From Lysobacter sp. cf310 (lineage in GTDB: Bacteria > Pseudomonadota > Gammaproteobacteria > Xanthomonadales > Xanthomonadaceae), in the NCBI RefSeq assembly GCF_900114355.1, contig NZ_FOSS01000001.1, forward strand, positions 442,044-506,043: a DNA stretch of 64,000 nt. Reading direction: 5' to 3'. Made by a program: the position numbers and the translations under genes. Below are positions 1-64,000 of this stretch, one piece after another. How positions within the stretch are numbered: position 1 is the stretch's first letter; each line of letters starts with the position of its first letter. Under the pieces are notes generated by a model, which was not told the origin of the DNA, did not search any database, and saw only the letters and a list, made by a program, of their open reading frames with translations.

Positions 1-3000
1 GCCGTACCGGTGTTGTTGGTCGTGGTCGGATCGTTCGTGGTCGAGGTCACCGTCGCGGTGTTGGCGTAGGTGCCCGTGGCGTTGACCGTTGCAGTGATCT
101 GCAGCGAGGTCGACGCACCGTTGGCCAGATTGCCGATGGTCCACACGCCGGTACCGGACACATAGGCGCCCGCCCCGTTGTCGGAAACGTAGGTGTAGCC
201 GTTCGGCAGCAAGTCAGCGACCGAGACGCCGGCCGAGGCCGACGGACCGTTATTGGTGACGGTCAGGGTAAACACAACATTCGTACCGACCGTCGGAGTC
301 GCATTGTCCACCGACTTCGCCATGACCAGATCGGCCGAGGCGACCGGCGTCGTGGTGGCCGTGCCGGTGTTGTTGGTCGGAGTCGGATCGTTGGTCGTCG
401 ACGAAACGGTCGCGCTGTTGAGGTAAGTACCCGTGGCGTTGACCGTGGCGGTGATCTGCAGCGAGGTCGAGGCCGCGTTTGCGAGGCTGCCGATGGTCCA
501 CACACCGGTGCCGGAGACGTAAGCGCCCGCGCCGTTGTCGGAGACGTAGGTGTAGCCGTTCGGCAGCAGATCCGCGACCGACACCGCCGTCGCCGGCGAC
601 GGGCCGTTGTTGGTGACCGTCAGCGTGAACACGACATTCGTGCCCACGACCGGGTTCGCATTCGACACGCCCTTGACGATGGCGAGGTCGGCGGTCGGGA
701 CCGGGCCCGGCGTCGAGGTGCTGGTGTTGTTGCCCGGGGTCGGATCGTTGGTGGCCGAGGTCACCGTCGCGGTGTTCGCGTACGGGCCGGCGGCGTTGAC
801 GGTGACCACGATGTTCAGCGCGACGCTGGCGCCGTTGGCGAGGTTGCCGATGGTCCAGGCGCCGGTGCCCGGCACGTACGCGCCCGCGCTGTCGTCGGAC
901 ACGTAGGTGTAGCCGGCCGGCAGCAGGTCGGTCACCGACGCGCTGGCGGCGGCGGACGGACCGTTATTGGTGACGGTCAGGGTGAAGGTGACGCTGTCGC
1001 CGACGTTGGGGTTGGCGTTCGACACGCCCTTGACGATCGCCAGATCGGCCGAAGCCACCGGCGTCGGGGTCGAGGTCGAGGTGTTGTTGCCCGGGGTCGG
1101 ATCGGTCGTGGTCGAGCTGACCGTCGCCGTGTTGGCGTAGGTGCCGGTGGCGTTGACGGTGGCGGTGATCTGCAAGGAGACCGAAGCCGCGTCGGCCAGG
1201 TTGCCGATGGTCCACACGCCGGTGCCCGGCACGTAAGCGCCCGCGCCGTCGTCGGAGACGTAGGTGTAGCCGTTCGGCAGCAGATCGGCGACCGAGACCG
1301 CCGCCGCAGCCGACGGGCCGTTGTTGGTGACCGTCAGGGTGAACACGACGTTGCTGCCGACGACCGGAGTCGCGTTCGACACGCCCTTGACGATCGCCAG
1401 ATCGGCCTGCGCCACGATGGTGGTGCTGGCCGAGCTGCTGTCGTTGCCCGGGGTCGGGTCGATCGCGCCAGCCGGCACGGCCACCGTCGCGGTGTTGGTG
1501 ATCGCGCCCGGCGTGGTCGCGGTGCCGGTCACGGTGAAGGTGACGTAGCGGGTGTCGGCGCTGCTCGCCGCGCCGGTGTCGACCGGCAGGTCGACGTTGG
1601 TGTTTAGGTCGCCCGTGCCCGAGGGGCTGACGCAGACCGCACCGCCGGTGCCGACGCAGGTCCAGCTGACCGAGGTCAGGTTGGTCGGCACGGTGTCTTC
1701 GACGGTCGCGTTGGCGATGTCGCTGAGGCCGTTGTTCCAGACCTGGATCGTGTAGCTGACGGAGTCGCCCTGATTGACGGTCGCCGGGCCGGTCTTGCGG
1801 ATCGCCAGATCGGCCGAGGCGGTCGGAGTGGTGGTCTCGGTATCGGTGTTGTTGCCCGTGGTCGGATCGTTCGTGGTCGAGCTGACCGTGGCGCTGTTGA
1901 GGTAGGTGCCCGTCGCGTTCACGGTAGCCGCGATCTGCAACGAGGCACTGGCGCCATTGGCGAGGCTGCCGATGGTCCACACACCGGTACCGGACACGTA
2001 GGCGCCCGCACCGTTGTCGGAGACGTAGGTGTAGCCGCTGGGCAGCAGGTCGGCGACCGACACCGCCGCCGCCGCGGACGGACCGTTGTTGGTGACGGTC
2101 AGGGTGAAGACGACGTTGGCGCCCACGACCGGCGAGGCATTGTCGACCGACTTGGCCATGACCAGGTCGGCCGAAGCCACCGGCACCGGGGTCGAGGTCG
2201 ACGTGTTGTTGCCCGGGGTCGGATCGCCCGTGGTCGAGCTGACCGTGGCGGTATTGGCGTAGGTGCCGGCCGGATTGACGGTCGCGGTGATCTGCAGCGA
2301 AGCGGAGGCCGCGTTGGCCAGAGTACCGATGGTCCACACGCCGGTGCCCGGCACGTAGGCGCCCGCACCGTTGTCGGAGACGTAGGTGTAACCGCTGGGC
2401 AGCAGATCGGCGACGGCAACCGCCGCGGCAGCCGACGGACCGTTGTTGGTGACGGTCAGGGTGAAGACGACGTTGGTGCCGATGATCGGGGCTGCGTTGG
2501 ACACGCCCTTGGTGATCGACAGATCGGCCTGGGCCGCGATGTCGGTGCTGGCCGAGCTGCTGTTGTTGCCCGGGTTCGCGTCGTTGGAACCAGGCGGCGG
2601 CGCGACGGTCGCGGTGTTGGTGATCGTGCCCGGCGTGGTCGCCGTGCCGGTCACGGTGACGGTGACGAACACGCTGTTGGGCTCGCTCGCCACACCGGTG
2701 TCGAGCGGCAGGTTAGCGCTCAGGCTGATGTTGTTGCCCGTGCCGCTGGGCGTGCCGCAGGTCGCGCCCGCACCGGTGCCCGCACAGGTCCAGCTGACGC
2801 CGGTCAGGTTGGCCGGGACGGTGTCGGTGATGCTCGCACCGGTCGCCACGCTGGGACCGTTGTTCCAGACGTAGATCTGGTAAGTGACGATACCGCCCTG
2901 ATTGACGTTCGCCGGGCCGGCCTTGCTGACCGCCACGTCGGTGGACGCCACCGGTGCCGGGGTCGAGGTCGAGGTGTTGTTGCCCGGGGTCGGGTCGCCC

Positions 3001-6000
3001 GTGGTCGAGCTGACCGTGGCGGTATTGGCGTAGGTGCCGGCCGGATTGACGGTCGCGGTGATCTGCAGCGAAGCGGAGGCCGCGTTGGCCAGAGTACCGA
3101 TGGTCCACACGCCGGTGCCCGGCACGTAGGCGCCCGCACCGTTGTCGGAGACGTAGGTGTAACCGCTGGGCAGCAGATCGGCGACGGCAACCGCCGCGGC
3201 GGCCGACGGACCGTTGTTGGTGACGGTCAGGGTGAAGGTGACGTTGCTACCCACCACCGGCGTGCTGTTCGACACGCCCTTGACGATGGACAGGTCGGCC
3301 GAAGCCACCGGCACCGGCGTCGAGGTGCTGGTGTTGTTGCTCGGGGTCGGGTCGTTGGTGGTCGAGCTGACCGTGGCCGTGTTGGCGTAAGGACCGGCCG
3401 CGCGCACGGTCGCGACGATCTGCAGCGAGGTGCTGGCGCCGTTGGCGAGCGCACCGATGGTCCAGGCGCCGGTACCGGGCACATAAGCGCCCGCGCCGTT
3501 GTCCGACACGTAGGTGTAGCCGTCCGGCAGCAGGTCGGCGACCGACACGGCTGCCGCGGCCGACGGGCCGTTGTTGGTGACCGTCAGGGTGAAGGTGACG
3601 TTGGTGCCCACGACCGGCGTGCTGTTCGACACGCCCTTGACGATGGACAGGTCGGCCGAAGCGACCGGAGTCGGCGTCGAGGTGCTGGTGTTGTTGCCCG
3701 GGGTCGGATCGTTGGAGGTCGAGGACACTGTCGCCGTATTGGCATAGGTGCCCGTCGCGCGCACGGTCGCGACGATCTGCAGCGAGGTCGATGCGGCGTT
3801 GGCCAGGTTGCCGATGGTCCACACGCCGGTGCCGGAGACGTAGGCGCCCGCGCCGTTGTCGGACACATAGGTGTAGCCGTTGGGCAGCAGGTCGGCGACC
3901 GACACGCCCGTTGCGGGCGACGGACCGTTATTGGTGACCGTCAAGGTGAAGGTGACGTTGGTCCCCACCGCCGGGGTGCTGTTGGACACGCCCTTGACGA
4001 TGGACAGGTCGGACGAGACCACCGGCACCGGCGTCGAAGTGCTGGTGTTGTTGCCCGGGGTCGGATCGGTGGTGGTCGAGCTGACCGTGGCCGTGTTGGC
4101 GTACGGACCCGTCGCGCGCACGGTCGCGACGATCTGCAACGAAGTGGAAGCGCCGTTGGCCAGGCTGCCGATGGTCCAAGCGCCGGTACCCGGCACGTAA
4201 GCACCCGCGCCGTTGTCCGACACGTAGGTGTAGCCGGCCGGCAGCAGGTCGGCGACGGAGACCGCGGCCGCGGCCGACGGACCGTTGTTGGTGACCGTCA
4301 GCGTGAAGGTGACATTGGTGCCCACGGCCGGCGCGCTGTTCGACACGCCCTTGACGATGGACAGGTCGGCCGAAGCCACCGGGGTCGGCGTCGAGGTGCT
4401 GGTGTTGTTGCCCGGGGTCGGATCGTTGGTCGTCGAGCTGACCGTGGCCGTGTTGGCGTACGGACCTGTCGCGCGCACGGTCGCGACGATCTGCAACGAA
4501 GTGGAAGCGCCGTTGGCCAGGCTGCCGACGGTCCAAGCGCCGGTACCCGGCACGTAAGCACCCGCGCCGTTGTCGGACACATAGGTGTAGCCGGCCGGCA
4601 GCAGATCGGCGACCGACACGGCGGCCGCGGCGGACGGGCCGCTGTTGGTGACCGTCAGGGTGAAGGTGACGTTGGTGCCCACGGCCGGCGTGCTGTTCGA
4701 CACGCCCTTGACGATGGACAGGTCGGCCGAAGCCACCGGGGTCGGCGTCGAGGTGCTGGTGTTGTTGCCCGGGGTCGGATCGGTGGTGGTCGAGCTGACC
4801 GTGGCCGTGTTGGCGTACGGACCGGTCGCGCGCACGGTCGCGACGATCTGCAGCGAAACGCTGGCGCCGTTGGCCAGGGAGCCGATGGTCCACACGCCGG
4901 TGCCGGACACGTAGGCGCCCGCGCCGTTGTCGGACACATAGGTGTAGCCGGCCGGCAGCAGGTCGGCGACGGAGACCGCGGCCGCGGCCGACGGACCGTT
5001 GTTGGTGACCGTCAGCGTGAAGGTGACGTTGGTGCCGACGATCGGCGCGCTGTTCGACACGCCCTTGGTGATCGCCAGATCCGCGAGCGCGACGATAGTG
5101 GTGTTCGCCGTGCTGCTGTTGTTGCCCGCGGTCGGATCGCTGGTGCCGGCCGGCGCCGCCACGTTGGCGGTGTTGGTGATCGCGCCCGGCGTGGTCGCCG
5201 TGCCAGTCACGGTGATGGTGACGAAGCTGGTGTCGGCCGACGTGGCCGCACCGGTATCGACCGGCAGGTTCGCGGTCAGGCTGATGCTGTTGCCGGTGCC
5301 GCTGGCCGCGCTGCAGGTCGAGCCCGCGCCGGTGCCGGCGCAGGTCCAGCTGACCGAGGTCAGGTTGGCCGGCACGGTGTCGGTGATGCTGGCGCCGGTG
5401 ACGGCGCTCGGGCCGTTGTTCCAGACGCGGATGGTGTAGCTGACCGCCCCGCCCTGGTTCGCGCTGGCGGTACCGGTCTTGTTGATCGCCAGATCGTTGA
5501 GCGCGGTGATCGTGGTGTTGGCGGCGCTGCTGTTGTTGCCCGGGGTCGGGTCGGAAGCACCCGCCGGCGCCGCAACGGTCGCCGTGTTGGTGATCGCGCC
5601 CGGAGTGGTCGCGGTGCCGGTGACGGTGATGGTGACGAAGCTGGTGTCGGCCGACGTCGCCGCACCGGTATCGACCGGCAGGTTCGCGGTCAGGCTGATG
5701 CTGTTGCCGGTGCCGCTGGCCGCGCTGCAGGTCGAGCCCGCGCCGGTGCCGGCACAGGTCCAGCTGACCGAAGTCAGGTTGGCCGGCACGGTGTCGGTGA
5801 TGGCCGCGCCGGTGGCCGCGCCAGGGCCGTTATTCCAAACGCGGATGGTGTAGCTGACCGCGCCGCCCTGATTGACGGTGGCGGTACCGGTCTTGCTGAT
5901 CGCCAGGTCGGTCAGCGCGGTGATCGTGGTGTTGGCGGTGCTGCTGTTGTTGCCCGGGGTCGGATCGGTGGCGCCGGCCGGCGCGGCGACCGTCGCGGTG

Positions 6001-6614
6001 TTGGCGATCGCGCCCGGCGTGGTCGCGGTGCCGGTGACGGTGACGGTGACGAAAGCGGTGTCCGGCGTGGTGGTCGCGCCGGTGTCGACCGGCAGGTTCG
6101 CGGTCAGGCTGATGTTGTTGCCGGTGCCGCTGGCCGCGCTGCAGGTCGAGCCCGCGCCGGTGCCGGCGCAGGTCCAGCTGACCGAGGTCAGGTTGGCCGG
6201 CACGGTGTCGGCGATGGTCGCGCCCAGCGAACTGCTGAGGCCGTTGTTCCAAACGCGGATGGTGTAAGTGACGGTGCCGCCCTGATTGACGGTGGCGGTG
6301 CCGGTCTTGCTGATCGCCAGGTCGGACGAGGCCGCCAGGGTGTTGGTATCGGTGGAAGAGCAGACGCCGGCGCTGAAGCTGCGGCCGGCGCCGGTGCACG
6401 AAGCGCCGCTGTTGGTGACGCCGCTGGGCGGCGAAATCGACGCGGTGTTGCTCAGCGACGGCGGGAAGACTTGCGCCAACGCCAGCGGGGCCGCGAGCAG
6501 CAGCATCGCGGCGAGCGCGATACGCGACACGGTCCGGGACAGACGCGTTCCGGCGCCCTCCTCGCGGCGGTTATGCAGCGGGCGAGCGAGCGGGCGGGTG
6601 TTGGCAGTCTTCAT
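1..6614 (-). CDS. Giant secreted DUF11-repeat protein, C-terminus outside window
   Basis: A minus-strand frame opens at an ATG (6612-6614) and has no stop down to base 1, so at least 2,204 codons are present and the end is missing. The N-terminus has a long arginine-rich n-region, then a hydrophobic run (LAAMLLLAAPLALAQ), which fits Sec export with cleavage near ALA/Q. Residues after about 100 are almost only DUF11-type beta-sandwich repeats rich in Thr, Asn, Val and Gly. I count 17 units of two kinds: about 138 residues (hallmarks TYTIRVWNNG and ADTVPANLTSVSWTC) and about 119 residues (hallmarks LTVTNNGPSAA and VWTIGNLA). DUF11 is common in large bacterial surface or secreted proteins; no enzymatic domain is visible. 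An adhesive or surface-layer role is inference. There is no clear Shine-Dalgarno sequence, and the upstream gene ends 18 nt away, so coupled translation is likely. Confidence 0.9.
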   Translation of the reverse strand, partial: MKTANTRPLARPLHNRREEGAGTRLSRTVSRIALAAMLLLAAPLALAQVFPPSLSNTASISPPSGVTNSGASCTGAGRSFSAGVCSSTDTNTLAASSDLAISKTGTATVNQGGTVTYTIRVWNNGLSSSLGATIADTVPANLTSVSWTCAGTGAGSTCSAASGTGNNISLTANLPVDTGATTTPDTAFVTVTVTGTATTPGAIANTATVAAPAGATDPTPGNNSSTANTTITALTDLAISKTGTATVNQGGAVSYTIRVWNNGPGAATGAAITDTVPANLTSVSWTCAGTGAGSTCSAASGTGNSISLTANLPVDTGAATSADTSFVTITVTGTATTPGAITNTATVAAPAGASDPTPGNNSSAANTTITALNDLAINKTGTASANQGGAVSYTIRVWNNGPSAVTGASITDTVPANLTSVSWTCAGTGAGSTCSAASGTGNSISLTANLPVDTGAATSADTSFVTITVTGTATTPGAITNTANVAAPAGTSDPTAGNNSSTANTTIVALADLAITKGVSNSAPIVGTNVTFTLTVTNNGPSAAAAVSVADLLPAGYTYVSDNGAGAYVSGTGVWTIGSLANGASVSLQIVATVRATGPYANTATVSSTTTDPTPGNNTSTSTPTPVASADLSIVKGVSNSTPAVGTNVTFTLTVTNSGPSAAAAVSVADLLPAGYTYVSDNGAGAYVPGTGAWTVGSLANGASTSLQIVATVRATGPYANTATVSSTTNDPTPGNNTSTSTPTPVASADLSIVKGVSNSAPAVGTNVTFTLTVTNNGPSAAAAVSVADLLPAGYTYVSDNGAGAYVPGTGAWTIGSLANGASTSLQIVATVRATGPYANTATVSSTTTDPTPGNNTSTSTPVPVVSSDLSIVKGVSNSTPAVGTNVTFTLTVTNNGPSPATGVSVADLLPNGYTYVSDNGAGAYVSGTGVWTIGNLANAASTSLQIVATVRATGTYANTATVSSTSNDPTPGNNTSTSTPTPVASADLSIVKGVSNSTPVVGTNVTFTLTVTNNGPSAAAAVSVADLLPDGYTYVSDNGAGAYVPGTGAWTIGALANGASTSLQIVATVRAAGPYANTATVSSTTNDPTPSNNTSTSTPVPVASADLSIVKGVSNSTPVVGSNVTFTLTVTNNGPSAAAAVAVADLLPSGYTYVSDNGAGAYVPGTGVWTIGTLANAASASLQITATVNPAGTYANTATVSSTTGDPTPGNNTSTSTPAPVASTDVAVSKAGPANVNQGGIVTYQIYVWNNGPSVATGASITDTVPANLTGVSWTCAGTGAGATCGTPSGTGNNISLSANLPLDTGVASEPNSVFVTVTVTGTATTPGTITNTATVAPPPGSNDANPGNNSSSASTDIAAQADLSITKGVSNAAPIIGTNVVFTLTVTNNGPSAAAAVAVADLLPSGYTYVSDNGAGAYVPGTGVWTIGTLANAASASLQITATVNPAGTYANTATVSSTTGDPTPGNNTSTSTPVPVASADLVMAKSVDNASPVVGANVVFTLTVTNNGPSAAAAVSVADLLPSGYTYVSDNGAGAYVSGTGVWTIGSLANGASASLQIAATVNATGTYLNSATVSSTTNDPTTGNNTDTETTTPTASADLAIRKTGPATVNQGDSVSYTIQVWNNGLSDIANATVEDTVPTNLTSVSWTCVGTGGAVCVSPSGTGDLNTNVDLPVDTGAASSADTRYVTFTVTGTATTPGAITNTATVAVPAGAIDPTPGNDSSSASTTIVAQADLAIVKGVSNATPVVGSNVVFTLTVTNNGPSAAAAVSVADLLPNGYTYVSDDGAGAYVPGTGVWTIGNLADAASVSLQITATVNATGTYANTATVSSTTTDPTPGNNTSTSTPTPVASADLAIVKGVSNANPNVGDSVTFTLTVTNNGPSAAASASVTDLLPAGYTYVSDDSAGAYVPGTGAWTIGNLANGASVALNIVVTVNAAGPYANTATVTSATNDPTPGNNTSTSTPGPVPTADLAIVKGVSNANPVVGTNVVFTLTVTNNGPSPATAVSVADLLPNGYTYVSDNGAGAYVSGTGVWTIGSLANAASTSLQITATVNATGTYLNSATVSSTTNDPTPTNNTGTATTTPVASADLVMAKSVDNATPTVGTNVVFTLTVTNNGPSASAGVSVADLLPNGYTYVSDNGAGAYVSGTGVWTIGNLANGASTSLQITATVNATGTYANTATVTSTTNDPTTTNNTGT
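241..6399 (-). repeat. Coding tandem repeat array: 357-bp (A) and about 414-bp (B) DUF11 units
   Basis: The motif encoding TNNGPS recurs at + strand positions 241, 598, 955, 1312, 2077, 2434, 3205, 3562, 3919, 4276, 4633 and 4990, exactly 357 bp apart inside each run (type A, 119 residues). The motif encoding VWNNG or its equivalent recurs near 1727, 2854, 5411, 5825 and 6239 (type B; 414 bp apart for the last three). In protein order the array is BBB-AAAAAA-B-AA-B-AAAA and continues past the window edge. Neighbouring units are nearly identical at nucleotide level, which suggests recent duplication or gene conversion. Confidence 0.9.
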
Positions 6615-6632
6615 GCGTAGGCCCAGACAGGG

Positions 6633-7964
6633 TCAGTAAGCGCCGGCGTTGGCGTTGAACGCCACCGGTACGGTGATGGTGGCCGTGCCGTTGGCAAGCA
6701 GGTTCACGGTGAGCGAAACGGTGTTGCCGCCGATGGCGCCGCCGTTGGCGACGCTGCAACTGGAACCCGCGCTGGCGGCGCAGCTCCACGGACCCGACAA
6801 GGTCGCGCCGGCAGGCAGCGTGTCGGCGATCTGTGCGGCGGTGATCGTCAGCGCGCCGAAGTTGCGCGCGACCAGCGTGTAGCTGGAGGTGCCGCCCGGC
6901 GTGTAGCTGGTGGCGACATCGCTCTTGGCGATCGTCAGATCGGACGCGGTCGCATTGACGAAGGTGCAAGTGATGTTCTGGTTGGCGCGGTAGTTGGCCG
7001 CGGCGATGGTCAGCGCGTTGCCGGCCAGCGACGAGGTCACCACGGCGTTGCTCTGATCGCGGCACGTCGCCGACTGCAGCGCGAAGCCGGTCACGGCGGT
7101 TTCGGTGACGCCGATCGCCGCGGCGTGATTGGTGATCGGAAACACCGCCGAGGTCTGCGGATTGAGCGTCGCGGTGTTGAGCGTCGGCGAGCCCACGCCA
7201 TTGGTGCCGGTGAAGGGGAAGCTGCCGGTGTTGGCCAAGGTCTGCTTGACGATGCGCAGGTCGGAACCGGCGATCGACCAGATCACTTCGAGGCCGTCGC
7301 CAGCGCTGCCGCCGCCCGGATCGATGGCCGAAACGGTGAAGGTCAGGCTGGTGATGCCGGTGCCGTCGAAGCGGATCGAACCGCAACCGGTGCCGTTGGC
7401 GGCGGTGGTGCTGCATTCGGTGCTGCCGGCGGCGACGCCGCCCGTGGTGCGCTGGAAGGTATTGCCGGTGACGGTGAAGACCGAGTTGCCGCTGAGCCGG
7501 GTCAGGCCGACGGTGCCGCCGGTGGACACGCTGCTGCTCAGGGTCCACAGCGAGGAGTTGTTCAGACCGCCCGAGGAACCGCCGATGCGGTCCATGTGCA
7601 AGACCGGGTTGTCCACGGCTTTGCTGAAGGTGACGGTGATGGTGTAGGTGTTGGGCGGGATCGTCATGACCAGCGCGTTGGCGCCGGCGACCGTGCCGGT
7701 ATAGGGGTTGTTCCAGAAGTTGGTGGTGTTGAAGGTGTCGTTGCCGTAGGGGCTGCCGCCACCGATCGCACCGGCCCAGTTCACCGTGACGCCCACGGCG
7801 GTCGCGTTGGCCGAATTGCCGGGGGTGGCCCAGGTGCCGGTGGTCGCGGCGGACACCGAACCGGCGACGAACAGCAAGGCCCACGACGCCAACAGCGCGA
7901 GCGAACGGAGGGTGCGGCGGGCGCTGTCGCGCGTTACGACGCAAGTAGGCATTGCTTCGGTCAT
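6633..7964 (-). CDS. Secreted DUF11-domain protein with SpaA/prealbumin-like region
   Basis: This reads as a 443-residue protein if the ATG at 7964 is used. That start gives a good signal peptide (LRSLALLASWALLFVAGSVSA, then ATTG). The frame stays open to 8216, but the extra residues are not signal-like. The first roughly 210 mature residues are Gly/Ser/Thr/Asn-rich beta structure without a family I can name. Then comes a region ending ITCTFVNAT, typical of the prealbumin-like fold. Last is one DUF11 unit (SDLTIAKSDVATSYTPGG onward) that stops abruptly at AFNANAGAY, where DUF11 units normally continue with an NTATV strand. The TGA stop is followed after 18 nt, in the same frame, by the giant DUF11 gene. 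The two probably form one transcript. Function is unknown; a surface protein is inferred. Confidence 0.75.
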   Translation of the reverse strand: MTEAMPTCVVTRDSARRTLRSLALLASWALLFVAGSVSAATTGTWATPGNSANATAVGVTVNWAGAIGGGSPYGNDTFNTTNFWNNPYTGTVAGANALVMTIPPNTYTITVTFSKAVDNPVLHMDRIGGSSGGLNNSSLWTLSSSVSTGGTVGLTRLSGNSVFTVTGNTFQRTTGGVAAGSTECSTTAANGTGCGSIRFDGTGITSLTFTVSAIDPGGGSAGDGLEVIWSIAGSDLRIVKQTLANTGSFPFTGTNGVGSPTLNTATLNPQTSAVFPITNHAAAIGVTETAVTGFALQSATCRDQSNAVVTSSLAGNALTIAAANYRANQNITCTFVNATASDLTIAKSDVATSYTPGGTSSYTLVARNFGALTITAAQIADTLPAGATLSGPWSCAASAGSSCSVANGGAIGGNTVSLTVNLLANGTATITVPVAFNANAGAY

Positions 7965-8208
7965 GAGATTTCTTGCGCTGCGCGCCATCGCGCCGACCGC
8001 GCCCGACTCCTGGTCGTGCGTGCTCGAGCTGCGTGACTTTGGTTGAAGCCCCCAGGTACCAAATAGGTACCCAACTTGTGCCAATGCCGTGCTCAGCCCT
8101 TTGCCTGAGCCCCGGTTCGCGCGGACGCAATTAGCGACCTTTCCCTGTATCCCCTTCCGCACTACGCGTCCCCGTCCGCCTTGGCTTCCGGGAGTACGTT
8201 GCAAATAG

Positions 8209-8224
8209 TGTGCCATCCATCACA
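8209..8224. promoter_or_regulatory. Candidate Clp/CRP-type site
   Basis: TGTGC-N6-TCACA matches the CRP/Clp consensus TGTGA-N6-TCACA at nine of ten positions. Clp is the global CRP-like regulator of Xanthomonas and Lysobacter. The site lies about 245 bp upstream of the proposed DUF11 start, so control of that operon is possible but unproven. Confidence 0.4.
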
Positions 8225-8311
8225 CAACACCTGCAACCAACCGCACACTAACGCTCAGATGGAATCCGCGACATGCGTGCCAGACCCACAGGTCAGATGC
8301 GGCCGTTGTAC

Positions 8312-8325
8312 GTCACTTTTGTGAC
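8312..8325. promoter_or_regulatory. Perfect palindrome GTCAC-TTTT-GTGAC
   Basis: Five-base arms flank a four-T spacer, in the A+T-rich control region about 207 bp before the ispB-like ATG. It could be an operator for a dimeric regulator; the stem is too short for a confident terminator. Confidence 0.35.
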
Positions 8326-8348
8326 CTATTGAATAGGGAAATCCCCCA

Positions 8349-8380
8349 TAAGCCACTGATTACGCAAAGTGCGTGGCTTA
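8349..8380. promoter_or_regulatory. Inverted repeat TAAGCCAC / GTGGCTTA
   Basis: Perfect 8-bp arms (8349-8356 and 8373-8380) are separated by 16 bp. A second small dyad (CACAC 8384-8388 with GTGTG 8396-8400) follows directly. The regulator is unknown. Confidence 0.35.
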
Positions 8381-8531
8381 AAACACACATACAAAGTGTG
8401 ATTTTCATGCGCAATTGCCACGACGGGCCCGACGCCGGGGGCGCCGGCTCCGCCGCCGCGGCGAAACGCCGAGGATTCGGCTGAACACGGCCGCGCCCTA
8501 TACTTTCCGTCCCCACTGCATCGGCCGTCCC

Positions 8532-9530
8532 ATGCCCTCCAGCGCACCGTCCCTGTCCGTCCCCGACCTGGCGACCATCCAATCCCTGGCCCGAGACGAC
8601 ATGGCGGCGGTCGATGCCCTGATCCGGCGCCGGCTGGCCTCGGACGTGGTCCTGATCAACCAGGTCGCCGAGTACATCGTCGGCGCCGGCGGCAAGCGCC
8701 TGCGCCCGATGCTGCTGCTGTTGGCGGCCGGCGCACTGGGCCACCGAGGCCCGGACGCGCACCAACTGGCGGCGGTGGTCGAGTTCATCCATACCGCCAC
8801 CCTGCTCCACGACGATGTGGTCGACGAATCGGATCTACGCCGCGGCCGCAAGACCGCCAACGCGGTCTGGGGCAACGCCGCCAGCGTGCTGGTCGGCGAC
8901 TTCCTGTATTCGCGCAGCTTCCAGCTGATGGTCGAACTGGACCGCATGGAAGTGATGAAGATCCTGGCCGACACCACCAACGCCATCGCCGAGGGCGAGG
9001 TGCTGCAGCTGCTGCACGTGCGCAACCCGGACACCGACGAAGGCGCCTACCTGCGCGTGATCGAGCGCAAGACCGCGGTGCTGTTCGCGGCCGCGACCCG
9101 CCTGGGCGCGCTGCTGTCCGGCGCCGATGCGGCCACTCAGCAACGCCTGCACGACTACGGCATGGCCCTGGGCTATGCCTTCCAGATCGCCGACGACGTA
9201 CTCGACTACGCCTCCGACGCGCAGACCCTGGGCAAGAACCTTGGCGACGATCTCGCCGAGGGCAAGGCCACCCTGCCGCTGATCCACGCCATCGCGCACA
9301 GCGACGATGCGGTGCGCGCGCGCCTGCGCGCGGCGGTCGAACACGGCGACACCGACGCCATGCCCGACGTCATGGCCGCGATCCACGCCACCGGCGGGCT
9401 GGACTACAGCCGCCAGCGTGCGCGCGATTACGCCGATGCGGCCGAAAACGCGCTGGAAGGTTTGGACGAGAACGACTACACGGCGGCGCTGCGCGGGCTG
9501 GCGAGGTACGCGGTCAGTCGGGATCACTGA
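8532..9530 (+). CDS. ispB: Polyprenyl (octaprenyl-type) diphosphate synthase
   Basis: This 332-residue trans-prenyltransferase condenses isopentenyl diphosphate onto allylic diphosphates to make the ubiquinone side chain. The first aspartate-rich motif is in TATLLHDDVVDESDLRRG, and the second is QIADDVLDY. GGKRLRPMLLLL precedes the first motif, as is usual in the family. The ATG at 8532 was preferred over the upstream in-frame codons because the family begins near this point. The length is normal. Octaprenyl as the product is inferred from Xanthomonadaceae making ubiquinone-8; chain length cannot be read from the sequence. The gene stands alone, divergent from the DUF11 operon. Confidence 0.93.
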   Translation: MPSSAPSLSVPDLATIQSLARDDMAAVDALIRRRLASDVVLINQVAEYIVGAGGKRLRPMLLLLAAGALGHRGPDAHQLAAVVEFIHTATLLHDDVVDESDLRRGRKTANAVWGNAASVLVGDFLYSRSFQLMVELDRMEVMKILADTTNAIAEGEVLQLLHVRNPDTDEGAYLRVIERKTAVLFAAATRLGALLSGADAATQQRLHDYGMALGYAFQIADDVLDYASDAQTLGKNLGDDLAEGKATLPLIHAIAHSDDAVRARLRAAVEHGDTDAMPDVMAAIHATGGLDYSRQRARDYADAAENALEGLDENDYTAALRGLARYAVSRDH

Positions 9531-9547
9531 GTTCCGGCGGGGAAAGC

Positions 9548-9727
9548 AAATCCCCCTCAATCCCCCTTTTTCAAAGGGGGAGGTTAAGAGCGGCGCGCTT
9601 CGATGCCGTCGCGCGCGGCTCTCGCTTCGAACGCAGTCCCGCTTTGAATGCAGCCCTCTTTCGAGTGCGCCCCCCTTTCGAATGCAGTCCCCCTCTTTGC
9701 AAAAGAGGGGTTAGGGGAGATTTGCGT
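9548..9727. repeat. Palindromic intergenic repeat pair (CCCCCTTT/AAAGGGGG family)
   Basis: A hairpin with arms CCCCCTTT (9562-9569) and AAAGGGGG (9573-9580) faces a second one with arms CCCCTCTTT (9690-9698) and AAAGAGGGG (9702-9710). The outer flanks AAATCCCC and GGGGAGATTT are also complementary, so the whole block can fold back on itself. Related copies lie at 20940-21170 and 52085-52125. It sits between convergent genes and could also end transcription. Confidence 0.7.
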
Positions 9728-9766
9728 TCCGCTCGAAGGACACAGCCCCACTTACCCGCACACCGC

Positions 9767-10552
9767 TCACTCCGCCGCGAAACGCTCGGCGAAGAAGTCG
9801 CGCATCATGCGCTCGGCGCGCTTGGCGGCGCGTTCGTTGTAGACGCAGCCCGGCGGATTGTTGGCTTCCGGCTCGGCGAAGCAATGCACCGCGCCGCTGA
9901 AATTGACGAACTGCCAGTCGGCGCCGGCCGCGTCCATTTCCTTCTCGAAGCTGGCGATGTCCTGATCGGTGATGCCGCGGTCGTCGGCGCCGTTGAGCAC
10001 CAGCACCGGCGTGCGCGCGCCGTCGTCCTGGGCCGGCAGATCGGTGGACAGGCCGCCGTGGAAACTGACCACGCCGGCCAGTTCGCTGCCGCCGCGCACC
10101 AGTTCCAGCACGGTGCTGCCGCCGAAGCAGTAGCCCAGCGCGCCGATCTTGCCCGCGTCCACCGGCGCCTTGCCGGCCTGGGCCTTGAGCACCTTCACCG
10201 CTTCCTGGATGCGCGCGCGAAGCTTAGGTCGGTCCGCACGCAGCGGGCCGGCGACCTTGCCGGCTTCCTTGTCGTCCTTGGGACGGATCTTGCTGCCGTA
10301 GACGTCGGCGACCAGCACCACATAGTCGTCGCCGGCGATGAGCTTGGCGCGTTCGATCGCGGCCGGGGTCACGCCCTTCCAGTTCGGCACCATCACCAGG
10401 CCCGGGCGCTTGATCGCGTTGACGTCGTCGTAGACCAGCACCCCGGTGAAGGAATCCTTGCCGACCTTCCACTTCACCGGCTTGGCCTGCATCGCGGCCA
10501 GCGCCGGCGAGGCGCAAAGAACGAGGACGATCGCGGCTACGAGACGGCGCAT
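9767..10552 (-). CDS. Secreted dienelactone hydrolase-family protein
   Basis: This 261-residue alpha/beta hydrolase has an N-terminal signal peptide (MRRLVAAIVLVLCASPALA), so it is probably periplasmic. The family's cysteine nucleophile sits in GYCFGG, the acidic residue in NGADDRG and the histidine in AVHCFAEPEAN. Dienelactone hydrolases act on 4-carboxymethylenebutenolide, but exported relatives have varied or unknown ester and lactone substrates, so the substrate is open. It ends just after a palindromic repeat and is followed 74 bp upstream by the end of the murD2 operon. Confidence 0.85.
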   Translation of the reverse strand: MRRLVAAIVLVLCASPALAAMQAKPVKWKVGKDSFTGVLVYDDVNAIKRPGLVMVPNWKGVTPAAIERAKLIAGDDYVVLVADVYGSKIRPKDDKEAGKVAGPLRADRPKLRARIQEAVKVLKAQAGKAPVDAGKIGALGYCFGGSTVLELVRGGSELAGVVSFHGGLSTDLPAQDDGARTPVLVLNGADDRGITDQDIASFEKEMDAAGADWQFVNFSGAVHCFAEPEANNPPGCVYNERAAKRAERMMRDFFAERFAAE

Positions 10553-10626
10553 GGCGGATTCTCCCTGAGGTAAGCGCGCAGCCTACCTCCGCGGCATGAC
10601 GCCGAGATGTGAAATCGGTCCGCGGC

Positions 10627-12015
10627 TCAGGCGACGCCCAGGCCCGGGATCGAGCTGATCGCGTCGGGGTCGAAGCCCGCGAGCTCGGCGAAATGCCGGC
10701 CGCGCGCCACATAGTCGCGATACGGGCCGAAGCTGGGCGCACCCGGCGACAGCAGAATCACGCCGTCGTCGCCGAGGGCGGCACGCGCCTGCGTCATGGC
10801 CTCGGCCAGGTCCTGCGCCGCGCTCAGGCGGAAATCCGACTGCGCCGCCAGCGGCGACAGCAAGGCATGGATGCGCGGGCCGTTCTCGCCCATGGTCACG
10901 ATCGCGACCGGCGCCTTGCGCCGCATCGCATCGGCGAACACGCCCCACTCCACCCCGCGGTCGTGACCGCCGACCAGGATCGCGATGCGACGGCCGTCGT
11001 AGCAGTCCAGCGCGGCCAGACTGGCGTGCGGCGTGGTGCTGATCGAATCGTTGACGTAGGCGATGCCGTCGCGCGTGCCGATCGGCTGCAGACGGTGCGG
11101 CAGCGGACGGAAGCTCGCCGCGTGCGCGGCCAGCGGCGCCGCGTCCAGGCCCAGCGCTTCTATCGCGGTCAGCACCGCGCACAGGTTGCCGCGGTTGTGG
11201 CGCCCCGGCAACGGCAGCGCCGAGGTATCCATGATCTCGACATCGCCGCGATACAGCGCATCGCCGCGCAGATGCCAGCCGTCCTCGCGCCCGAACCAGC
11301 GCACGTCGCTGTCGGGCAGCGCCAATGCGGCCAGGGTGGCGTCGTTGGCGTTGAGCACGGCGATGCGCGGCTTGGCCTCGGTCAGCAGGCGCAGCTTGTC
11401 CTCGACATAGCGCGCATGCGAACCATGCCAGTCCAGGTGTTCGGGGAACACGTTGAGCGCGATCGCGACCTCGGGCCGCACGCCGCCGCCGGCGACGTCG
11501 CCGGTCTGGTAGCTGGACAGCTCGATCGCCCAGAATTCCGGCGCCGGCGTCGGCGCCATCAGTTCCAGCAGCGGCAGGCCTATGTTGCCGGCCAAAGCGG
11601 TGCGACGACCGGCCGCGCGCAGCAGATGGGCCAGCAGCGACGTGGTGGTGCTTTTGCCCTTGGTTCCGGTCACGCAGATCGTGCGCGCCTCGGGATGCTC
11701 GCCGAACCACAGCGCGGTGCCGCCCAGCAGACGCGCGCCCTGCTCCGTCGCCGCCACCGCCTCGGTGCGATAGGGACTGATGCCGGGCGACTTGATCACG
11801 TACTCGAACGCGCCCAGACGTTCGGCGCTGGCCGCGGTTTCGATCAGCAGACGCGCATCGCCTAGCGCGCGCGCATCGGCGGCCTCGTCCTGCGAACAGA
11901 ACAGGGTCAGGGTCTGCCCGGGCAGGCGATCGCGCAGCACCCGGTAGGCGGCGCGGCCTTCGCGGCCCCAGCCCCAGAGCGCTACGCGGCGTCCGTCAAG
12001 CTGCGAAATGCGCAC
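10627..12015 (-). CDS. murD2: UDP-N-acetylmuramoyl-L-alanine--L-glutamate ligase MurD2
   Basis: A 462-residue Mur ligase with the ATP-binding loop GTKGKSTTT (residues 117-125), an N-terminal nucleotide-binding domain ([10 protein letters not shown]) and a C-terminal domain with [14 protein letters not shown]. Standard MurD adds D-Glu. The variant paired with MurL in Xanthomonas adds L-Glu to UDP-MurNAc-L-Ala, and MurL then inverts it. The assignment to MurD2 rather than MurD rests on its direct linkage to murL (20-bp overlap), not on a specificity residue I can see. It acts in the cytoplasm in peptidoglycan precursor synthesis. It is the last gene of the lysAC-murL-murD2 operon. Confidence 0.9.
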
Positions 12016-13357
12016 GCAGGCGCTCCCACAAGGCGGGCGGCAGCCGCTGTTCCTCGTCCAGCACCAGCAGCGGTTCGATGCGCAGATCCTCGGCGCTCAA
12101 CTGCGGCCGGATCTCGCGCGCGAAACGTTCGACCAAGGTGTCCTCGCGCCACTCGGGGCGCTCACTCAGCGCGGCCATCGCGGCGCGCGATTCGCGGCCC
12201 TCGCCCACGCATTCGAAGGGCTTGTGGTCCTGATACTCCAGCAGCGCGTCGTAGCCGCCGATCTGGCCGACGTCGTCGAGCAGGTTGCGGCCGAAGATGC
12301 CGACCAGGCGCGGCTTGGGCATGAAGGGCGCCAGCGCCAGGAACACGAAGTGGCATTTCGGGCACACGCCGCACCAGCGATTGGCTGGGCGCTCGCCGAG
12401 GATATGGAAATTGCGGTTGCAGCTGCTGAAGTGCGCGTCGTAACGGTCGCTGCGCGCGAACTGCCGCGCCACCGCGAGTTCGCTGAGCGGGCGCAGCAGC
12501 GAGTAGTAGTGCAGATCGGCCGCGACCTGGCGCTGCACGTGGTCGCCGAAGGCCTGCTCGCAGGCCCAGCCTTTGGACCACTGGTGATTCACCTCGCCGG
12601 TGCCCTCGATCAGGCTGCCGTAGCTGGCCGAGCGTTCGTTGGAGAACACGACCTGATCGACGCCGTGCAGCAGCGCCGCCAGCACCATGATCGCCGAGTT
12701 CACCACCGTCACCGGGATGTGGCCGTTCCAGGCGCCTTCGCGGTTGTAGTCGAACAACTGCGGCGCGAGCGCGCGGCCCAGGTTGAGCGTCGGCAAACCG
12801 GTGCGCTGCGCGCAGGCGGCGATCAGCTGGGAACCGCCGATCCAGGTCACGGTCTGCTCCACGCCCAGACTGCGCAGGGCTTCGATGCTGACCAGCGAAT
12901 CCTTGCCGCCGCCGATCGCGACCAGGGCGTGCTCGCGCAACCCCAGGGCCGGCGCCTGCGCGGTCGCCGCCGCGGCGTGCGGGAAGCGGATGCGGCCGTG
13001 CAGGTTCAGACCGTTGCGGTAGGCGAACTCGCCCAGGCCGTTGACGTAGATCAGCTCCAGCAGGGCCGCGGTGTCGGCATCGATCTGATAGGCGTCGATG
13101 CGGATCTCTTCGGGCACCGCCGCCTTGTAGTAGCTCACGCCCGCGATCAGGTGCAGCAGCCGCAGCGCGCGCTCGACCGCGGCCGTACGCTGCGCATCCA
13201 GGTCGAACGGCGCGCCCGGCACGGTGATCGTTTCGATCAGCTCCGGGCCGTCGTCGAACGCGTAGACCAGCTGCGCCACGCCGCTCGCCGCGTCGAAACC
13301 GCAACGCACGAAACGGAACGCGCGGATCGCATCGCGCTGGAAACGCCAGTCAGTCAT
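11996..13357 (-). CDS. murL: UDP-MurNAc-L-alanyl-L-glutamate epimerase MurL
   Basis: This 453-residue protein carries a PP-loop-like ATP site, [15 protein letters not shown] (GGGKDS at residues 149-154). It also has a four-cysteine cluster (C313, C329, C332, C335; [11 protein letters not shown]) that probably binds a metal. This combination matches MurL, which uses ATP to epimerise the terminal L-Glu of UDP-MurNAc-L-Ala-L-Glu to D-Glu. This gives D-Glu without a glutamate racemase. Its ATG overlaps the lysAC stop (TAATG) and its 3' end overlaps murD2 by 20 bp, so translation is coupled along the operon. Confidence 0.92.
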
Positions 13358-15972
13358 TACAGATCACCTTCTTGCAGTACTTGCTCGGCGGGCAGCGCCC
13401 GCAGGTTGTAGGTATGCGCCATCGCCATGCCGTAGGCGCCGGCGTCGGCGACCAGCAGCACGTCGCCCTCGGCGGTCGCGCGCGGCAGCGGGCGGCCGCG
13501 GCCGAGCACGTCGCTGCTCTCGCAGATCGGCCCGACCACGTCGCAGGCGACGCTGTCGGCGTCGTCCAGGCGGCTGAGGTTGTGGATGCCGTGGTAGGCC
13601 TCGTACATGGCCGGACGCATCAGCGCGTTCATGCCGGCGTCGCCGCCGACCCGGCGCACGCCGTCCTTCTCGACCACCTGGGTGACGGTCAGCAGCAGCA
13701 CGCCGCTCTCGGCGACCAGGTAGCGGCCGGGCTCGACGATCAGGCCGTAGCGCGGGTACGCGGCCTTGATCTCGGCCAGTCCGGCGCGCCAGGCGGCGAG
13801 GTCGAACTCCCGCGCTTCCGGGGTATAGGCGATGGGCAGGCCGCCGCCGATGTCGATGGTCTCGATGGTGCCGATGCCGTCGGCCAGGCCGGCCAGCTGC
13901 GCGTACACGCCGCGCCAGTGGCGCGGATCGTCGATGCCGCTGCCCAGATGCGCATGCAGGCCGGCGATGCGCACGCCGAGACGGCGCGCCTGCTCGACGA
14001 AGGCGTCGAAACGCGACATCGGCAGGCCGAACTTGGCCGCGACGCCGCCGGTGCGCACCTTCTCGTGGTGGCCTTCGCCGTGGCCCAGGTCTATGCGCAG
14101 CCAGATCGAACGATCGCGGAATACCTCGGGCCAGTTCTGCAAAGCTTCGAGGTTGTCCAGCGTGACGGTGACGCCGCGCGCGAACGCGGCGACGTACTCG
14201 CGCTTGGGCGCGAAGCTGGGCGTGAACAGCACGCGGGCCGGATCGAGCTGCGGCAGGGTCTCGAACACACGTTCGATCTCGCCCAGCGACACGCACTCCA
14301 GGCCGAAGCCTTCGTCGGCGATCGCGCGCAGCACGTCCGGGTGCGAATTGGCCTTGATCGCGTAGTAGCAGCGATCGATGGACGGGGTCTCGCGCAGCGA
14401 GCGAGCGCGTTCGCGCACCGTCGCCAGGTCGTAGACGTAGCGCGGGGTGCCGGCGGAGGCGGCGTCGAGCAGGCGCGCGCGGTCGCCACGCCACCAGGCC
14501 GGCGCGCGCGTGGGCTTGCCGTGCGCGATCTCGCGCCAGCTGGGGCCGAACACGCTGTCGTCGCGCACCGGCATCGCGCCGCCGCGGATCAGCTCGTGAT
14601 GCAGATGCGGCAGCAGGCCATCGGCATCGGCTTCGTCGATGACGAAGGTGAGGTTGAGATCGTTCGAGGACTGCGAGATCAGGTGCACGCGCTCGCGGCC
14701 GAACGCGGCCCAGATGTCCGACAAGCGATGCAGTAGCGAACGCATGCCGCGCCCGACCAGGGTGACCGCTGCGCAGGGCGCGATCACCTTGACCCGGCAG
14801 ACCTCGGCCAGATCGGCCGACAGCGCCTCCAGCACGTTGCTGTTGACCAGGTTCTCGCTGGGATCCAGCGACACCGTGACGTTGGTTTCCGACGAGCCGA
14901 TCAAGTCGATCGACAGGCCGTGGCGCTTGAAGCGCTCGAACACGTCGGCGAGGAAGCCGACCTGCTGCCACATGCCGATGCTTTCCATCGACACCAGCAC
15001 GATGCCGTTGCGGCGGCTGATCGCCTTGACGCCCGGCACGGTCGCCGCACTGGCGTCGATGCGGGTGCCCGGCAGGTCGAAGCGCTCGGTGTCGAGGATC
15101 GCCATCGGCACCCCGGCGTCGCGGCATGGCGCGATCGAACGCGGGTGCAGGACCTTGGCGCCGGTGGTCGCGATTTCCTGCGCTTCGGCATAGTCCAGAC
15201 GGGTCAGCAGACGCGCGTCCGGCACTTCGCGCGGATTGGCGCTGAACATGCCGGGCACGTCGGTCCAGATTTCGACCCGCTGCGCCTTGAGCAGGGCGCC
15301 GAAGTAGGCGGCCGAGGTATCCGAGCCACCGCGGCCGAGGATGGCGGTGCCGCCGTCGTCGTGACGCGCGATGAAGCCCTGGGTCAGCAGCATGGGTGCG
15401 GCCTGGCGGGCGAAGCGCGCGGCGAACTCGGGATCGGGTTCGCGCCGGCAGTTCACCGACAAACGCCGCGCCCAGGCGCTCTGGTTCGGCAGCGAGACCG
15501 CGTCCAGCCAATCGCGCGCATCGCACCAGCCGAAGTCGTGGCCCTGGCTGCGCAGATAGGCCGTGCCGATGGTCGAGGACAGCAGCTCGCCCTGGGCGAG
15601 CACCTCGGCCTGCCAATCCAGCGCGCGGTCGGCCACGCGCGGGTCGACCGCCAGCGCCTGCAGCGCGGCCAGACGCTCGCCGAGCACCGCATCGGCGTCG
15701 AGATCGAGCTCGGCGCAGAACGCGCGATGGCGTTCGACCAGGGCCTGCACGCGCGCGCCGATCTCGTCCTGCGCGCCTTCGGGCGTGCTAGCGATCGCCT
15801 GCAGTTCGTTGGTGACGCCCGACAAGGCCGAGACCACGACCACGACGCGTACGCCGTCCTCGTGCATGCGTTTGGAGGCGAGGCGTCCGATGGTGTCCCA
15901 ACGGTTGCGGCGGGACACCGAGGTGCCGCCGAACTTGAGTACTACCCAACGAGATGCTTCCGCCACCGCCAC
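13357..15972 (-). CDS. lysAC: Bifunctional aspartokinase / diaminopimelate decarboxylase
   Basis: An 871-residue fusion. Residues 1 to about 460 are aspartokinase, with VLKFGGTSV (residues 11-19), GRGGSDTSA (213-221) and two C-terminal ACT-like regulatory segments (VLVSMESIGMW and VTLVGRGM). Residues from about 505 are a fold-III PLP decarboxylase, with the Schiff-base lysine in YYAIKAN (K540) and HLGSGIDDP. It thus catalyses the first step from aspartate toward DAP and the last step, DAP to lysine, in one polypeptide. The fusion is known from Xanthomonadaceae. It heads the operon with murL and murD2, which make the D-Glu that precedes meso-DAP in the stem peptide. Lysine feedback through the ACT domains is expected from the family. 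Confidence 0.96.
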   Translation of the reverse strand: MAVAEASRWVVLKFGGTSVSRRNRWDTIGRLASKRMHEDGVRVVVVVSALSGVTNELQAIASTPEGAQDEIGARVQALVERHRAFCAELDLDADAVLGERLAALQALAVDPRVADRALDWQAEVLAQGELLSSTIGTAYLRSQGHDFGWCDARDWLDAVSLPNQSAWARRLSVNCRREPDPEFAARFARQAAPMLLTQGFIARHDDGGTAILGRGGSDTSAAYFGALLKAQRVEIWTDVPGMFSANPREVPDARLLTRLDYAEAQEIATTGAKVLHPRSIAPCRDAGVPMAILDTERFDLPGTRIDASAATVPGVKAISRRNGIVLVSMESIGMWQQVGFLADVFERFKRHGLSIDLIGSSETNVTVSLDPSENLVNSNVLEALSADLAEVCRVKVIAPCAAVTLVGRGMRSLLHRLSDIWAAFGRERVHLISQSSNDLNLTFVIDEADADGLLPHLHHELIRGGAMPVRDDSVFGPSWREIAHGKPTRAPAWWRGDRARLLDAASAGTPRYVYDLATVRERARSLRETPSIDRCYYAIKANSHPDVLRAIADEGFGLECVSLGEIERVFETLPQLDPARVLFTPSFAPKREYVAAFARGVTVTLDNLEALQNWPEVFRDRSIWLRIDLGHGEGHHEKVRTGGVAAKFGLPMSRFDAFVEQARRLGVRIAGLHAHLGSGIDDPRHWRGVYAQLAGLADGIGTIETIDIGGGLPIAYTPEAREFDLAAWRAGLAEIKAAYPRYGLIVEPGRYLVAESGVLLLTVTQVVEKDGVRRVGGDAGMNALMRPAMYEAYHGIHNLSRLDDADSVACDVVGPICESSDVLGRGRPLPRATAEGDVLLVADAGAYGMAMAHTYNLRALPAEQVLQEGDL

Positions 15973-16238
15973 TGTCTCCGGTTTGTTGTCGCGCTCTGAT
16001 CGATACCCGGCTGCGGCCGGGCGTGTGTTCGGGCACCATGCCGCGGCCGTCGGGCGCGACCACCGGGCCCGCGGACGTGCCGGAGCCGGGTCTGAAGAGT
16101 CGCGCTCGCCCGCGCCGCGGGCATGAGCCTGCGATTCTAAACGGGAAAGCCCCGGCGCAGGCCGCTGGCGCGCGCAACACTGGAACGCCCACGGCGGAAC
16201 GGTTCTACTGACCCGCCCGCCTAGCGCCCGAGACCGCC

Positions 16239-17126
16239 ATGACCCTGCGCCGCTACCTGCAACTGGACGTGTTCGCCGACCGGCCGGGCGCCGGCAATCC
16301 GCTGGGTGTGGTCTTGAACGCCGACGGCCTGGACACCGCGGCGATGCAGGCCTTCGCGGCCTGGACCAACCTGTCCGAAACCATCTTCCTGTTGCCGCCG
16401 GTCGAAGGCGCCGACTACCGGGTGCGCATCTTCACCCCGCGCCAGGAACTGGCCTTCGCGGGTCATCCCAGTGTGGGCGCGGCTTGGGCCGCGATCGACG
16501 CCGGCCTGGCCAGCCCGCGCGACGGCGCCCTGGTCCAGGACTGCGCGGCGGGCTTGCTGCCGGTGCGCGTGGCCGGCAGCGGCGCGCGTGCGCTGGTATC
16601 GGTGCGGGCGCCGCGCGCGCAGCGCATCGACATCGCCAGCCTGGCCGAACCCGACGCGATCGCGGCCGCGCTGGCCACGGTGAGCGCACCGCTGAGCTTG
16701 GGCGGGCGTGGGCCGGCGCTATGGGACAACGGCGCGCGTTGGTGGGTGCTGGAGCTGACCGACGCCGCCGCGGTGCGCGCGCTGCAGCCGGACCTGCCCG
16801 CGATCGCGACCCTGACCCGGGCCTGCGCCGCGGTCGGCCTGGCGGTCTACGCGCCTGCAGAGGCGCCCGACCACCAACTCGCGGTGCGCGCCTTCTGCCC
16901 CGCCGACAACATCCCCGAGGACCCGGTCACCGGCAGCGTCAACGCCGCCATCGGCGCCCAGCTCGCCGCCGACGGCGGCTTCCCGGGCGGCGCCACGCGC
17001 TATGTCGCCAGCCAGGGCCGCGAGCTCGGCCGCGACGGCCGGGTCGAGGTCGCGCTGGACGAGCAGGGCGAGATCTGGATCGGCGGCCGGGTCCAGGCGG
17101 TTATCCGCGGCCGCGCCGATTGGTAA
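16239..17126 (+). CDS. PhzF-family isomerase/epimerase, copy 1
   Basis: A 295-residue PhzF fold, a two-domain diaminopimelate-epimerase-like protein without catalytic cysteines. The catalytic glutamate is in NLSETIF (E47). FAGHPSVGAA and the substrate-loop signature EDPVTGSVNAA are all present. PhzF itself isomerises a phenazine precursor; most relatives, like this one with no phenazine genes nearby, have unknown substrates. It is followed after 43 bp by a second, clearly related copy, so the pair is a tandem duplication. It is divergent from lysAC across a 266-bp gap. Confidence 0.9.
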   Translation: MTLRRYLQLDVFADRPGAGNPLGVVLNADGLDTAAMQAFAAWTNLSETIFLLPPVEGADYRVRIFTPRQELAFAGHPSVGAAWAAIDAGLASPRDGALVQDCAAGLLPVRVAGSGARALVSVRAPRAQRIDIASLAEPDAIAAALATVSAPLSLGGRGPALWDNGARWWVLELTDAAAVRALQPDLPAIATLTRACAAVGLAVYAPAEAPDHQLAVRAFCPADNIPEDPVTGSVNAAIGAQLAADGGFPGGATRYVASQGRELGRDGRVEVALDEQGEIWIGGRVQAVIRGRADW

Positions 17127-17169
17127 GCTGCGCGACCCAGCGGACCCCACGCCGCGACGCGATCCGACA

Positions 17170-18045
17170 ATGAAACGCCGCTACCTGCAATTGGACGTAT
17201 TCGCCGACCGTCCCGGCGCCGGCAACCCCCTCGCGGTGGTGCTGGATGCCGAGGGCCTGGACGAGGCCGCCATGCAGGCGATCGCGCGCTGGACCCGCCT
17301 GCCCGAGACCACCTTCGTGTTCGCGCCGACCGCGCCGGGCGCGAGCTACCGCATCCGTATGTTCAGTCCGCGCCGCGAGGTGCCGTTCGCGGGCCATCCC
17401 AGCGTCGGCACCGCGCACGTGGTGCTGGACGCCGGACTGGCCGCGCCCGTCGACGGCCGATTGCTGCAGGAAGGCGTGGCCGGCCTGCTGCCCTTGGCGG
17501 TGGACGGCGAAGGCGCCGCGCGCACGATCGCGGTGCGCACGCCGCGCGCACGCGTGCTGGAAACCGCCGGCGCCCAGGATCCACGCCTGAGCGCCGCCCT
17601 CGACGGCTTGCCCCTGGGCGCGCTGCCGCCGGCGCTGATGGACGGCGGCCGGCGCTGGTGGCTGGCCGAACTGCGCGACGAAGCCGCGCTGCGCGCCGCG
17701 ACCCCAGACTGGAACGCGATCGGCGAGCTCGCCGAACGCACCGAGAGCATGGGCCTGTGCGCATTCGCGCGCGCCGATGCGGGCAAGGATTACGACCTGG
17801 TGGTGCGCGCCTTCGTCGGCGCGCCCGCGCAGTTCGAAGACGCCGCCTCCGGCGCCGCCAACGCCACCCTCGCGGCCTGGCTGCAGCACAACCACGCCCT
17901 GCCCGGCCGCGACGGCCGCTACACCGTCAGCCAGGGCCGCGAAGTCGGTTTCGACGCGCGCCTGCAACTGCACGTGGACGCCGACGGCGACGTCTGGTCG
18001 GGCGGCCAGGTGCATCCGATCGTGAGCGGGCATATCGATTGGTAG
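17170..18045 (+). CDS. PhzF-family isomerase/epimerase, copy 2 (diverged)
   Basis: A 291-residue paralogue of the preceding gene; the N-termini share RRYLQLDVFADRPGAGNPL. The catalytic glutamate is kept (LPETTF, E46), as is FAGHPSVGTA. The substrate loop reads EDAASGAANA instead of the EDPxTGS form in copy 1, so substrate or activity may have shifted. The ATG at 17170 starts at the same point as copy 1. A small hairpin (18047-18063) lies directly after the stop. Confidence 0.9.
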   Translation: MKRRYLQLDVFADRPGAGNPLAVVLDAEGLDEAAMQAIARWTRLPETTFVFAPTAPGASYRIRMFSPRREVPFAGHPSVGTAHVVLDAGLAAPVDGRLLQEGVAGLLPLAVDGEGAARTIAVRTPRARVLETAGAQDPRLSAALDGLPLGALPPALMDGGRRWWLAELRDEAALRAATPDWNAIGELAERTESMGLCAFARADAGKDYDLVVRAFVGAPAQFEDAASGAANATLAAWLQHNHALPGRDGRYTVSQGREVGFDARLQLHVDADGDVWSGGQVHPIVSGHIDW

Positions 18046-18046
18046 A

Positions 18047-18063
18047 GTTGCCTAACAGGCAAC
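18047..18063. terminator. Hairpin after phzF pair
   Basis: Arms GTTGCCT (18047-18053) and AGGCAAC (18057-18063) enclose a 3-nt loop, 1 nt after the phzF copy 2 stop codon. There is no T-run, so termination strength is uncertain. Confidence 0.4.
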
Positions 18064-18080
18064 ACAACGAACGGGGCGCC

Positions 18081-18313
18081 ATGCGCAACGCGACCGTCTT
18101 TCTCATCCTTGTCGCAGCCTGCTCCTGCCGACCGCGGCTGCGACCGTCGAAGAGTACGTTTCCGACCGCGTGGACGTGTGCGAACTCGCAAAGGAATTCG
18201 CGGCCTGGGTGAACAACAACGATTACCCTCGAGCTGGAAGGCATTTCAAGATGGATCGGGCGCGAAGTCAGGGCCGCTCCCTCGAAATCTATCGCGGGCG
18301 TATCGACCGGTAG
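18081..18313 (+). pseudogene. Small exported protein, frameshifted in signal peptide
   Basis: The ATG at 18081 gives MRNATVFLILVAA, the start of a signal peptide. Around 18119 the frame must shift by one base to continue it as LLLPTAAATVEEYVSDRVDV. That second frame then runs to a TAG at 18311-18313, about 77 residues in total. Without the shift the first frame stops at 18212 in low-quality sequence. Either one base was lost and the gene is dead, or the assembly has an error. I do not recognise the family, and the far C-terminal part could be in yet another frame. Confidence 0.5.
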
Positions 18314-18373
18314 CTGACTCAGGCCCTAAGCGTTCGATTCGATGCATAGCCTGTGCCTCTAAGATCAGACCCC

Positions 18374-18823
18374 ATGAACAATCGCTCCACGTGGCTATCG
18401 AGGAACCGCCGCGTCGTCGGCCTGCTGGCCATCAGCGTCGCGCTCGCGGCGGCGGCCTGGTTGGTGCGTACGGACCGGGTCTCGACGGAGGCGCGGATGA
18501 GCCGCGCCGAAGGCACCGTCCTGGCCTTGCGCTCGGAGTGTCGGGCGCGCAGCCGATTCTTGAACAGGGCCGTCTGCGCGCAGTTCCCACTGATTGGTTT
18601 CTACGACCCGTCCGGCGGCGAACATCGTTTCCAATCCACCACAGGCCGAGGCTTTCGTCGCCTGGCGGAAGGTCAATCGGTCGTTGTGCTGTACCTGCGC
18701 GCAGCGCCCGCCCGAACCGCGAAGATCGACGGGTACGGCCTGACGCTGGACGCCATACTGATTCTGCTGGCCGCGGCGGCCTTGGCATTGACCGTGGTCG
18801 CCGCCGCGCTGAAGAAGAGATAA
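18374..18823 (+). CDS. DUF3592-like membrane protein
   Basis: A 149-residue protein with one membrane segment near residues 14-32 (VVGLLAISVALAAAAWLV) and a second at 120-146 before a KKR end. The external loop has the DUF3592-type pattern: a strand with GTVLALRSEC, then FYDPSGGEHRFQSTTG, then a VVVLYLRAAP strand. The family has no known function. The start is the ATG at 18374. A strong hairpin follows the stop, shared with the convergent glycine-zipper gene. Confidence 0.7.
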   Translation: MNNRSTWLSRNRRVVGLLAISVALAAAAWLVRTDRVSTEARMSRAEGTVLALRSECRARSRFLNRAVCAQFPLIGFYDPSGGEHRFQSTTGRGFRRLAEGQSVVVLYLRAAPARTAKIDGYGLTLDAILILLAAAALALTVVAAALKKR

Positions 18824-18828
18824 AAGAT

Positions 18829-18848
18829 GGGCCGGCGTTCGCCGGCCC
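18829..18848. terminator. Bidirectional terminator hairpin
   Basis: Perfect 8-bp arms GGGCCGGC (18829-18836) and GCCGGCCC (18841-18848) enclose a GTTC loop, between two convergent genes. An A-rich run (TAAAAGA) lies upstream, which would give a short U-run on the minus transcript. Confidence 0.7.
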
Positions 18849-18910
18849 TCTCCGATGCGCGGATCGGAACAGTGGAGCGCGTCATCTCGACGCCCACCGT
18901 CCCGACCGCC

Positions 18911-19618
18911 TCACTCCGGACGCACGTCCACGCGCACGCGGATCTTGTCGCCGGGGTGGTAGTTGGTGCGCGTGCGGTAGCTGCGGCCGCCGTACTCGTA
19001 GGTCACGTCGTAGGCGCTGACCGCGCGGTCGTCGCCGCCGTAGCCATTGTTGCCGTAGCCGGTATTCTGGACCGGATCGCAGACGCGCACCGAGCCGACG
19101 CGGTCGCGGCTGCTGTTGCGCTTGCTCTGCTCGTACACGCTGCGGCCGGCCATGCCGCCGACCATCGAGCCGACCGCCGAGGTCGCGTAACGCGCGCTGC
19201 CGCCGCCGACCTGGCTGCCGACCGCGGCGCCGAGGATGCCGCCGATCACGGTGGCCACGGTGCGCCCGGTTTCGGTGCCGGCGGAGCGGCGATAGTTGCC
19301 GTACTGGTCGGTGTAGCCGTCGTCGCGGCGGTAGTTGTCGTCGTAACCGCGATCGTCGTAGCCGTCGTAGGTGCCGCCGCCGTTGACGTAGGTCGGACGC
19401 TCGTAGCAACGCTGAGCGCCGTACTGGCCGCTGTTGTAGGAATCGAACACCGGATCGACGCGCAGCACGCGCGCGTAGTCGACCTGCGAACCCGAAGAGG
19501 CCGGATAGCTGTTCGGGTAGGCCGAACCGTAACCGTTCTGCGGATAGGACTGCGCCGAGGCGACGCCGGTGGCGGCGGCGAGGACCAGGCTAAGGGCGGT
19601 AACGGACAGGCGCTTCAT
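18911..19618 (-). CDS. Glycine-zipper 2TM envelope protein
   Basis: A 235-residue protein with signal peptide MKRLSVTALSLVLAAATGVASA and a glycine-zipper segment (VATVIGGILGAAVGSQVGGG, then VGSMVGGMAGRSVY) of the Rickettsia 17-kDa antigen/SlyB type. A long Tyr/Asp/Gly/Asn-rich linker precedes it, and a small beta domain (VTYEYGGRSYRTRT) follows it. Such proteins sit in the outer membrane or periplasm, with a structural role generally assumed. The start at 19618 was chosen for its signal peptide; the open frame begins 12 codons earlier. There is no lipobox. Confidence 0.85.
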   Translation of the reverse strand: MKRLSVTALSLVLAAATGVASAQSYPQNGYGSAYPNSYPASSGSQVDYARVLRVDPVFDSYNSGQYGAQRCYERPTYVNGGGTYDGYDDRGYDDNYRRDDGYTDQYGNYRRSAGTETGRTVATVIGGILGAAVGSQVGGGSARYATSAVGSMVGGMAGRSVYEQSKRNSSRDRVGSVRVCDPVQNTGYGNNGYGGDDRAVSAYDVTYEYGGRSYRTRTNYHPGDKIRVRVDVRPE

Positions 19619-19720
19619 GTCGGGCTCCACACGCCGGGATGGCGTGGATCGCATCGTCGGGTCGGCGCGGTCAACGCTGGCTGAATCCGGCCGTGGTTTC
19701 GGTGCCGGCCCTGGCGGCGT

Positions 19721-20416
19721 TTACCTGGCCGACAGCCAGTCGGCGACGCGGCCGGCCAATTCGGACGCGCCGCGCCCCAGCAGAGGGCCGACGTGGCTGG
19801 GCGATGGCGCCTGCAGGCAGTCGGCGCCCCAGGCCGCGGCCAGCTCGGCGGTGAGCTCGGGCGGCACGTCTTCGTCTTGCGCGGACGCCACGCACAAGGT
19901 CGCGCAGACCGGCGCGGCGACCGCGATCCCGTCCTGGGCGGCGCGCAGCACCGCGCCGGACTCGTCGCGCCAGCGCCGGTAGGCGTAGAGCGCGGCGGCT
20001 TCGTCGGCGTCGGGCAGCGCGCGCCGGGTCGAGGCCAGGCGCGCGTCGCGATGCCAAGGCACGATCGGCGGCCATGCGCGCGCAGGCAGGCGCGCCGCCC
20101 ATGGCGCGGGCGGCAACGGATTGATCAGCACCAGCGCGTCGGCGGCGTCGGCGCAGGGCAAGGCGAGCAGGCCGCCCAGGCTGGCGCCGATCAGCGCACG
20201 CGGCCGCGGCAGGCGTTCGAACACCGCGCGCACCTGCACCACGTAATCGTCGAAGCCGGTGGCGGCCAGGCCGGCGTCGGCGGCGTGCAGCTCGAGCGCT
20301 TGCGCGGCCAGGCCGCGAGCGCGCAGGACCTCGCACCACCGGCTCCATTCCCAGGCGCCGCCGCCTGCGCCGTGAACCAGCAGCAGGTGGCGGATGGGCG
20401 CACGCGCCGCCATCAA
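19721..20416 (-). CDS. Alpha/beta hydrolase
   Basis: A 231-residue hydrolase without a signal peptide. The oxyanion motif is LVHGAGGGAWEW, the nucleophile elbow is GASLGG, and the acid and base lie around SAQDEDV and SPSHVG. The substrate is unknown; it resembles small esterase/lipase-like members. It lies 37 bp downstream of osmC on the same strand and is probably co-transcribed with it. Confidence 0.85.
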   Translation of the reverse strand: MMAARAPIRHLLLVHGAGGGAWEWSRWCEVLRARGLAAQALELHAADAGLAATGFDDYVVQVRAVFERLPRPRALIGASLGGLLALPCADAADALVLINPLPPAPWAARLPARAWPPIVPWHRDARLASTRRALPDADEAAALYAYRRWRDESGAVLRAAQDGIAVAAPVCATLCVASAQDEDVPPELTAELAAAWGADCLQAPSPSHVGPLLGRGASELAGRVADWLSAR

Positions 20417-20453
20417 CGCGGGCCGCGCATCGGCGGGCGTCGCACGCGCGGCC

Positions 20454-20882
20454 TCAAGCCAGCGTCGCCTCCAGGCTGATCGGCACCGCGCTCAAGGCCT
20501 TCGACACCGGGCAGTTGGCCTTGGCATCCTCGGCGATGGCCTGGAACTTGGCGGCGTCGATGCCGGGCACGTCGGCGCTGACCTTGAGCCGGATCTGCGA
20601 GAAATTCGGGCCGCCTTCCATCGACAGATCGACCTCGGCGCGGGTGTCCAGGCGCGCCGGCGGATGTCCGGCCTCGGTCAGCTTGGCCGACAGCGCCATG
20701 GTGAAGCAGCCCGCGTGCGCGGCCGCGATCAGCTCTTCCGGGTTGGTGCCCTTCTCGTCGCCGAAGCGGGTGTTGAAGGCGTAGCGGGTGTTGTCCAGCA
20801 CGCCGCTCTGGCTGCTCAGACGGCCCTGCCCGCTTTTGAGATCGCCTTCCCAATGTGCGGTGGCGTGACGCGAGATGCCCAT
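20454..20882 (-). CDS. osmC: OsmC-family peroxiredoxin
   Basis: A 142-residue thiol peroxidase that reduces organic hydroperoxides. The two redox cysteines are C59 (in AAAHAGCFTMAL) and C124 (in ANCPVSKAL), with the conserved glutamate in NPEELIAAAHA. The N-terminal ATAHWEGDLKSGQG is typical of OsmC rather than Ohr. It is cytoplasmic, expected to be induced by osmotic or oxidative stress, and followed by an alpha/beta hydrolase. Confidence 0.93.
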   Translation of the reverse strand: MGISRHATAHWEGDLKSGQGRLSSQSGVLDNTRYAFNTRFGDEKGTNPEELIAAAHAGCFTMALSAKLTEAGHPPARLDTRAEVDLSMEGGPNFSQIRLKVSADVPGIDAAKFQAIAEDAKANCPVSKALSAVPISLEATLA

Positions 20883-21352
20883 GTGTCGACTCCGGTGGAA
20901 TGAGGGGCGGTCAGGGTAACCGTGGGGGTGTTAGTTCTGTATTGCGGCTAAGAGCACCCCTACCCCCTCAACAAAGGGGGAACAGCAAGCAGCGAAGCGG
21001 GGAGACTGACCTGCCTCGCAAAGGCCTGGTCCTTCCGCCTGCCAAGGGCTGGTCTTCCCCCTTTGGAGAAGGGTGAGGGCGCGCGGCCTACGAACCGCAG
21101 GTTCGTGCGCGACTGAACGCCAGCGGGCTGTGCCCGCTGGCCGGACGGACTGAGGGAGATTTGCTTTCACGCCCCATGTTGCAACGCAACCCAAGCCGGG
21201 CTTGACCCGCCCCCTCGCCTGCGGGAGTCTTGATTCCCGGCCCCCCGAATGCCGGCACCCGCCATGACCGCCCGCCGAGCGCTCCACGCTCGGGCGCGCA
21301 GCGCGGACAGCCATGACGGCCTTCCCACCCTCACCCAGGGAGAAGTCCGCTC
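20883..21352. repeat. 470-bp intergenic region with palindromic repeats
   Basis: No gene is visible. The region carries diverged copies of the CCCCCTTT/AAAGGGGG repeat (20950-20985 and 21055-21075). It also holds a hairpin with arms CGAACC/GGTTCG (21091-21105) and one with arms CCAGCGGGC/GCCCGCTGG (21120-21140). A GGGAGATTTGC end at 21154-21165 matches the ends of the copies at 9.6 kb and 52.1 kb. The 5' region of the EF-G gene lies in the last part. Confidence 0.55.
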
Positions 21353-23413
21353 ATGTCCTACAGCACTCAATCCATCCGCAACGTGGCCTTGGCAGGCCAC
21401 CCCGGCGCCGGCAAAACAACGCTCTTCGAAGCCCTGCTGCAGGCCGGCGGCGCACTCCAGACGGCAGGCAGCATCGAACGCGGCAGCACCGTCTCCGACT
21501 TCGATCCGATCGAGAAACAGCGCGGCCATTCGCTGGACGCCGCCATCGCCAGCACCGATCACGCGGGCATCCACGTCAACCTGATCGACACCCCCGGCTA
21601 TCCCGACTTCCGCGGCCCGACCCTGTCGGCGCTGGCGGCGGTGGAGACGGTCGCGATCGTGGTCGACGCCGATACCGGGGTCGAGTACGGCACCCGCCGC
21701 ATGATGGAGCACGCCAAGGCGCGCAATCTCTGCCGGGTGCTGGTGGTCAACAAGATCGACCACGAGGGCGCCGACGCGGCGCGCGTGCTCGAGGACCTGC
21801 GCGAGAGCTTCGGCCCCGAATGCCTGCCCCTGAACCTGTCCGCCGACCGCGGCCAGCGCGTGGTCGACTGCTACGCCGCCTCCGCGGCCGGCAGCGCCGA
21901 GGCCAGCGACCTGGGCAGCGTCGGCGACTGGCATCAGAAGATCATCGACCAGGTGGTGGAGATCAACGAGACCGTGATGGAGCACTACCTGGACCTGGGC
22001 GAAAGCGGCTTGAGCGGCGCGGAGCTGCACGACGCCTTCGAGCAGTGCCTGCGCGAAGGCCATCTGGTGCCGGTGCTGTTCTGTTCGGCGCGCAGCGGGG
22101 TCGGGGTCAAGGAACTGCTGGATGCGGCCGAGGCGCTGTTCCCGAATCCGGCCGAAGCCAATCCGCCGCCGTTCGTGAAGGGCGTGGGCGAGGACGCGCA
22201 GCCGATCGTGGCCGCGCCCGATCCCAAGGCGCACGTGATCGCCGACGTGTTCAAGATCGTCAACGACCCCTTCGTCGGCAAGCTCGGCGTGTTCCGCGTC
22301 TATCAGGGCACGCTCAAGCGCGACACCCAGCTGTTCGTCGACGACGGCAAGAAGCCGTTCAAGGTCGGGCATCTGTTCAAGCTCAAGGGCAAGGACCATG
22401 TCGAGATCGAGCAGGCGATCCCCGGCGACATCGCCGCGGTGGCCAAGGTCGACGAGCTGCATTTCGACGCGGTGCTGCACGACAGCCACGACGAGGACCA
22501 GATCCACCTGGCGCCGTTGAACTTCCCCAAGCCCATGTTCGGCCTGGCGGTGGAAGCGGCCAGCAAGGGCCAGGAGCAGAAGCTGGCGACCTCGCTGCAC
22601 AAGCTGTCGGAAGAGGATCCCTGCTTCCACGTCGAGCACGAGACCGAAACCAACGAAACCGTGATACGCGGCCTGTCCGACCTGCACCTGCGCATCAACA
22701 TCGATCGCCTGAAGGACAAATACGGCGTGGAAGTGAAGTCGCGCCCGCCGCGCATCGCCTACCGCGAAACCGTCAGCGGCAAGGCCGAGGGCCATCACCG
22801 CCACAAGAAGCAGACCGGCGGCGCCGGCCAGTTCGGCGAGGTGTTTCTGCGCGTCGAACCGCTGCCGCGCGGCGGCGGCTTCGAGTTCGTCGACGAGGTC
22901 AAGGGCGGCACCATCCCCGGCCAGTTCCTGCCGGCAGTGGAGAAAGGCGTGCGCCAGGTGCTGCATCAGGGCGCGCTGGCCGGCTATCCGATGCAGGACG
23001 TGCGCGTGATCGTCTACGACGGCAAGCACCATCCGGTCGACAGCAAGGAGGTCGCGTTCGTGGCCGCCGGCAAGAAGGCCTTCCTGGACGCGATCAGCAA
23101 AGCCCGCCCGCAGGTGCTGGAGCCCATCGTCGACCTCGAGGTCAACGCGCCCGAGCAGCACATGGGCGACATCAGCGGCGGCCTGGCCAGCAAGCGCGCG
23201 CGCATCAACGGCACCGACGCCGCGCGCGGCCAGGAGATCATCGTCAAGGCGCAGGTGCCGCTGTCGGAGCTGGAAGGCTATGCGGCCGAACTGAAATCGG
23301 TGACCGCCGGGCGCGGACGCTACTCGCTGGATTTCAGCCACTACGAGCCGGTACCGGCGAACGTGCAACAGAAGCTGGTCGAGGCCTTCAAGCCGCGGGC
23401 CGAGGAGGACTGA
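21353..23413 (+). CDS. EF-G-like translation GTPase paralogue
   Basis: A 686-residue EF-G-type protein: GTPase domain (GHPGAGKTT, residues 15-23; NKID at 132-135), domain II, and C-terminal domains including HHRHKKQTGGAGQFGEV. It is not next to rpsL/rpsG/tuf, and the G3 motif reads DTPGYPDF where canonical EF-G has DTPGHVDF, so the catalytic histidine is a tyrosine (Y83). This resembles the EF-G2 group of paralogues, whose role in the cell is uncertain. It probably binds ribosomes, but should not be taken as the housekeeping translocase. It stands as a single gene with a 470-bp leader region. Confidence 0.88.
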   Translation: MSYSTQSIRNVALAGHPGAGKTTLFEALLQAGGALQTAGSIERGSTVSDFDPIEKQRGHSLDAAIASTDHAGIHVNLIDTPGYPDFRGPTLSALAAVETVAIVVDADTGVEYGTRRMMEHAKARNLCRVLVVNKIDHEGADAARVLEDLRESFGPECLPLNLSADRGQRVVDCYAASAAGSAEASDLGSVGDWHQKIIDQVVEINETVMEHYLDLGESGLSGAELHDAFEQCLREGHLVPVLFCSARSGVGVKELLDAAEALFPNPAEANPPPFVKGVGEDAQPIVAAPDPKAHVIADVFKIVNDPFVGKLGVFRVYQGTLKRDTQLFVDDGKKPFKVGHLFKLKGKDHVEIEQAIPGDIAAVAKVDELHFDAVLHDSHDEDQIHLAPLNFPKPMFGLAVEAASKGQEQKLATSLHKLSEEDPCFHVEHETETNETVIRGLSDLHLRINIDRLKDKYGVEVKSRPPRIAYRETVSGKAEGHHRHKKQTGGAGQFGEVFLRVEPLPRGGGFEFVDEVKGGTIPGQFLPAVEKGVRQVLHQGALAGYPMQDVRVIVYDGKHHPVDSKEVAFVAAGKKAFLDAISKARPQVLEPIVDLEVNAPEQHMGDISGGLASKRARINGTDAARGQEIIVKAQVPLSELEGYAAELKSVTAGRGRYSLDFSHYEPVPANVQQKLVEAFKPRAEED

Positions 23414-23525
23414 GCGCGCGTTCCCCCTGGCGCTCCCGCGCGCTGGCGCGGGAGCCTTGCGATGTCCACAATCTTCGCAGGCCGCGCCGCTTCGGGCGCG
23501 GCCTTTCCCCCAGCCGAGCCTGCGC

Positions 23526-24779
23526 ATGAAGCCCGAGAACCCCGCCGCGGCGGTCGATCCAGAGCTCGAAAAGACCTTGGACACGGCTTTGTCCGTGACC
23601 GCGCACCCGGTCGAGGCGGTGATCGCGCTCGCGCTGGTGGTCGCGGCGCTGCTGCTGTCCCACTACCTGAAACAGCGCCTGCGCCCGCGCCTGAGCGACC
23701 GGCCGCGCCTGCGCATCCTGCTGGACTATCTGTTCACGCCCACGCTGGCGCTGTTGCTGCTGGCCATCCCCGGGCCGCTGGGCATCGTCAACGAATTCGG
23801 CCGCGCCGCGATCTCGCTGGTGTTCCTGGCCCTGGGCGTATTCGTGCTGGTGCGCATCCCCGGCGCCCTGGTCGAGTTGCTGTTCCGGCCGACGCCCCTG
23901 CTCAAGGTCCTGATGCGGGTGGCCACGGTGCTGGCCTGGGCCATGACCATGCTGGCGGTGTTCGGTGCGCGCTACCCGCTGGTCGCCAAGCTGTTCGCCT
24001 CCAAGCTCACGCTGGGCAACATCACGCTGAGCACCGAGGACGTGGTCAGCGGCCTGGTGGTCGGCGTGATCATCGTGATCGTTTCGTACTGGGCCACGCG
24101 GACCCTGGATAAGGCCATCCAGCGCAGCCCGCACCTGGCGCCCAATCACATCCTGGCGCTGTCGCGCATCGCCGGCGTGCTGGTGTGGCTGGTCGCGCTG
24201 ATGCTGATCTTCAGCGCCAGCGGCATCAACCTGGCCGCGCTGGCCGCCTTCGGCGGCGCGCTCGGCATCGGCCTGGGCCTGGGCCTGCAGAAGCTGGCGG
24301 CCAGCTACGTCAGCGGCCTGATCGTGCTGTTCGAGCAGTCGGTGCGGGTCGGCGACAACGTCTCGGTGGGCGGCGTGACCGGCAAGGTCACGCGCATGAC
24401 CGTGCGCTATACGGTGATCCGCACCCGCGAAGGCCTGGAAGCGATCGTTCCCAACGACACCCTGACCGGCAACACCATCCTCAATCAGTCGTGGTCGGAC
24501 CGCAACGTGCGCCTGACCTCGACCCTGCTGGTCAAGGGCGATACCGACACCGTGGCCGCGCGCACCATTTTCCTGCGCGCGGTCGCCGCCCAGCCGCGCG
24601 TGCTGCGTACGCCCGAACCCGGGGTCTACGTCAGTACGGTCACCGACAAGGGCATCGTGCTGGAAGCGCAGCTGTGGATCGCCGACATCGAGAACGGCCA
24701 GCATGCCCTGCTGTCGGACATCTACGACGCCACCCTGGCCGAGTTCCGCGCCCAGGGCATCGAACTGGCGGTGCCCTAG
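23526..24779 (+). CDS. MscS-family mechanosensitive channel
   Basis: A 417-residue inner-membrane protein with about five hydrophobic segments between residues 25 and 240. The pore-lining and beta-domain signature of MscS follows: GGALGIGLGLGLQKLAAS, then FEQSVRVGDNVSVG and EAIVPNDTL. The family releases solutes during hypo-osmotic shock. The ATG at 23526 gives a hydrophilic N-terminus ahead of the first helix, and an in-frame extension upstream is not membrane-like. It lies 112 bp after the EF-G paralogue. Confidence 0.92.
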   Translation: MKPENPAAAVDPELEKTLDTALSVTAHPVEAVIALALVVAALLLSHYLKQRLRPRLSDRPRLRILLDYLFTPTLALLLLAIPGPLGIVNEFGRAAISLVFLALGVFVLVRIPGALVELLFRPTPLLKVLMRVATVLAWAMTMLAVFGARYPLVAKLFASKLTLGNITLSTEDVVSGLVVGVIIVIVSYWATRTLDKAIQRSPHLAPNHILALSRIAGVLVWLVALMLIFSASGINLAALAAFGGALGIGLGLGLQKLAASYVSGLIVLFEQSVRVGDNVSVGGVTGKVTRMTVRYTVIRTREGLEAIVPNDTLTGNTILNQSWSDRNVRLTSTLLVKGDTDTVAARTIFLRAVAAQPRVLRTPEPGVYVSTVTDKGIVLEAQLWIADIENGQHALLSDIYDATLAEFRAQGIELAVP

Positions 24780-24820
24780 GCGGCCGGCGCACAGGCCGGT
24801 TCCAGGAGTAGGATGAAGCC

Positions 24821-25207
24821 GTGAGCGACACCACGATCCCGCGCTTCTTCTGGACCTTCCCGATGCGGCTGGTGCGCGAAGCGCGCCTGGACGAAGTGCT
24901 GGCCGAGGACGAACGCCTGCGCATCCTGTTCCTGTGGGGCAAGGACTGTCCGAACTGCGACATCGCCAAGGGCCAGATCCTACTCACGCCCGAACGTTTC
25001 CGTTGGCCGGACGTCGACTGGCTGCACGACAACGTCTACGAAGACCCGCAGATGGGCACGCGCTTCGGCCTGCACGGCATCCCCGCCTTCCTGGTGTTCC
25101 GCGGCGCCAGGAAACTGGGACGCATCGGCCAGTGGCCCGGCCCCGACGCCTTCGTCGCGGCGATCGAAAAGCAGCGCGCGGCCGAAGCCAGCGCGGCCAC
25201 CGGCTAA
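24821..25207 (+). CDS. Thioredoxin-family protein
   Basis: A 128-residue cytoplasmic thioredoxin-fold protein with a CPNC active site (C43, C46) and the cis-proline loop GIPAF. The start is GTG at 24821, with AGGAG about 12 nt upstream. Its 41-bp distance from the MscS gene suggests co-transcription. The redox partner is unknown. Confidence 0.85.
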   Translation: MSDTTIPRFFWTFPMRLVREARLDEVLAEDERLRILFLWGKDCPNCDIAKGQILLTPERFRWPDVDWLHDNVYEDPQMGTRFGLHGIPAFLVFRGARKLGRIGQWPGPDAFVAAIEKQRAAEASAATG

Positions 25208-25232
25208 GCATTCGCTTGGGGCACTCGCTTTG

Positions 25233-25331
25233 GGGTAGGAGCGGCGTAAGCCGCGACCAGCCACCATACGAGCCGGCGCAGATTCGGTAGCAGGCGTAGT
25301 TTCGCGGTCGCGGCTTACGCCGCTCCTACCC
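25233..25331. repeat. REPIN-like element with perfect 26-bp inverted arms
   Basis: The left arm (25233-25258, beginning GGGTAGGAGCGGCG) and right arm (25306-25331, ending CGCCGCTCCTACCC) are exact reverse complements over 26 bases, with a 47-nt spacer. Each arm itself contains the smaller palindrome GCGGC..GCCGC. Imperfect relatives lie at 26903-26979, 36256-36376 and around 55752-55780. This fits paired REP sequences spread by a RAYT transposase elsewhere in the genome (inference). Confidence 0.85.
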
Positions 25332-25448
25332 AAGGCTAGGCGTACGGCGCGTGCAACGCTGAGTCCCGCGCCGGACCGCGGGCGCGCACTTGGCGCGCGC
25401 GCATACGCGGCGCAGACTGCGGATTCCGCCCCCCGCAACCCCGCCGCC

Positions 25449-26078
25449 ATGTTCGATACCGCCACCCTCGCCGCCTATCTGGTCGCCGCCGCCGTACTGG
25501 TGCTGATCCCGGGCCCGGGCACGGCCTGGATCCTGACCCAGGCAGCGTCCGGCGGCACCGCGCGCGGCGTGCGCGCCGCGTTCGGGCTGGAAACCGCCAC
25601 CCTGATCCACGCCCTGGCCGCGAGCCTGGGCCTGTCGGCGCTGCTGGCGACCTCGGCGATGGCCTTCGAGGTACTCAAGTACGCCGGCGCCGCCTACCTG
25701 ATCTGGTTGGGCATCAAGGCCTGGCGCGCGCCGGCGGACACCGCGCCCGCCGCGGCCAGCGACGCGCCGGCCGCGGCCGAGCCCAACATCTACCTGCGCT
25801 CGGTGATCACCGGCGTGCTCAATCCCAAGGTCGCGCTGTTCTTCCTGGCCTTCCTGCCGCAGTTCGTGCACCCCGAGCGCGGCTACGTCTGGCTGCAGTT
25901 CCTGGTGTTGGGCGCGCTGCTGTCGCTGATCGGCTTCTGCCACAGTCTGATGCTGAGCGTCGCGGTCGGCCGCCTCGGCCGACGCTACTCCACCGGCGCC
26001 GGGCGCTGGAAACAGCGCGTGACCGGCAGCGTGTTCATCGCCCTGGGCCTGCGCCTGGCGGTGCAGCAACGCGGCTGA
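25449..26078 (+). CDS. LysE/RhtB-family amino-acid exporter
   Basis: A 209-residue inner-membrane protein with about six hydrophobic helices. The family signature near the N-terminus is VLIPGPGTAWILTQAA; ITGVLNPKVALFFLAFLPQFV is the other well-conserved segment. Members export basic or neutral amino acids or homoserine lactones; the substrate cannot be read here. An Ala/Pro-rich cytoplasmic loop (residues 95-112) replaces the usual short linker. It stands alone between two palindromic repeats. Confidence 0.9.
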   Translation: MFDTATLAAYLVAAAVLVLIPGPGTAWILTQAASGGTARGVRAAFGLETATLIHALAASLGLSALLATSAMAFEVLKYAGAAYLIWLGIKAWRAPADTAPAAASDAPAAAEPNIYLRSVITGVLNPKVALFFLAFLPQFVHPERGYVWLQFLVLGALLSLIGFCHSLMLSVAVGRLGRRYSTGAGRWKQRVTGSVFIALGLRLAVQQRG

Positions 26079-26176
26079 GGTGAACCGCGCCGCGCCGGCC
26101 GCCGTCGACGCGCTTGAAGCCCGCATCCTCCGCCCTCAGGTCGTTGATTCACGACCTCAATGACGGAGTTGCGCGC

Positions 26177-26887
26177 ATGAAGACCCAGGGCTTGCTCGAC
26201 CAGCTGCTGAAGACCGCCCAGAGCAGCCTCGGCGGCGGCGGGCTCGAGAGTCTGCTGGGCGGCGGCAAAGCGCCGGCGCGTTACGAGGGCAAGGAAGAAA
26301 AGCGCGGCCTGTTGAATGCGGATTTCGGCAAGGGCGCGCTCGCCGGCGGCGCCCTCGGCCTGCTGCTGGGCAACAAGAAGATGCGCAAGATGGGCGGCAA
26401 GCTGGCCCTGTACGGCGGCGTGGCCGCGGTTGGCGTGCTGGCCTACAAAGCCTACGGCGAATACCGCAAGCAACAGGACGGCAGCAGCGCCGAACCGCAG
26501 ACGGTGGACCGTCTGCCGCCGCCGCAGGCCGAGCTGCACAGTCAGGCCATCCTCCAGGCCCTGGTCGCCGCGGCCAAGGCCGACGGCCACATCGACGCGC
26601 GCGAACGCGAAGTGATCGAAGGTGAGTTCACCCGCATCGACAACGACCCCGGCCTGCGCCAGTGGCTGCACGCCGAGCTCGAAAAGCCGCTGGACCCGGC
26701 CGAAGTCGCGCGCGCCGCCAGCACGCCGGAGATGGCCTCGGAAATGTACCTGGCCAGCCTGCTCGCGGCCGACGAGCAGAGCTTCATGGAACGCGCCTAC
26801 CTGGACGAGCTGGCGCGCCAGCTCAAGATCGACGACGCCCTCAAGGCGCGCCTGGAAGCGCAGCTGCAGGACGCACGCGAGAGCTAA
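26177..26887 (+). CDS. DUF533 / TerB-like protein
   Basis: A 236-residue protein. The Gly/Leu-rich N-terminus (LLDQLLKTAQSSLGGGG), a hydrophobic stretch near 55-95 (GALAGGALGLLLGN, LALYGGVAAVGVLAY) and an acidic helical C-terminal half (LHSQAILQALVAAAKADGHI) match DUF533, whose C-terminal half is TerB-like. TerB-like domains occur in stress and tellurite systems; function is unknown. The start is the ATG at 26177, since the open frame upstream lacks family features. Confidence 0.8.
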   Translation: MKTQGLLDQLLKTAQSSLGGGGLESLLGGGKAPARYEGKEEKRGLLNADFGKGALAGGALGLLLGNKKMRKMGGKLALYGGVAAVGVLAYKAYGEYRKQQDGSSAEPQTVDRLPPPQAELHSQAILQALVAAAKADGHIDAREREVIEGEFTRIDNDPGLRQWLHAELEKPLDPAEVARAASTPEMASEMYLASLLAADEQSFMERAYLDELARQLKIDDALKARLEAQLQDARES

Positions 26888-26902
26888 GCCCCGAGAACCC
26901 TG

Positions 26903-26979
26903 GGGTAGGAGCGGCGCAAGCCGCGACCGAGCGCCCGCGTCGCCAAAGCAAGCGGCGCCGGCTTGCGCGGCTCCTACCC
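26903..26979. repeat. REPIN-like element, imperfect arms
   Basis: The left arm (26903-26928) differs by one base from that of the 25233 element. The right arm (best match 26961-26979) is complementary to it with several mismatches. It lies 15 bp after the DUF533 stop codon, where it could protect or end the transcript. Confidence 0.75.
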
Positions 26980-27065
26980 GGGGGTGGGGATGGGCCACGC
27001 CTCCCCCCTGTGTCGCCGTTCATGCGGTCCGGGTATCGTGCGCGCATCGCCCACGGAACCTGCCG

Positions 27066-27653
27066 ATGTCCGCCCGAGCCCGCCTCCGCCCCGCCCTAGT
27101 GCGCTCCCTGCTGCTGGCCGCCGCGCTGCTGACGCTGGCGGCCTGCTCCACCCTCAATGCCGTCAGCGCCTACCTCGGCAACGAGGTCGCGTTCACCGCG
27201 CCGCAGTTGCAGCAGTCCTTGAACCGCAACTTTCCCAAGCGCTATGAGAAGCTCGGCGGGCTGGTGGCGGTGACCCTGATGAACCCGCGCCTGTCGATCC
27301 CCGACGACGGCGATCGCCTGCGCCTGGACTTCGACATCGGCCTGGCCGCGCTCGGCAGCGGTTCCTCGCAGCGCCCGTCCGGGCGTTTCACCCTGACCAG
27401 CGCCCTGCGCTACGACGCCGCCACCCAGGGCCTGCACCTGCGCGACCCGCGCATCGACTACGTCGACGTGCCGCAGCTGGGCGGGGTGATGACCGGCGCC
27501 TCGCGCGAACTGCTCAACGCCTGGCTCGGCGACTATGCGCGCCAGGAACCCGTCTACCGCTTCGACAACAGCCTGCTCGACAAGCTGGGTTCGCGCCGCA
27601 TCGGCAGCACCCAGATCGAACACGGCCGCGTCGTCGTCCACCTCGACCGCTGA
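27066..27653 (+). CDS. DUF1439 (YceB-like) lipoprotein
   Basis: A 195-residue lipoprotein with lipobox LAAC after a hydrophobic run. The mature part has the DUF1439 pattern: a helix (FTAPQLQQSLNRNFPKRYE), strands (VTLMNPRLSIPDDGDRLRLDF), then an amphipathic end (STQIEHGRVVVHLDR). The family resembles lipid- or hydrophobic-ligand-binding folds, but its role is unknown. The next lipoprotein gene starts 1 nt after its stop, so the two are probably one operon. Confidence 0.85.
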   Translation: MSARARLRPALVRSLLLAAALLTLAACSTLNAVSAYLGNEVAFTAPQLQQSLNRNFPKRYEKLGGLVAVTLMNPRLSIPDDGDRLRLDFDIGLAALGSGSSQRPSGRFTLTSALRYDAATQGLHLRDPRIDYVDVPQLGGVMTGASRELLNAWLGDYARQEPVYRFDNSLLDKLGSRRIGSTQIEHGRVVVHLDR

Positions 27654-27654
27654 C

Positions 27655-28362
27655 ATGCGAACCTTCCGCTCTCACCGCCTGCTCGCCGCCTGCCTGCTCG
27701 TGTTCGCGCTGGGCGCCTGCGGCAAGAACGACGATCCCCAGGCCGGCACCGCCAACGGCGAAGCCGGCGAGCTGTTGCCGGCGCCGCAGGGCGCCAGCGG
27801 CGGCGTGACCGGCATGCCCACGCAGCCGGGACCGGGCCAGGTCGGCCCGCCCAACGCCGCCATCGTCGAAGCGCCGATGCTGGACGAGAACGGCAACCCG
27901 ATCCTGCCGGCCACGCCCGAAGACGGCAGCCTGCCGGTCGCCGACGACGGCACGCCGCTGGTCGAGGACGGCACCGCCGTGCCCGGCGAGCCCACACCGC
28001 AGGACGCGGTCGCGGTGGTGCGCGACTACTACGCCGCGATCAACGCGCGCAGCTATGCGCGCGCCTATGCGCTGTGGTCCGACGGCGGCCGCGCCAGCGG
28101 CCAGTCGCCGCAGCAGTTCGCCGACGGTTTCGCCGACACCACCGGCGTCTCGGTCGAGATCCTGCCGCCGGGCCGCGTCGACGCGGCCGCCGGCTCGCGC
28201 TATCTGGAAGTGCCGGTGGCGCTGACCGCAAGCCAGCGCGACGGCAGCCAACGCAAGTACGTCGGCGCATACGTGCTGCGCCGCGCCGTGGTCGACGGCG
28301 CCACGCCGGAGCAACACGCCTGGCGCATCGGCAGCGCCGATCTCAGGGAAGTGAAGCCATGA
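27655..28362 (+). CDS. Lipoprotein of unknown function
   Basis: A 235-residue lipoprotein (lipobox LGAC). Residues 25-120 are a low-complexity Gly/Pro/Ala/Asp linker. Residues 120-235 form a compact domain beginning DAVAVVRDYYAAINARSYARAYALW, which looks like an NTF2/SnoaL-like alpha+beta fold. Partner or ligand is unknown. Its stop overlaps the ATG of the next lipoprotein gene (ATGA). Confidence 0.75.
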   Translation: MRTFRSHRLLAACLLVFALGACGKNDDPQAGTANGEAGELLPAPQGASGGVTGMPTQPGPGQVGPPNAAIVEAPMLDENGNPILPATPEDGSLPVADDGTPLVEDGTAVPGEPTPQDAVAVVRDYYAAINARSYARAYALWSDGGRASGQSPQQFADGFADTTGVSVEILPPGRVDAAAGSRYLEVPVALTASQRDGSQRKYVGAYVLRRAVVDGATPEQHAWRIGSADLREVKP

Positions 28363-29102
28363 AACTGCGCCGCTTGCTGGTTCCGTCCCTGCTGCTGGTG
28401 GCGCTGAGCGCCTGCGAGCGTCCCGCGCCGGCCGCGAACGCGCCCGCCGCGCAGGCCGGGGCGCAACCGGCGGCCGCCGCAGCCGCGTCCACGAATGCGC
28501 CCGCCACGAGCGCGCAAGCCGACAGCGCCACGGCCGCCGACTTCGTGCTGCCCGGCGATTTCGCGCCCGACACCGGCCCCGACGAACTGCGCAAGCGCTA
28601 TGGCGCCGCCAATGTGCGCCTGGGCAAGGTGCCCGGCGCCGAGGGCGCGGAATTCTCCGGCGTGATCCTGTTCCCCGACGACCCGAACCGTCGCGCCTAC
28701 CTCTACTTCCAGAACGAAGAGGCCCTGCAGGGCCTGTCGCTGGTGCGCGTGTTCGGCACGCAGTCGAAGTGGACGCTGGACAACGGCCTGCGCCTGGGCA
28801 TGCCGCTGCCGGAGATGGTCGCCCTCAACGGCAAACCGATTTCGTTCTACGGCCTGGAGTGGGACTACGGCGGCACCATCGTCGATTACCACGGCGGCAA
28901 GCTCGATGCGCGCAAGGACGAACAGGTCGGCCGCAGCGCCAGCCTGGGCCTGCGCGACAACGGCGATCGGGGCGTGCCGCAGGGCAAGACGCCGGTCGGC
29001 GAAGGCACGTATTCCAGCGACGATCCCAAGTACCCCGAGCAGGGCCAGTGGATCGTGATCTCGGAACTGTCGGTCTCGTTCCCGGGCGAAGACGATCTAT
29101 AA
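28359..29102 (+). CDS. Lipoprotein of unknown function
   Basis: A 247-residue lipoprotein (lipobox LSAC) with an Ala/Pro-rich tether to about residue 65. A globular domain follows with GPDELRKRYGAANVRLG, a turn GLRLGMPLPEMVALNGKPISFYG and SFPGEDDL at the end. The central part suggests a sensor-like domain with a pattern seen in uncharacterised proteobacterial lipoproteins. It is the third consecutive lipoprotein gene of an apparent operon. Confidence 0.75.
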   Translation: MKLRRLLVPSLLLVALSACERPAPAANAPAAQAGAQPAAAAAASTNAPATSAQADSATAADFVLPGDFAPDTGPDELRKRYGAANVRLGKVPGAEGAEFSGVILFPDDPNRRAYLYFQNEEALQGLSLVRVFGTQSKWTLDNGLRLGMPLPEMVALNGKPISFYGLEWDYGGTIVDYHGGKLDARKDEQVGRSASLGLRDNGDRGVPQGKTPVGEGTYSSDDPKYPEQGQWIVISELSVSFPGEDDL

Positions 29103-29117
29103 GCGGTGGCGCATGCG

Positions 29118-29585
29118 ATGACGACACCGCGACCGCGGCTGGTGTTGGACACCAACGTCTGCCTCGATCTGTTCGTGTTCCGCGATCCGCACGCGGCCGC
29201 GCTCGCGCAGGCGCTCGCGAGCGGCCGCGTCGAGGCGGTCAGCGACGCCGACTGCCGCGACGAATGGCAGCGTGTGCTCGCCTATCCGCAGCTCGGCCTG
29301 GATGCGCAGACGCAGGCCGACGCGCTGCGCGCCTACGACGCGCTGGTGCGGGTCCTGGCCGACAGCGAGCGGCGCCCGCCGCCCGAGCGCGCGCTGCCGC
29401 GCTGCGCCGATCCGGACGATCAGAAGTTCCTCGAACTCGCGTACGCCGCCGATGCCAGCTGCCTGCTCAGCCGCGACCATGCGCTCACCGTGCTCGGCCG
29501 CCGCAACGCCCGCGCCGGCCTGTTCGAGATCATGACGCCGCAGGCCTGGGCCGGCGTGGACGCGTTCCGCAGCGCGCGCGCCTAG
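29118..29585 (+). CDS. PIN-domain ribonuclease, toxin-like
   Basis: A 155-residue PIN domain of the 'putative toxin-antitoxin component' type. The acidic active-site residues are visible in LVLDTNVCLDL, DCRDEWQRVL, DPDDQKFLELA and LLSRDHAL. The family cleaves RNA. The ATG at 29118 is preferred to the GTG four codons earlier. No antitoxin-sized gene precedes or follows it, and it begins 15 nt after a lipoprotein gene, so a solitary housekeeping-type PIN protein is as likely as a toxin. Confidence 0.82.
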   Translation: MTTPRPRLVLDTNVCLDLFVFRDPHAAALAQALASGRVEAVSDADCRDEWQRVLAYPQLGLDAQTQADALRAYDALVRVLADSERRPPPERALPRCADPDDQKFLELAYAADASCLLSRDHALTVLGRRNARAGLFEIMTPQAWAGVDAFRSARA

Positions 29586-29634
29586 CCGCGCGACCGCCAC
29601 GCGCCGGCACGACGGCGCATGCGATACTCGGCCC

Positions 29635-30459
29635 ATGCAAGGCGTACCCGAGCAATTCGTCCACGCCCACGACGCCGCCGAGTTCCGGCAGCCCGCGCAT
29701 CGCCGCGGCATCGAGCTGTACCGCGCGCACATCGTGCGCCACGCCTTCGAACCGCATACCCACGAAGCCTACGGCCTGGGCGCGATCGAATCGGGCGTGG
29801 AGCGTTTCCGCTACCGCGGCAGCGATCATCTGGCGCCGCCGGATTCGCTGGTGCTGATGAACCCCGACGTGCTGCACACCGGCCGCGCCGAAACCGAAGG
29901 CGGCTGGCGTTACCGCATGGCCTATGTCGATCCCGACCTGGCCGCGGAGGTCACCGGCGAGAGCGGCTGGTGGTTCGACGAGGCGGTGCGCCACGACCCC
30001 GCCCGCGCGCGCCGCATCGGCGCGCGCCTGGACGCGTTATGGCAGGCACGCGAGCCTTTGGCCTTCGACAGCCAGCTGGCGGCGCTGCTGGACGAGTTCC
30101 GCGTGCATGCGCGCGTGCCGCAACGCGAGCGCGCCGAGGCCGCGCCGCGCTTCGCGCCGGTGCTGGACTACCTGCGCAGCCATCTGGCCGAACGCCTGAG
30201 CCTGGAACAACTGGCCACCGTCGCCGGCCTCAGCCCCTTCCACTTCCTGCGCCGTTTCCGCGACCACTACCACGTCACCCCGCAGCAGATGCTGATGGCG
30301 CTGCGCCTGCATCAGGCCAAGCGCCGGCTGGCCGAGAACATCGCGCCGGCCCAGGTCGCCGCCGAGACCGGCCTGGCCGACCAGGCCCACCTGACCCGCG
30401 CCTTCGTGCGCCGCTACGGCATCACCCCGGCGCGCTATCGCAGGCAACTGCGCGGCTGA
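29635..30459 (+). CDS. AraC-family transcription regulator with cupin sensor
   Basis: A 274-residue regulator. Residues 1-150 are an AraC-type cupin (HAFEPHTHEAYGLGAIESG). Residues 170-274 are the double helix-turn-helix (LSLEQLATVAGLSPFHFLRR and ADQAHLTRAFVRRYGITPARY). It probably controls the adjacent EamA transporter, as AraC-LysE/EamA pairs often do, but no operator is evident. Confidence 0.9.
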   Translation: MQGVPEQFVHAHDAAEFRQPAHRRGIELYRAHIVRHAFEPHTHEAYGLGAIESGVERFRYRGSDHLAPPDSLVLMNPDVLHTGRAETEGGWRYRMAYVDPDLAAEVTGESGWWFDEAVRHDPARARRIGARLDALWQAREPLAFDSQLAALLDEFRVHARVPQRERAEAAPRFAPVLDYLRSHLAERLSLEQLATVAGLSPFHFLRRFRDHYHVTPQQMLMALRLHQAKRRLAENIAPAQVAAETGLADQAHLTRAFVRRYGITPARYRRQLRG

Positions 30460-30514
30460 GCGCGGCCGCAATCTCGTACAAGAATCGCCGCCCCGCCCGC
30501 GCCATGCTGCGGCC

Positions 30515-31477
30515 ATGCTGATCGGAACCCTCTATGCGCTGTTGGCCGGCCTGATCTGGGGCCTGGTCTTCGTCGGCCCGCTGCTGCTGCCGGAGTACCC
30601 GGCCGCCCTGCAGTCGGTCGGTCGCTATCTGGCCTTCGGCCTGATCGCCCTGCCCCTGGCCTGGTTCGACCGCGCCGCGCTGCGTCAGCTCGGCCGCGCC
30701 GACTGGATCGAGGCGCTCAAGCTGTGCGCGGTCGGCAACCTGCTCTATTACCTGTGCCTGGCCAGCGCGATCCAGCGCGCGGGCGGGCCGCTGCCGACCA
30801 TGATCATCGGCACCTTGCCGGTGGTGATCGCGATCGCCGCCAATCGCCGCAACGCCCAGCGCGACGGCCGCCTGCCGTGGGCGCGGCTGGCGCCGTCGCT
30901 GCTGCTGATCGGCGCCGGCATCGCCTGCGTCAATCAGGTCGAACTCGACGCACTGCTCAACGATGCGGACGCCGACCTCACGCGTTATCTCAGCGGCAGC
31001 CTGCTCGCGATCGGCGCGCTGATCTGCTGGACCTGGTACCCGCTGCGCAACGCCGACTGGCTGCGCGCGCACCCCGGCCGCCACCCGCGCACCTGGGCGA
31101 CCGCGCAGGGGCTGGCGACCCTGCCGTTGGCGCTGGCGGGCTACGCCGTGTTGTGGGGCGGCAGCGCGGCCATCGGCAGCGATTTCGCGATGCCGTTCGG
31201 CCCTCGCCCGGCGTTCTTCATCGGCTTGATGGTCGCGATCGGTCTGCTCGCGTCCTGGGTCGGCACCTTGTGCTGGAACGAAGCCAGCCAGCGCCTGCCG
31301 ACCGCCCTGGCCGGGCAGCTGATCGTGTTCGAGACCCTGTTCGCGCTGGCCTACGCCTTCATCCTGCGCGGCGCGATGCCGCGCCCGCTGACCCTGCTGG
31401 GCATCGGCCTGCTGATCGCCGGCGTGCTGTGGGCGCTGCGGGTGAAACCGGTGCCGGTCGCCGCGCCCGCGCCCTGA
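30515..31477 (+). CDS. EamA/DMT-family transporter
   Basis: A 320-residue inner-membrane protein with about ten hydrophobic helices in two EamA repeats (first GTLYALLAGLIWGLVFV, second GSLLAIGALICWTWYPLR). It resembles drug/metabolite exporters; the substrate is unknown. It follows the AraC regulator by 55 bp on the same strand. Confidence 0.88.
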   Translation: MLIGTLYALLAGLIWGLVFVGPLLLPEYPAALQSVGRYLAFGLIALPLAWFDRAALRQLGRADWIEALKLCAVGNLLYYLCLASAIQRAGGPLPTMIIGTLPVVIAIAANRRNAQRDGRLPWARLAPSLLLIGAGIACVNQVELDALLNDADADLTRYLSGSLLAIGALICWTWYPLRNADWLRAHPGRHPRTWATAQGLATLPLALAGYAVLWGGSAAIGSDFAMPFGPRPAFFIGLMVAIGLLASWVGTLCWNEASQRLPTALAGQLIVFETLFALAYAFILRGAMPRPLTLLGIGLLIAGVLWALRVKPVPVAAPAP

Positions 31478-31489
31478 GGCCGGGCGCGC

Positions 31490-33745
31490 TCAGATCTCGA
31501 AGCGGTACGACAGCTTGACCAGCAACTGCTCGCTGTCGCGCAGATCGAACGCGTCGCGGAACTCGCTGCCGGCGCTGCCTTCCAGGTTCAGTCCCTCTTC
31601 GAACAGGTCGCCGCCGCGCACGTAGGCGATGTACAGGTGCGACAGCGGCGCCAGCTCGTAGCGGTAGCGGATCTGGAAGCCGAGGTTGCGCAGATTGAAG
31701 TTCGGAATCGACTCGTTGACCTTGAGCGGACGGCCGTCGGCGGCGACGCGATAGGCCTGGCGGCTGTGCGCGTCCAGGCCGATCGCCTCCAGGCGCACGC
31801 GCAGCTCCTGCTTGTCGTCGATCAGCCACACCGAACCCGCGTTCAGCGAAATCATGTCGGAGCGGAAACTGCCGAGCAGATTGCCGCCGCGCCACAGCAG
31901 CCAGTCCGGGTTGTGCGAAATCTCGATGCCGCTGAAGAAGCTCAGGCGGTCGCTGACGTGGTAGCGCGGCTCGAAGTACAGCCGCGACTTGCCCTCGTCC
32001 ATGCCGCCCAGGCCCTCGGCCGCGTATTGCGCCTCGCCGTAGAGGGCCCAGCGCCCCTCGTTCTGGCGCGGGCGGAAACGTTCGTAGTACAGATACAGCT
32101 TGGACGGCACGTCGACCACGCCGTTGCCGCGGGTGATCAGGTCGTCGTGGCCGGCGCTCCAGGCCGCGATCTCGACGAACTCGTTGCCGCCGTCGCGCAG
32201 GTCGCTGCGGCGGTTGATCGCGCCGGCGTCGGCGATGTGCGTGCCCTGGTCGTTGTAACGGCGCGAGACCGCGTAGTGCCAGTCGTGGCCGGCGTACGGC
32301 GACGAGGCCGGCAGGTCGGTCACGCGCCGGCCGAGGTCGTAGCGCAGGTAGTTGAAGTTGTTGCGCTCGAGATAGCCGAAGTCGTTGAGCTGCAGGTCGC
32401 GTCCCAGATGCACCATGTACAACTGGTGGCGCCAGCTATTGCCCATGTCGTAATCCATGCGCAGCTGGGCGCCGCTGTCGCGCACGCCGACGCCGCCCTG
32501 ATCGACGCTGGAACCGACCAGGGTGCTGCGGATCGACCACTGCGAATTCGGGGTCCAACGGTGGTCGAACTCGTACACCGTGGCCTCGCGGTCCAGGAAC
32601 GGCCGGTTCACGCGCGTGACCATCGCGCCCACGCCCTGTTCGGCGAAGTCGCGGGTGGCGCGCACCGCATAGAAGTCGCGCCCGACCTCGTCGGCCTCGT
32701 TGGCCGCGAACACGCCGTAGTTGAAGCCGGCGGCGCTGCCGTTGACCTTGATCGCGGCGGTGACGTCGCCGGAACCGACGCCGTCGTCGTTGCGGCCGCC
32801 GACGCGGCGGGTGTAGATCAGGCGACTGTTGTTGTTGAGCGAACCGAACGGCACGTCGAAGAAGCCCTGGTTCTCGGTGAAGAACGGGCGCTTGTCGCTG
32901 AAGAAGGTCTCGGTGGCGCTGAAGTTGACCGTGAGCTCGTCGCTCTCGACCTGGCCGAAGTCCGGATTGACCGTGGCGCTGAGCTGGAAGCGGCCGTTGG
33001 GCTTCCAGAACAGGTCGACGCCGCCGTCGAAATCGTTGTCCTTGCCGACCGCGTCGTAGACGCCGGACACGTAGGGCGTGATCGCCAGCAGCGACTGGCT
33101 GTAGGCCGGCACCTCGACGCGCTCGAACGCGGTCAGGAAGCGGCTTTCGGTGTAGCCGACCGCCGGCCACGAGGCGCGTTCGCCGGTGGCGCCGATCACG
33201 CGGTCCAGCGACACGCCGATGGTGCGCTTGCCCTCGCTGGCCGCGCGCATCGGCGCGATGTGCCAGGGAATCAGCAGCTCGGCGTACCAGCCCTGCTCGT
33301 CCTCGCTGGTGGCGTGGCGCCAGTCGCCGTCCCAGTCGTCGTTGAACTGGTTCTCGTTGGTGATCGTGGTGTCGATGATGCTGTTGGACAGCAGCACGGT
33401 GAAGTTGTAGCCGTTGCGGCCGTCGCCGTCGAAATCGACGTAGAGGTTGACGCGGTCCATCGGCCCGCCCTGGTCGCGCTGGGCGAACTGGCGCCGGCGC
33501 GGGATGCTGGTGGGCTGGGTGTTGCGGAAGCCGATCGCCAGGCCCTCGGGCGTGGCCAGCAACAGCGCCTCGGTCGGCTGCGGCGCCGGCGCGCGCGACA
33601 GCGGCTGGGTCAGGCGGAAATCGGTGATGCGCTGCGCGCCCTCCCATTCGGCCGGATCGATGCGACCGTCGATTTCGACCGCCTGCGCGAGCGGCGCGGC
33701 GCCGACTAGCGCGGCGAGGATGGCCAGGGTCAGGGGTGCGCGCAT
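31490..33745 (-). CDS. DUF5916 outer-membrane protein with CBM9-like domain
   Basis: A 751-residue exported protein (signal peptide ending AAPLAQA). The N-terminal 200 residues form a CBM9-like carbohydrate-binding fold (EIDGRIDPAEWEGAQRI). The rest is DUF5916, with alternating strands (ATVNPDFGQVESDELTVNFS, ETFFSDKRPFFTENQGFF) and a C-terminal strand ending LSYRFEI that suggests an outer-membrane barrel. Related proteins are abundant in Xanthomonadaceae and Bacteroidetes; the ligand is unknown. The start at 33745 gives the signal peptide; the open frame runs 20 codons further. Confidence 0.87.
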   Translation of the reverse strand: MRAPLTLAILAALVGAAPLAQAVEIDGRIDPAEWEGAQRITDFRLTQPLSRAPAPQPTEALLLATPEGLAIGFRNTQPTSIPRRRQFAQRDQGGPMDRVNLYVDFDGDGRNGYNFTVLLSNSIIDTTITNENQFNDDWDGDWRHATSEDEQGWYAELLIPWHIAPMRAASEGKRTIGVSLDRVIGATGERASWPAVGYTESRFLTAFERVEVPAYSQSLLAITPYVSGVYDAVGKDNDFDGGVDLFWKPNGRFQLSATVNPDFGQVESDELTVNFSATETFFSDKRPFFTENQGFFDVPFGSLNNNSRLIYTRRVGGRNDDGVGSGDVTAAIKVNGSAAGFNYGVFAANEADEVGRDFYAVRATRDFAEQGVGAMVTRVNRPFLDREATVYEFDHRWTPNSQWSIRSTLVGSSVDQGGVGVRDSGAQLRMDYDMGNSWRHQLYMVHLGRDLQLNDFGYLERNNFNYLRYDLGRRVTDLPASSPYAGHDWHYAVSRRYNDQGTHIADAGAINRRSDLRDGGNEFVEIAAWSAGHDDLITRGNGVVDVPSKLYLYYERFRPRQNEGRWALYGEAQYAAEGLGGMDEGKSRLYFEPRYHVSDRLSFFSGIEISHNPDWLLWRGGNLLGSFRSDMISLNAGSVWLIDDKQELRVRLEAIGLDAHSRQAYRVAADGRPLKVNESIPNFNLRNLGFQIRYRYELAPLSHLYIAYVRGGDLFEEGLNLEGSAGSEFRDAFDLRDSEQLLVKLSYRFEI

Positions 33746-34003
33746 TGCGGTGCCTCGGTACTGATGGGGTTGGCCGCCACGCGACGCGGCGCGGACGTGC
33801 GGCATCGGTGGGATGCGCAGGCCTGCACAAAGGTTGCGTAGTGCGTGCCCAGGCGGTCGCGGCGCCCGAGCGTGGCGAAGCCTAGACCTCGCGCGTCCGG
33901 TTACCGCATGGCAAAAGTCATGGCAACCTTTCGCAGGGTTTGCGCATCCGCTGTTGGCACGGATCCTGCCGCGTCGCCGTGGGCGCCACGCTGGGCGCTG
34001 CGA
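33746..34003. other. Intergenic region upstream of DUF5916 gene
   Basis: No gene is seen. An imperfect dyad GGTTACC (33899-33905) / GGCAACC (33922-33928) about 155 bp before the DUF5916 start could be an operator. The patatin stop codon begins the next gene. Confidence 0.35.
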
Positions 34004-35203
34004 TCAAGGCGCGGTGGCGTCGTGGGACACGAAAGCGACTTCGCCGGTCGGCAATTCCAGCCATTCTGGATGCGCCAAAGCGCGCGCGATGTCGGCCTGG
34101 CCGGACAGCCAGTGTTCACGCATCGCGACGCGGCCGAACTGGTAGTCCTTGAAGTGGCCGATGCGCGCGCGTTCGCGATAGATCAGGTGGATCACGCTGT
34201 AGCGGCGGTCGCAGGCCAGCTGGGTCGCATACTGCGCCCACGGATTGCGCAGGCGCACGTCCTCCGGGATCTCTTCCAGCAACTCGCGCAGCAGCCGGCG
34301 GTAGTGCTGCTGCACACGCTGGGTGTCGGTGATCAGGCGGGTGCGGCTGGAGTACTGGATCTCTTTCTGGCGCTCGGCCACGTCCAGCAGGGTCTGCGGC
34401 AGCTCGCCCTGCGCGCTCCACAGGTCGACCTGGAACACCAGGGTGTCGCGGCGCGGCTCGCTGGCCAGCACCTGCGACAGCGGCGTGTTCGAGACCAGGC
34501 CGCCGTCCCAGTAGTACTCGCCGTCGATCTCCACCGCCGGAAACGCCGGCGGCAGCGCGCCGGAGGCGAGGATGTGGCGCGCGTCCAGGCGCATCTGGGT
34601 GTTGTCGAAGTACTCCAGGTTGCCGGTGCGCACGTTGACCGCACCCACCGACACTCGGATGCCGCCGTCGTTGAGGCGGTCGAAATCGACCATGCGCTCC
34701 AGGGTCGCGACCATCGGCGTGGTGTCGTACCAGCTGGCGGTGTCCGGGCCCGACGCGGCCAGCGGGTTCCAGCCGCGTGGCCGGTAGAAGCCGCGCTGGC
34801 CTTCGACCAGCGCGCGCCAGGCCTCCCAGGTGTCCAGCCAGGCGCGCAGGTCGTCGCCGAGACCGGCATAGCGCGCCTCCTGGCCCAGGGTGGTCGCCGG
34901 CAGCAGGGTCGGCTGCGAGATCGTGTCCCAGAACTCGCGCAGCGCCTCGACCCGGCGCCCGGGCGCATTGCCGGCCACGATCGCGGTGTTGAAGGCGCCG
35001 ATCGAGATGCCGGCCAACCAGTCCGGCGCGATGCCGGCCTCGTCCAGTCCCTGGTAGACCCCGGCCTGGTAGGCGCCCAGCGCGCCCCCGCCCTGCAGCA
35101 CCAGGGCGGTGCGCTCGGGACGGCGCTGCGGCGGCGGCACCGCCGGCTGTGCCGCGGGCTTGCGCGGCGCCGAAGAGGAACGCTTGCCTGGGGTGGTCGC
35201 CAT
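34004..35203 (-). CDS. Patatin-like phospholipase with DUF3734
   Basis: A 399-residue cytoplasmic serine lipase-like protein: oxyanion loop QGGGALGAYQAG, nucleophile GISIG (S67) and the aspartate of the dyad in WDGGLVSNTP. The C-terminal 120 residues (RTRLITDTQRVQQHYRRLL onward) are DUF3734. A Pro/Ala/Lys-rich N-terminal 30 residues precede the domain. It starts 9 bp after bdhA. This gene pair matches the bdhA-patD operon known from Legionella, where the patatin is tied to 3-hydroxybutyrate/PHB metabolism. Confidence 0.93.
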   Translation of the reverse strand: MATTPGKRSSSAPRKPAAQPAVPPPQRRPERTALVLQGGGALGAYQAGVYQGLDEAGIAPDWLAGISIGAFNTAIVAGNAPGRRVEALREFWDTISQPTLLPATTLGQEARYAGLGDDLRAWLDTWEAWRALVEGQRGFYRPRGWNPLAASGPDTASWYDTTPMVATLERMVDFDRLNDGGIRVSVGAVNVRTGNLEYFDNTQMRLDARHILASGALPPAFPAVEIDGEYYWDGGLVSNTPLSQVLASEPRRDTLVFQVDLWSAQGELPQTLLDVAERQKEIQYSSRTRLITDTQRVQQHYRRLLRELLEEIPEDVRLRNPWAQYATQLACDRRYSVIHLIYRERARIGHFKDYQFGRVAMREHWLSGQADIARALAHPEWLELPTGEVAFVSHDATAP

Positions 35204-35212
35204 CGGGCGACC

Positions 35213-35998
35213 TTACTGCATGTACCAGCCGTGGCTGACCACGATGCTCTGTCCGGTCAGGGCCGCGCTCGGGAACTCGGACAGGAAGCGCACGGTCTTG
35301 GCCACGTCCTCGACGGTGGTGAACACGCCGTCGACGGTATTGCCCAGCATCACCTTGCGGATCACTTCGTCCTCGCTGATGCCCAGTTCCTTGGCCTGTT
35401 CGGGGATCTGCTTGTCGACCAGCGGGGTGCGCACGAAGCCGGGGCAGACCACGTGGCTGCGCACGCCGTGCTTGGCGCCTTCCTTGGCCAGCACCCGCGC
35501 CAGCCCCAGCAGGCCGTGCTTGGCGGTCACGTAGGCCGACTTCAGCGGCGAGGCCTCGTGCGAATGCACCGAGCCCATGTAGATCACGGTGCCGCCCTTG
35601 TCGCCCCGGTACATGTGCGGCAGCACCGCCTTGGTGGTCAGGAAGGCGCCGTCAAGGTGGATCGCCAGCATCTTCTTCCAGTCGCCGAAGGCGTAGTTCT
35701 CGATCGGATTGACGATCTGGATGCCGGCGTTGGAAATCAGGATATCGACGCCGCCCAGTTCAGCGACCACGCGCGCGATGCCGGCGTCGACCGCGGCCTC
35801 GTCGGTGACGTCCATGGCCACGCCGATCGCGCGGCCGCCGGCGGCGACGATCTCGTCGGCCACGGCCTGGGCACCGGCCTGGTTGAGGTCGGCGATCGCG
35901 ATCGCGGCGCCGGCGCGGGCCAGTTCGTGGGCGATTTCCTTGCCGATGCCGCTGGCGGCTCCGGTGACGACGGCGACCTGGCCTTGGATCGAACTCAT
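35213..35998 (-). CDS. bdhA: 3-hydroxybutyrate dehydrogenase
   Basis: A 261-residue short-chain dehydrogenase that interconverts (R)-3-hydroxybutyrate and acetoacetate with NAD. The nucleotide motif is [12 protein letters not shown] is in ISNAGIQ, and the catalytic Ser/Tyr/Lys region is [22 protein letters not shown]. The ending [11 protein letters not shown] is characteristic of BdhA. The start at 35998 ([10 protein letters not shown]) is where the family begins. It is first in an operon with the patatin gene. Confidence 0.95.
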
Positions 35999-36410
35999 GA
36001 TGGCTCCTGGGAATGCGGATGGGGGCGCGACGGCGGCGGACGCGAGAGCGGCCATTGTCGCCGCCCTGCGTTATCGCGGCGTTGCGGCGCGGGACCGCAG
36101 TGTCCCGCGAGCGCGGCGCGGGCGGCCATCGGCCATTGGTACCAGCCGGCCCGCGCCACGGACGTGTCCGGCGCAGGAGCGAGGCCCGCTTCCTACGGGA
36201 GGGCGTCAGGCGAACGCGCTTCCTGTGGGAGCGGCGCCAGGCGAGCGCGCTTCCTGTGGGAGCGGCGTGAGCCGCGATCGCGAATCCGCGAACGCGTCGC
36301 AGGCATGGCTGCGGGCGCGACATCGCGCATTCGTCGCTGGCCAGGAGGCGCGGTCGCGGCTCATGCCGCTCCTACCCCAAAGCAGGCAATACCGGCCGAC
36401 GCGCGCCCGC
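35999..36410. repeat. 411-bp intergenic region with short tandem and REP repeats
   Basis: No gene is seen. A unit of about 30 bp occurs three times (TCCTACGGGA at 36191, TCCTGTGGGA at 36221 and 36252), and its last copy doubles as the left arm of a REPIN-like element (36256-36282). The right arm is at 36350-36376. The bdhA promoter presumably lies in 35999-36150. Confidence 0.7.
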
Positions 36411-36965
36411 TCAATCTTTCTTGGACTTCTTCTTGTCCTTCTTTTTCTTCTTGTCCTTGTCCTTCTTCTTTTTCTTCTTGTCCTTCTTGTCTTTCTTATC
36501 CTTCTTCGGCTGCAGCATCGTGCCGGTGCAGTTCTCCGAGCCGCAGCGGCATTCCCAGATCTGCTTCAGGCGCTTGGTGTGCTTCTCGGCCAGGGTGATG
36601 CCGTAGTTGTAGGACAGCTCCTCGCCCGGCGCGATCGCGCGGATGGCCTCGATGAAGACCCGGTCCTGGCGGCGGTCGTCGCCCTCGTCCTCGTCCAGCA
36701 CGGCTTCGCAGTTGGGCGCGCAGCTGTGGTTGATCCAGCGCGCGCTGTTGCCTTCGAAGTTGGCGTCGATCACGTACTCGTCGTTGAGCGTGAACAGAAA
36801 GGTGTGGCCGGAGTCGGTGTCGCCGGAATCGCCCGCGTCGACCTCCTCGTGGGTGCGGCGGCGGCCTTTGTATTCGATTACGCGTTCGCCCTTGGCGATC
36901 GGGGTGACGGCGAATACGCCGTTACCGTGGATGGCGGAACGACGGGCGGCGATCTTGCGCGGCAT
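36411..36965 (-). CDS. SET-domain protein methyltransferase with lysine-rich tail
   Basis: A 184-residue SET-domain protein. SET motifs: IHGNGVFAV, GHTFLFTLND, NHSCAPNCE (pseudo-knot) and GEELSYNYG; the post-SET motif CRCGSENCTG supplies three Cys for zinc. The family transfers methyl groups from SAM to protein lysines. The last 32 residues are almost only Lys and Asp (KKDKK units), giving a strongly basic tail that could bind nucleic acid or be a self-methylation target (inference). The tail's DNA is a low-complexity TTCTTCTTG run unlike the neighbours. The start is the ATG at 36965; the frame stays open upstream, but without domain features. It ends just upstream of palindromic repeats. Confidence 0.9.
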   Translation of the reverse strand: MPRKIAARRSAIHGNGVFAVTPIAKGERVIEYKGRRRTHEEVDAGDSGDTDSGHTFLFTLNDEYVIDANFEGNSARWINHSCAPNCEAVLDEDEGDDRRQDRVFIEAIRAIAPGEELSYNYGITLAEKHTKRLKQIWECRCGSENCTGTMLQPKKDKKDKKDKKKKKKDKDKKKKKDKKKSKKD

Positions 36966-37394
36966 GCGGTAATCCAGAAGAGACGTCCGCGCATTTTGAC
37001 CGCAAACGCGCGTCCGCGGCCATCGCGGTCGTGGACGCGTGCGCGAGCGCGACGCAAGCCGCACAGCGCGACCCCGTGCGCCGCCCCGAGCAGCGCGCCG
37101 CGCCGCGTCGACCGGGCCGATGCCCAGGCCGCCGCAAGCCGGCTGCGCCGCCTCGACGCGCGCTTGCCGCCCGGCCTGGCGCGACCGGACCTGCGCCCGG
37201 GCGCCGCCGCTCCATCGCCCCTCGCCCACGGCCCGCCGCGCGCCGCGCGCCCAACCAGATTGCCCGTCGGAGCACCCCAGGGCCCCGTCCGGCGGGTGCG
37301 CGGCCCCGCCCCTGAACCGCCTGAATGCGGGCGCTGGCTCCGTCGGGCCGGAAACCGTACAATTCCGGTACGGATTAAACCGACACCCACGCCG
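36966..37394. other. Divergent intergenic region, SET gene / suf operon
   Basis: 429 bp of very high G+C. Open frames exist on both strands but are Arg/Pro/Ala-rich with no domain, so I call no gene. The suf promoter and operator are at its right end (37355-37373). Confidence 0.5.
37355..37373 (+). promoter_or_regulatory. suf promoter -10 inside palindromic operator
   Basis: CCGTAC (37355-37360) and GTACGG (37368-37373) form a perfect dyad with a 7-bp spacer. A good -10 box TACAAT (37358-37363) lies inside it, 32 bp before the regulator's ATG; the -35 is weak (TGGCTC near 37335). A repressor bound here would block the promoter, so autoregulation by the Rrf2 protein is likely. Confidence 0.55.
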
Positions 37395-37865
37395 ATGCTC
37401 CGCGTCACCAAGCTCACCGACTACGCGACGGTCGTTCTGACCGTGCTCGCCGCCCAATTGGACGGCGTGCCCGATGCCGTGCTCAGCGCCTCCGAGCTGG
37501 CCGAACGCGCCGGCCTGGAGACGCCGACCGTGAGCAAGCTGCTCAAGCCGCTGGCCCAGGCCGGCCTGGTCGAAGGCTTCCGCGGCGCCAACGGCGGTTA
37601 CCGCCTGGCCCGCCCGGCCGACCAGATCGGCCTGATCGAAATCGTCGAGGCCATGGAAGGTCCGCTCGGCATGACCGAGTGCAGCGTCCACGCCGGCAAT
37701 TGCGGCATCGAACAGCAGTGCGGCGTGCGCGCCAACTGGCGCCGCATCAACGACGTCGTGGTCGAGGCCCTGCGCAGCGTGACGCTGGCGCAGATGCTGA
37801 GCCCGCCGACGCCCCCGCCCGAACCCGACACCAGGCGCATCGCTCTGCGCCTGGCCAACGCATAG
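37395..37865 (+). CDS. Rrf2-family SUF operon regulator
   Basis: A 156-residue winged-helix protein (LTDYATVVLTVLAAQ, ETPTVSKLLKPLAQAGLV, RGANGGYRLAR). Three cysteines, C96, C103 and C109 (TECSVHAGNCGIEQQCG), are spaced much like the [2Fe-2S] ligands of IscR. The SUF-associated subgroup of Rrf2 proteins represses the suf operon when cluster-loaded. It is the first gene of the operon, 16 bp before sufB, and a palindrome overlaps its promoter. Confidence 0.9.
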   Translation: MLRVTKLTDYATVVLTVLAAQLDGVPDAVLSASELAERAGLETPTVSKLLKPLAQAGLVEGFRGANGGYRLARPADQIGLIEIVEAMEGPLGMTECSVHAGNCGIEQQCGVRANWRRINDVVVEALRSVTLAQMLSPPTPPPEPDTRRIALRLANA

Positions 37866-37881
37866 ACAGTAGGCAGCCCCC

Positions 37882-39366
<1,485 letters not shown>

Positions 39367-39533
39367 CGATGTTGCTTTGCCCTTCTCCCGCCCGCGGGAG
39401 AAGGTGCCCGAAGGACGGATGAGGGCAAGCGGACCCCGCAGCCCTCACCCCAACCCTTCTCCCGCACGCGGGAGAGGGGCTAAAAGCGGCCTCTCGGCAA
39501 TCGGGGCGCCGCTCAACCACTGGATACGAAAAG
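39367..39533. repeat. Two REP hairpins inside the suf operon
   Basis: Hairpin 1 has perfect 10-bp arms CCTTCTCCCG (39381-39390) and CGGGAGAAGG (39395-39404). Hairpin 2 has 12-bp arms with one mismatch (39454-39465 and 39468-39479, ending GCGGGAGAGGGG). Both belong to the family also present at 56432-56468 and 56584-56620. They separate sufB from sufC. Confidence 0.8.
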
Positions 39534-40298
<765 letters not shown>

Positions 40299-40299
40299 C

Positions 40300-41595
40300 A
40301 TGAGCGCCTTGCTCGACTCCTTCTCCGACGCGCTGAACCCGCTGCTGCAGCGCCAGCAGTACCACGGCCTGCGCCGCGTGCAGGCGATGGAAGCCGCGCT
40401 TCAGGCCGGCCTGCCGCATGCGCGCAGCGAAGCCTGGAAGTACACCCCGCTGCGCAACCTGGAGCGCCGCCGCTACGCTGCGCCGCAGCCCGGCGTGTTC
40501 GATGCCGCGCTGCTGGCGACGATCCCGGCGCCGCGCCTGGTGTTCAACAACGGCCGCTACGACGCCGCGCTGTCCGACCTCAGCGGCCTGGCCGCCGGGG
40601 TCACCCTGCAGCCGCTGTCGCAGCTGCTGGCGGACGAGGACGCGCGCGCCTCCAACTTCCTCGAACGCCGCTACGAGCGCCCGGAAGAAGTGTTCGCCCG
40701 CGTCAACGCCGCCCTGGCCGAAGACGGCGCCGTGCTCAAGGTCGACAGCGGCGCGCAAGGCGGCACGGTGCGCTTGGTGTTCGTGGGTGCTCCGACGCAA
40801 GGCGGTGATGCGGCCTGGCACCTGCGCAACCTGATCGAACTGCAGGAAGGCGCCTCCCTGACCGTGATCGAGCACCAGCTCGGCGGCGGCGAGCACAGCC
40901 ACCTGGGCAACAGCCTCAGCCACGTGCACCTGTCGCCGCGCGCGACGCTCGCGCATGCGCGGGTGCAGGACGAAGCCATTGGCGCCGTGTCGATCGCGCG
41001 CACCGACGCCGTACTCTCGCGCGAGTCGGTCTATCGCCGCCTCGATCTGGAGCTGGGCGCCACGCTGTCGCGTCACGAACTCAACGTCGCCCTGCACGGC
41101 GAGGCCGCGCAACTGCATGCCAACGGCGTGCTGCTGGCCACCGGCAAGCGCCACCTCGATACCCGTCTGGGCATCGACCACGTCGGCCGCGACAGCCGCT
41201 GCGACCTGGTCTGGCGCGGCATGGGCGCCGGCCGCTCGCGCGCCGCCTTCCACGGCGGCATCCTGATCCGCGAAGGCGCCGACGGCACCGCCGCGATGCT
41301 GTCCAACAAGAACCTGCTGCTGTCCGAGGGCGCCGAGATCGACACTCAACCGGTGCTGGAGATCCACGCCGACGAGGTCCAGGCCGCGCACGGCGCGACC
41401 GTGGGCCAACTCGACGCCAACGCCCTGTTCTACCTGCGTTCGCGCGGCGTGCCCGCCGAGCAGGCGCGCTCCCTGCTGACGGCGGCGTTCTGTCGCGAAA
41501 CCCTGTCCGTGTTCGACGACGCCGAGTTGCGCGCCGCCCTGGAAACGCGTCTGGACGCGGCCCTGAACGGCCTGGACGAGGGCGCTGCCGCATGA
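40300..41595 (+). CDS. sufD: Fe-S cluster assembly protein SufD
   Basis: A 431-residue SufD with the conserved N-terminal helix (SEAWKYTPLRNLERRRY) and C-terminal beta-helix (GATVGQLDANALFYLRSRG, then EQARSLLTAAFCRE). It partners SufB in the SufBC2D complex and is needed for iron entry. Its stop overlaps the sufS ATG (ATGA), showing translational coupling. Confidence 0.96.
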   Translation: MSALLDSFSDALNPLLQRQQYHGLRRVQAMEAALQAGLPHARSEAWKYTPLRNLERRRYAAPQPGVFDAALLATIPAPRLVFNNGRYDAALSDLSGLAAGVTLQPLSQLLADEDARASNFLERRYERPEEVFARVNAALAEDGAVLKVDSGAQGGTVRLVFVGAPTQGGDAAWHLRNLIELQEGASLTVIEHQLGGGEHSHLGNSLSHVHLSPRATLAHARVQDEAIGAVSIARTDAVLSRESVYRRLDLELGATLSRHELNVALHGEAAQLHANGVLLATGKRHLDTRLGIDHVGRDSRCDLVWRGMGAGRSRAAFHGGILIREGADGTAAMLSNKNLLLSEGAEIDTQPVLEIHADEVQAAHGATVGQLDANALFYLRSRGVPAEQARSLLTAAFCRETLSVFDDAELRAALETRLDAALNGLDEGAAA

Positions 41596-42824
41596 ACGCC
41601 CCCGCCGTCGCCATCGACTGGAACGCCGTACGCGCCGACTTCCCGCTGCTCACGCGCGAAGTCCACGGCAAGCCGCTGATCTATTTCGACTCGGCCAACA
41701 CCGGCCAGAAACCGGAAGCGGTGATCGCGGCGGTCGACGACTTCTACCGCCGCCACAACGCCAACGTCAGCCGCGCCGTGCACGCGCTGGGCACCGAGGC
41801 CACCGAGGCCTACGAAGGCGCGCGCACCAAGCTGGCCAAGTTCCTCAACGTGCGCGCCGACGAGCTGGTGCTGTGCAGCGGCACCACCTTCGCGCTGAAT
41901 CTGGTCGCATACTCCTGGGCGCTGCCGCGGCTGCGCCCGGGCGACGCGATCGTGCTCACGCGCATGGAGCACCACGCCAACATCGTGCCCTGGCAGTTGG
42001 TGGCCCAACGCACCGGCGCCACCATCAAGGTCGCCGAGATCGACGAGCTCGGCCAGCTCGATCTGCCCCAGCTGTATTCGCTGCTGACCCCGGAAGTGAA
42101 GCTGCTGGCCCTGACCCATGTCTCCAATGTGCTGGGCACGGTCAATCCGGTGCGCGAGATCTGCCGCGAGGCGCGCAAGCGCGGCATCGTCAGCTTGATC
42201 GACGGCTCGCAGGCCGCGCCGCACCGTGCGCTCGACATCGCCGCGATCGGTTGCGATTTCTACGCGATCACCGGTCACAAGATGAACGGACCGACCGGCA
42301 CCGGCGCGCTGTGGGCGCGCCGCGAGCACCTGGCGCAGATGCCGCCCTTCCTCGGCGGCGGCGAGATGATCAAGGAAGTGCGCTTCGAAGGCACGGTGTT
42401 CAACGATGCCCCGCACAAGTTCGAGGCCGGCACCCCCAACATCGCCGGCTTCGTCGGCCTGGGCGCGGCGGTGGACTATCTGTCGGCGCTGGGCATGAGC
42501 CACATCGAAGCGCGCGAACAGGCCCTGCTCGACTACGCCACCCGCGCGCTGTCGGAGGTGCCCGGCCTGCGCATCTTCGGCCGCGCGCCGGAGAAGGCGG
42601 CGGTGATCAGCTTCCTGGTCGAGGGCGCGCACGCGCACGACCTGGCCACCCTGCTGGATCTGGAAGGCGTGGCGATCCGCTCCGGCCACCACTGCGCGCA
42701 CCCGCTGATGCATCATTTCGGGGTGCCCGCGACCTGCCGCGCCTCGCTGGCTTACTACAATACGTTCGACGAGGTCGACGCCTTCGTCGCCGCTTTGACC
42801 AAGGTACGCACGCTGCTCGCATGA
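41592..42824 (+). CDS. sufS: SufS cysteine desulfurase (group II)
   Basis: A 410-residue PLP enzyme that takes sulfur from cysteine for Fe-S assembly. The PLP lysine is K230 (ITGHKMNGPTG) and the persulfide cysteine is C368 in RSGHHCAHPLM, the group II form. SufE, the usual sulfur shuttle, is not in the window. Overlaps of 4 bp with sufD and with the next GNAT gene show tight coupling. Confidence 0.97.
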   Translation: MNAPAVAIDWNAVRADFPLLTREVHGKPLIYFDSANTGQKPEAVIAAVDDFYRRHNANVSRAVHALGTEATEAYEGARTKLAKFLNVRADELVLCSGTTFALNLVAYSWALPRLRPGDAIVLTRMEHHANIVPWQLVAQRTGATIKVAEIDELGQLDLPQLYSLLTPEVKLLALTHVSNVLGTVNPVREICREARKRGIVSLIDGSQAAPHRALDIAAIGCDFYAITGHKMNGPTGTGALWARREHLAQMPPFLGGGEMIKEVRFEGTVFNDAPHKFEAGTPNIAGFVGLGAAVDYLSALGMSHIEAREQALLDYATRALSEVPGLRIFGRAPEKAAVISFLVEGAHAHDLATLLDLEGVAIRSGHHCAHPLMHHFGVPATCRASLAYYNTFDEVDAFVAALTKVRTLLA

Positions 42825-43369
42825 ACGACACGCCCCTGAGTTTCCGCCCCGCCACCCATGCCGATACCGAGGCCCTGATCGCGCTGGTCGAGTCCGCCTA
42901 CCGCGGCGACAGCAGCCGGGTCGGCTGGACCACCGAGGCCGACCTGCTCGGCGGCCGCCGCACCGGCGCCGACGACATCTCCGAGTGCATCGACCGCCCG
43001 CAGAGCGTGCTGCTGATCGCCGAGCGCGCCAGCGCCGACGGCGGCGCCGCGGAGCTGCTGGCCTGCGCGCATGTCGCGGTGGAGGACGGCGCCGGCTACT
43101 TCGGCCTGTTCTCGGTGCGCCCGAACCTGCAGGGCGGCGGCATCGGCAAGATCGTCATCGACGAGGCCGAGCGCATCGCGCGCGAGGACTGGAAGCTGCC
43201 GGCCATGCGCATGACCGTGATCGACGTGCGCGAGGAACTGATCGCGTACTACGTGCGCCGTGGCTACCGCCGCACCGGCATCATCAAGCCGTTCCCCTAC
43301 GGCGACGCGCGCTTCGGCGACCCCAAGCGCGACGATCTGCGTTTCGAAGTTCTGGAAAAACTGTTCTGA
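42821..43369 (+). CDS. GNAT-family N-acetyltransferase in suf operon
   Basis: A 182-residue GNAT protein. The acetyl-CoA site is FSVRPNLQGGGIGKIVIDEAER, followed by MRMTVIDVREELIAYYVRRGY, typical of the fold. The acceptor is unknown. It overlaps sufS by 4 bp (ATGA), so it is translated together with the SUF proteins and may modify one of them or a small metabolite (inference). Confidence 0.9.
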   Translation: MNDTPLSFRPATHADTEALIALVESAYRGDSSRVGWTTEADLLGGRRTGADDISECIDRPQSVLLIAERASADGGAAELLACAHVAVEDGAGYFGLFSVRPNLQGGGIGKIVIDEAERIAREDWKLPAMRMTVIDVREELIAYYVRRGYRRTGIIKPFPYGDARFGDPKRDDLRFEVLEKLF

Positions 43370-43415
43370 GCGCCGCACCAGCCAGGCCATCGGCCAGCCA
43401 CTAGAGAGACACGCC

Positions 43416-43739
43416 ATGGGCGACTGGGTTTTCGTTTGCGCCACTTCGCAACTGCTGCCGGGCGAGTCCGCCGTGGCCTGGGACGGCGATACGCCGATCC
43501 TGGTCTGCAACTACGACGGCGACTACTACGCGCTGGAGGACAAGTGCTCGCACGAGGACTTCGAGCTCTCGGCCGGCAACTACGACGGCGAAGAGGCCAC
43601 GGTCGAGTGCGTGCTGCACGGGGCCAAGTTCGACATCCGCGACGGGCGCCCGCTGTGCGCGCCCGCCTACAGTCCGGTGACCAAGTTCCCGGTCAAGGTC
43701 GAGAACGACGGGGTCTGGACCCGCGACGACCGCGCCTGA
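43416..43739 (+). CDS. Rieske [2Fe-2S] ferredoxin-like protein
   Basis: A 107-residue single-domain Rieske protein with ligands C44-x-H46 (DKCSHEDF) and C65-x2-H68 (ECVLHGAKF). It lacks a membrane anchor and so is cytoplasmic, like ferredoxin components of aromatic dioxygenases (NirD/BphF-like). Small Rieske proteins are frequently the last gene of SUF operons; a role as electron carrier or cluster client is likely. The start ATG is at 43416. Confidence 0.92.
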   Translation: MGDWVFVCATSQLLPGESAVAWDGDTPILVCNYDGDYYALEDKCSHEDFELSAGNYDGEEATVECVLHGAKFDIRDGRPLCAPAYSPVTKFPVKVENDGVWTRDDRA

Positions 43740-44030
43740 GGCGACAGCGGATGCCCACCGGGCTCTGAGCCCCGTCCCACAACGCCCTGATCCCCGGCCG
43801 CCACTGCGGCATCCCGCGCACCACGCCATCCTGACGGCCTCTTCGGGCCCGCGCTTGGGTCCGCTTGCGCGGTCGTCCAGCCGCGCCCCAGCGCCGCTTT
43901 TTGCCCAGCTCGCACGCGAATTGCGAACTGCGCGTTCACTTTTCGTTGCAAATGCGAATCGCTCTCATTAATATTCCCGGTTGACGCAGCCCTAGCCGGC
44001 CGCACCCCCATCGTCATTCCTGGATTCCTC
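43740..44030. other. Intergenic region upstream of siderophore receptor
   Basis: 291 bp without a gene. Its right half falls sharply in G+C (TTTTCGTTGCAAATGCG..) and carries the Fur box at 43951-43969. Confidence 0.6.
43951..43969 (+). promoter_or_regulatory. Fur box
   Basis: The 19-bp dyad AATGCGAATCGCTCTCATT matches the Fur pattern (AATGxGA..TCxCATT), 62 bp before the ATG of the TonB-dependent receptor. Iron repression of the following operon is expected. Confidence 0.75.
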
Positions 44031-46352
44031 ATGTCGACCACGAAGTTCGTCGTGTCGCCGCTCGCCGGTGCACTTGCCCTCGCCCTCAGCGTTCCCACCA
44101 TCGCGGCGCCGGCGCCGGATCCCCAAGCCAAGGATCTGGACGGCGTCGAAGTCCATGGCGTGAAGGTGCTCAAGGCCAGTTCGGGCAAGTACACCGCGCC
44201 GCTGCGCGACACCACGCAGACGATCACCGTGATCGACCGCAGCACCATCGACGGCCAGAACCTGCTGTCGCTGCAGGACATCCTCGCGACCCTGCCCGGC
44301 ATCACCTTCGGCGCCGGCGAAGGCGGCGGCGGCTTCGGCGACAAGATCAACCTGCGCGGCTTCGACGCCAGCAACGACATCACCGTCGACGGCGTGCGCG
44401 ACAGCGGTCTGTACAGCCGCACCGATCCGTTCAACCTGGAATCGGTGGAAGTCATCAACGGCGCCAACTCGGTCTACTCCGGCGCGGGCTCGGTGGCCGG
44501 CACCATCAACCTGGTCAGCAAGTCCGCCGGCGCGACCGAATTCAACCGCGCCAGCATCGCCGCCGGCACCGACGACTACGCCCGCGTCACCGCCGACAGC
44601 AACTTCCTGCTGGGCGAAAGCAGCGCGTTCCGCATCAACGTGATGGCGCACCAGAACGACATCCCGGGCCGCGACGTCGAGCGCAACGAGCGCTGGGGCA
44701 TCGCGCCCTCGCTGAGCTTCGGCCTGGGCAGCGACACCACCTGGACCTTGAACTACGTCCACCAGGAAGACGACAACATCCCCGAATACGGCGTGCCGTT
44801 CTTCAACGGCGGCCCGTTGCCCGGCATCGATCCGTCGACCTACTACGGCTACAAGAACATCGACAAGCAGGAAATCGAGTACGACTCGCTGACCTCGATC
44901 CTGGAGCACCGCTTCAGCGACACCATGAAGGTGCGCAACCTGACGCGCTGGCAACAGGTCGACCAGTTCTCGCTGGTGGACGCGGTGCAGGGCACCTGGT
45001 GCATGCCCAACGGCCTGACTCCGCTCGGCGTCGCCTGCCCGGCCGGCGTGGCCCCGGGCCGCTACCTGCCCAGCGGCCCGCGCGGTTTCGGTCGCGACAC
45101 GCGCAATACCACCCTCTACACCCAGACCGACCTGACCACCGAGTTCAACACCGGTTCGATGCAGCACACCCTGGTCGCGGGCTTCTCGGTGATGCACGAG
45201 AGCTTCGACCTCGACACCACCAGCGATTTCCGCAACGCCAACGGCACCAACCCGTACATCAACGGCCTACCGACGATGGACATGTTCCATCCGGACAACG
45301 TCTACCGCGGCCCGATCAACCGCACCCTGACCGGCCGCACCGAAGGCGAACTCGACAATCAGGCCGTCTACGTCTTCGACACGATCAAGTTCGGCGAACA
45401 GTGGCTGCTGAGCCTGGGCGCGCGCTACGAGCACAACGAAGGCAAGACCAACACCGCCAACGTGGTGCTGGCGCCGACCACCGTGGGCGCGCCGCTGCCG
45501 GCGCAGCCGATCGGCACGGTCACCGGCTACGGCGTGCCGGCCAAGAACACCGACGATCTGTTCTCCTACCGCGCCGGCCTGGTCTACAAGCCGGTCGAGA
45601 ACGTCAGCGTGTATGCCGCCTACGGCAACTCCAAGACGCCGTCCAAGGCCTCGGTCAACGGGTCCTGCACGCTGACCAGCACCACCGGCACCGCCAACTG
45701 CACGGTCGATCCGGAAACCGCGGTCAACTACGAAATCGGCGCCAAGTGGGATCTGTTCGAGGGTCGTCTGGCGCTGACCGGTTCGCTGTTCCGCAACGAT
45801 CGCGAGAACTACAAGGTCTCCGACCCGGGCAACCCGAACAATCCGACCGGCGCGCAGCAGCTCGACGGCCGCGCGCGCGTCGACGGCGCGATGCTGGGCG
45901 TGTCCGGCCTGCTGACCGACCATTGGGCGGTCTACGCCAACTACGCCTACCTGGACAGCGAAGTGGTGCAGGGCGTGTCCGACCGTCAGGCCGGCCTGGG
46001 CCTGGACTACACCAAGGGCGATCGCCTGCTGAACGTGCCGGAGCACTCCTTCAGCCTGTGGACCACCTACGACCTGTCGCCCAAGTGGCAGATCGGCTAC
46101 GGCGCGACCTACCAGGGCAAGATCTGGCTGACCCAGCACAGCGCGACCAACCTCAACGGCCCGCTGGTGACCGCGGACAGCTATTGGACCCATCGCGCGA
46201 TGGTCAACTACAAGATCAACCGCAACGCCGCCCTCCAGCTCAACGTCAGCAATCTGGCCGACGAGGAGTACTACACCCGCATCCGCAACAACGGCTGGGC
46301 CACGCCGGGCGAGGCGCGCCAGGTGGTATTGAGCGCCAACTTCACGTTCTAA
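44031..46352 (+). CDS. TonB-dependent ferric-siderophore receptor
   Basis: A 773-residue outer-membrane receptor. The signal peptide ends about VPTIAAP. Next come the TonB-box region ([13 protein letters not shown]), the plug domain ([59 protein letters not shown]) and a 22-strand barrel ending in LSANFTF with a terminal Phe. It resembles the Fiu/CirA class of catecholate receptors; the actual ligand is not readable. It heads the operon that includes piuC, as fiu does in other bacteria. Confidence 0.95.
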
Positions 46353-46379
46353 TCCGGACTTCCATAGTCCGCGCGCGCC

Positions 46380-46397
46380 GCCCGGGACCTCCCGGGC
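46380..46397. terminator. Hairpin between receptor and piuC
   Basis: Perfect arms GCCCGGGA (46380-46387) and TCCCGGGC (46390-46397) lie 28 nt after the receptor stop and 20 nt before the piuC ATG. There is no T-run, so partial termination or mRNA processing, lowering downstream expression, is more likely than a full stop. Confidence 0.5.
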
Positions 46398-46416
46398 GGC
46401 CGCATTGAGGAAGACC

Positions 46417-47103
46417 ATGCTGCTGCACGTGCCCAAAGTCCTCAGCCCCGAACAGGTCGCGCACTGCCGCGAGCGGCTGGCGCAGGCCGGCTGGGCCGAC
46501 GGCCGCATCACCGCCGGCTACCAGTCGGCCAAGGCCAAGGACAACGCGCAGCTGCCGGAGAACGACCCGGTCGCGCGCGAGCTGGGCGCGATCATCCTCG
46601 ACGCCCTGGCCAAGAACCCGACCTTCTTTTCCGCGGCCCTGCCGCAGCGGGTGTTCCCGCCGCTGTTCAACCGCTACGAAGGCGGCCAGGCCTTCGGCTT
46701 CCATGTCGACAACGCGATCCGCTACGACCGCAGCCGCGGCGGCATGGACACCGTGCGCACCGATCTGTCGGCGACCCTGTTCCTGAGCGCGCCGGAGGAA
46801 TACGACGGCGGCGAGCTGGTGATCGAGGACACCTACGGCAGCCACAGCATCAAGCTGGCGGCCGGCGATCTGGTGCTCTACCCCGGCACCAGCCTGCACA
46901 AGGTCACCCCGGTCACGCGCGGCGCGCGCCTGGCCTCGTTCTTCTGGATCCAGAGCCTGCTGCGCGAGGACGCGCAACGCCGGTTGATGTTCGAACTCGA
47001 CGTCTCGATCCGCCGCCTGACCGCCGACGTGCCCGAGCATCCGGCGCTGGTGCAACTGACCGGCGTGTACCACAACCTGCTGCGCCGCTGGAGCGAACCT
47101 TGA
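46417..47103 (+). CDS. piuC: PKHD-type Fe(II)/2-oxoglutarate hydroxylase
   Basis: A 228-residue dioxygenase of the PiuC/YbiX type. The iron triad is H96, D98 (FGFHVDNA) and H161 (TSLHKVTPV), and the 2-oxoglutarate arginine is R171 (RGARLAS). The family often follows TonB siderophore receptors; its substrate is uncertain but may be the siderophore. The ATG at 46417 has a good GAGGA site 5-6 nt upstream, and an in-frame TTG lies four codons earlier. The stop overlaps the next gene. Confidence 0.93.
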
Positions 47104-47762
47104 GCGCCAGCGACGCCGCCACGCGTGCGCGCGAATCCGCGGTCAAGGCCGGCGATCCGAATCGGCGCGCGTACTGGCTCAAGACCCTGCACCGCTGGCA
47201 CTGGATCAGCGCGGCGCTGAGCCTGTTCGCGCTGCTGATCTTCGCGGCCACCGGCATCACCCTCAACCACGCCGCCCAGATCGAGGCCGAGCCGCAGGTG
47301 GTCACGGTCAAGGACACCCTGCCGGCCAGCGCCCTGCGCGGCCTGCAAGGCGAGCGCGCGGCCGATGCGCCGCTGCCGGCCGGCGCGCGCGACTGGATCG
47401 AAGCGCAGCTGGGCGTGAATACGGAAGGCCGCAGCGTGGAATGGTCGGACGGCGAGGTCTATGTCTCGTTGCCGCGTCCCGGCGGCGACGCCTGGCTCAG
47501 CATCGACCGCGAAAGCGGCGCGATCGAATACGAAGTCACCCGCCGCGGCTGGATCGCCTGGCTCAACGACCTGCACAAGGGCCGCAACACCGGCGCGGTC
47601 TGGCGCTGGTTCATCGATCTGTTCGCGGTCGCCTGCCTGCTGTTCGCGCTCACCGGCCTGTGGCTGCTGCAGCTGCATGCGCGCCAGCGCGGCAAGACCT
47701 GGCCGCTGGTCGCCGCGGGCGTGGCGATACCGGCGCTGCTGATCGTCCTTTTCATGCATTGA
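47100..47762 (+). CDS. PepSY-associated transmembrane protein
   Basis: A 220-residue inner-membrane protein with two segments, one at residues 34-52 ([20 protein letters not shown]) and the other at 175-200 ([20 protein letters not shown]), around a periplasmic PepSY-like domain. A last helix lies at 205-220. It has no in-frame ATG before the hydrophobic part; the likely start is the TTG at 47100, overlapping the piuC stop by 3 nt. PepSY-TM proteins in siderophore loci are thought to take part in ferric-siderophore reduction. The conserved histidines LHRWHW and LNHAAQ could bind heme (inference). Confidence 0.82.
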
Positions 47763-47778
47763 ACCCCTGGAGACCGCG

Positions 47779-48300
47779 ATGAAGTTGTTGCCCCGCACCG
47801 CACTGATCGTCGCCCTGGCGATGCCGGTGTCGGCGTTCGCCGCCGACCTCGACCTCAGCATCGAAATCCCGCGCCTGAAGGTCGCCGAATACCACCGTCC
47901 CTACGTTGCGGCCTGGATCGAACGTCCCGACAACAGCGTCGCCGCCGACCTGGCGGTCTGGTACGACGTGGACATGAAGAACGGCGAAGGCACCAAGTGG
48001 CTGAAGGACATCCGCCAGTGGTGGCGGCGCAGCGGCCGCAGCCTGAAGATGCCGGTCGACGGCGTCAGCGGCGCGACCCGCGCGGTCGGTCAGCACACCC
48101 TGAATTTCAAGGGCGGCAGCAAGCCCTTGGCCGGCCTCGCGCCGGGCCAGTACACCCTGGTGGTCGAGGCCGCGCGCGAAGTCGGCGGCCGCGAACTGCT
48201 GAGCATTCCGTTCCAGTGGCCGGCCAAGGGCGGCGCGCAGACCCTGTCGGCGCAGGGCAAGACCGAACTGGGCGCGGTGCGTCTGGCGGTCAAGCCTTGA
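47779..48300 (+). CDS. DUF2271 periplasmic protein with flavinylation motif
   Basis: A 173-residue exported protein (signal peptide ending AMPVSAFAA). The sequence DGVSGAT (residues 94-100) matches the motif in which ApbE attaches FMN to a Thr in NqrC and RnfG; the Thr here is T100 (codon 48076-48078). With an apbE gene two genes downstream, this is a strong candidate flavoprotein that carries electrons in the periplasm. A Trp-rich region (QWWRR) precedes the motif. It is encoded 16 bp after the PepSY gene. Confidence 0.88.
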   Translation: MKLLPRTALIVALAMPVSAFAADLDLSIEIPRLKVAEYHRPYVAAWIERPDNSVAADLAVWYDVDMKNGEGTKWLKDIRQWWRRSGRSLKMPVDGVSGATRAVGQHTLNFKGGSKPLAGLAPGQYTLVVEAAREVGGRELLSIPFQWPAKGGAQTLSAQGKTELGAVRLAVKP

Positions 48301-48416
48301 GATTCGGGATTCGAGATTCGCGTAAGCGCTAAATCGCGCTCCCGGTTTCGACCCGCATTCCACGCCATCGCTGTTACGAATCCCGAATCCCTATTCTCCA
48401 ATCCCGGATTTCAACC
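48301..48416. repeat. Inverted repeat between DUF2271 and DUF4198 genes
   Basis: Perfect 13-bp arms GATTCGGGATTCG (48301-48313) and CGAATCCCGAATC (48377-48389) with extra half-copies (GAGATTCG; CCAATCCCGG) form a long imperfect stem inside the operon. This is a separate family from the GGAGCGGCG and CCCTTCTCCCGC repeats. Confidence 0.75.
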
Positions 48417-49226
48417 ATGAAAATCAAACTCATCGCCGCCGCCGCGATCGCCGCGCTCGGCTTCGCCACCTCGGCGCAGGCGCACAAGGCCTGGCTGCAG
48501 CCGTCGCAGACCGTGTTCTCCGACAAGGGCGCCTGGCTCACGGTCGACGCGGCCGTGTCCAACGACTTGTTCTACTTCAACCACGTGCCGCTGCCGCTGG
48601 AACGCCTGCGCATCACCGCGCCGGACGGCAGCGCGGTGCAGGCGCAGAACGCGTCCACCGGCAAGCTGCGCAGCGTGTTCGACGTCGAGCTGGCGCAGGA
48701 AGGCACCTACAAGATCGCGATGGTCAACGAGGGCATGTTCGCCAGCTACAAGCTCGGCGGCGAAGCCAAGCGCTGGCGCGGCAAGGCCGAGGACTTCAAG
48801 GCCGGCATCCCGGCCGGCGCGACCGAAGTCAGCGCCTCGGAAAGCCTGGGCCGGGTCGAGACCTTCGCCACCGTCGGCTCGCCGACCACCGGCGTGTTCA
48901 AGGCCAGCGGCAAGGGCATCGAGCTGGTGCCGGTGACCCACCCCAACGATTTGTTCGCCGGCGAGAAGGCCACCTTCCAGCTGCTCGTCGACGGCAAGCC
49001 GGCCGCGGGCCTGAAGATCGAAGTGGTGCCGGGCGCGACCCGCTACCGCGATCAGCAGAACGAGATCCACCTGACCAGCGGCGCCGACGGCAAGTTCGAA
49101 GTGAACTGGCCGCAGGCCGGCATGTACTGGCTGGAGACCGCCAGCGAGGACGCCAAGACCACGCTGCCGGACGCCAAGCAGCGCCGCCTGAGCTACGTCG
49201 CCGTGTTCGAAGTGCTGTCGCAGTAA
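48417..49226 (+). CDS. DUF4198 periplasmic protein
   Basis: A 269-residue protein with signal peptide MKIKLIAAAAIAALGFATSAQA. Cleavage exposes HKAWLQPS, so the mature chain begins with histidine, as in several metal-binding beta-sandwich proteins (CopC/NikK-type). The rest is beta-rich, with a C-terminal Ig-like domain (NDLFAGEKATFQLLVDGKP). DUF4198 proteins often accompany TonB receptors and metal transport. It may bind metal or the ferric chelate near the flavoprotein (inference). Confidence 0.85.
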   Translation: MKIKLIAAAAIAALGFATSAQAHKAWLQPSQTVFSDKGAWLTVDAAVSNDLFYFNHVPLPLERLRITAPDGSAVQAQNASTGKLRSVFDVELAQEGTYKIAMVNEGMFASYKLGGEAKRWRGKAEDFKAGIPAGATEVSASESLGRVETFATVGSPTTGVFKASGKGIELVPVTHPNDLFAGEKATFQLLVDGKPAAGLKIEVVPGATRYRDQQNEIHLTSGADGKFEVNWPQAGMYWLETASEDAKTTLPDAKQRRLSYVAVFEVLSQ

Positions 49227-49236
49227 ACCGACCGGC

Positions 49237-50250
49237 ATGCAACCGCCTCCGATCCGCATGAGCTGGAGCGGCGCGAGCTGGGGCGGCAGCGCCCCGGCCG
49301 CGCGCGCCGTGCATGCGCTCGCGGGGCACAGCATGGGCACGCAATGGTCGGTGAAGCTGGTGGCCGACGCCGCCGCGCTGCCGGAACTGGAGCGCGGCAT
49401 CCAGGCCCGTCTGGATGAAGTCGTGGCCCAGATGAGCACCTGGGAGGCCGACTCCGACCTCAGCCGCTACAACCGCGCCGAGGCCGGCAGCGTGCAGGCC
49501 CTGCCCGACGGTTTCCATGCGGTGCTGGACGCGGCCTTGAAGCTCGCCGCCGACAGCGGCGGTGCCTACGACCCCACGATCGGGCCGCTGGTCAATCTGT
49601 GGGGCTTCGGCCCCGACGGCGGACGTGAGTCCGCGCCGTCGGACGCCGAGATCGCCCAGGCGCAGGCGCGCGTGGGCTGGCAGCGGGTCGGCTTCGATCC
49701 GCACGCGCGCACCGCGACCCAGGCCGGCGGCAGTTATCTGGATTTCTCCTCGATCGCCAAAGGCTACGGTGTCGATCGCGTGGCCGAGTGGCTGAGCGAA
49801 CGCGGCATCGGCGCCTTCCTGGTCGAGGTCGGCGGCGAACTCTACGGCCGCGGCCGCAAGCCCGACGGCGGCGCCTGGCGGATCGCGGTCGAGCGCCCCT
49901 CGGACGACACCGGCGACGACGGCACCGCGGTGCTGGCGCTGGACGGTTTCGCGATCGCGACCTCGGGCGACTACCGCCGCTACTTCGATCACGACGGCCG
50001 CCGTTATTCGCACACCGTGGATCCGCGCAGCGGCCGACCCGTGACGCATGCCCTGGCTTCGGTCAGCGTGCTGCACCCGCAATGCATGCAGGCCGACGGC
50101 CTGGCCACCGTGCTGGCGGTGCTGGGCCCGCAGGCCGGCATGGCCTATGCCAACCGTCGCCAGCTCGCGGCGATGTTCGTGCTGCACGACGGCGACGGCT
50201 TCCTGACCCGGATGACGCCGGCCTTCATCGCGCGCCAGCGCGCGGCTTGA
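49237..50250 (+). CDS. apbE: ApbE-type FAD:protein FMN transferase
   Basis: A 337-residue ApbE with all its motifs: HSMGTQWSV, STWEADSDLSRYN, GGAYDPTIGPLVNLWGFG, DFSSIAKGYGVD, VGGELYGRG, TSGDYRRYF and HTVDPRSGRPV. The enzyme moves FMN from FAD to Ser/Thr of target proteins; DUF2271 upstream is the likely target. Unusually I see no signal peptide or lipobox at this ATG (MQPPPIRMSWSGASWGG), while ApbE normally works in the periplasm. A longer start is not available within the 10-bp gap, so export is unexplained. Confidence 0.93.
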   Translation: MQPPPIRMSWSGASWGGSAPAARAVHALAGHSMGTQWSVKLVADAAALPELERGIQARLDEVVAQMSTWEADSDLSRYNRAEAGSVQALPDGFHAVLDAALKLAADSGGAYDPTIGPLVNLWGFGPDGGRESAPSDAEIAQAQARVGWQRVGFDPHARTATQAGGSYLDFSSIAKGYGVDRVAEWLSERGIGAFLVEVGGELYGRGRKPDGGAWRIAVERPSDDTGDDGTAVLALDGFAIATSGDYRRYFDHDGRRYSHTVDPRSGRPVTHALASVSVLHPQCMQADGLATVLAVLGPQAGMAYANRRQLAAMFVLHDGDGFLTRMTPAFIARQRAA

Positions 50251-50270
50251 ACACGCATACGAAGTCGCAG

Positions 50271-51926
50271 ATGCATCCGTCCGAATCCTCCTTACGCACG
50301 CGGCGCTTCGGCGCCAGCACCCTCGGCAACGCGCTGGTGCTGATCGCGCTGATGGTGCTGGCCTATCTGCTGCTGCGCTGGCAGGCCGAGCCGGTGCGTT
50401 GGCTCGCGCCGGAGCGCGCGCGCCTGCTGTGGGCGGCCGGCCTGGCGACGGCCTACGCCGGTTTCGTCGGCGGCATCGCCTGGGTGCGCGCGCGCCGCGC
50501 GCGTGCGCAGGCCCTGCCGCGCGCCTCCGCGGACGGCGCCCACGATTGGCTGGTCGCGTTCGCCAGCCAGACCGGTCACGCCGAATTCCTGGCGCGCCGC
50601 AGCTGGCAGACCCTGGCCGACAGCGGCGTCGGCGCCGATATCCGCATGCTGGGCACGCTGGACGCGTCCGCGCTCGCGCGCTACCACCAGGTTTTGTTCG
50701 TGGTCAGCACCACCGGCGAGGGCGATGCGCCGGACACGGCGGCGCGCTTCGTGCGCGTGGTGTTGGGCGCCTCCGCCGCCCTGCCCGGCTTGCGCTACGG
50801 CGTGTTGGCGCTGGGCGACCGTCAGTACGAACGGTTCTGCAGCTTCGGCCACCGCCTCGACCATTGGCTGCGCCACGCCGGCGCCGAGCCGATGTTCGAC
50901 CTGGTCGAAGTCGACGACGGCGACCCCGGCGCGCTGCGCCATTGGCAGCATCATCTGGGCCTGCTCGCGGGGCATACCGAACTGCCCGACTGGAGCGCGC
51001 CTTCATATCGGCCGTGGCGTCTGAGCGAACGCGCGCAGCTCAATCCCGGCAGCGTTGGCGGCCCGGCGTTCCATGTCGCGCTCACGCCCGAGAATGCGGC
51101 CGACCTGCAATGGCAGGCCGGCGATATCGCCGAGATCGGTCCGCGCAACGGCGAGGCCGATGTGGCCGCGTGGCTGCTCGCCGCGAATCAGGACGGCACG
51201 GCCACGGTCGACGCGAACGGCGAAGCCGACACGCTGGCCGCGCTGTTGCGGCGTTCGCGCTTGCCGGACGCGACGGCGATGCAGGCGCTGGCGCCGCAGG
51301 CCGTCGCCGATGCGCTGCAGTCCTTGCCGCATCGCGAGTACTCGATCGCCTCGTTGCCCGCCGACGGCGGCCTGCAGTTGCTGGTGCGGCAGATGCGCCA
51401 GCCCGACGGACGCCTGGGCAGCGGCAGCGGCTGGCTGACCGCCCACGCAGGCGTCGGCGAACGCATCGACCTGCGCATCCGCGCCAATCCCTCCTTCCAC
51501 GCGCCGGCCGACGCACGGCCGATGATCCTGATCGGCAACGGCACCGGCATCGCCGGCCTGCGCGCGCTGCTGAAGACCCGCGCCGCCGCCGGGCATACGC
51601 GCAACTGGCTGCTGTTCGGCGAACGCAGCGCGGCGCACGACTACCACTATCGCGACGAGCTCGAAGCCTGGCTGCGCGACGGCGCCATCGAACGCATCGA
51701 CCTGGCGTTCTCGCGCGACGGCAGCGAACGCGTGTACGTGCAGCAGCGCCTGCGCGAGCACAGCGCGCGCGTGCGCGAATGGCTGGACGGCGGGGCGGCG
51801 GTTTACGTCTGCGGCAGCCTGGAAGGCATGGCGCCGGCGGTGGATGCGGTGCTACGCGAGATCGTGGGATTGGAGGCGTTGGAAGCGATGGCGCTGGATG
51901 GGCGGTATCGGCGCGACGTGTACTGA
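50271..51926 (+). CDS. Membrane-anchored flavodoxin/FNR-type reductase
   Basis: A 551-residue CysJ-like flavoprotein. Two N-terminal hydrophobic helices (LGNALVLIALMVLAYLLL and LLWAAGLATAYAGFVGGIAW) anchor it. Next come a flavodoxin domain (ASQTGHAEFL, STTGEGDAPD), an FAD domain (REYSIASL) and an NADPH domain (IGNGTGIAGL, VYVCGSLEGM), with C-terminal DVY as in CysJ. It probably takes electrons from cytoplasmic NADPH to a membrane partner such as the PepSY protein. It ends the operon 20 bp after apbE. The ATG at 50271 gives a hydrophilic start; the frame is open further upstream. Confidence 0.88.
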   Translation: MHPSESSLRTRRFGASTLGNALVLIALMVLAYLLLRWQAEPVRWLAPERARLLWAAGLATAYAGFVGGIAWVRARRARAQALPRASADGAHDWLVAFASQTGHAEFLARRSWQTLADSGVGADIRMLGTLDASALARYHQVLFVVSTTGEGDAPDTAARFVRVVLGASAALPGLRYGVLALGDRQYERFCSFGHRLDHWLRHAGAEPMFDLVEVDDGDPGALRHWQHHLGLLAGHTELPDWSAPSYRPWRLSERAQLNPGSVGGPAFHVALTPENAADLQWQAGDIAEIGPRNGEADVAAWLLAANQDGTATVDANGEADTLAALLRRSRLPDATAMQALAPQAVADALQSLPHREYSIASLPADGGLQLLVRQMRQPDGRLGSGSGWLTAHAGVGERIDLRIRANPSFHAPADARPMILIGNGTGIAGLRALLKTRAAAGHTRNWLLFGERSAAHDYHYRDELEAWLRDGAIERIDLAFSRDGSERVYVQQRLREHSARVREWLDGGAAVYVCGSLEGMAPAVDAVLREIVGLEALEAMALDGRYRRDVY

Positions 51927-52204
51927 GTCACTCGGGCGCCTAACCCGGTGGAGTGGCGCGTCGGTTGTTGGCTACTGGGGTCGGGCGGGTCGCCGGCCAT
52001 GGTTCGACTAGCTCACCATGAACGGCTCGTGACGTTGCGCCACTCGTGTCGTTGCACGGCTCGTCTCATTACGCCGCCCCGCGTTTCTTCCCCCTTTGGA
52101 AAAAGGGGATTGAGGGGGATTTGCTCTTAGGAACGCGCAACTTCGCCACTCACGGTTCGACTAGCCCATCACGAACAGCTCGGGCAGCGCACCAGGCGAA
52201 CGCA
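51927..52204. repeat. Intergenic region with palindromic repeat
   Basis: No gene is seen between the convergent reductase and hutD genes. A copy of the CCCCTTT (52091-52097) / AAAGGGG (52102-52108) repeat, with flank ending GGGGGATTTGC, is the reverse complement of the 9.55-kb copy. It may serve as a terminator. Confidence 0.65.
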
Positions 52205-52843
52205 TCACTCGACAACCGGCGCCACCCGCACCAGCAACACCTCGCCACCGCCCTCCAGCACCGCGCGCAAACGCGCAGCGCCCGCCGCCAGCACCGCGGT
52301 ATCGCCCGCCGCCAGCGGCGGCAGGCCGGTGTCGTCGGCGAAGCGGGCTTGCCCCGCGATCAGGTGCACGGCCCAGGTCTGGCCGGGTTCGGCGAAGATC
52401 ACCATCGGTCCGACCAGCGGGCGATGCCAGAGCTGCGCCTGCACGCGCTCGCGCCGCCACATCAGGTTGAAGTCGTGGGTGGTGCCGTCGATCAGTTCGC
52501 CGTGCACGACGCGCTCGCCGGCGAAGCGCAGCTTGTCGTGCGGGGGCAGCAGTTCGTGCAGCTCGCCGTCGTCGAAGCGCAGACGCAGGCCGTTGCCGCT
52601 GAGCAGCACCAGTTCGCGATCGATGCCCGGAAACGCCGAGAACGCCGCGTCGCGCTCGATCTCGGCGATCGACAACCGCCAATCCCAATCGTCGCCGTCC
52701 ACCGGCCGCGCGGCCGCGTCCAGGCGCAGGATTTCGCGGGTCCAGCCCAGCTGGTTGCGCCAGCGCTCGCGCCGGTACTCGTTGGCCGGGATCGCCCAGC
52801 AACGGCCGCCCTGGGCGGCTCCCGCTTCGTCTGTCATCGCCAT
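52205..52843 (-). CDS. hutD: HutD-family protein
   Basis: A 212-residue double-stranded beta-helix (cupin-like) protein of the HutD type (WRNQLGWTREILRLD, AAFSAFPGIDRELVLLSGNG, FNLMWRRERVQAQL). HutD is often linked to histidine utilisation, possibly sensing or limiting formylglutamate-related products, but its exact role is unsettled. No hut genes are next to it here. The start is the ATG at 52843. Confidence 0.85.
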   Translation of the reverse strand: MAMTDEAGAAQGGRCWAIPANEYRRERWRNQLGWTREILRLDAAARPVDGDDWDWRLSIAEIERDAAFSAFPGIDRELVLLSGNGLRLRFDDGELHELLPPHDKLRFAGERVVHGELIDGTTHDFNLMWRRERVQAQLWHRPLVGPMVIFAEPGQTWAVHLIAGQARFADDTGLPPLAAGDTAVLAAGAARLRAVLEGGGEVLLVRVAPVVE

Positions 52844-52950
52844 CGCTGTGATCCGTTCCGATGGCGCAAAGTCTAACCAGCGCGGCGGCCGAGCGCGGCC
52901 CCACGGGCACCGGTCCCGCTGCCGGCTATCGGCGCGACCGAACCGGCGCT

Positions 52951-52994
52951 AAAAAAAGCGCCGCCGCCCGCGGATCCATCCACGGACGGGCGGC
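52951..52994 (-). terminator. Rho-independent terminator of comEA-like gene
   Basis: Arms GCCGCCCG (52963-52970) and CGGGCGGC (52987-52994) are followed on the minus strand by a seven-T run (A7 at 52951-52957). It lies 94 bp after the comEA-like stop codon. Confidence 0.75.
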
Positions 52995-53087
52995 TCACTT
53001 CCTTGTCCAGGGCTCTCCCCCTGCATTCGTCGGACGTCCCTGCCCGTGCGTTGTCGGCCACCGCATCCTTGCGGGACCGACGGTCTG

Positions 53088-53447
53088 TCAGCGGCGGTTG
53101 GCCGCGCGCTGGGCGCTGCCGCCGCCGACGGCCGGCGCAGCGGGCTTGCGCGCCGGTGCTGCCTCGCCGATGACGATGCGGTCGCGATTCTTTTCCACGG
53201 TCTTCAGGCCGATGCCCTTGACCAGGGCCAGCTGTTCGGGGCTGCGGAAGGCGCCGTTGGCCTTGCGGTAGGCGACGATGGCCTCGGCCTTGGAGGCGCC
53301 GACGTTGAGCAGGACGCGGTCCAAGGTGGCGACGTCGGCGCTGTTGATATTGACCTTCTCGGCGGCCAGGGCGCTGCCCACGAACAGCAGCGACAGCAGC
53401 AGCGCGCGGGCGGCAAGCGCGAGGACGTTCATCTTGTTCAGCTCCAT
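53088..53447 (-). CDS. ComEA-like helix-hairpin-helix protein
   Basis: A 119-residue exported protein. The signal sequence (LALAARALLLSLLFVGSALA) is followed by two helix-hairpin-helix motifs (VNINSADVATLDRVLLNVG, LALVKGIGLKTVEKNRDRI) and a Pro/Ala tail ending RAANRR. ComEA proteins bind DNA in the periplasm during natural transformation; the single short domain is also seen in stand-alone relatives of less clear role. A second ATG five codons in (53432) is a possible start. Confidence 0.88.
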   Translation of the reverse strand: MELNKMNVLALAARALLLSLLFVGSALAAEKVNINSADVATLDRVLLNVGASKAEAIVAYRKANGAFRSPEQLALVKGIGLKTVEKNRDRIVIGEAAPARKPAAPAVGGGSAQRAANRR

Positions 53448-53646
53448 GGAGTGGATTCCGTTCCGATGCCGGCGGGCGTTGGGGAGGGATTCGCCGGGGG
53501 ATTCGGTCTCCTCGACTCGATGGGGTCAGCGTAGCGCCGCGGCCTTGCGGAAAAAGCCAGCGGACGCCGCGTCGCAGGGTAGGAAAAGTCCTACACGGCC
53601 GGGAGGCGTAAACTTGCGGGTCTTACCCCCAGCTCGAGGCCCTTCG

Positions 53647-55137
<1,491 letters not shown>

Positions 55138-55294
55138 TCGCGAACGCGCCGGCCGATCGCGGATCGGTCGGCGCAGCGCGGGTCGGAGCTCGACGCTCCG
55201 ATCCGTGCCTCGAACAGACACGCGCCGCCCATGCGCGGGCGAGCGCATCGAAGACAGGAAAGCGAACCGCGCTCAACGGGCGCGGGCGAGCGCG

Positions 55295-55669
55295 CTAGCC
55301 GCTCGCGATTTCCATGCCGAACGCGATCAGATCGCCGTCCGGGCCGATCACGGTGAACTCGCGTTGGCCGTACGCCTGATCGAAGGGCGCACACACCGAG
55401 CCCGCCGGCAGCAGATCCAGCTTGGGCTTGAGCTGCGCGTACAGGCCGTCGACATCCTCGACGTCGACGTAGGAGGTGTAACGGCCTTCGCCGCGCGGCG
55501 GCAAGGGCCGGTCCTGGACCATCCGGAACGCCACGCCATCGCGCCAGACATAGGCGTAGCCGCCGCCGCTGAAGCCGAGCCGGAAGTCCAGGGTCCCGCA
55601 GAAGAACGCGATCGCCCCTTCGATGTCCGGCACGCGCAGGAAGGGGGTGACGCGATATAGCTGTGGCAT
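55295..55669 (-). CDS. Glyoxalase/bleomycin-resistance-fold protein
   Basis: A 124-residue VOC-fold protein (RVTPFLRVPDIEGAIAFFCG, GFSGGGYAYVWRDG, FTVIGPDGDLIAFGMEI). The family includes glyoxalases, dioxygenases and antibiotic-binding proteins, and the activity of this member is unknown. The metal-ligand pattern of glyoxalase I (H/E/H/E) is not complete. The start is the ATG at 55669, where the domain begins, rather than the in-frame upstream extension. Confidence 0.85.
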   Translation of the reverse strand: MPQLYRVTPFLRVPDIEGAIAFFCGTLDFRLGFSGGGYAYVWRDGVAFRMVQDRPLPPRGEGRYTSYVDVEDVDGLYAQLKPKLDLLPAGSVCAPFDQAYGQREFTVIGPDGDLIAFGMEIASG

Positions 55670-56008
55670 GACGGTCTCCCGTGCTCGCGCGCAGCTTAGC
55701 GCCGAATCGGCGGCGCCGGCCGAGCGCCCCGCAGCGCCGCCACCGCCCCTGCAGGAGCGGCGCACGCCGCGAGCGCGACATTGGATCGTCGTCGTCGGCC
55801 CGCCTACCCACGTCGCCGGGGCAGCGACGCCCCGCGGGAATGTCGTTCGTCCATCGGACCGCGCCACCGCCTATGGCGCCGCAGCCGAGCGCCGACTCAG
55901 CGCCGGCCGCCCGCAAGCGTCCTCCCCCTGCTGCGCCGCGACACGGCGCTCACTCCCCCGACTGCTAGGATTCCCGGGCGTCACCACGACCCTGAGGAGG
56001 GGAACGCT
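55670..56008. other. Divergent intergenic region
   Basis: 339 bp between the VOC and GlsB-like genes. A single REP half-site (GGAGCGGCGCACGCCGCGAGCG, about 55754-55776) is visible; no gene. The ribosome-binding site GAGGAGG of the right-hand gene is at 55994-56000. Confidence 0.6.
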
Positions 56009-56251
56009 ATGGGCGGTATCGTTTATACGATCATCATCGGTGCGGTCATTGGTGTGCTGGCTCGTTTCTTCAAACCGGGCGCCGATCCGATGGGTTGGAT
56101 CCTGACCATCCTGCTCGGCATCGCCGGCGCCTATGTCGGCAGCCTGCTGTACGCGGGCGGCGGCATGATCGGCTTCATCGTCTCGATCATCTGCGCCATC
56201 GTGCTGTTGTTCCTCTACGAGATCATCCGCAGCAAGACGGCCAAACGCTGA
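56009..56251 (+). CDS. GlsB/YeaQ/YmgE-family small membrane protein
   Basis: An 80-residue protein with three hydrophobic segments (GIVYTIIIGAVIGVLARFF, GWILTILLGIAGAYVGSLLY, GFIVSIICAIVLLFLYEII) and the conserved DPMGW after the first. It belongs to the transglycosylase-associated family, linked to stress. The strong GAGGAGG lies 8 nt before ATG 56009. Function is unknown. Confidence 0.92.
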   Translation: MGGIVYTIIIGAVIGVLARFFKPGADPMGWILTILLGIAGAYVGSLLYAGGGMIGFIVSIICAIVLLFLYEIIRSKTAKR

Positions 56252-56659
56252 TCCGGCTTCGGTCGTGCGAGAGGACGCCCCGGCTTAGGCTGGGGCGTTT
56301 GCGTTTGGGGGCGAGCGCCCAGATCCTCGACGCCCCTGCTCCCGCTTGCGGCGACCGCAGGCAGTGCAACGCCGAGCAGGTGCCCACGGGACTGATGAGG
56401 CGGCGGGATCAAGTGGGAGTGGCGCGGCGGCCCTCACCCCAACCCCTCTCCCGCAGACGGGAGAGGGGCCTAAGCGTGAAAGGCCGATGGCCGGCAAACG
56501 CTGCGCGTCAGCCCAAAGTGCAACGCCGAGTAGGTGTCCGCAGCGCGGATGAGGGCAACAGGATCAAGTGGGAGTGGCGCGGCCCTCACCCCAACCCCCC
56601 TCCCGCAGGCGGGAGAGGGGCTTAAGCGTGAAAGGCCGATGGCCGGCAAACGCTGCGCG
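56252..56659. repeat. 408-bp tandem-duplicated REP region
   Basis: A unit of about 152-155 bp occurs twice in tandem (about 56363-56516 and 56517-56667; AAGTGCAACGCCGAG opens each). Each copy holds a REP hairpin (56432-56468 and 56584-56620) and the tail GGCCGATGGCCGGCAAACG. The second copy ends inside the 3' end of cysNC and includes its stop codon. No independent gene is seen. Confidence 0.8.
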
Positions 56660-58531
56660 TCAGCCCAACAAGCGATCGATCACCCGCTGCGCCAGGTCCT
56701 CGGCGTCCTGCTCCACCGTGTTCAACACCAGTTCCGGCGCTTCCGGCGCCTCGTAGGGCGAATCGATGCCGGTGAAGTTGGGGATCTTGCCCGCGCGCGC
56801 CTTGGCGTACAGGCCCTTGACGTCGCGTTCCTCGGCCACCGCCAGCGGCGTGTCGACGTAGACCTCGACGAACTCGTCCGGTCCGAACAGTTCGCGCGCC
56901 ATGCGGCGTTCGGCGCGGAACGGCGAGATGAAGCTGACCAGCACGATCAGGCCGGCGTCGGTCATCAGGCGCGCGACTTCGGCGACGCGGCGGATGTTCT
57001 CGACGCGGTCCTCGTCGGTGAAGCCCAGGTCCTTGTTGAGGCCGTGGCGCACGTTGTCGCCGTCGAGGATGTAGGTGTGATGGCCGAGCGCGTGCAGGCG
57101 CTTCTCGACCAGATTGGCGATGGTCGATTTGCCCGAACCGGACAGGCCGGTGAACCACACGCAGCGCGGCGTCTGCGCCTTGCTGCGCGCGCGCGCGGCC
57201 TTGTCGACGTCGACGTGCTGCCAATGGATGTTGCCGGCGCGGCGCAGGGCGAAGTCGAGGGTGCCGGCGGCGACGGTGGCGTTGTCCTCGCGGTCGATCA
57301 GGATGAAACCGCCCAGCGCGCGATTGTCGGCATAGGGCTCGAACGCGACCGGCTGATCGAGGTTGAGATTGCAGTAGGCGACCTCGTTGAGCTCCAGATG
57401 TTTGGCGGCGAGCTGGGCCTGCGTGTTCACGTCGATCTTGTGCTTGATCTCGGTGACGGTGGCGCTGACCGTGCGCGCGCCGATCTTCAGCCAATACGGG
57501 CGCCCCGGCAGCAGCGGGCTCTCGCCCATCCACAGCAGGTGGGCGGCGAACTGGTCGGCGACCTGGGCCGGCGCATCCGCGGAGGCGATCACGTCGCCGC
57601 GACTGATGTCGAGCTCGTCGTCCAAGGTCAGCGTGACCGCCTGGCCGACGCCGGCGACCTCGAGATCGCCATCGGCGGTGACGATGCGCGCGACCCTGGA
57701 ACGCCGGCCCGAGGGCAGCGCCGCGATCTCGTCGCCGGGCCGCACCGCGCCCGCGGCCACGGTGCCGGCGAAGCCGCGGAAGTTCTGGTTCGGGCGATTC
57801 ACCCATTGCACCGGAAGACGGAAGCCGACCTCGACCTCGTCGCGGGCGACGTCCACGGTTTCCAGATGCTCGAGCACGCTGACGCCGTCGTACCAGGGCA
57901 TGGCCGGGGAGCGCTGCAGCAGGTTGTCGCCGCGCAGCGCCGACAGCGGAATCGCGGTGACCTGGGCGATGCCGCGTTGCACCGCGAGTTCGCGGTACTC
58001 GGCGACGATGGCCTCGAACACGTCCTGGTCGTAGCCGACCAGGTCCATCTTGTTGACCGCCAGCAGCACGTGACGAATGCCGAGCAACGCGGCGATGTAG
58101 GTGTGGCGGCGGGTCTGGGTCAGCAGGCCCTTGCGTGCGTCCACCAGCACCACGGCGAGGTCGGCGGTGGACGCGCCGGTGGCCATGTTGCGGGTGTACT
58201 GCTCGTGGCCCGGGCAGTCGGCGACGATGAACTTGCGCCGCTCGGTGCCGAAATAGCGGTAGGCGACATCGATGGTGATGCCCTGCTCGCGCTCGGCGGC
58301 CAGGCCGTCGACCAGCAGGGCGTAGTCGATCTCGCCGTTCTGGGTGCCGTGGCGGCGGCTGTCGGCGTTGAGCGCGGCCAACTGGTCGTCGAACAGCAGG
58401 CGGGTGTCGTGCAGCAGGCGCCCGATCAGGGTGCTCTTGCCGTCGTCGACGCTGCCGCAGGTGATGAAGCGCAGCAGGCCCTTGGATTCGTGCAGGCGCA
58501 GGTAGGCGGCGATGTCTTCGGCGACGGCCAT
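56660..58531 (-). CDS. cysNC: Sulfate adenylyltransferase subunit 1 / APS kinase fusion
   Basis: A 623-residue fusion. CysN, the GTPase subunit of ATP sulfurylase, fills residues 1-450 (P-loop GSVDDGKST 26-33, CPGHEQY, NKMDLV). CysC, APS kinase, fills residues 455-623 (P-loop GLSGSGKST 462-470, [17 protein letters not shown]). With CysD it activates sulfate to APS, which the CysC domain phosphorylates to PAPS. Its ATG overlaps the cysD stop by one base. The last codons lie in a repeat unit that is also present just downstream. Confidence 0.97.
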
Positions 58532-59523
58532 CAGAAATAGCCCTCCTGCTTCTTCTTCTCCATCGAGGCGGAGGGGTCGTGGTCGATCACCCGGCCCTGA
58601 CGCTCGGACGTGGTCGCCACCAGCATCTCGGCGATGATCTGCTCCAGGGTCTCGGCCTCGGACTCGATCGCGCCGGTCAGCGGATAGCAGCCCAGGGTGC
58701 GAAAGCGCACCTTGCGCAGCTGCGGGGTTTCGCCCGCCCGCAGCGGCAGGCGCTCGTCGTCGACCAGGATCAGGGCGCCGTCGCGCTCCACCACCGGACG
58801 TTCGGCGGCGAAGTACAGCGACGGCACCGGGATCTTCTCGCGGTAGATGTAGAGCCAGACGTCCAGCTCGGTCCAGTTCGAGATCGGAAACACGCGCACG
58901 CTCTCGCCGCTGCGGATGCGGGTGTTGTAGAGATTCCACAGCTCGGGACGCTGGTTCTTGGGGTCCCAGCGGTGCTGTTCGTTGCGGAACGAGAAGATGC
59001 GCTCCTTGGCGCGCGACTTCTCCTCGTCGCGGCGCGCGCCGCCGATCGCGGCGTCGTGGCGCGCCGTGTCCAGGGCCTGCTTCAGGCCCTGGGTCTTCAT
59101 CACGTCGGTGTGCACGCTGGCGCCGTGGCTGATCGGGCCGATCCCGCGCGCGAGGCCGTCGGGGTTGGTGTGCACGCGCAGGTCGACGCCGGTCTCGGCG
59201 GCGCGGCGGTCGCGGAAGGCGATCATTTCGCGGAACTTCCAGCCGGTGTCCACGTGCAGCAGCGGGATCGGCGGGCGCGCCGGATGGAAGGCCTTGAGCA
59301 GCAGGTGCAGCAGCACCGAGCTGTCCTTGCCCACCGAGTACAGCATCACCGGGTTACGGAATTCGGCGGCTACTTCCCGAAGAATATGGATGCTTTCGGC
59401 TTCGAGGCGGTCGAGGTGGCTCAGGTCCAAGGTCGGGCTCGTGGCTGCGGGGCGTGCGTGGGCGCCGCGCCGGGACCCGGCGCGACCGGGACTATCTGAC
59501 CACAGAAGGGAATCGGGAGACAT
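58531..59523 (-). CDS. cysD: Sulfate adenylyltransferase subunit 2
   Basis: A 330-residue PP-loop ATP sulfurylase subunit ([14 protein letters not shown] motif, [43 protein letters not shown] end). It makes APS from sulfate and ATP, with GTP hydrolysis by CysN. The N-terminus to about residue 30 is longer than the usual 302-residue CysD and is Arg/Ser/Pro-rich, so the true start may be internal. It is divergent from cysJ across 174 bp. Confidence 0.95.
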
Positions 59524-59697
59524 GCCAGCGGCGACGCACCTGCGAACGGGCCGCCATTAGGCCGCCCCGGCCGGCGCGCTCGGAAATGAGCGCAGGGCAT
59601 GAACGCATAACGCAGCATCCTTTCCGCGCGTCTCGCGCGGGGCCTAGCCTGCAGGCTCCGAACCTCGCCGTTCCCTGCCCCGAGCCCGCCTTCCGCC
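59524..59697. promoter_or_regulatory. Divergent cysD / cysJ control region
   Basis: 174 bp separate the two start codons of the sulfate-assimilation operons, so both promoters and any CysB site must lie here. I find no unambiguous CysB site or promoter boxes. Confidence 0.5.
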
Positions 59698-61500
59698 ATG
59701 CCCGCGCCCGCGCTACTTGCCACTCCGCTGACCGAGGACCGGCTGTCCGCGCTGCTGCGTCTGACCGACGACCTCGACCGCGACGGCCTGTGGTGGCTGT
59801 CCGGCTACGCCGCCGGACTGGCCGCACGCACCGCCGGCGGCGCCCTGGCGCCGGTCCCGCTGGCGCCCGAGGCGCGCAGCGGCGAACGCCTGACCGTGGT
59901 CTACGGCAGCCAGACCGGCAACGCCAAGCGTCTGGCCGAGCAGCTTGCGGCCCAGGCCGAGCAGGCCGGCCTGGCGGTGCGGCTGCTGCGCGCCGACGCT
60001 TACCCGACCCGCGAACTCAAGAACGAACGCCACCTCTACCTGGTGGTGAGCACCCAGGGCGACGGCGACCCGCCCGACGACGCCCGCGGCCTGGTCGAGT
60101 TCATCGCCGGCAAGCGCGCGCCCGAGCTCAAGCAGCTGCACTACGCCGTGCTGGGCCTGGGCGACTCCAGCTATCCGCAGTTCTGCGCGATCGGCGCCAA
60201 GCTCGACGAGCGCCTGGCCGAACTCGGTGCGACCCGCCTGCTCGCGCGCGGCGATGCCGACCTGGACTTCGAAACCGTGGCCACGCCCTGGCTGCAGCAG
60301 GCCCTGAGTGCGGCCAAGGACGCGCTCAAGCCGAGCGCGCCGCTGGCCACCGTCACCCCGCTGCGTCCGCTGCCGGCCGCGCCGGCCTACACCCGCGAAT
60401 CCCCGTTCGCCGCCGAACTGCTGGTCAACCAGCGTCTGACCGTGGGCGGCAGCGACAAGGATGTGCGCCATATCGAACTGTCGCTGGAAGGCTCGGGCCT
60501 GAGCTACGCGCCCGGCGACGCGCTCGGCCTGTGGCCGCGCAACCCGCCGGCCCTGGTCGAGGCGGTGCTGCGGACCCTGGAGCTGGACGGCGGCGGCGAG
60601 GTCGAACACGGCGGCCAGCGCCTGCCGCTGCGCCAGTGGCTGGGCGAGAAGCGCGAGCTGACCAAGTTGGCGCGCCCGTTCGTGGCCAGCCACGCCGCCC
60701 ACGCGCGCAGCGACGAACTCAACCGCCTGCTCGCGCCGGACAACGCGGCCGCGTTCACCCGCCTGCTCGCCGACACCCAGGTCATCGACCTGCTGCAGCG
60801 CTACGACGGCGCCTGGTCCGGCGAGGAGCTGGTGGCAGCGCTGCGCCCGCTCACGCCGCGCCTGTACTCGATCGCCTCCAGCCAGAAGCTGGTCGGCGAC
60901 GAGGTCCACCTGACCGTGGCCCACGTCGAATACGCCAGCGCCGGCGGCACGCGCTGGGGCGCGGCCTCGCACCTGCTCGCGCGCAGCGAGGAAGGCGCGC
61001 GCCTGCCGGTGTTCGTCGAACACAACGAACGCTTCCGCCTGCCGCGCGACGGCGCCCGCGACGTGATCATGATCGGGCCCGGCACCGGCGTCGCGCCGTT
61101 CCGCGGCTTCGTCCAGGAACGCGCCGCCGACGGCGCCGGCGGCCGCAACTGGCTGCTGTTCGGCAACCCGCATTTCCGCAGCGACTTCCTCTACCAGACC
61201 GAATGGCAGGCGGCGCTGAAGTCGGGTCAGCTGCACCGCCTGGACCTGGCGTTCTCGCGCGACCAGGCCCACAAGATCTATGTGCAGGACCGCCTGCGTC
61301 AGGCCGGCCGCGATCTCTACGACTGGCTCGAAGGCGGCGCCCATCTGTACGTCTGCGGCGACGCCACCCGCATGGCGCGCGATGTGCACGCCGCCTTGCT
61401 GGCGGCGATCGCCGAACACGGCGGCAAGAGCGCCGAGGACGCCGAGGACTACCTCAACGCGCTGCAGCAGCAGGGCCGCTACGCCCGGGACGTGTACTGA
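59698..61500 (+). CDS. cysJ: Sulfite reductase flavoprotein alpha-subunit
   Basis: A 600-residue CysJ: flavodoxin domain ([28 protein letters not shown]), connecting and FAD domain ([10 protein letters not shown]) and NADPH domain ([16 protein letters not shown]), ending YARDVY. It passes NADPH electrons through FAD and FMN to CysI. It heads the operon divergent from cysD. Its stop TGA overlaps the ATG of a small ORF. Confidence 0.97.
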
Positions 61501-61637
61501 TGGCCGCGCTCGACCACAACGGGTTTGCCCCGGCGGATCGGATGCAGCGCGCGTATCGCCATGGACGCGCCGCAGAGCGCGCGATGGCGGTGACAGCGCG
61601 CGCTGCATTCGGCCTGCTCGCGGAGGCGCGGGCATGA
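61500..61637 (+). CDS. Small 45-residue ORF between cysJ and cysI
   Basis: The ATG (61500-61502) shares one base with the cysJ stop and the TGA (61635-61637) overlaps the cysI ATG (ATGA), so it is locked into the operon at both ends. The product is hydrophilic and Ala/Arg-rich (begins [19 protein letters not shown]) with no recognised domain. It may be a real small protein, or merely a coupling device that brings ribosomes to cysI. Confidence 0.55.
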
Positions 61638-63388
61638 GCGCGCATTCGGTCGAAGACATCAAGCGCTCCAGCGCGCGCCTGCGCGGCAGCCTGCTGGAGA
61701 GCCTGGCCGACCCGGTCACCGGCAGCCTGCGCGAGGACGATCAGACCCTGATCAAGTACCACGGCAGCTACCAGCAGGACGATCGCGACATCCGCGACGA
61801 GCGCCGCCTGGCCAAGCTGGAACCGGCCTACAGCTTCATGATCCGCACCCGCACCCCGGGCGGCGTGGTCACGCCGGCGCAGTGGCTGAAGCTGGATGCG
61901 ATCGCGACCACCTACGCCGAGCGCGGCCTGCGCATCACCACCCGCCAGGCGTTCCAGTTCCACGGCGTGATCAAGACCGAACTCAAGCCGACCATGCAGG
62001 CGATCAACGCCACGCTGATCGACACCCTGGCCGCCTGCGGCGACGTCAACCGCAACGTCGCGGTGGCCGCCAACCCGCTGCGCTCGCACACGCATGCGGC
62101 GGTGTACGCGCAGGCCGCGGCGCTGTCCGAGCACCTGCTGCCCAACACCCGCGCCTACTACGAGATCTGGCTGGACGAAGAGCGCGTGGCCGGCAGCGGC
62201 GGCGAGGAAGAGCCGATCTACGGCAACGTCTACCTGCCGCGCAAGTTCAAGATCGGCTTCGCGGTGCCGCCCTACAACGACGTCGACGTGTTCGCCCAGG
62301 ACCTGGGCTACATCGCCGTGCTCGACGAGGCCGGCGAACTGCTGGGCTACAACGTCAGCGTCGGCGGCGGCATGGGCGCGACCCATGGCGATCCCGAGAC
62401 CTATCCGCGCCTGGGCAACGTGATCGGCTTCGTCGCGCCCGAGCAGGTGATCGCGGTCGGCGAGGCGGTGGTCACCGCGCAGCGCGACCACGGCAACCGC
62501 GCCGTGCGCAAGCGCGCGCGCCTGAAGTACACCATCGACGACCACGGGCTGGACTGGTTCCAAGCCGAAGTCGAACGCCGCGCCGGGTTCCATCTCCTCC
62601 CGGCGCGGCCGTTCGCCTTCGCCCACAACGGCGACCGCTTCGGCTGGGTCGAGGGCGAGGACGGACGCGCGCATCTGACCCTGCGCATTCCGGCCGGCCG
62701 CATCGTCGACGGCGAGTCCGCCGACGGCTCGCAGGTGCGTCACCTCAGCGGCCTGCGCGAGCTCGCGCAGTTGCTGAGCGCGCACGAAGACGGCGCGGGC
62801 GCGGAATTCCGCATGACCCCGAACCAGAACCTGACCGTGGCCGGGATCGCGCCGGCGCTGCGCGAGGGCGTCGACGCCCTGATCGCGCAATACGGGCTGG
62901 ACGGTTACCGCGCCGCCAGCCCGCTGCGTCGCAACGCCCTGGCCTGCGTGGCCCTGCCGACCTGCGGCCTGGCCATGGCCGAGGCCGAACGCTATCTGCC
63001 GGAACTGATCGGCAAGGTCGAAGGCCTGCTGCAACGGCACGCCATCGCCGACGCGCCCATCCACCTGCGCATCAGCGGCTGCCCGAACGGCTGCTCGCGC
63101 CCCTACCTGGGCGAGATCGCCTTGGTCGGCAAGGCGCCCGGCCGCTACAACCTGATGCTGGGCGCCGATCACCGCGGCCAGCGTCTGAACACCCTGTACC
63201 GCGAAAACATCGCCGAACCCGAGATCCTGGCTGCGCTGGATCCGCTGTTCGCCGACTACGCCGCGCAGCGCCAGGCCGAGGAAGGCTTCGGCGACTACCT
63301 GCTGCGCAGCGGAACCGTCGCCATCCCGCCCCACGCCATCCGTCCGAGCATTCCGATCGCCGTCGTCGCCACCGAGGTCCGCGCATGA
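61634..63388 (+). CDS. cysI: Sulfite reductase hemoprotein beta-subunit
   Basis: A 584-residue siroheme/[4Fe-4S] enzyme that reduces sulfite to sulfide. Cluster ligands: C438 and C444 (CVALPTCG), C483 and C487 (GCPNGCSRP). The siroheme-binding segment [14 protein letters not shown] and [15 protein letters not shown] are present. It starts at an ATGA overlap with the small ORF and ends with an ATGA overlap with cysH. Confidence 0.97.
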
Positions 63389-64000
63389 GCCCGCCCGATC
63401 CCATCACCGCCGCCGAATCGCCGCGTGCGCTGGCCGATCTCAACCGCTGGCTGGCACGACTGAGCGCGCCCGATCGCGTGGCCTGGGCGCTGGAGAACAC
63501 CGCCGGCGAGCACGCGCTGTCGTCCAGCTTCGGCGCGCAGGCCGCGGTCTCGCTGCACATGGTCACCCGCCAGGCGCCGAAGATTCCGGTGATCCTGATC
63601 GACACCGGTTATCTGTTCCCGGAGACCTACCGCTTCGTCGACGAGATGAGCACGCGCCTGGACCTCAACCTCAAGGTCTACCGTCCGCAGATCGGCATCG
63701 CCTGGATGGAAGCGCGCATGGGCAAGATCTGGGAACAGGGCGTGGACGGGATCGAGCGTTACAACCGCCTGCGCAAGGTCGAGCCGATGCAGCGCGCCTT
63801 GAACGAACTCGGCGTGCGCACCTGGATCGCCGGCCTGCGCCGCAGCCAGTCCAGCACCCGCGCCAACCTCGATTTCCTGAGCCTGCGCGACGGCCGCTGG
63901 AAACTGCACCCGCTCGCCGACTGGAGCGACCGCGACGTCTGGCAGTACCTGCAGGCGCACGATCTGCCTTATCACCCGCTGTGGCACGACGGCTACGTGT
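63385..64000 (+). CDS. cysH: PAPS reductase (thioredoxin-dependent), C-terminus outside window
   Basis: 205 residues of CysH are visible. The PP-loop region is [41 protein letters not shown] and [13 protein letters not shown] follow. It reduces PAPS to sulfite. The presence of the cysNC APS kinase favours PAPS, but the cysteines that separate APS from PAPS reductases, and the catalytic ECGLH end, are beyond the window. The start overlaps the cysI stop. Confidence 0.94.

Follow-up and report, generated by a model that had tools for sequence, protein, structure and literature searches.

The seven genes that follow a Fur-box-like site at positions 43951-51926 of the window, the 64 kb stretch of Lysobacter sp. 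cf310 DNA analysed here, lie on one strand and probably form a Fur-repressed iron-acquisition operon built from two known modules, in which electrons would pass across the inner membrane to a flavinylated DUF2271 protein. Profile searches and open reading frames revealed the same gene content, strand and order as the first-pass annotation:

43951..43969, + strand, Fur-box-like site AATGCGAATCGCTCTCATT, ~60 bases upstream of the receptor start
44031..46352, + strand, TonB-dependent siderophore-type outer membrane receptor (Fiu/PiuA/CciT-like; TIGR01783)
46417..47103, + strand, PiuC/CciO-type Fe(II)/2-oxoglutarate dioxygenase (PF18331 (PKHD_C), PF13640, NF003975)
47100..47762, + strand, PepSY_TM_like_2 membrane protein with three helices (PF16357, PF03929; TTG start)
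47779..48300, + strand, DUF2271, exported, predicted flavin acceptor (PF10029, 172.9 bits)
48058..48078, + strand, codons for DGVSGAT, the acceptor motif spanning Asp94 to Thr100 of DUF2271 (alignment)
48301..48416, no strand, intergenic region separating DUF2271 from DUF4198, containing a long inverted repeat
48417..49226, + strand, DUF4198, exported, probable periplasmic metal-binding protein (PF10670, 197.6 bits)
49237..50250, + strand, ApbE FAD:protein FMN transferase, no visible signal peptide (PF02424, 296.4 bits)
50247..51926, + strand, membrane-anchored flavodoxin/FAD/NADPH reductase (CysJ/P450-reductase-like; PF00258, PF00175)

The overlaps proposed earlier are present, the TTG start of the PepSY gene overlapping the PiuC stop by 4 bases and TTG 50247, one of two possible starts of the reductase (the other is ATG 50271; the gene ends at 51926), overlapping the ApbE stop. 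The cluster is otherwise tight with a single gap, the 116 bases between DUF2271 and DUF4198, and folding of 48295-48420 gave an MFE of -37.5 kcal/mol (z -2.84, 2 of 200 shuffles equally low). A sigma-70 promoter scan gave no site.

Fur-like site and the receptor-PiuC pair

The site at 43951-43969, a Fur box in the first-pass annotation, is the sole sequence in the 64 kb that matches AATGAGAATNATTCTCATT, which we take to be the Fur consensus, when up to 3 mismatches are allowed (it has exactly 3), and none of 100 shuffles yielded such a match. When scored against a second 19-mer string, likewise presumed to represent the consensus, the best site upstream of the receptor reached at least 12/19 in 41 of 57 family loci, the window itself having 12/19. 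Fur repression of the operon is predicted from this site. A separate Fur-like site before the PepSY gene was also considered, where scores of at least 11/19 occurred in 12/21 clusters with PepSY apart from PiuC, 9/30 with the two contiguous and 7/20 lacking PiuC upstream, counts that are too weak to rely on.

The receptor scores 241.1 bits with TIGR01783 (cut-off 223.5) and its best-scoring family is the Fiu equivalog (NF007349), yet at 449.2 it stays under the cut-off of 686 and is therefore not Fiu itself. Adjoining it is the PKHD-type dioxygenase (NF003975, 371.5 against a cut-off of 180), and by sequence the two genes are a cciT-cciO / piuA-piuC pair, resembling CciT-CciO, Fiu-YbiX and PiuA-PiuC, in which a Fiu-type receptor lies beside a Fur-regulated 2OG/Fe(II) dioxygenase (PMC12004947). 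The pair in Lysobacter differs from those described there in running directly into a PepSY cassette.

The same five genes, encoding a transporter (PepSY), DUF2271, DUF4198, ApbE and a CysJ-like flavoprotein in the same order, are found in Caulobacter as CC_3059-3063 / CCNA_03155-03159, where they are reported to be regulated by iron and Fur, with expression raised 12- to 51-fold by iron limitation or by mutation of fur, and to give an EDTA fitness defect (PMC3751524, PMC12004947). By its numbering the Caulobacter module lies far from cciT-cciO and, unlike in Lysobacter, is not joined to the receptor/PiuC pair (PMC12004947). Iron regulation of these genes is also described for Alteromonas. In a RegPrecise-derived table, the predicted Fur regulon of S. 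maltophilia (SMLT_RS05535-05570) includes as Fur targets genes for a receptor, PiuC and PepSY whose locus numbers lie near one another, apparently an orthologous locus, orthology and contiguity following from names and numbers alone (PMC6240677).

Conservation was followed in 80 of 85 matched places within the family (left out were the own genome, G064 and three below cut-off) and, outside the family, in 60 of 68 places above cut-off, without G185, G813, G715, two places of G795 and the second places of G497, G888 and G623. Among 71 type-1 family clusters, selected by DUF2271 and including the window, all retained PepSY, 70 the reductase (truncated in one, L069), 69 DUF4198 and 68 ApbE. In the stretches examined, some of which end at contig ends, a same-strand receptor was present in 58/71 clusters and PiuC in 55/71. 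This persistence of PepSY-DUF2271 is what would be expected if the second module were a general periplasmic ferric reductase feeding FeoB, not specific for any ligand and sharing only Fur control with the first, a reading whose chances we regard as evenly balanced. It is favoured as well by the separate Fur-controlled loci in Caulobacter and by another receptor inserted between PiuC and PepSY in 6 of 80 named loci (L292, L309, L311, L314, L319, L350), while the 4-base overlap of PiuC and PepSY in the window speaks against it, since it argues for co-transcription. A general ferric reductase is compatible with most of the two-module explanation.

The PepSY module and its predicted electron path

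The second module belongs, by its sequence, to the known 'PepSY-like' flavinylation system, described as a PepSY-like protein, a DUF2271 with a [S/T]GA[S/T] motif at which it is flavinylated, DUF4198, ApbE and sometimes a TonB receptor, and for which a part in reducing iron and using siderophores has already been proposed (Meheust et al. 2021, PMC8238504). In the window a PF16357/PF03929 protein is clustered with ApbE and DUF2271, the target carries a leader as judged by hydropathy and inspection, and its DGVSGAT fits the motif. The Lysobacter locus differs in its leaderless ApbE and in having the NADPH reductase as a separate anchored protein, 1077 PepSY-like genes being reported elsewhere with a NAD-binding domain (PMC8238504).

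The PepSY protein scores 262.6 bits with PF16357 and 42.9 with PF03929 (cut-off 28.8), and three helices were found in 71/71 family members. Four histidines are conserved (H34, H57, H159, H220), H34 and H159 in 115/115 sequences; together with the PF03929 match these are features of PepSY_TM haem proteins such as FoxB, for which reduction of ferric siderophores at the inner membrane has been proposed. The same role is proposed for the PepSY protein of HiuABC, with which, in the text available, no DUF2271 or ApbE is named (PMC12424826). A structure model was obtained at pLDDT 89 and a sequence search of the PDB gave no match at E up to 1.

For the reductase PF00258 and PF00175 were over and PF00667 under cut-off. 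It is not the CysJ equivalog (TIGR01931, 242.2 against a cut-off of 668.15) but may still function like a diflavin NADPH reductase, its nearest solved relatives being CysJ and cytochrome P450 reductase. Of the two-helix anchor attributed to it earlier the first helix is clear, while the second is just below the hydropathy cut-off in the window; among 70 family orthologues two helices were seen in 46, one in 12, none in 9 and three in 3.

DUF4198 has a histidine, His23, invariant in 114/114 sequences, which with the cleavage site judged by eye is the N-terminal residue of the mature protein. Its model resembles in fold the metal-bound 9mhm (Zcp) and the Ni-binding DUF4198 9gcb (E 5.5e-10, TMq 0.61), the family of the latter sharing the N-terminal histidine (PMC12537917), and a sequence search of the PDB gave two weak matches (0.0075 and 0.012) to entries titled Zcp. 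On this fold and histidine, which are additions to the published PepSY-like model, DUF4198 is a probable periplasmic metal-binding protein. DUF4198 of Lysobacter differs from 9gcb and Zcp in its iron context. The solved relatives bind Ni, Co, Cu or Zn, and a connection to copper enzymes is reported for a PepSY_TM protein of Bordetella, which would suit a cassette handling another metal, e.g. Ni, Co or Cu; with the Fur-like site in the window, and the iron regulation described for Caulobacter and Alteromonas, we consider this very improbable.

In the two-module explanation the Fiu/PiuA/CciT-type receptor would carry a ferric chelate across the outer membrane and PiuC would act in the cytoplasm on the ligand of the chelate or its pathway. 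Electrons from NADPH would be taken up on the cytoplasmic side by the anchored flavodoxin/FNR reductase, be carried through the inner membrane by haem bound to the PepSY protein and finally arrive at FMN attached covalently to Thr100 of periplasmic DUF2271. There Fe(III) would be reduced, the acceptor being perhaps a ferric siderophore, perhaps other Fe(III). The N-terminal histidine of DUF4198 would bind metal, and the protein may receive the Fe(II) set free or hand it on, after which a FeoB-type protein encoded elsewhere in the genome (FeoB_C match) could import it. The electron path of the first-pass annotation is thus that of the published PepSY-like model and no new inference, and it plausibly fits the sequence and its conservation.

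ApbE without a leader

The Fur control and gene families of the earlier interpretation fit the sequence and its conservation, but an ApbE acting outside the cytoplasm does not. The first start of ApbE lies 15 codons past an in-frame stop, no hydrophobic stretch follows, and PF02424 has no further match in the genome, no second, exported ApbE being found. The residues S243, H259 and D287 are invariant in 67/67. Location outside the cytosol is usual for ApbE (it is not part of the published PepSY-like definition) and is not predicted here by hydropathy. The missing signal peptide was not mentioned in the first-pass annotation.

In a wider set of ApbEs leaders were called by averaging Kyte-Doolittle hydropathy across 12 residues ahead of the ApbE core, with a cut-off of 2.0 chosen post hoc. 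Leaderless were 128 of 148 distinct ApbEs beside a type-1 DUF2271 (within ~1.5 kb, judged with the type-1 profile) against 8 of 52 not beside one, and 122/148 and 5/52 at a cut-off of 1.6 or 129/148 and 21/52 at 2.4. One part of the 52 is 25 ApbEs drawn from the 30 top-scoring loci in 100 genomes of the phylum; the other consists of ApbEs outside such clusters, obtained as loci from 23 selected genomes. A leader is present in 20 of the 148, including Lysobacter chinensis and L. defluvii (L278, L292), and in 39/44 genomes the cluster ApbE is the only one found. A FastTree tree built on 210 rows places the ApbEs adjacent to type-1 DUF2271 together on one side of a single branch, with 9 changes of leader state, which means that the contrast reflects few independent events; because the rows are related, Fisher values are descriptive only.

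DUF2271 itself has a leader-like N-terminus of Sec type. Tat export was discarded, no twin arginine occurring in the first 15 residues (0/71). Asp94 and Thr100 are invariant in alignment A1 (21 sequences), and the acceptor Thr is kept in 70/70 family sites and 45/46 outside the family (Ser in one). In 47 of the 68 family clusters that include an ApbE, GPT replaces GAT in the motif, a conserved variant (mostly DGVTGPT) seen only beside leaderless ApbEs in the samples examined (47/47). This co-occurrence might suggest that the leaderless ApbE serves another cytosolic target and that DUF2271 works unflavinylated, which we consider improbable in view of the retained Thr, the GAT of the window DUF2271 and the genome, where no PF04205, PF03116 or PF12094 match was found among those three families searched. 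Neither PepSY, DUF4198 nor the reductase has such a conserved flavinylation motif, and all three were rejected as the true target. The GPT variants as lost sites were likewise dropped because Asp and Thr are retained in the alignment, and on the tree a link of the Pro variant to leader loss did not reach significance, with 0 to 1 of the 3 independent pairs on supported branches differing in leader.

Alternatively, ApbE might be exported by a route invisible in the sequence and flavinylate DUF2271 in the periplasm, as most bacterial ApbEs are secreted according to a 2025 review; with no hydrophobic N-terminus, an in-frame stop close upstream and no twin arginine in DUF2271 for a piggyback route, this seems rather unlikely. 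Flavin attachment before export appears the simplest resolution of a leaderless ApbE and a Sec-leader DUF2271, ApbE most likely loading FMN in the cytoplasm ahead of export because it lacks a leader. A generalisation, that in most PepSY/DUF2271 iron-reduction systems with their own ApbE a cytosolic ApbE loads FMN before or during Sec export, is offered tentatively, at slightly less than an even chance. In the literature searched, with supplements and most subscription journals outside its scope, neither a leaderless ApbE paired with DUF2271 nor flavinylation before export was found.

Implications for flavinylation

This operon is a further, Lysobacter example of a known iron-acquisition route, and the question it newly raises is the place of flavin attachment. 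Flavinylation before export would, if true, reverse the accepted order of export first and flavin second. Should ApbE act in the cytosol on a protein destined for export, covalent flavoproteins would cross the Sec channel already with their cofactor, neither FAD export nor a periplasmic FAD supply would be needed, and surveys seeking an ApbE signal peptide would miss many such enzymes.

The operon and its published relatives

All seven genes (TonB receptor, PiuC, PepSY, DUF2271, DUF4198, ApbE and anchored flavodoxin/FNR reductase) and the Fur-like site before them were confirmed at 43951..51926, in agreement with the first-pass annotation. Within the 64 kb, only the Fur-like site comes within 3 mismatches of the Fur-box consensus, and shuffles gave such a match in 0/100 cases. 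Against a 19-base consensus, the region upstream of the receptor in the window scores 12/19, a value reached in ~3% of 60 rough shuffles, and receptor upstream regions score at least 12/19 in 41 of 57 loci of the family (Xanthomonadaceae). The nearest named DUF2271 is from Lysobacter sp. Root916 (99% identity). An inverted repeat was also seen within the operon, in the intergenic region 48301-48416.

Among the PepSY-like clusters of Meheust et al. (PMC8238504), 3220 in number, 2833 contain DUF2271, 1500 DUF4198 and 231 a TonB receptor, and iron reduction, siderophore iron included, is proposed there; the electron path drawn in the first-pass annotation, from NADPH through the reductase and PepSY protein to flavinylated DUF2271, is the one already published. 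In Caulobacter, CC_3059-3063 encode a transporter, DUF2271, DUF4198, ApbE and a sulfite reductase flavoprotein, with table values of 12 to 51 that the text interprets as induction under low iron and upon loss of fur (PMC3751524), and insertions in these genes are reported to lower fitness in EDTA (PMC12004947), where the receptor-PiuC pair is defined as cciT-cciO. An apparent Stenotrophomonas orthologue of the operon is tabulated as a predicted Fur target (PMC6240677), and Alteromonas DUF4198/DUF2271 genes are described as found only near iron-responsive receptors (PMC7190382). Considering these PepSY-like, Caulobacter, cciT-cciO, Stenotrophomonas and Alteromonas cases, the operon, which is real, conserved and Fur-type, therefore belongs to a known kind; siderophore reduction by it is unproven.

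When analysing DUF4198, a His was found directly after the apparent leader in all sequences (114/114), and H175 is kept in 109 of the 114. Its predicted model (pLDDT 92) matches metal-bound entries titled Zcp (best E 1.2e-14) and the Ni-bound DUF4198 9gcb (E 5.5e-10), in which Ni is held by the N-terminal His and His18 according to a 2025 paper (PMC12537917). We infer that the DUF4198 in the window binds a metal, perhaps Fe(II) because of the iron context.

Conservation of the cluster

A search revealed DUF2271 in 76 of 149 family genomes and, above the cut-off, in 13/369 class and 65/398 phylum genomes. Of 85 matched places in the family 80 were fetched, comprising 70 clusters of the window type (type 1), five with fused ApbE-DUF2271 frames near DUF4198 and a receptor, and five of a third type, whose reductase is long. 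With the window counted, all 71 type-1 family clusters hold PepSY, 70 the reductase, 69 DUF4198 and 68 ApbE (67 by tblastn and locus L046 recovered later); a same-strand receptor is present in 58 and PiuC in 55. Type-1 DUF2271 was identified by its own profile in 46 of 60 fetched loci outside the family. The core of the cluster is a stable unit. In locus L069 a deletion runs from DUF4198 into the reductase, with loss of DUF4198 and ApbE together with the reductase's 5' portion, and a search of that genome found no ApbE.

Upstream, the interval 40216-43739 contains apparent sufD and sufS genes, identified by eye, along with genes for a GNAT protein and a small Rieske protein. Among the 71 family clusters, GNAT was found in 42 and Rieske in 43 within the preceding 6.5 kb, and Fe-S assembly therefore adjoins iron uptake.

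The flavin-acceptor motif of DUF2271 (DGVSGAT in the window) occurs in a GAT type and a Pro variant, GPT. Lysobacter niastensis (L063 / L277) has a GAT-type cluster close to the window genus, and the other four fetched g45 genomes (L077, L082, L087, L089) have the GPT type, which may reflect cluster transfer. The Pro variant is present at 48/70 family sites, 7/46 outside and 15/80 named sites (overlapping sets), and every ApbE found alongside it is leaderless; in the tree, independent origins are too few for a test, and the GAT motif with leaderless ApbE, as in the window, is also common.

ApbE without a leader

The ApbE of the window starts with MQPPPIRMSW, an in-frame stop lies 15 codons before the start, and hydropathy revealed no hydrophobic stretch in its N-terminus. 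S243, H259 and D287 are invariant (67/67) and, by comparison with the V. cholerae ApbE triad as given in a review, would correspond to that triad with a shift of 2. The Lysobacter sp. cf310 genome, rated 100% complete, contains a single PF02424 match and no matches to three other ApbE target families.

By hydropathy score (Kyte-Doolittle mean, 12 residues, cut-off 2.0), ApbE is leaderless in 54/68 family clusters, 25/26 outside the family and 54/61 clusters of named organisms (a set partly overlapping the family), among them Caulobacter segnis (L338). After removal of identical rows, 128/148 ApbEs beside type-1 DUF2271 are leaderless versus 8/52 not beside it, and so are the third-type ApbEs (11/11 outside the family; 16/16 with the family five added). 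When 45 genomes were searched for further ApbE, and G128, whose ApbE has a leader, was set aside, 39 of the 44 with a leaderless cluster ApbE had no second match. Outside the family, all genomes with a cluster lacking ApbE (20/20) encode an ApbE at another site, and its hydrophobic N-terminus scores at least 1.9; the cluster ApbE of L204 is counted leaderless, yet also scores 1.9. The ApbE-DUF2271 fusions (n=5) score 1.7 to 2.7. The leaderless pattern is thus general.

The fusions L101, L103, L104, L105 and L106 each occupy one frame of 519-678 codons and have an N-terminus resembling a leader; DUF4198 and a TonB receptor lie nearby. An RVLIP-like N-terminal stretch is common to leaderless ApbEs outside the family (L166, L174, L190, L285, L330, L338). 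At L099:10667-11700 a third-type ApbE match is spread over two reading frames, possibly by a frameshift or sequencing error.

The site of flavin attachment

The leader of DUF2271 is Sec-type. Since co-expression in E. coli is reported to give DUF2271 flavinylated by its ApbE, both without signal peptides (PMC8238504), and a seven-residue tag is described as enough for ApbE in cells (PMC12052999), flavinylation of the DUF2271 precursor in the cytosol would be chemically reasonable. In the cytosolic ApbE examples of a review the targets are cytosolic or fused, and Sec export of a flavinylated DUF2271 chain would be the hypothetical step. What a specialist may not expect in this operon is the lack of a leader on its ApbE.
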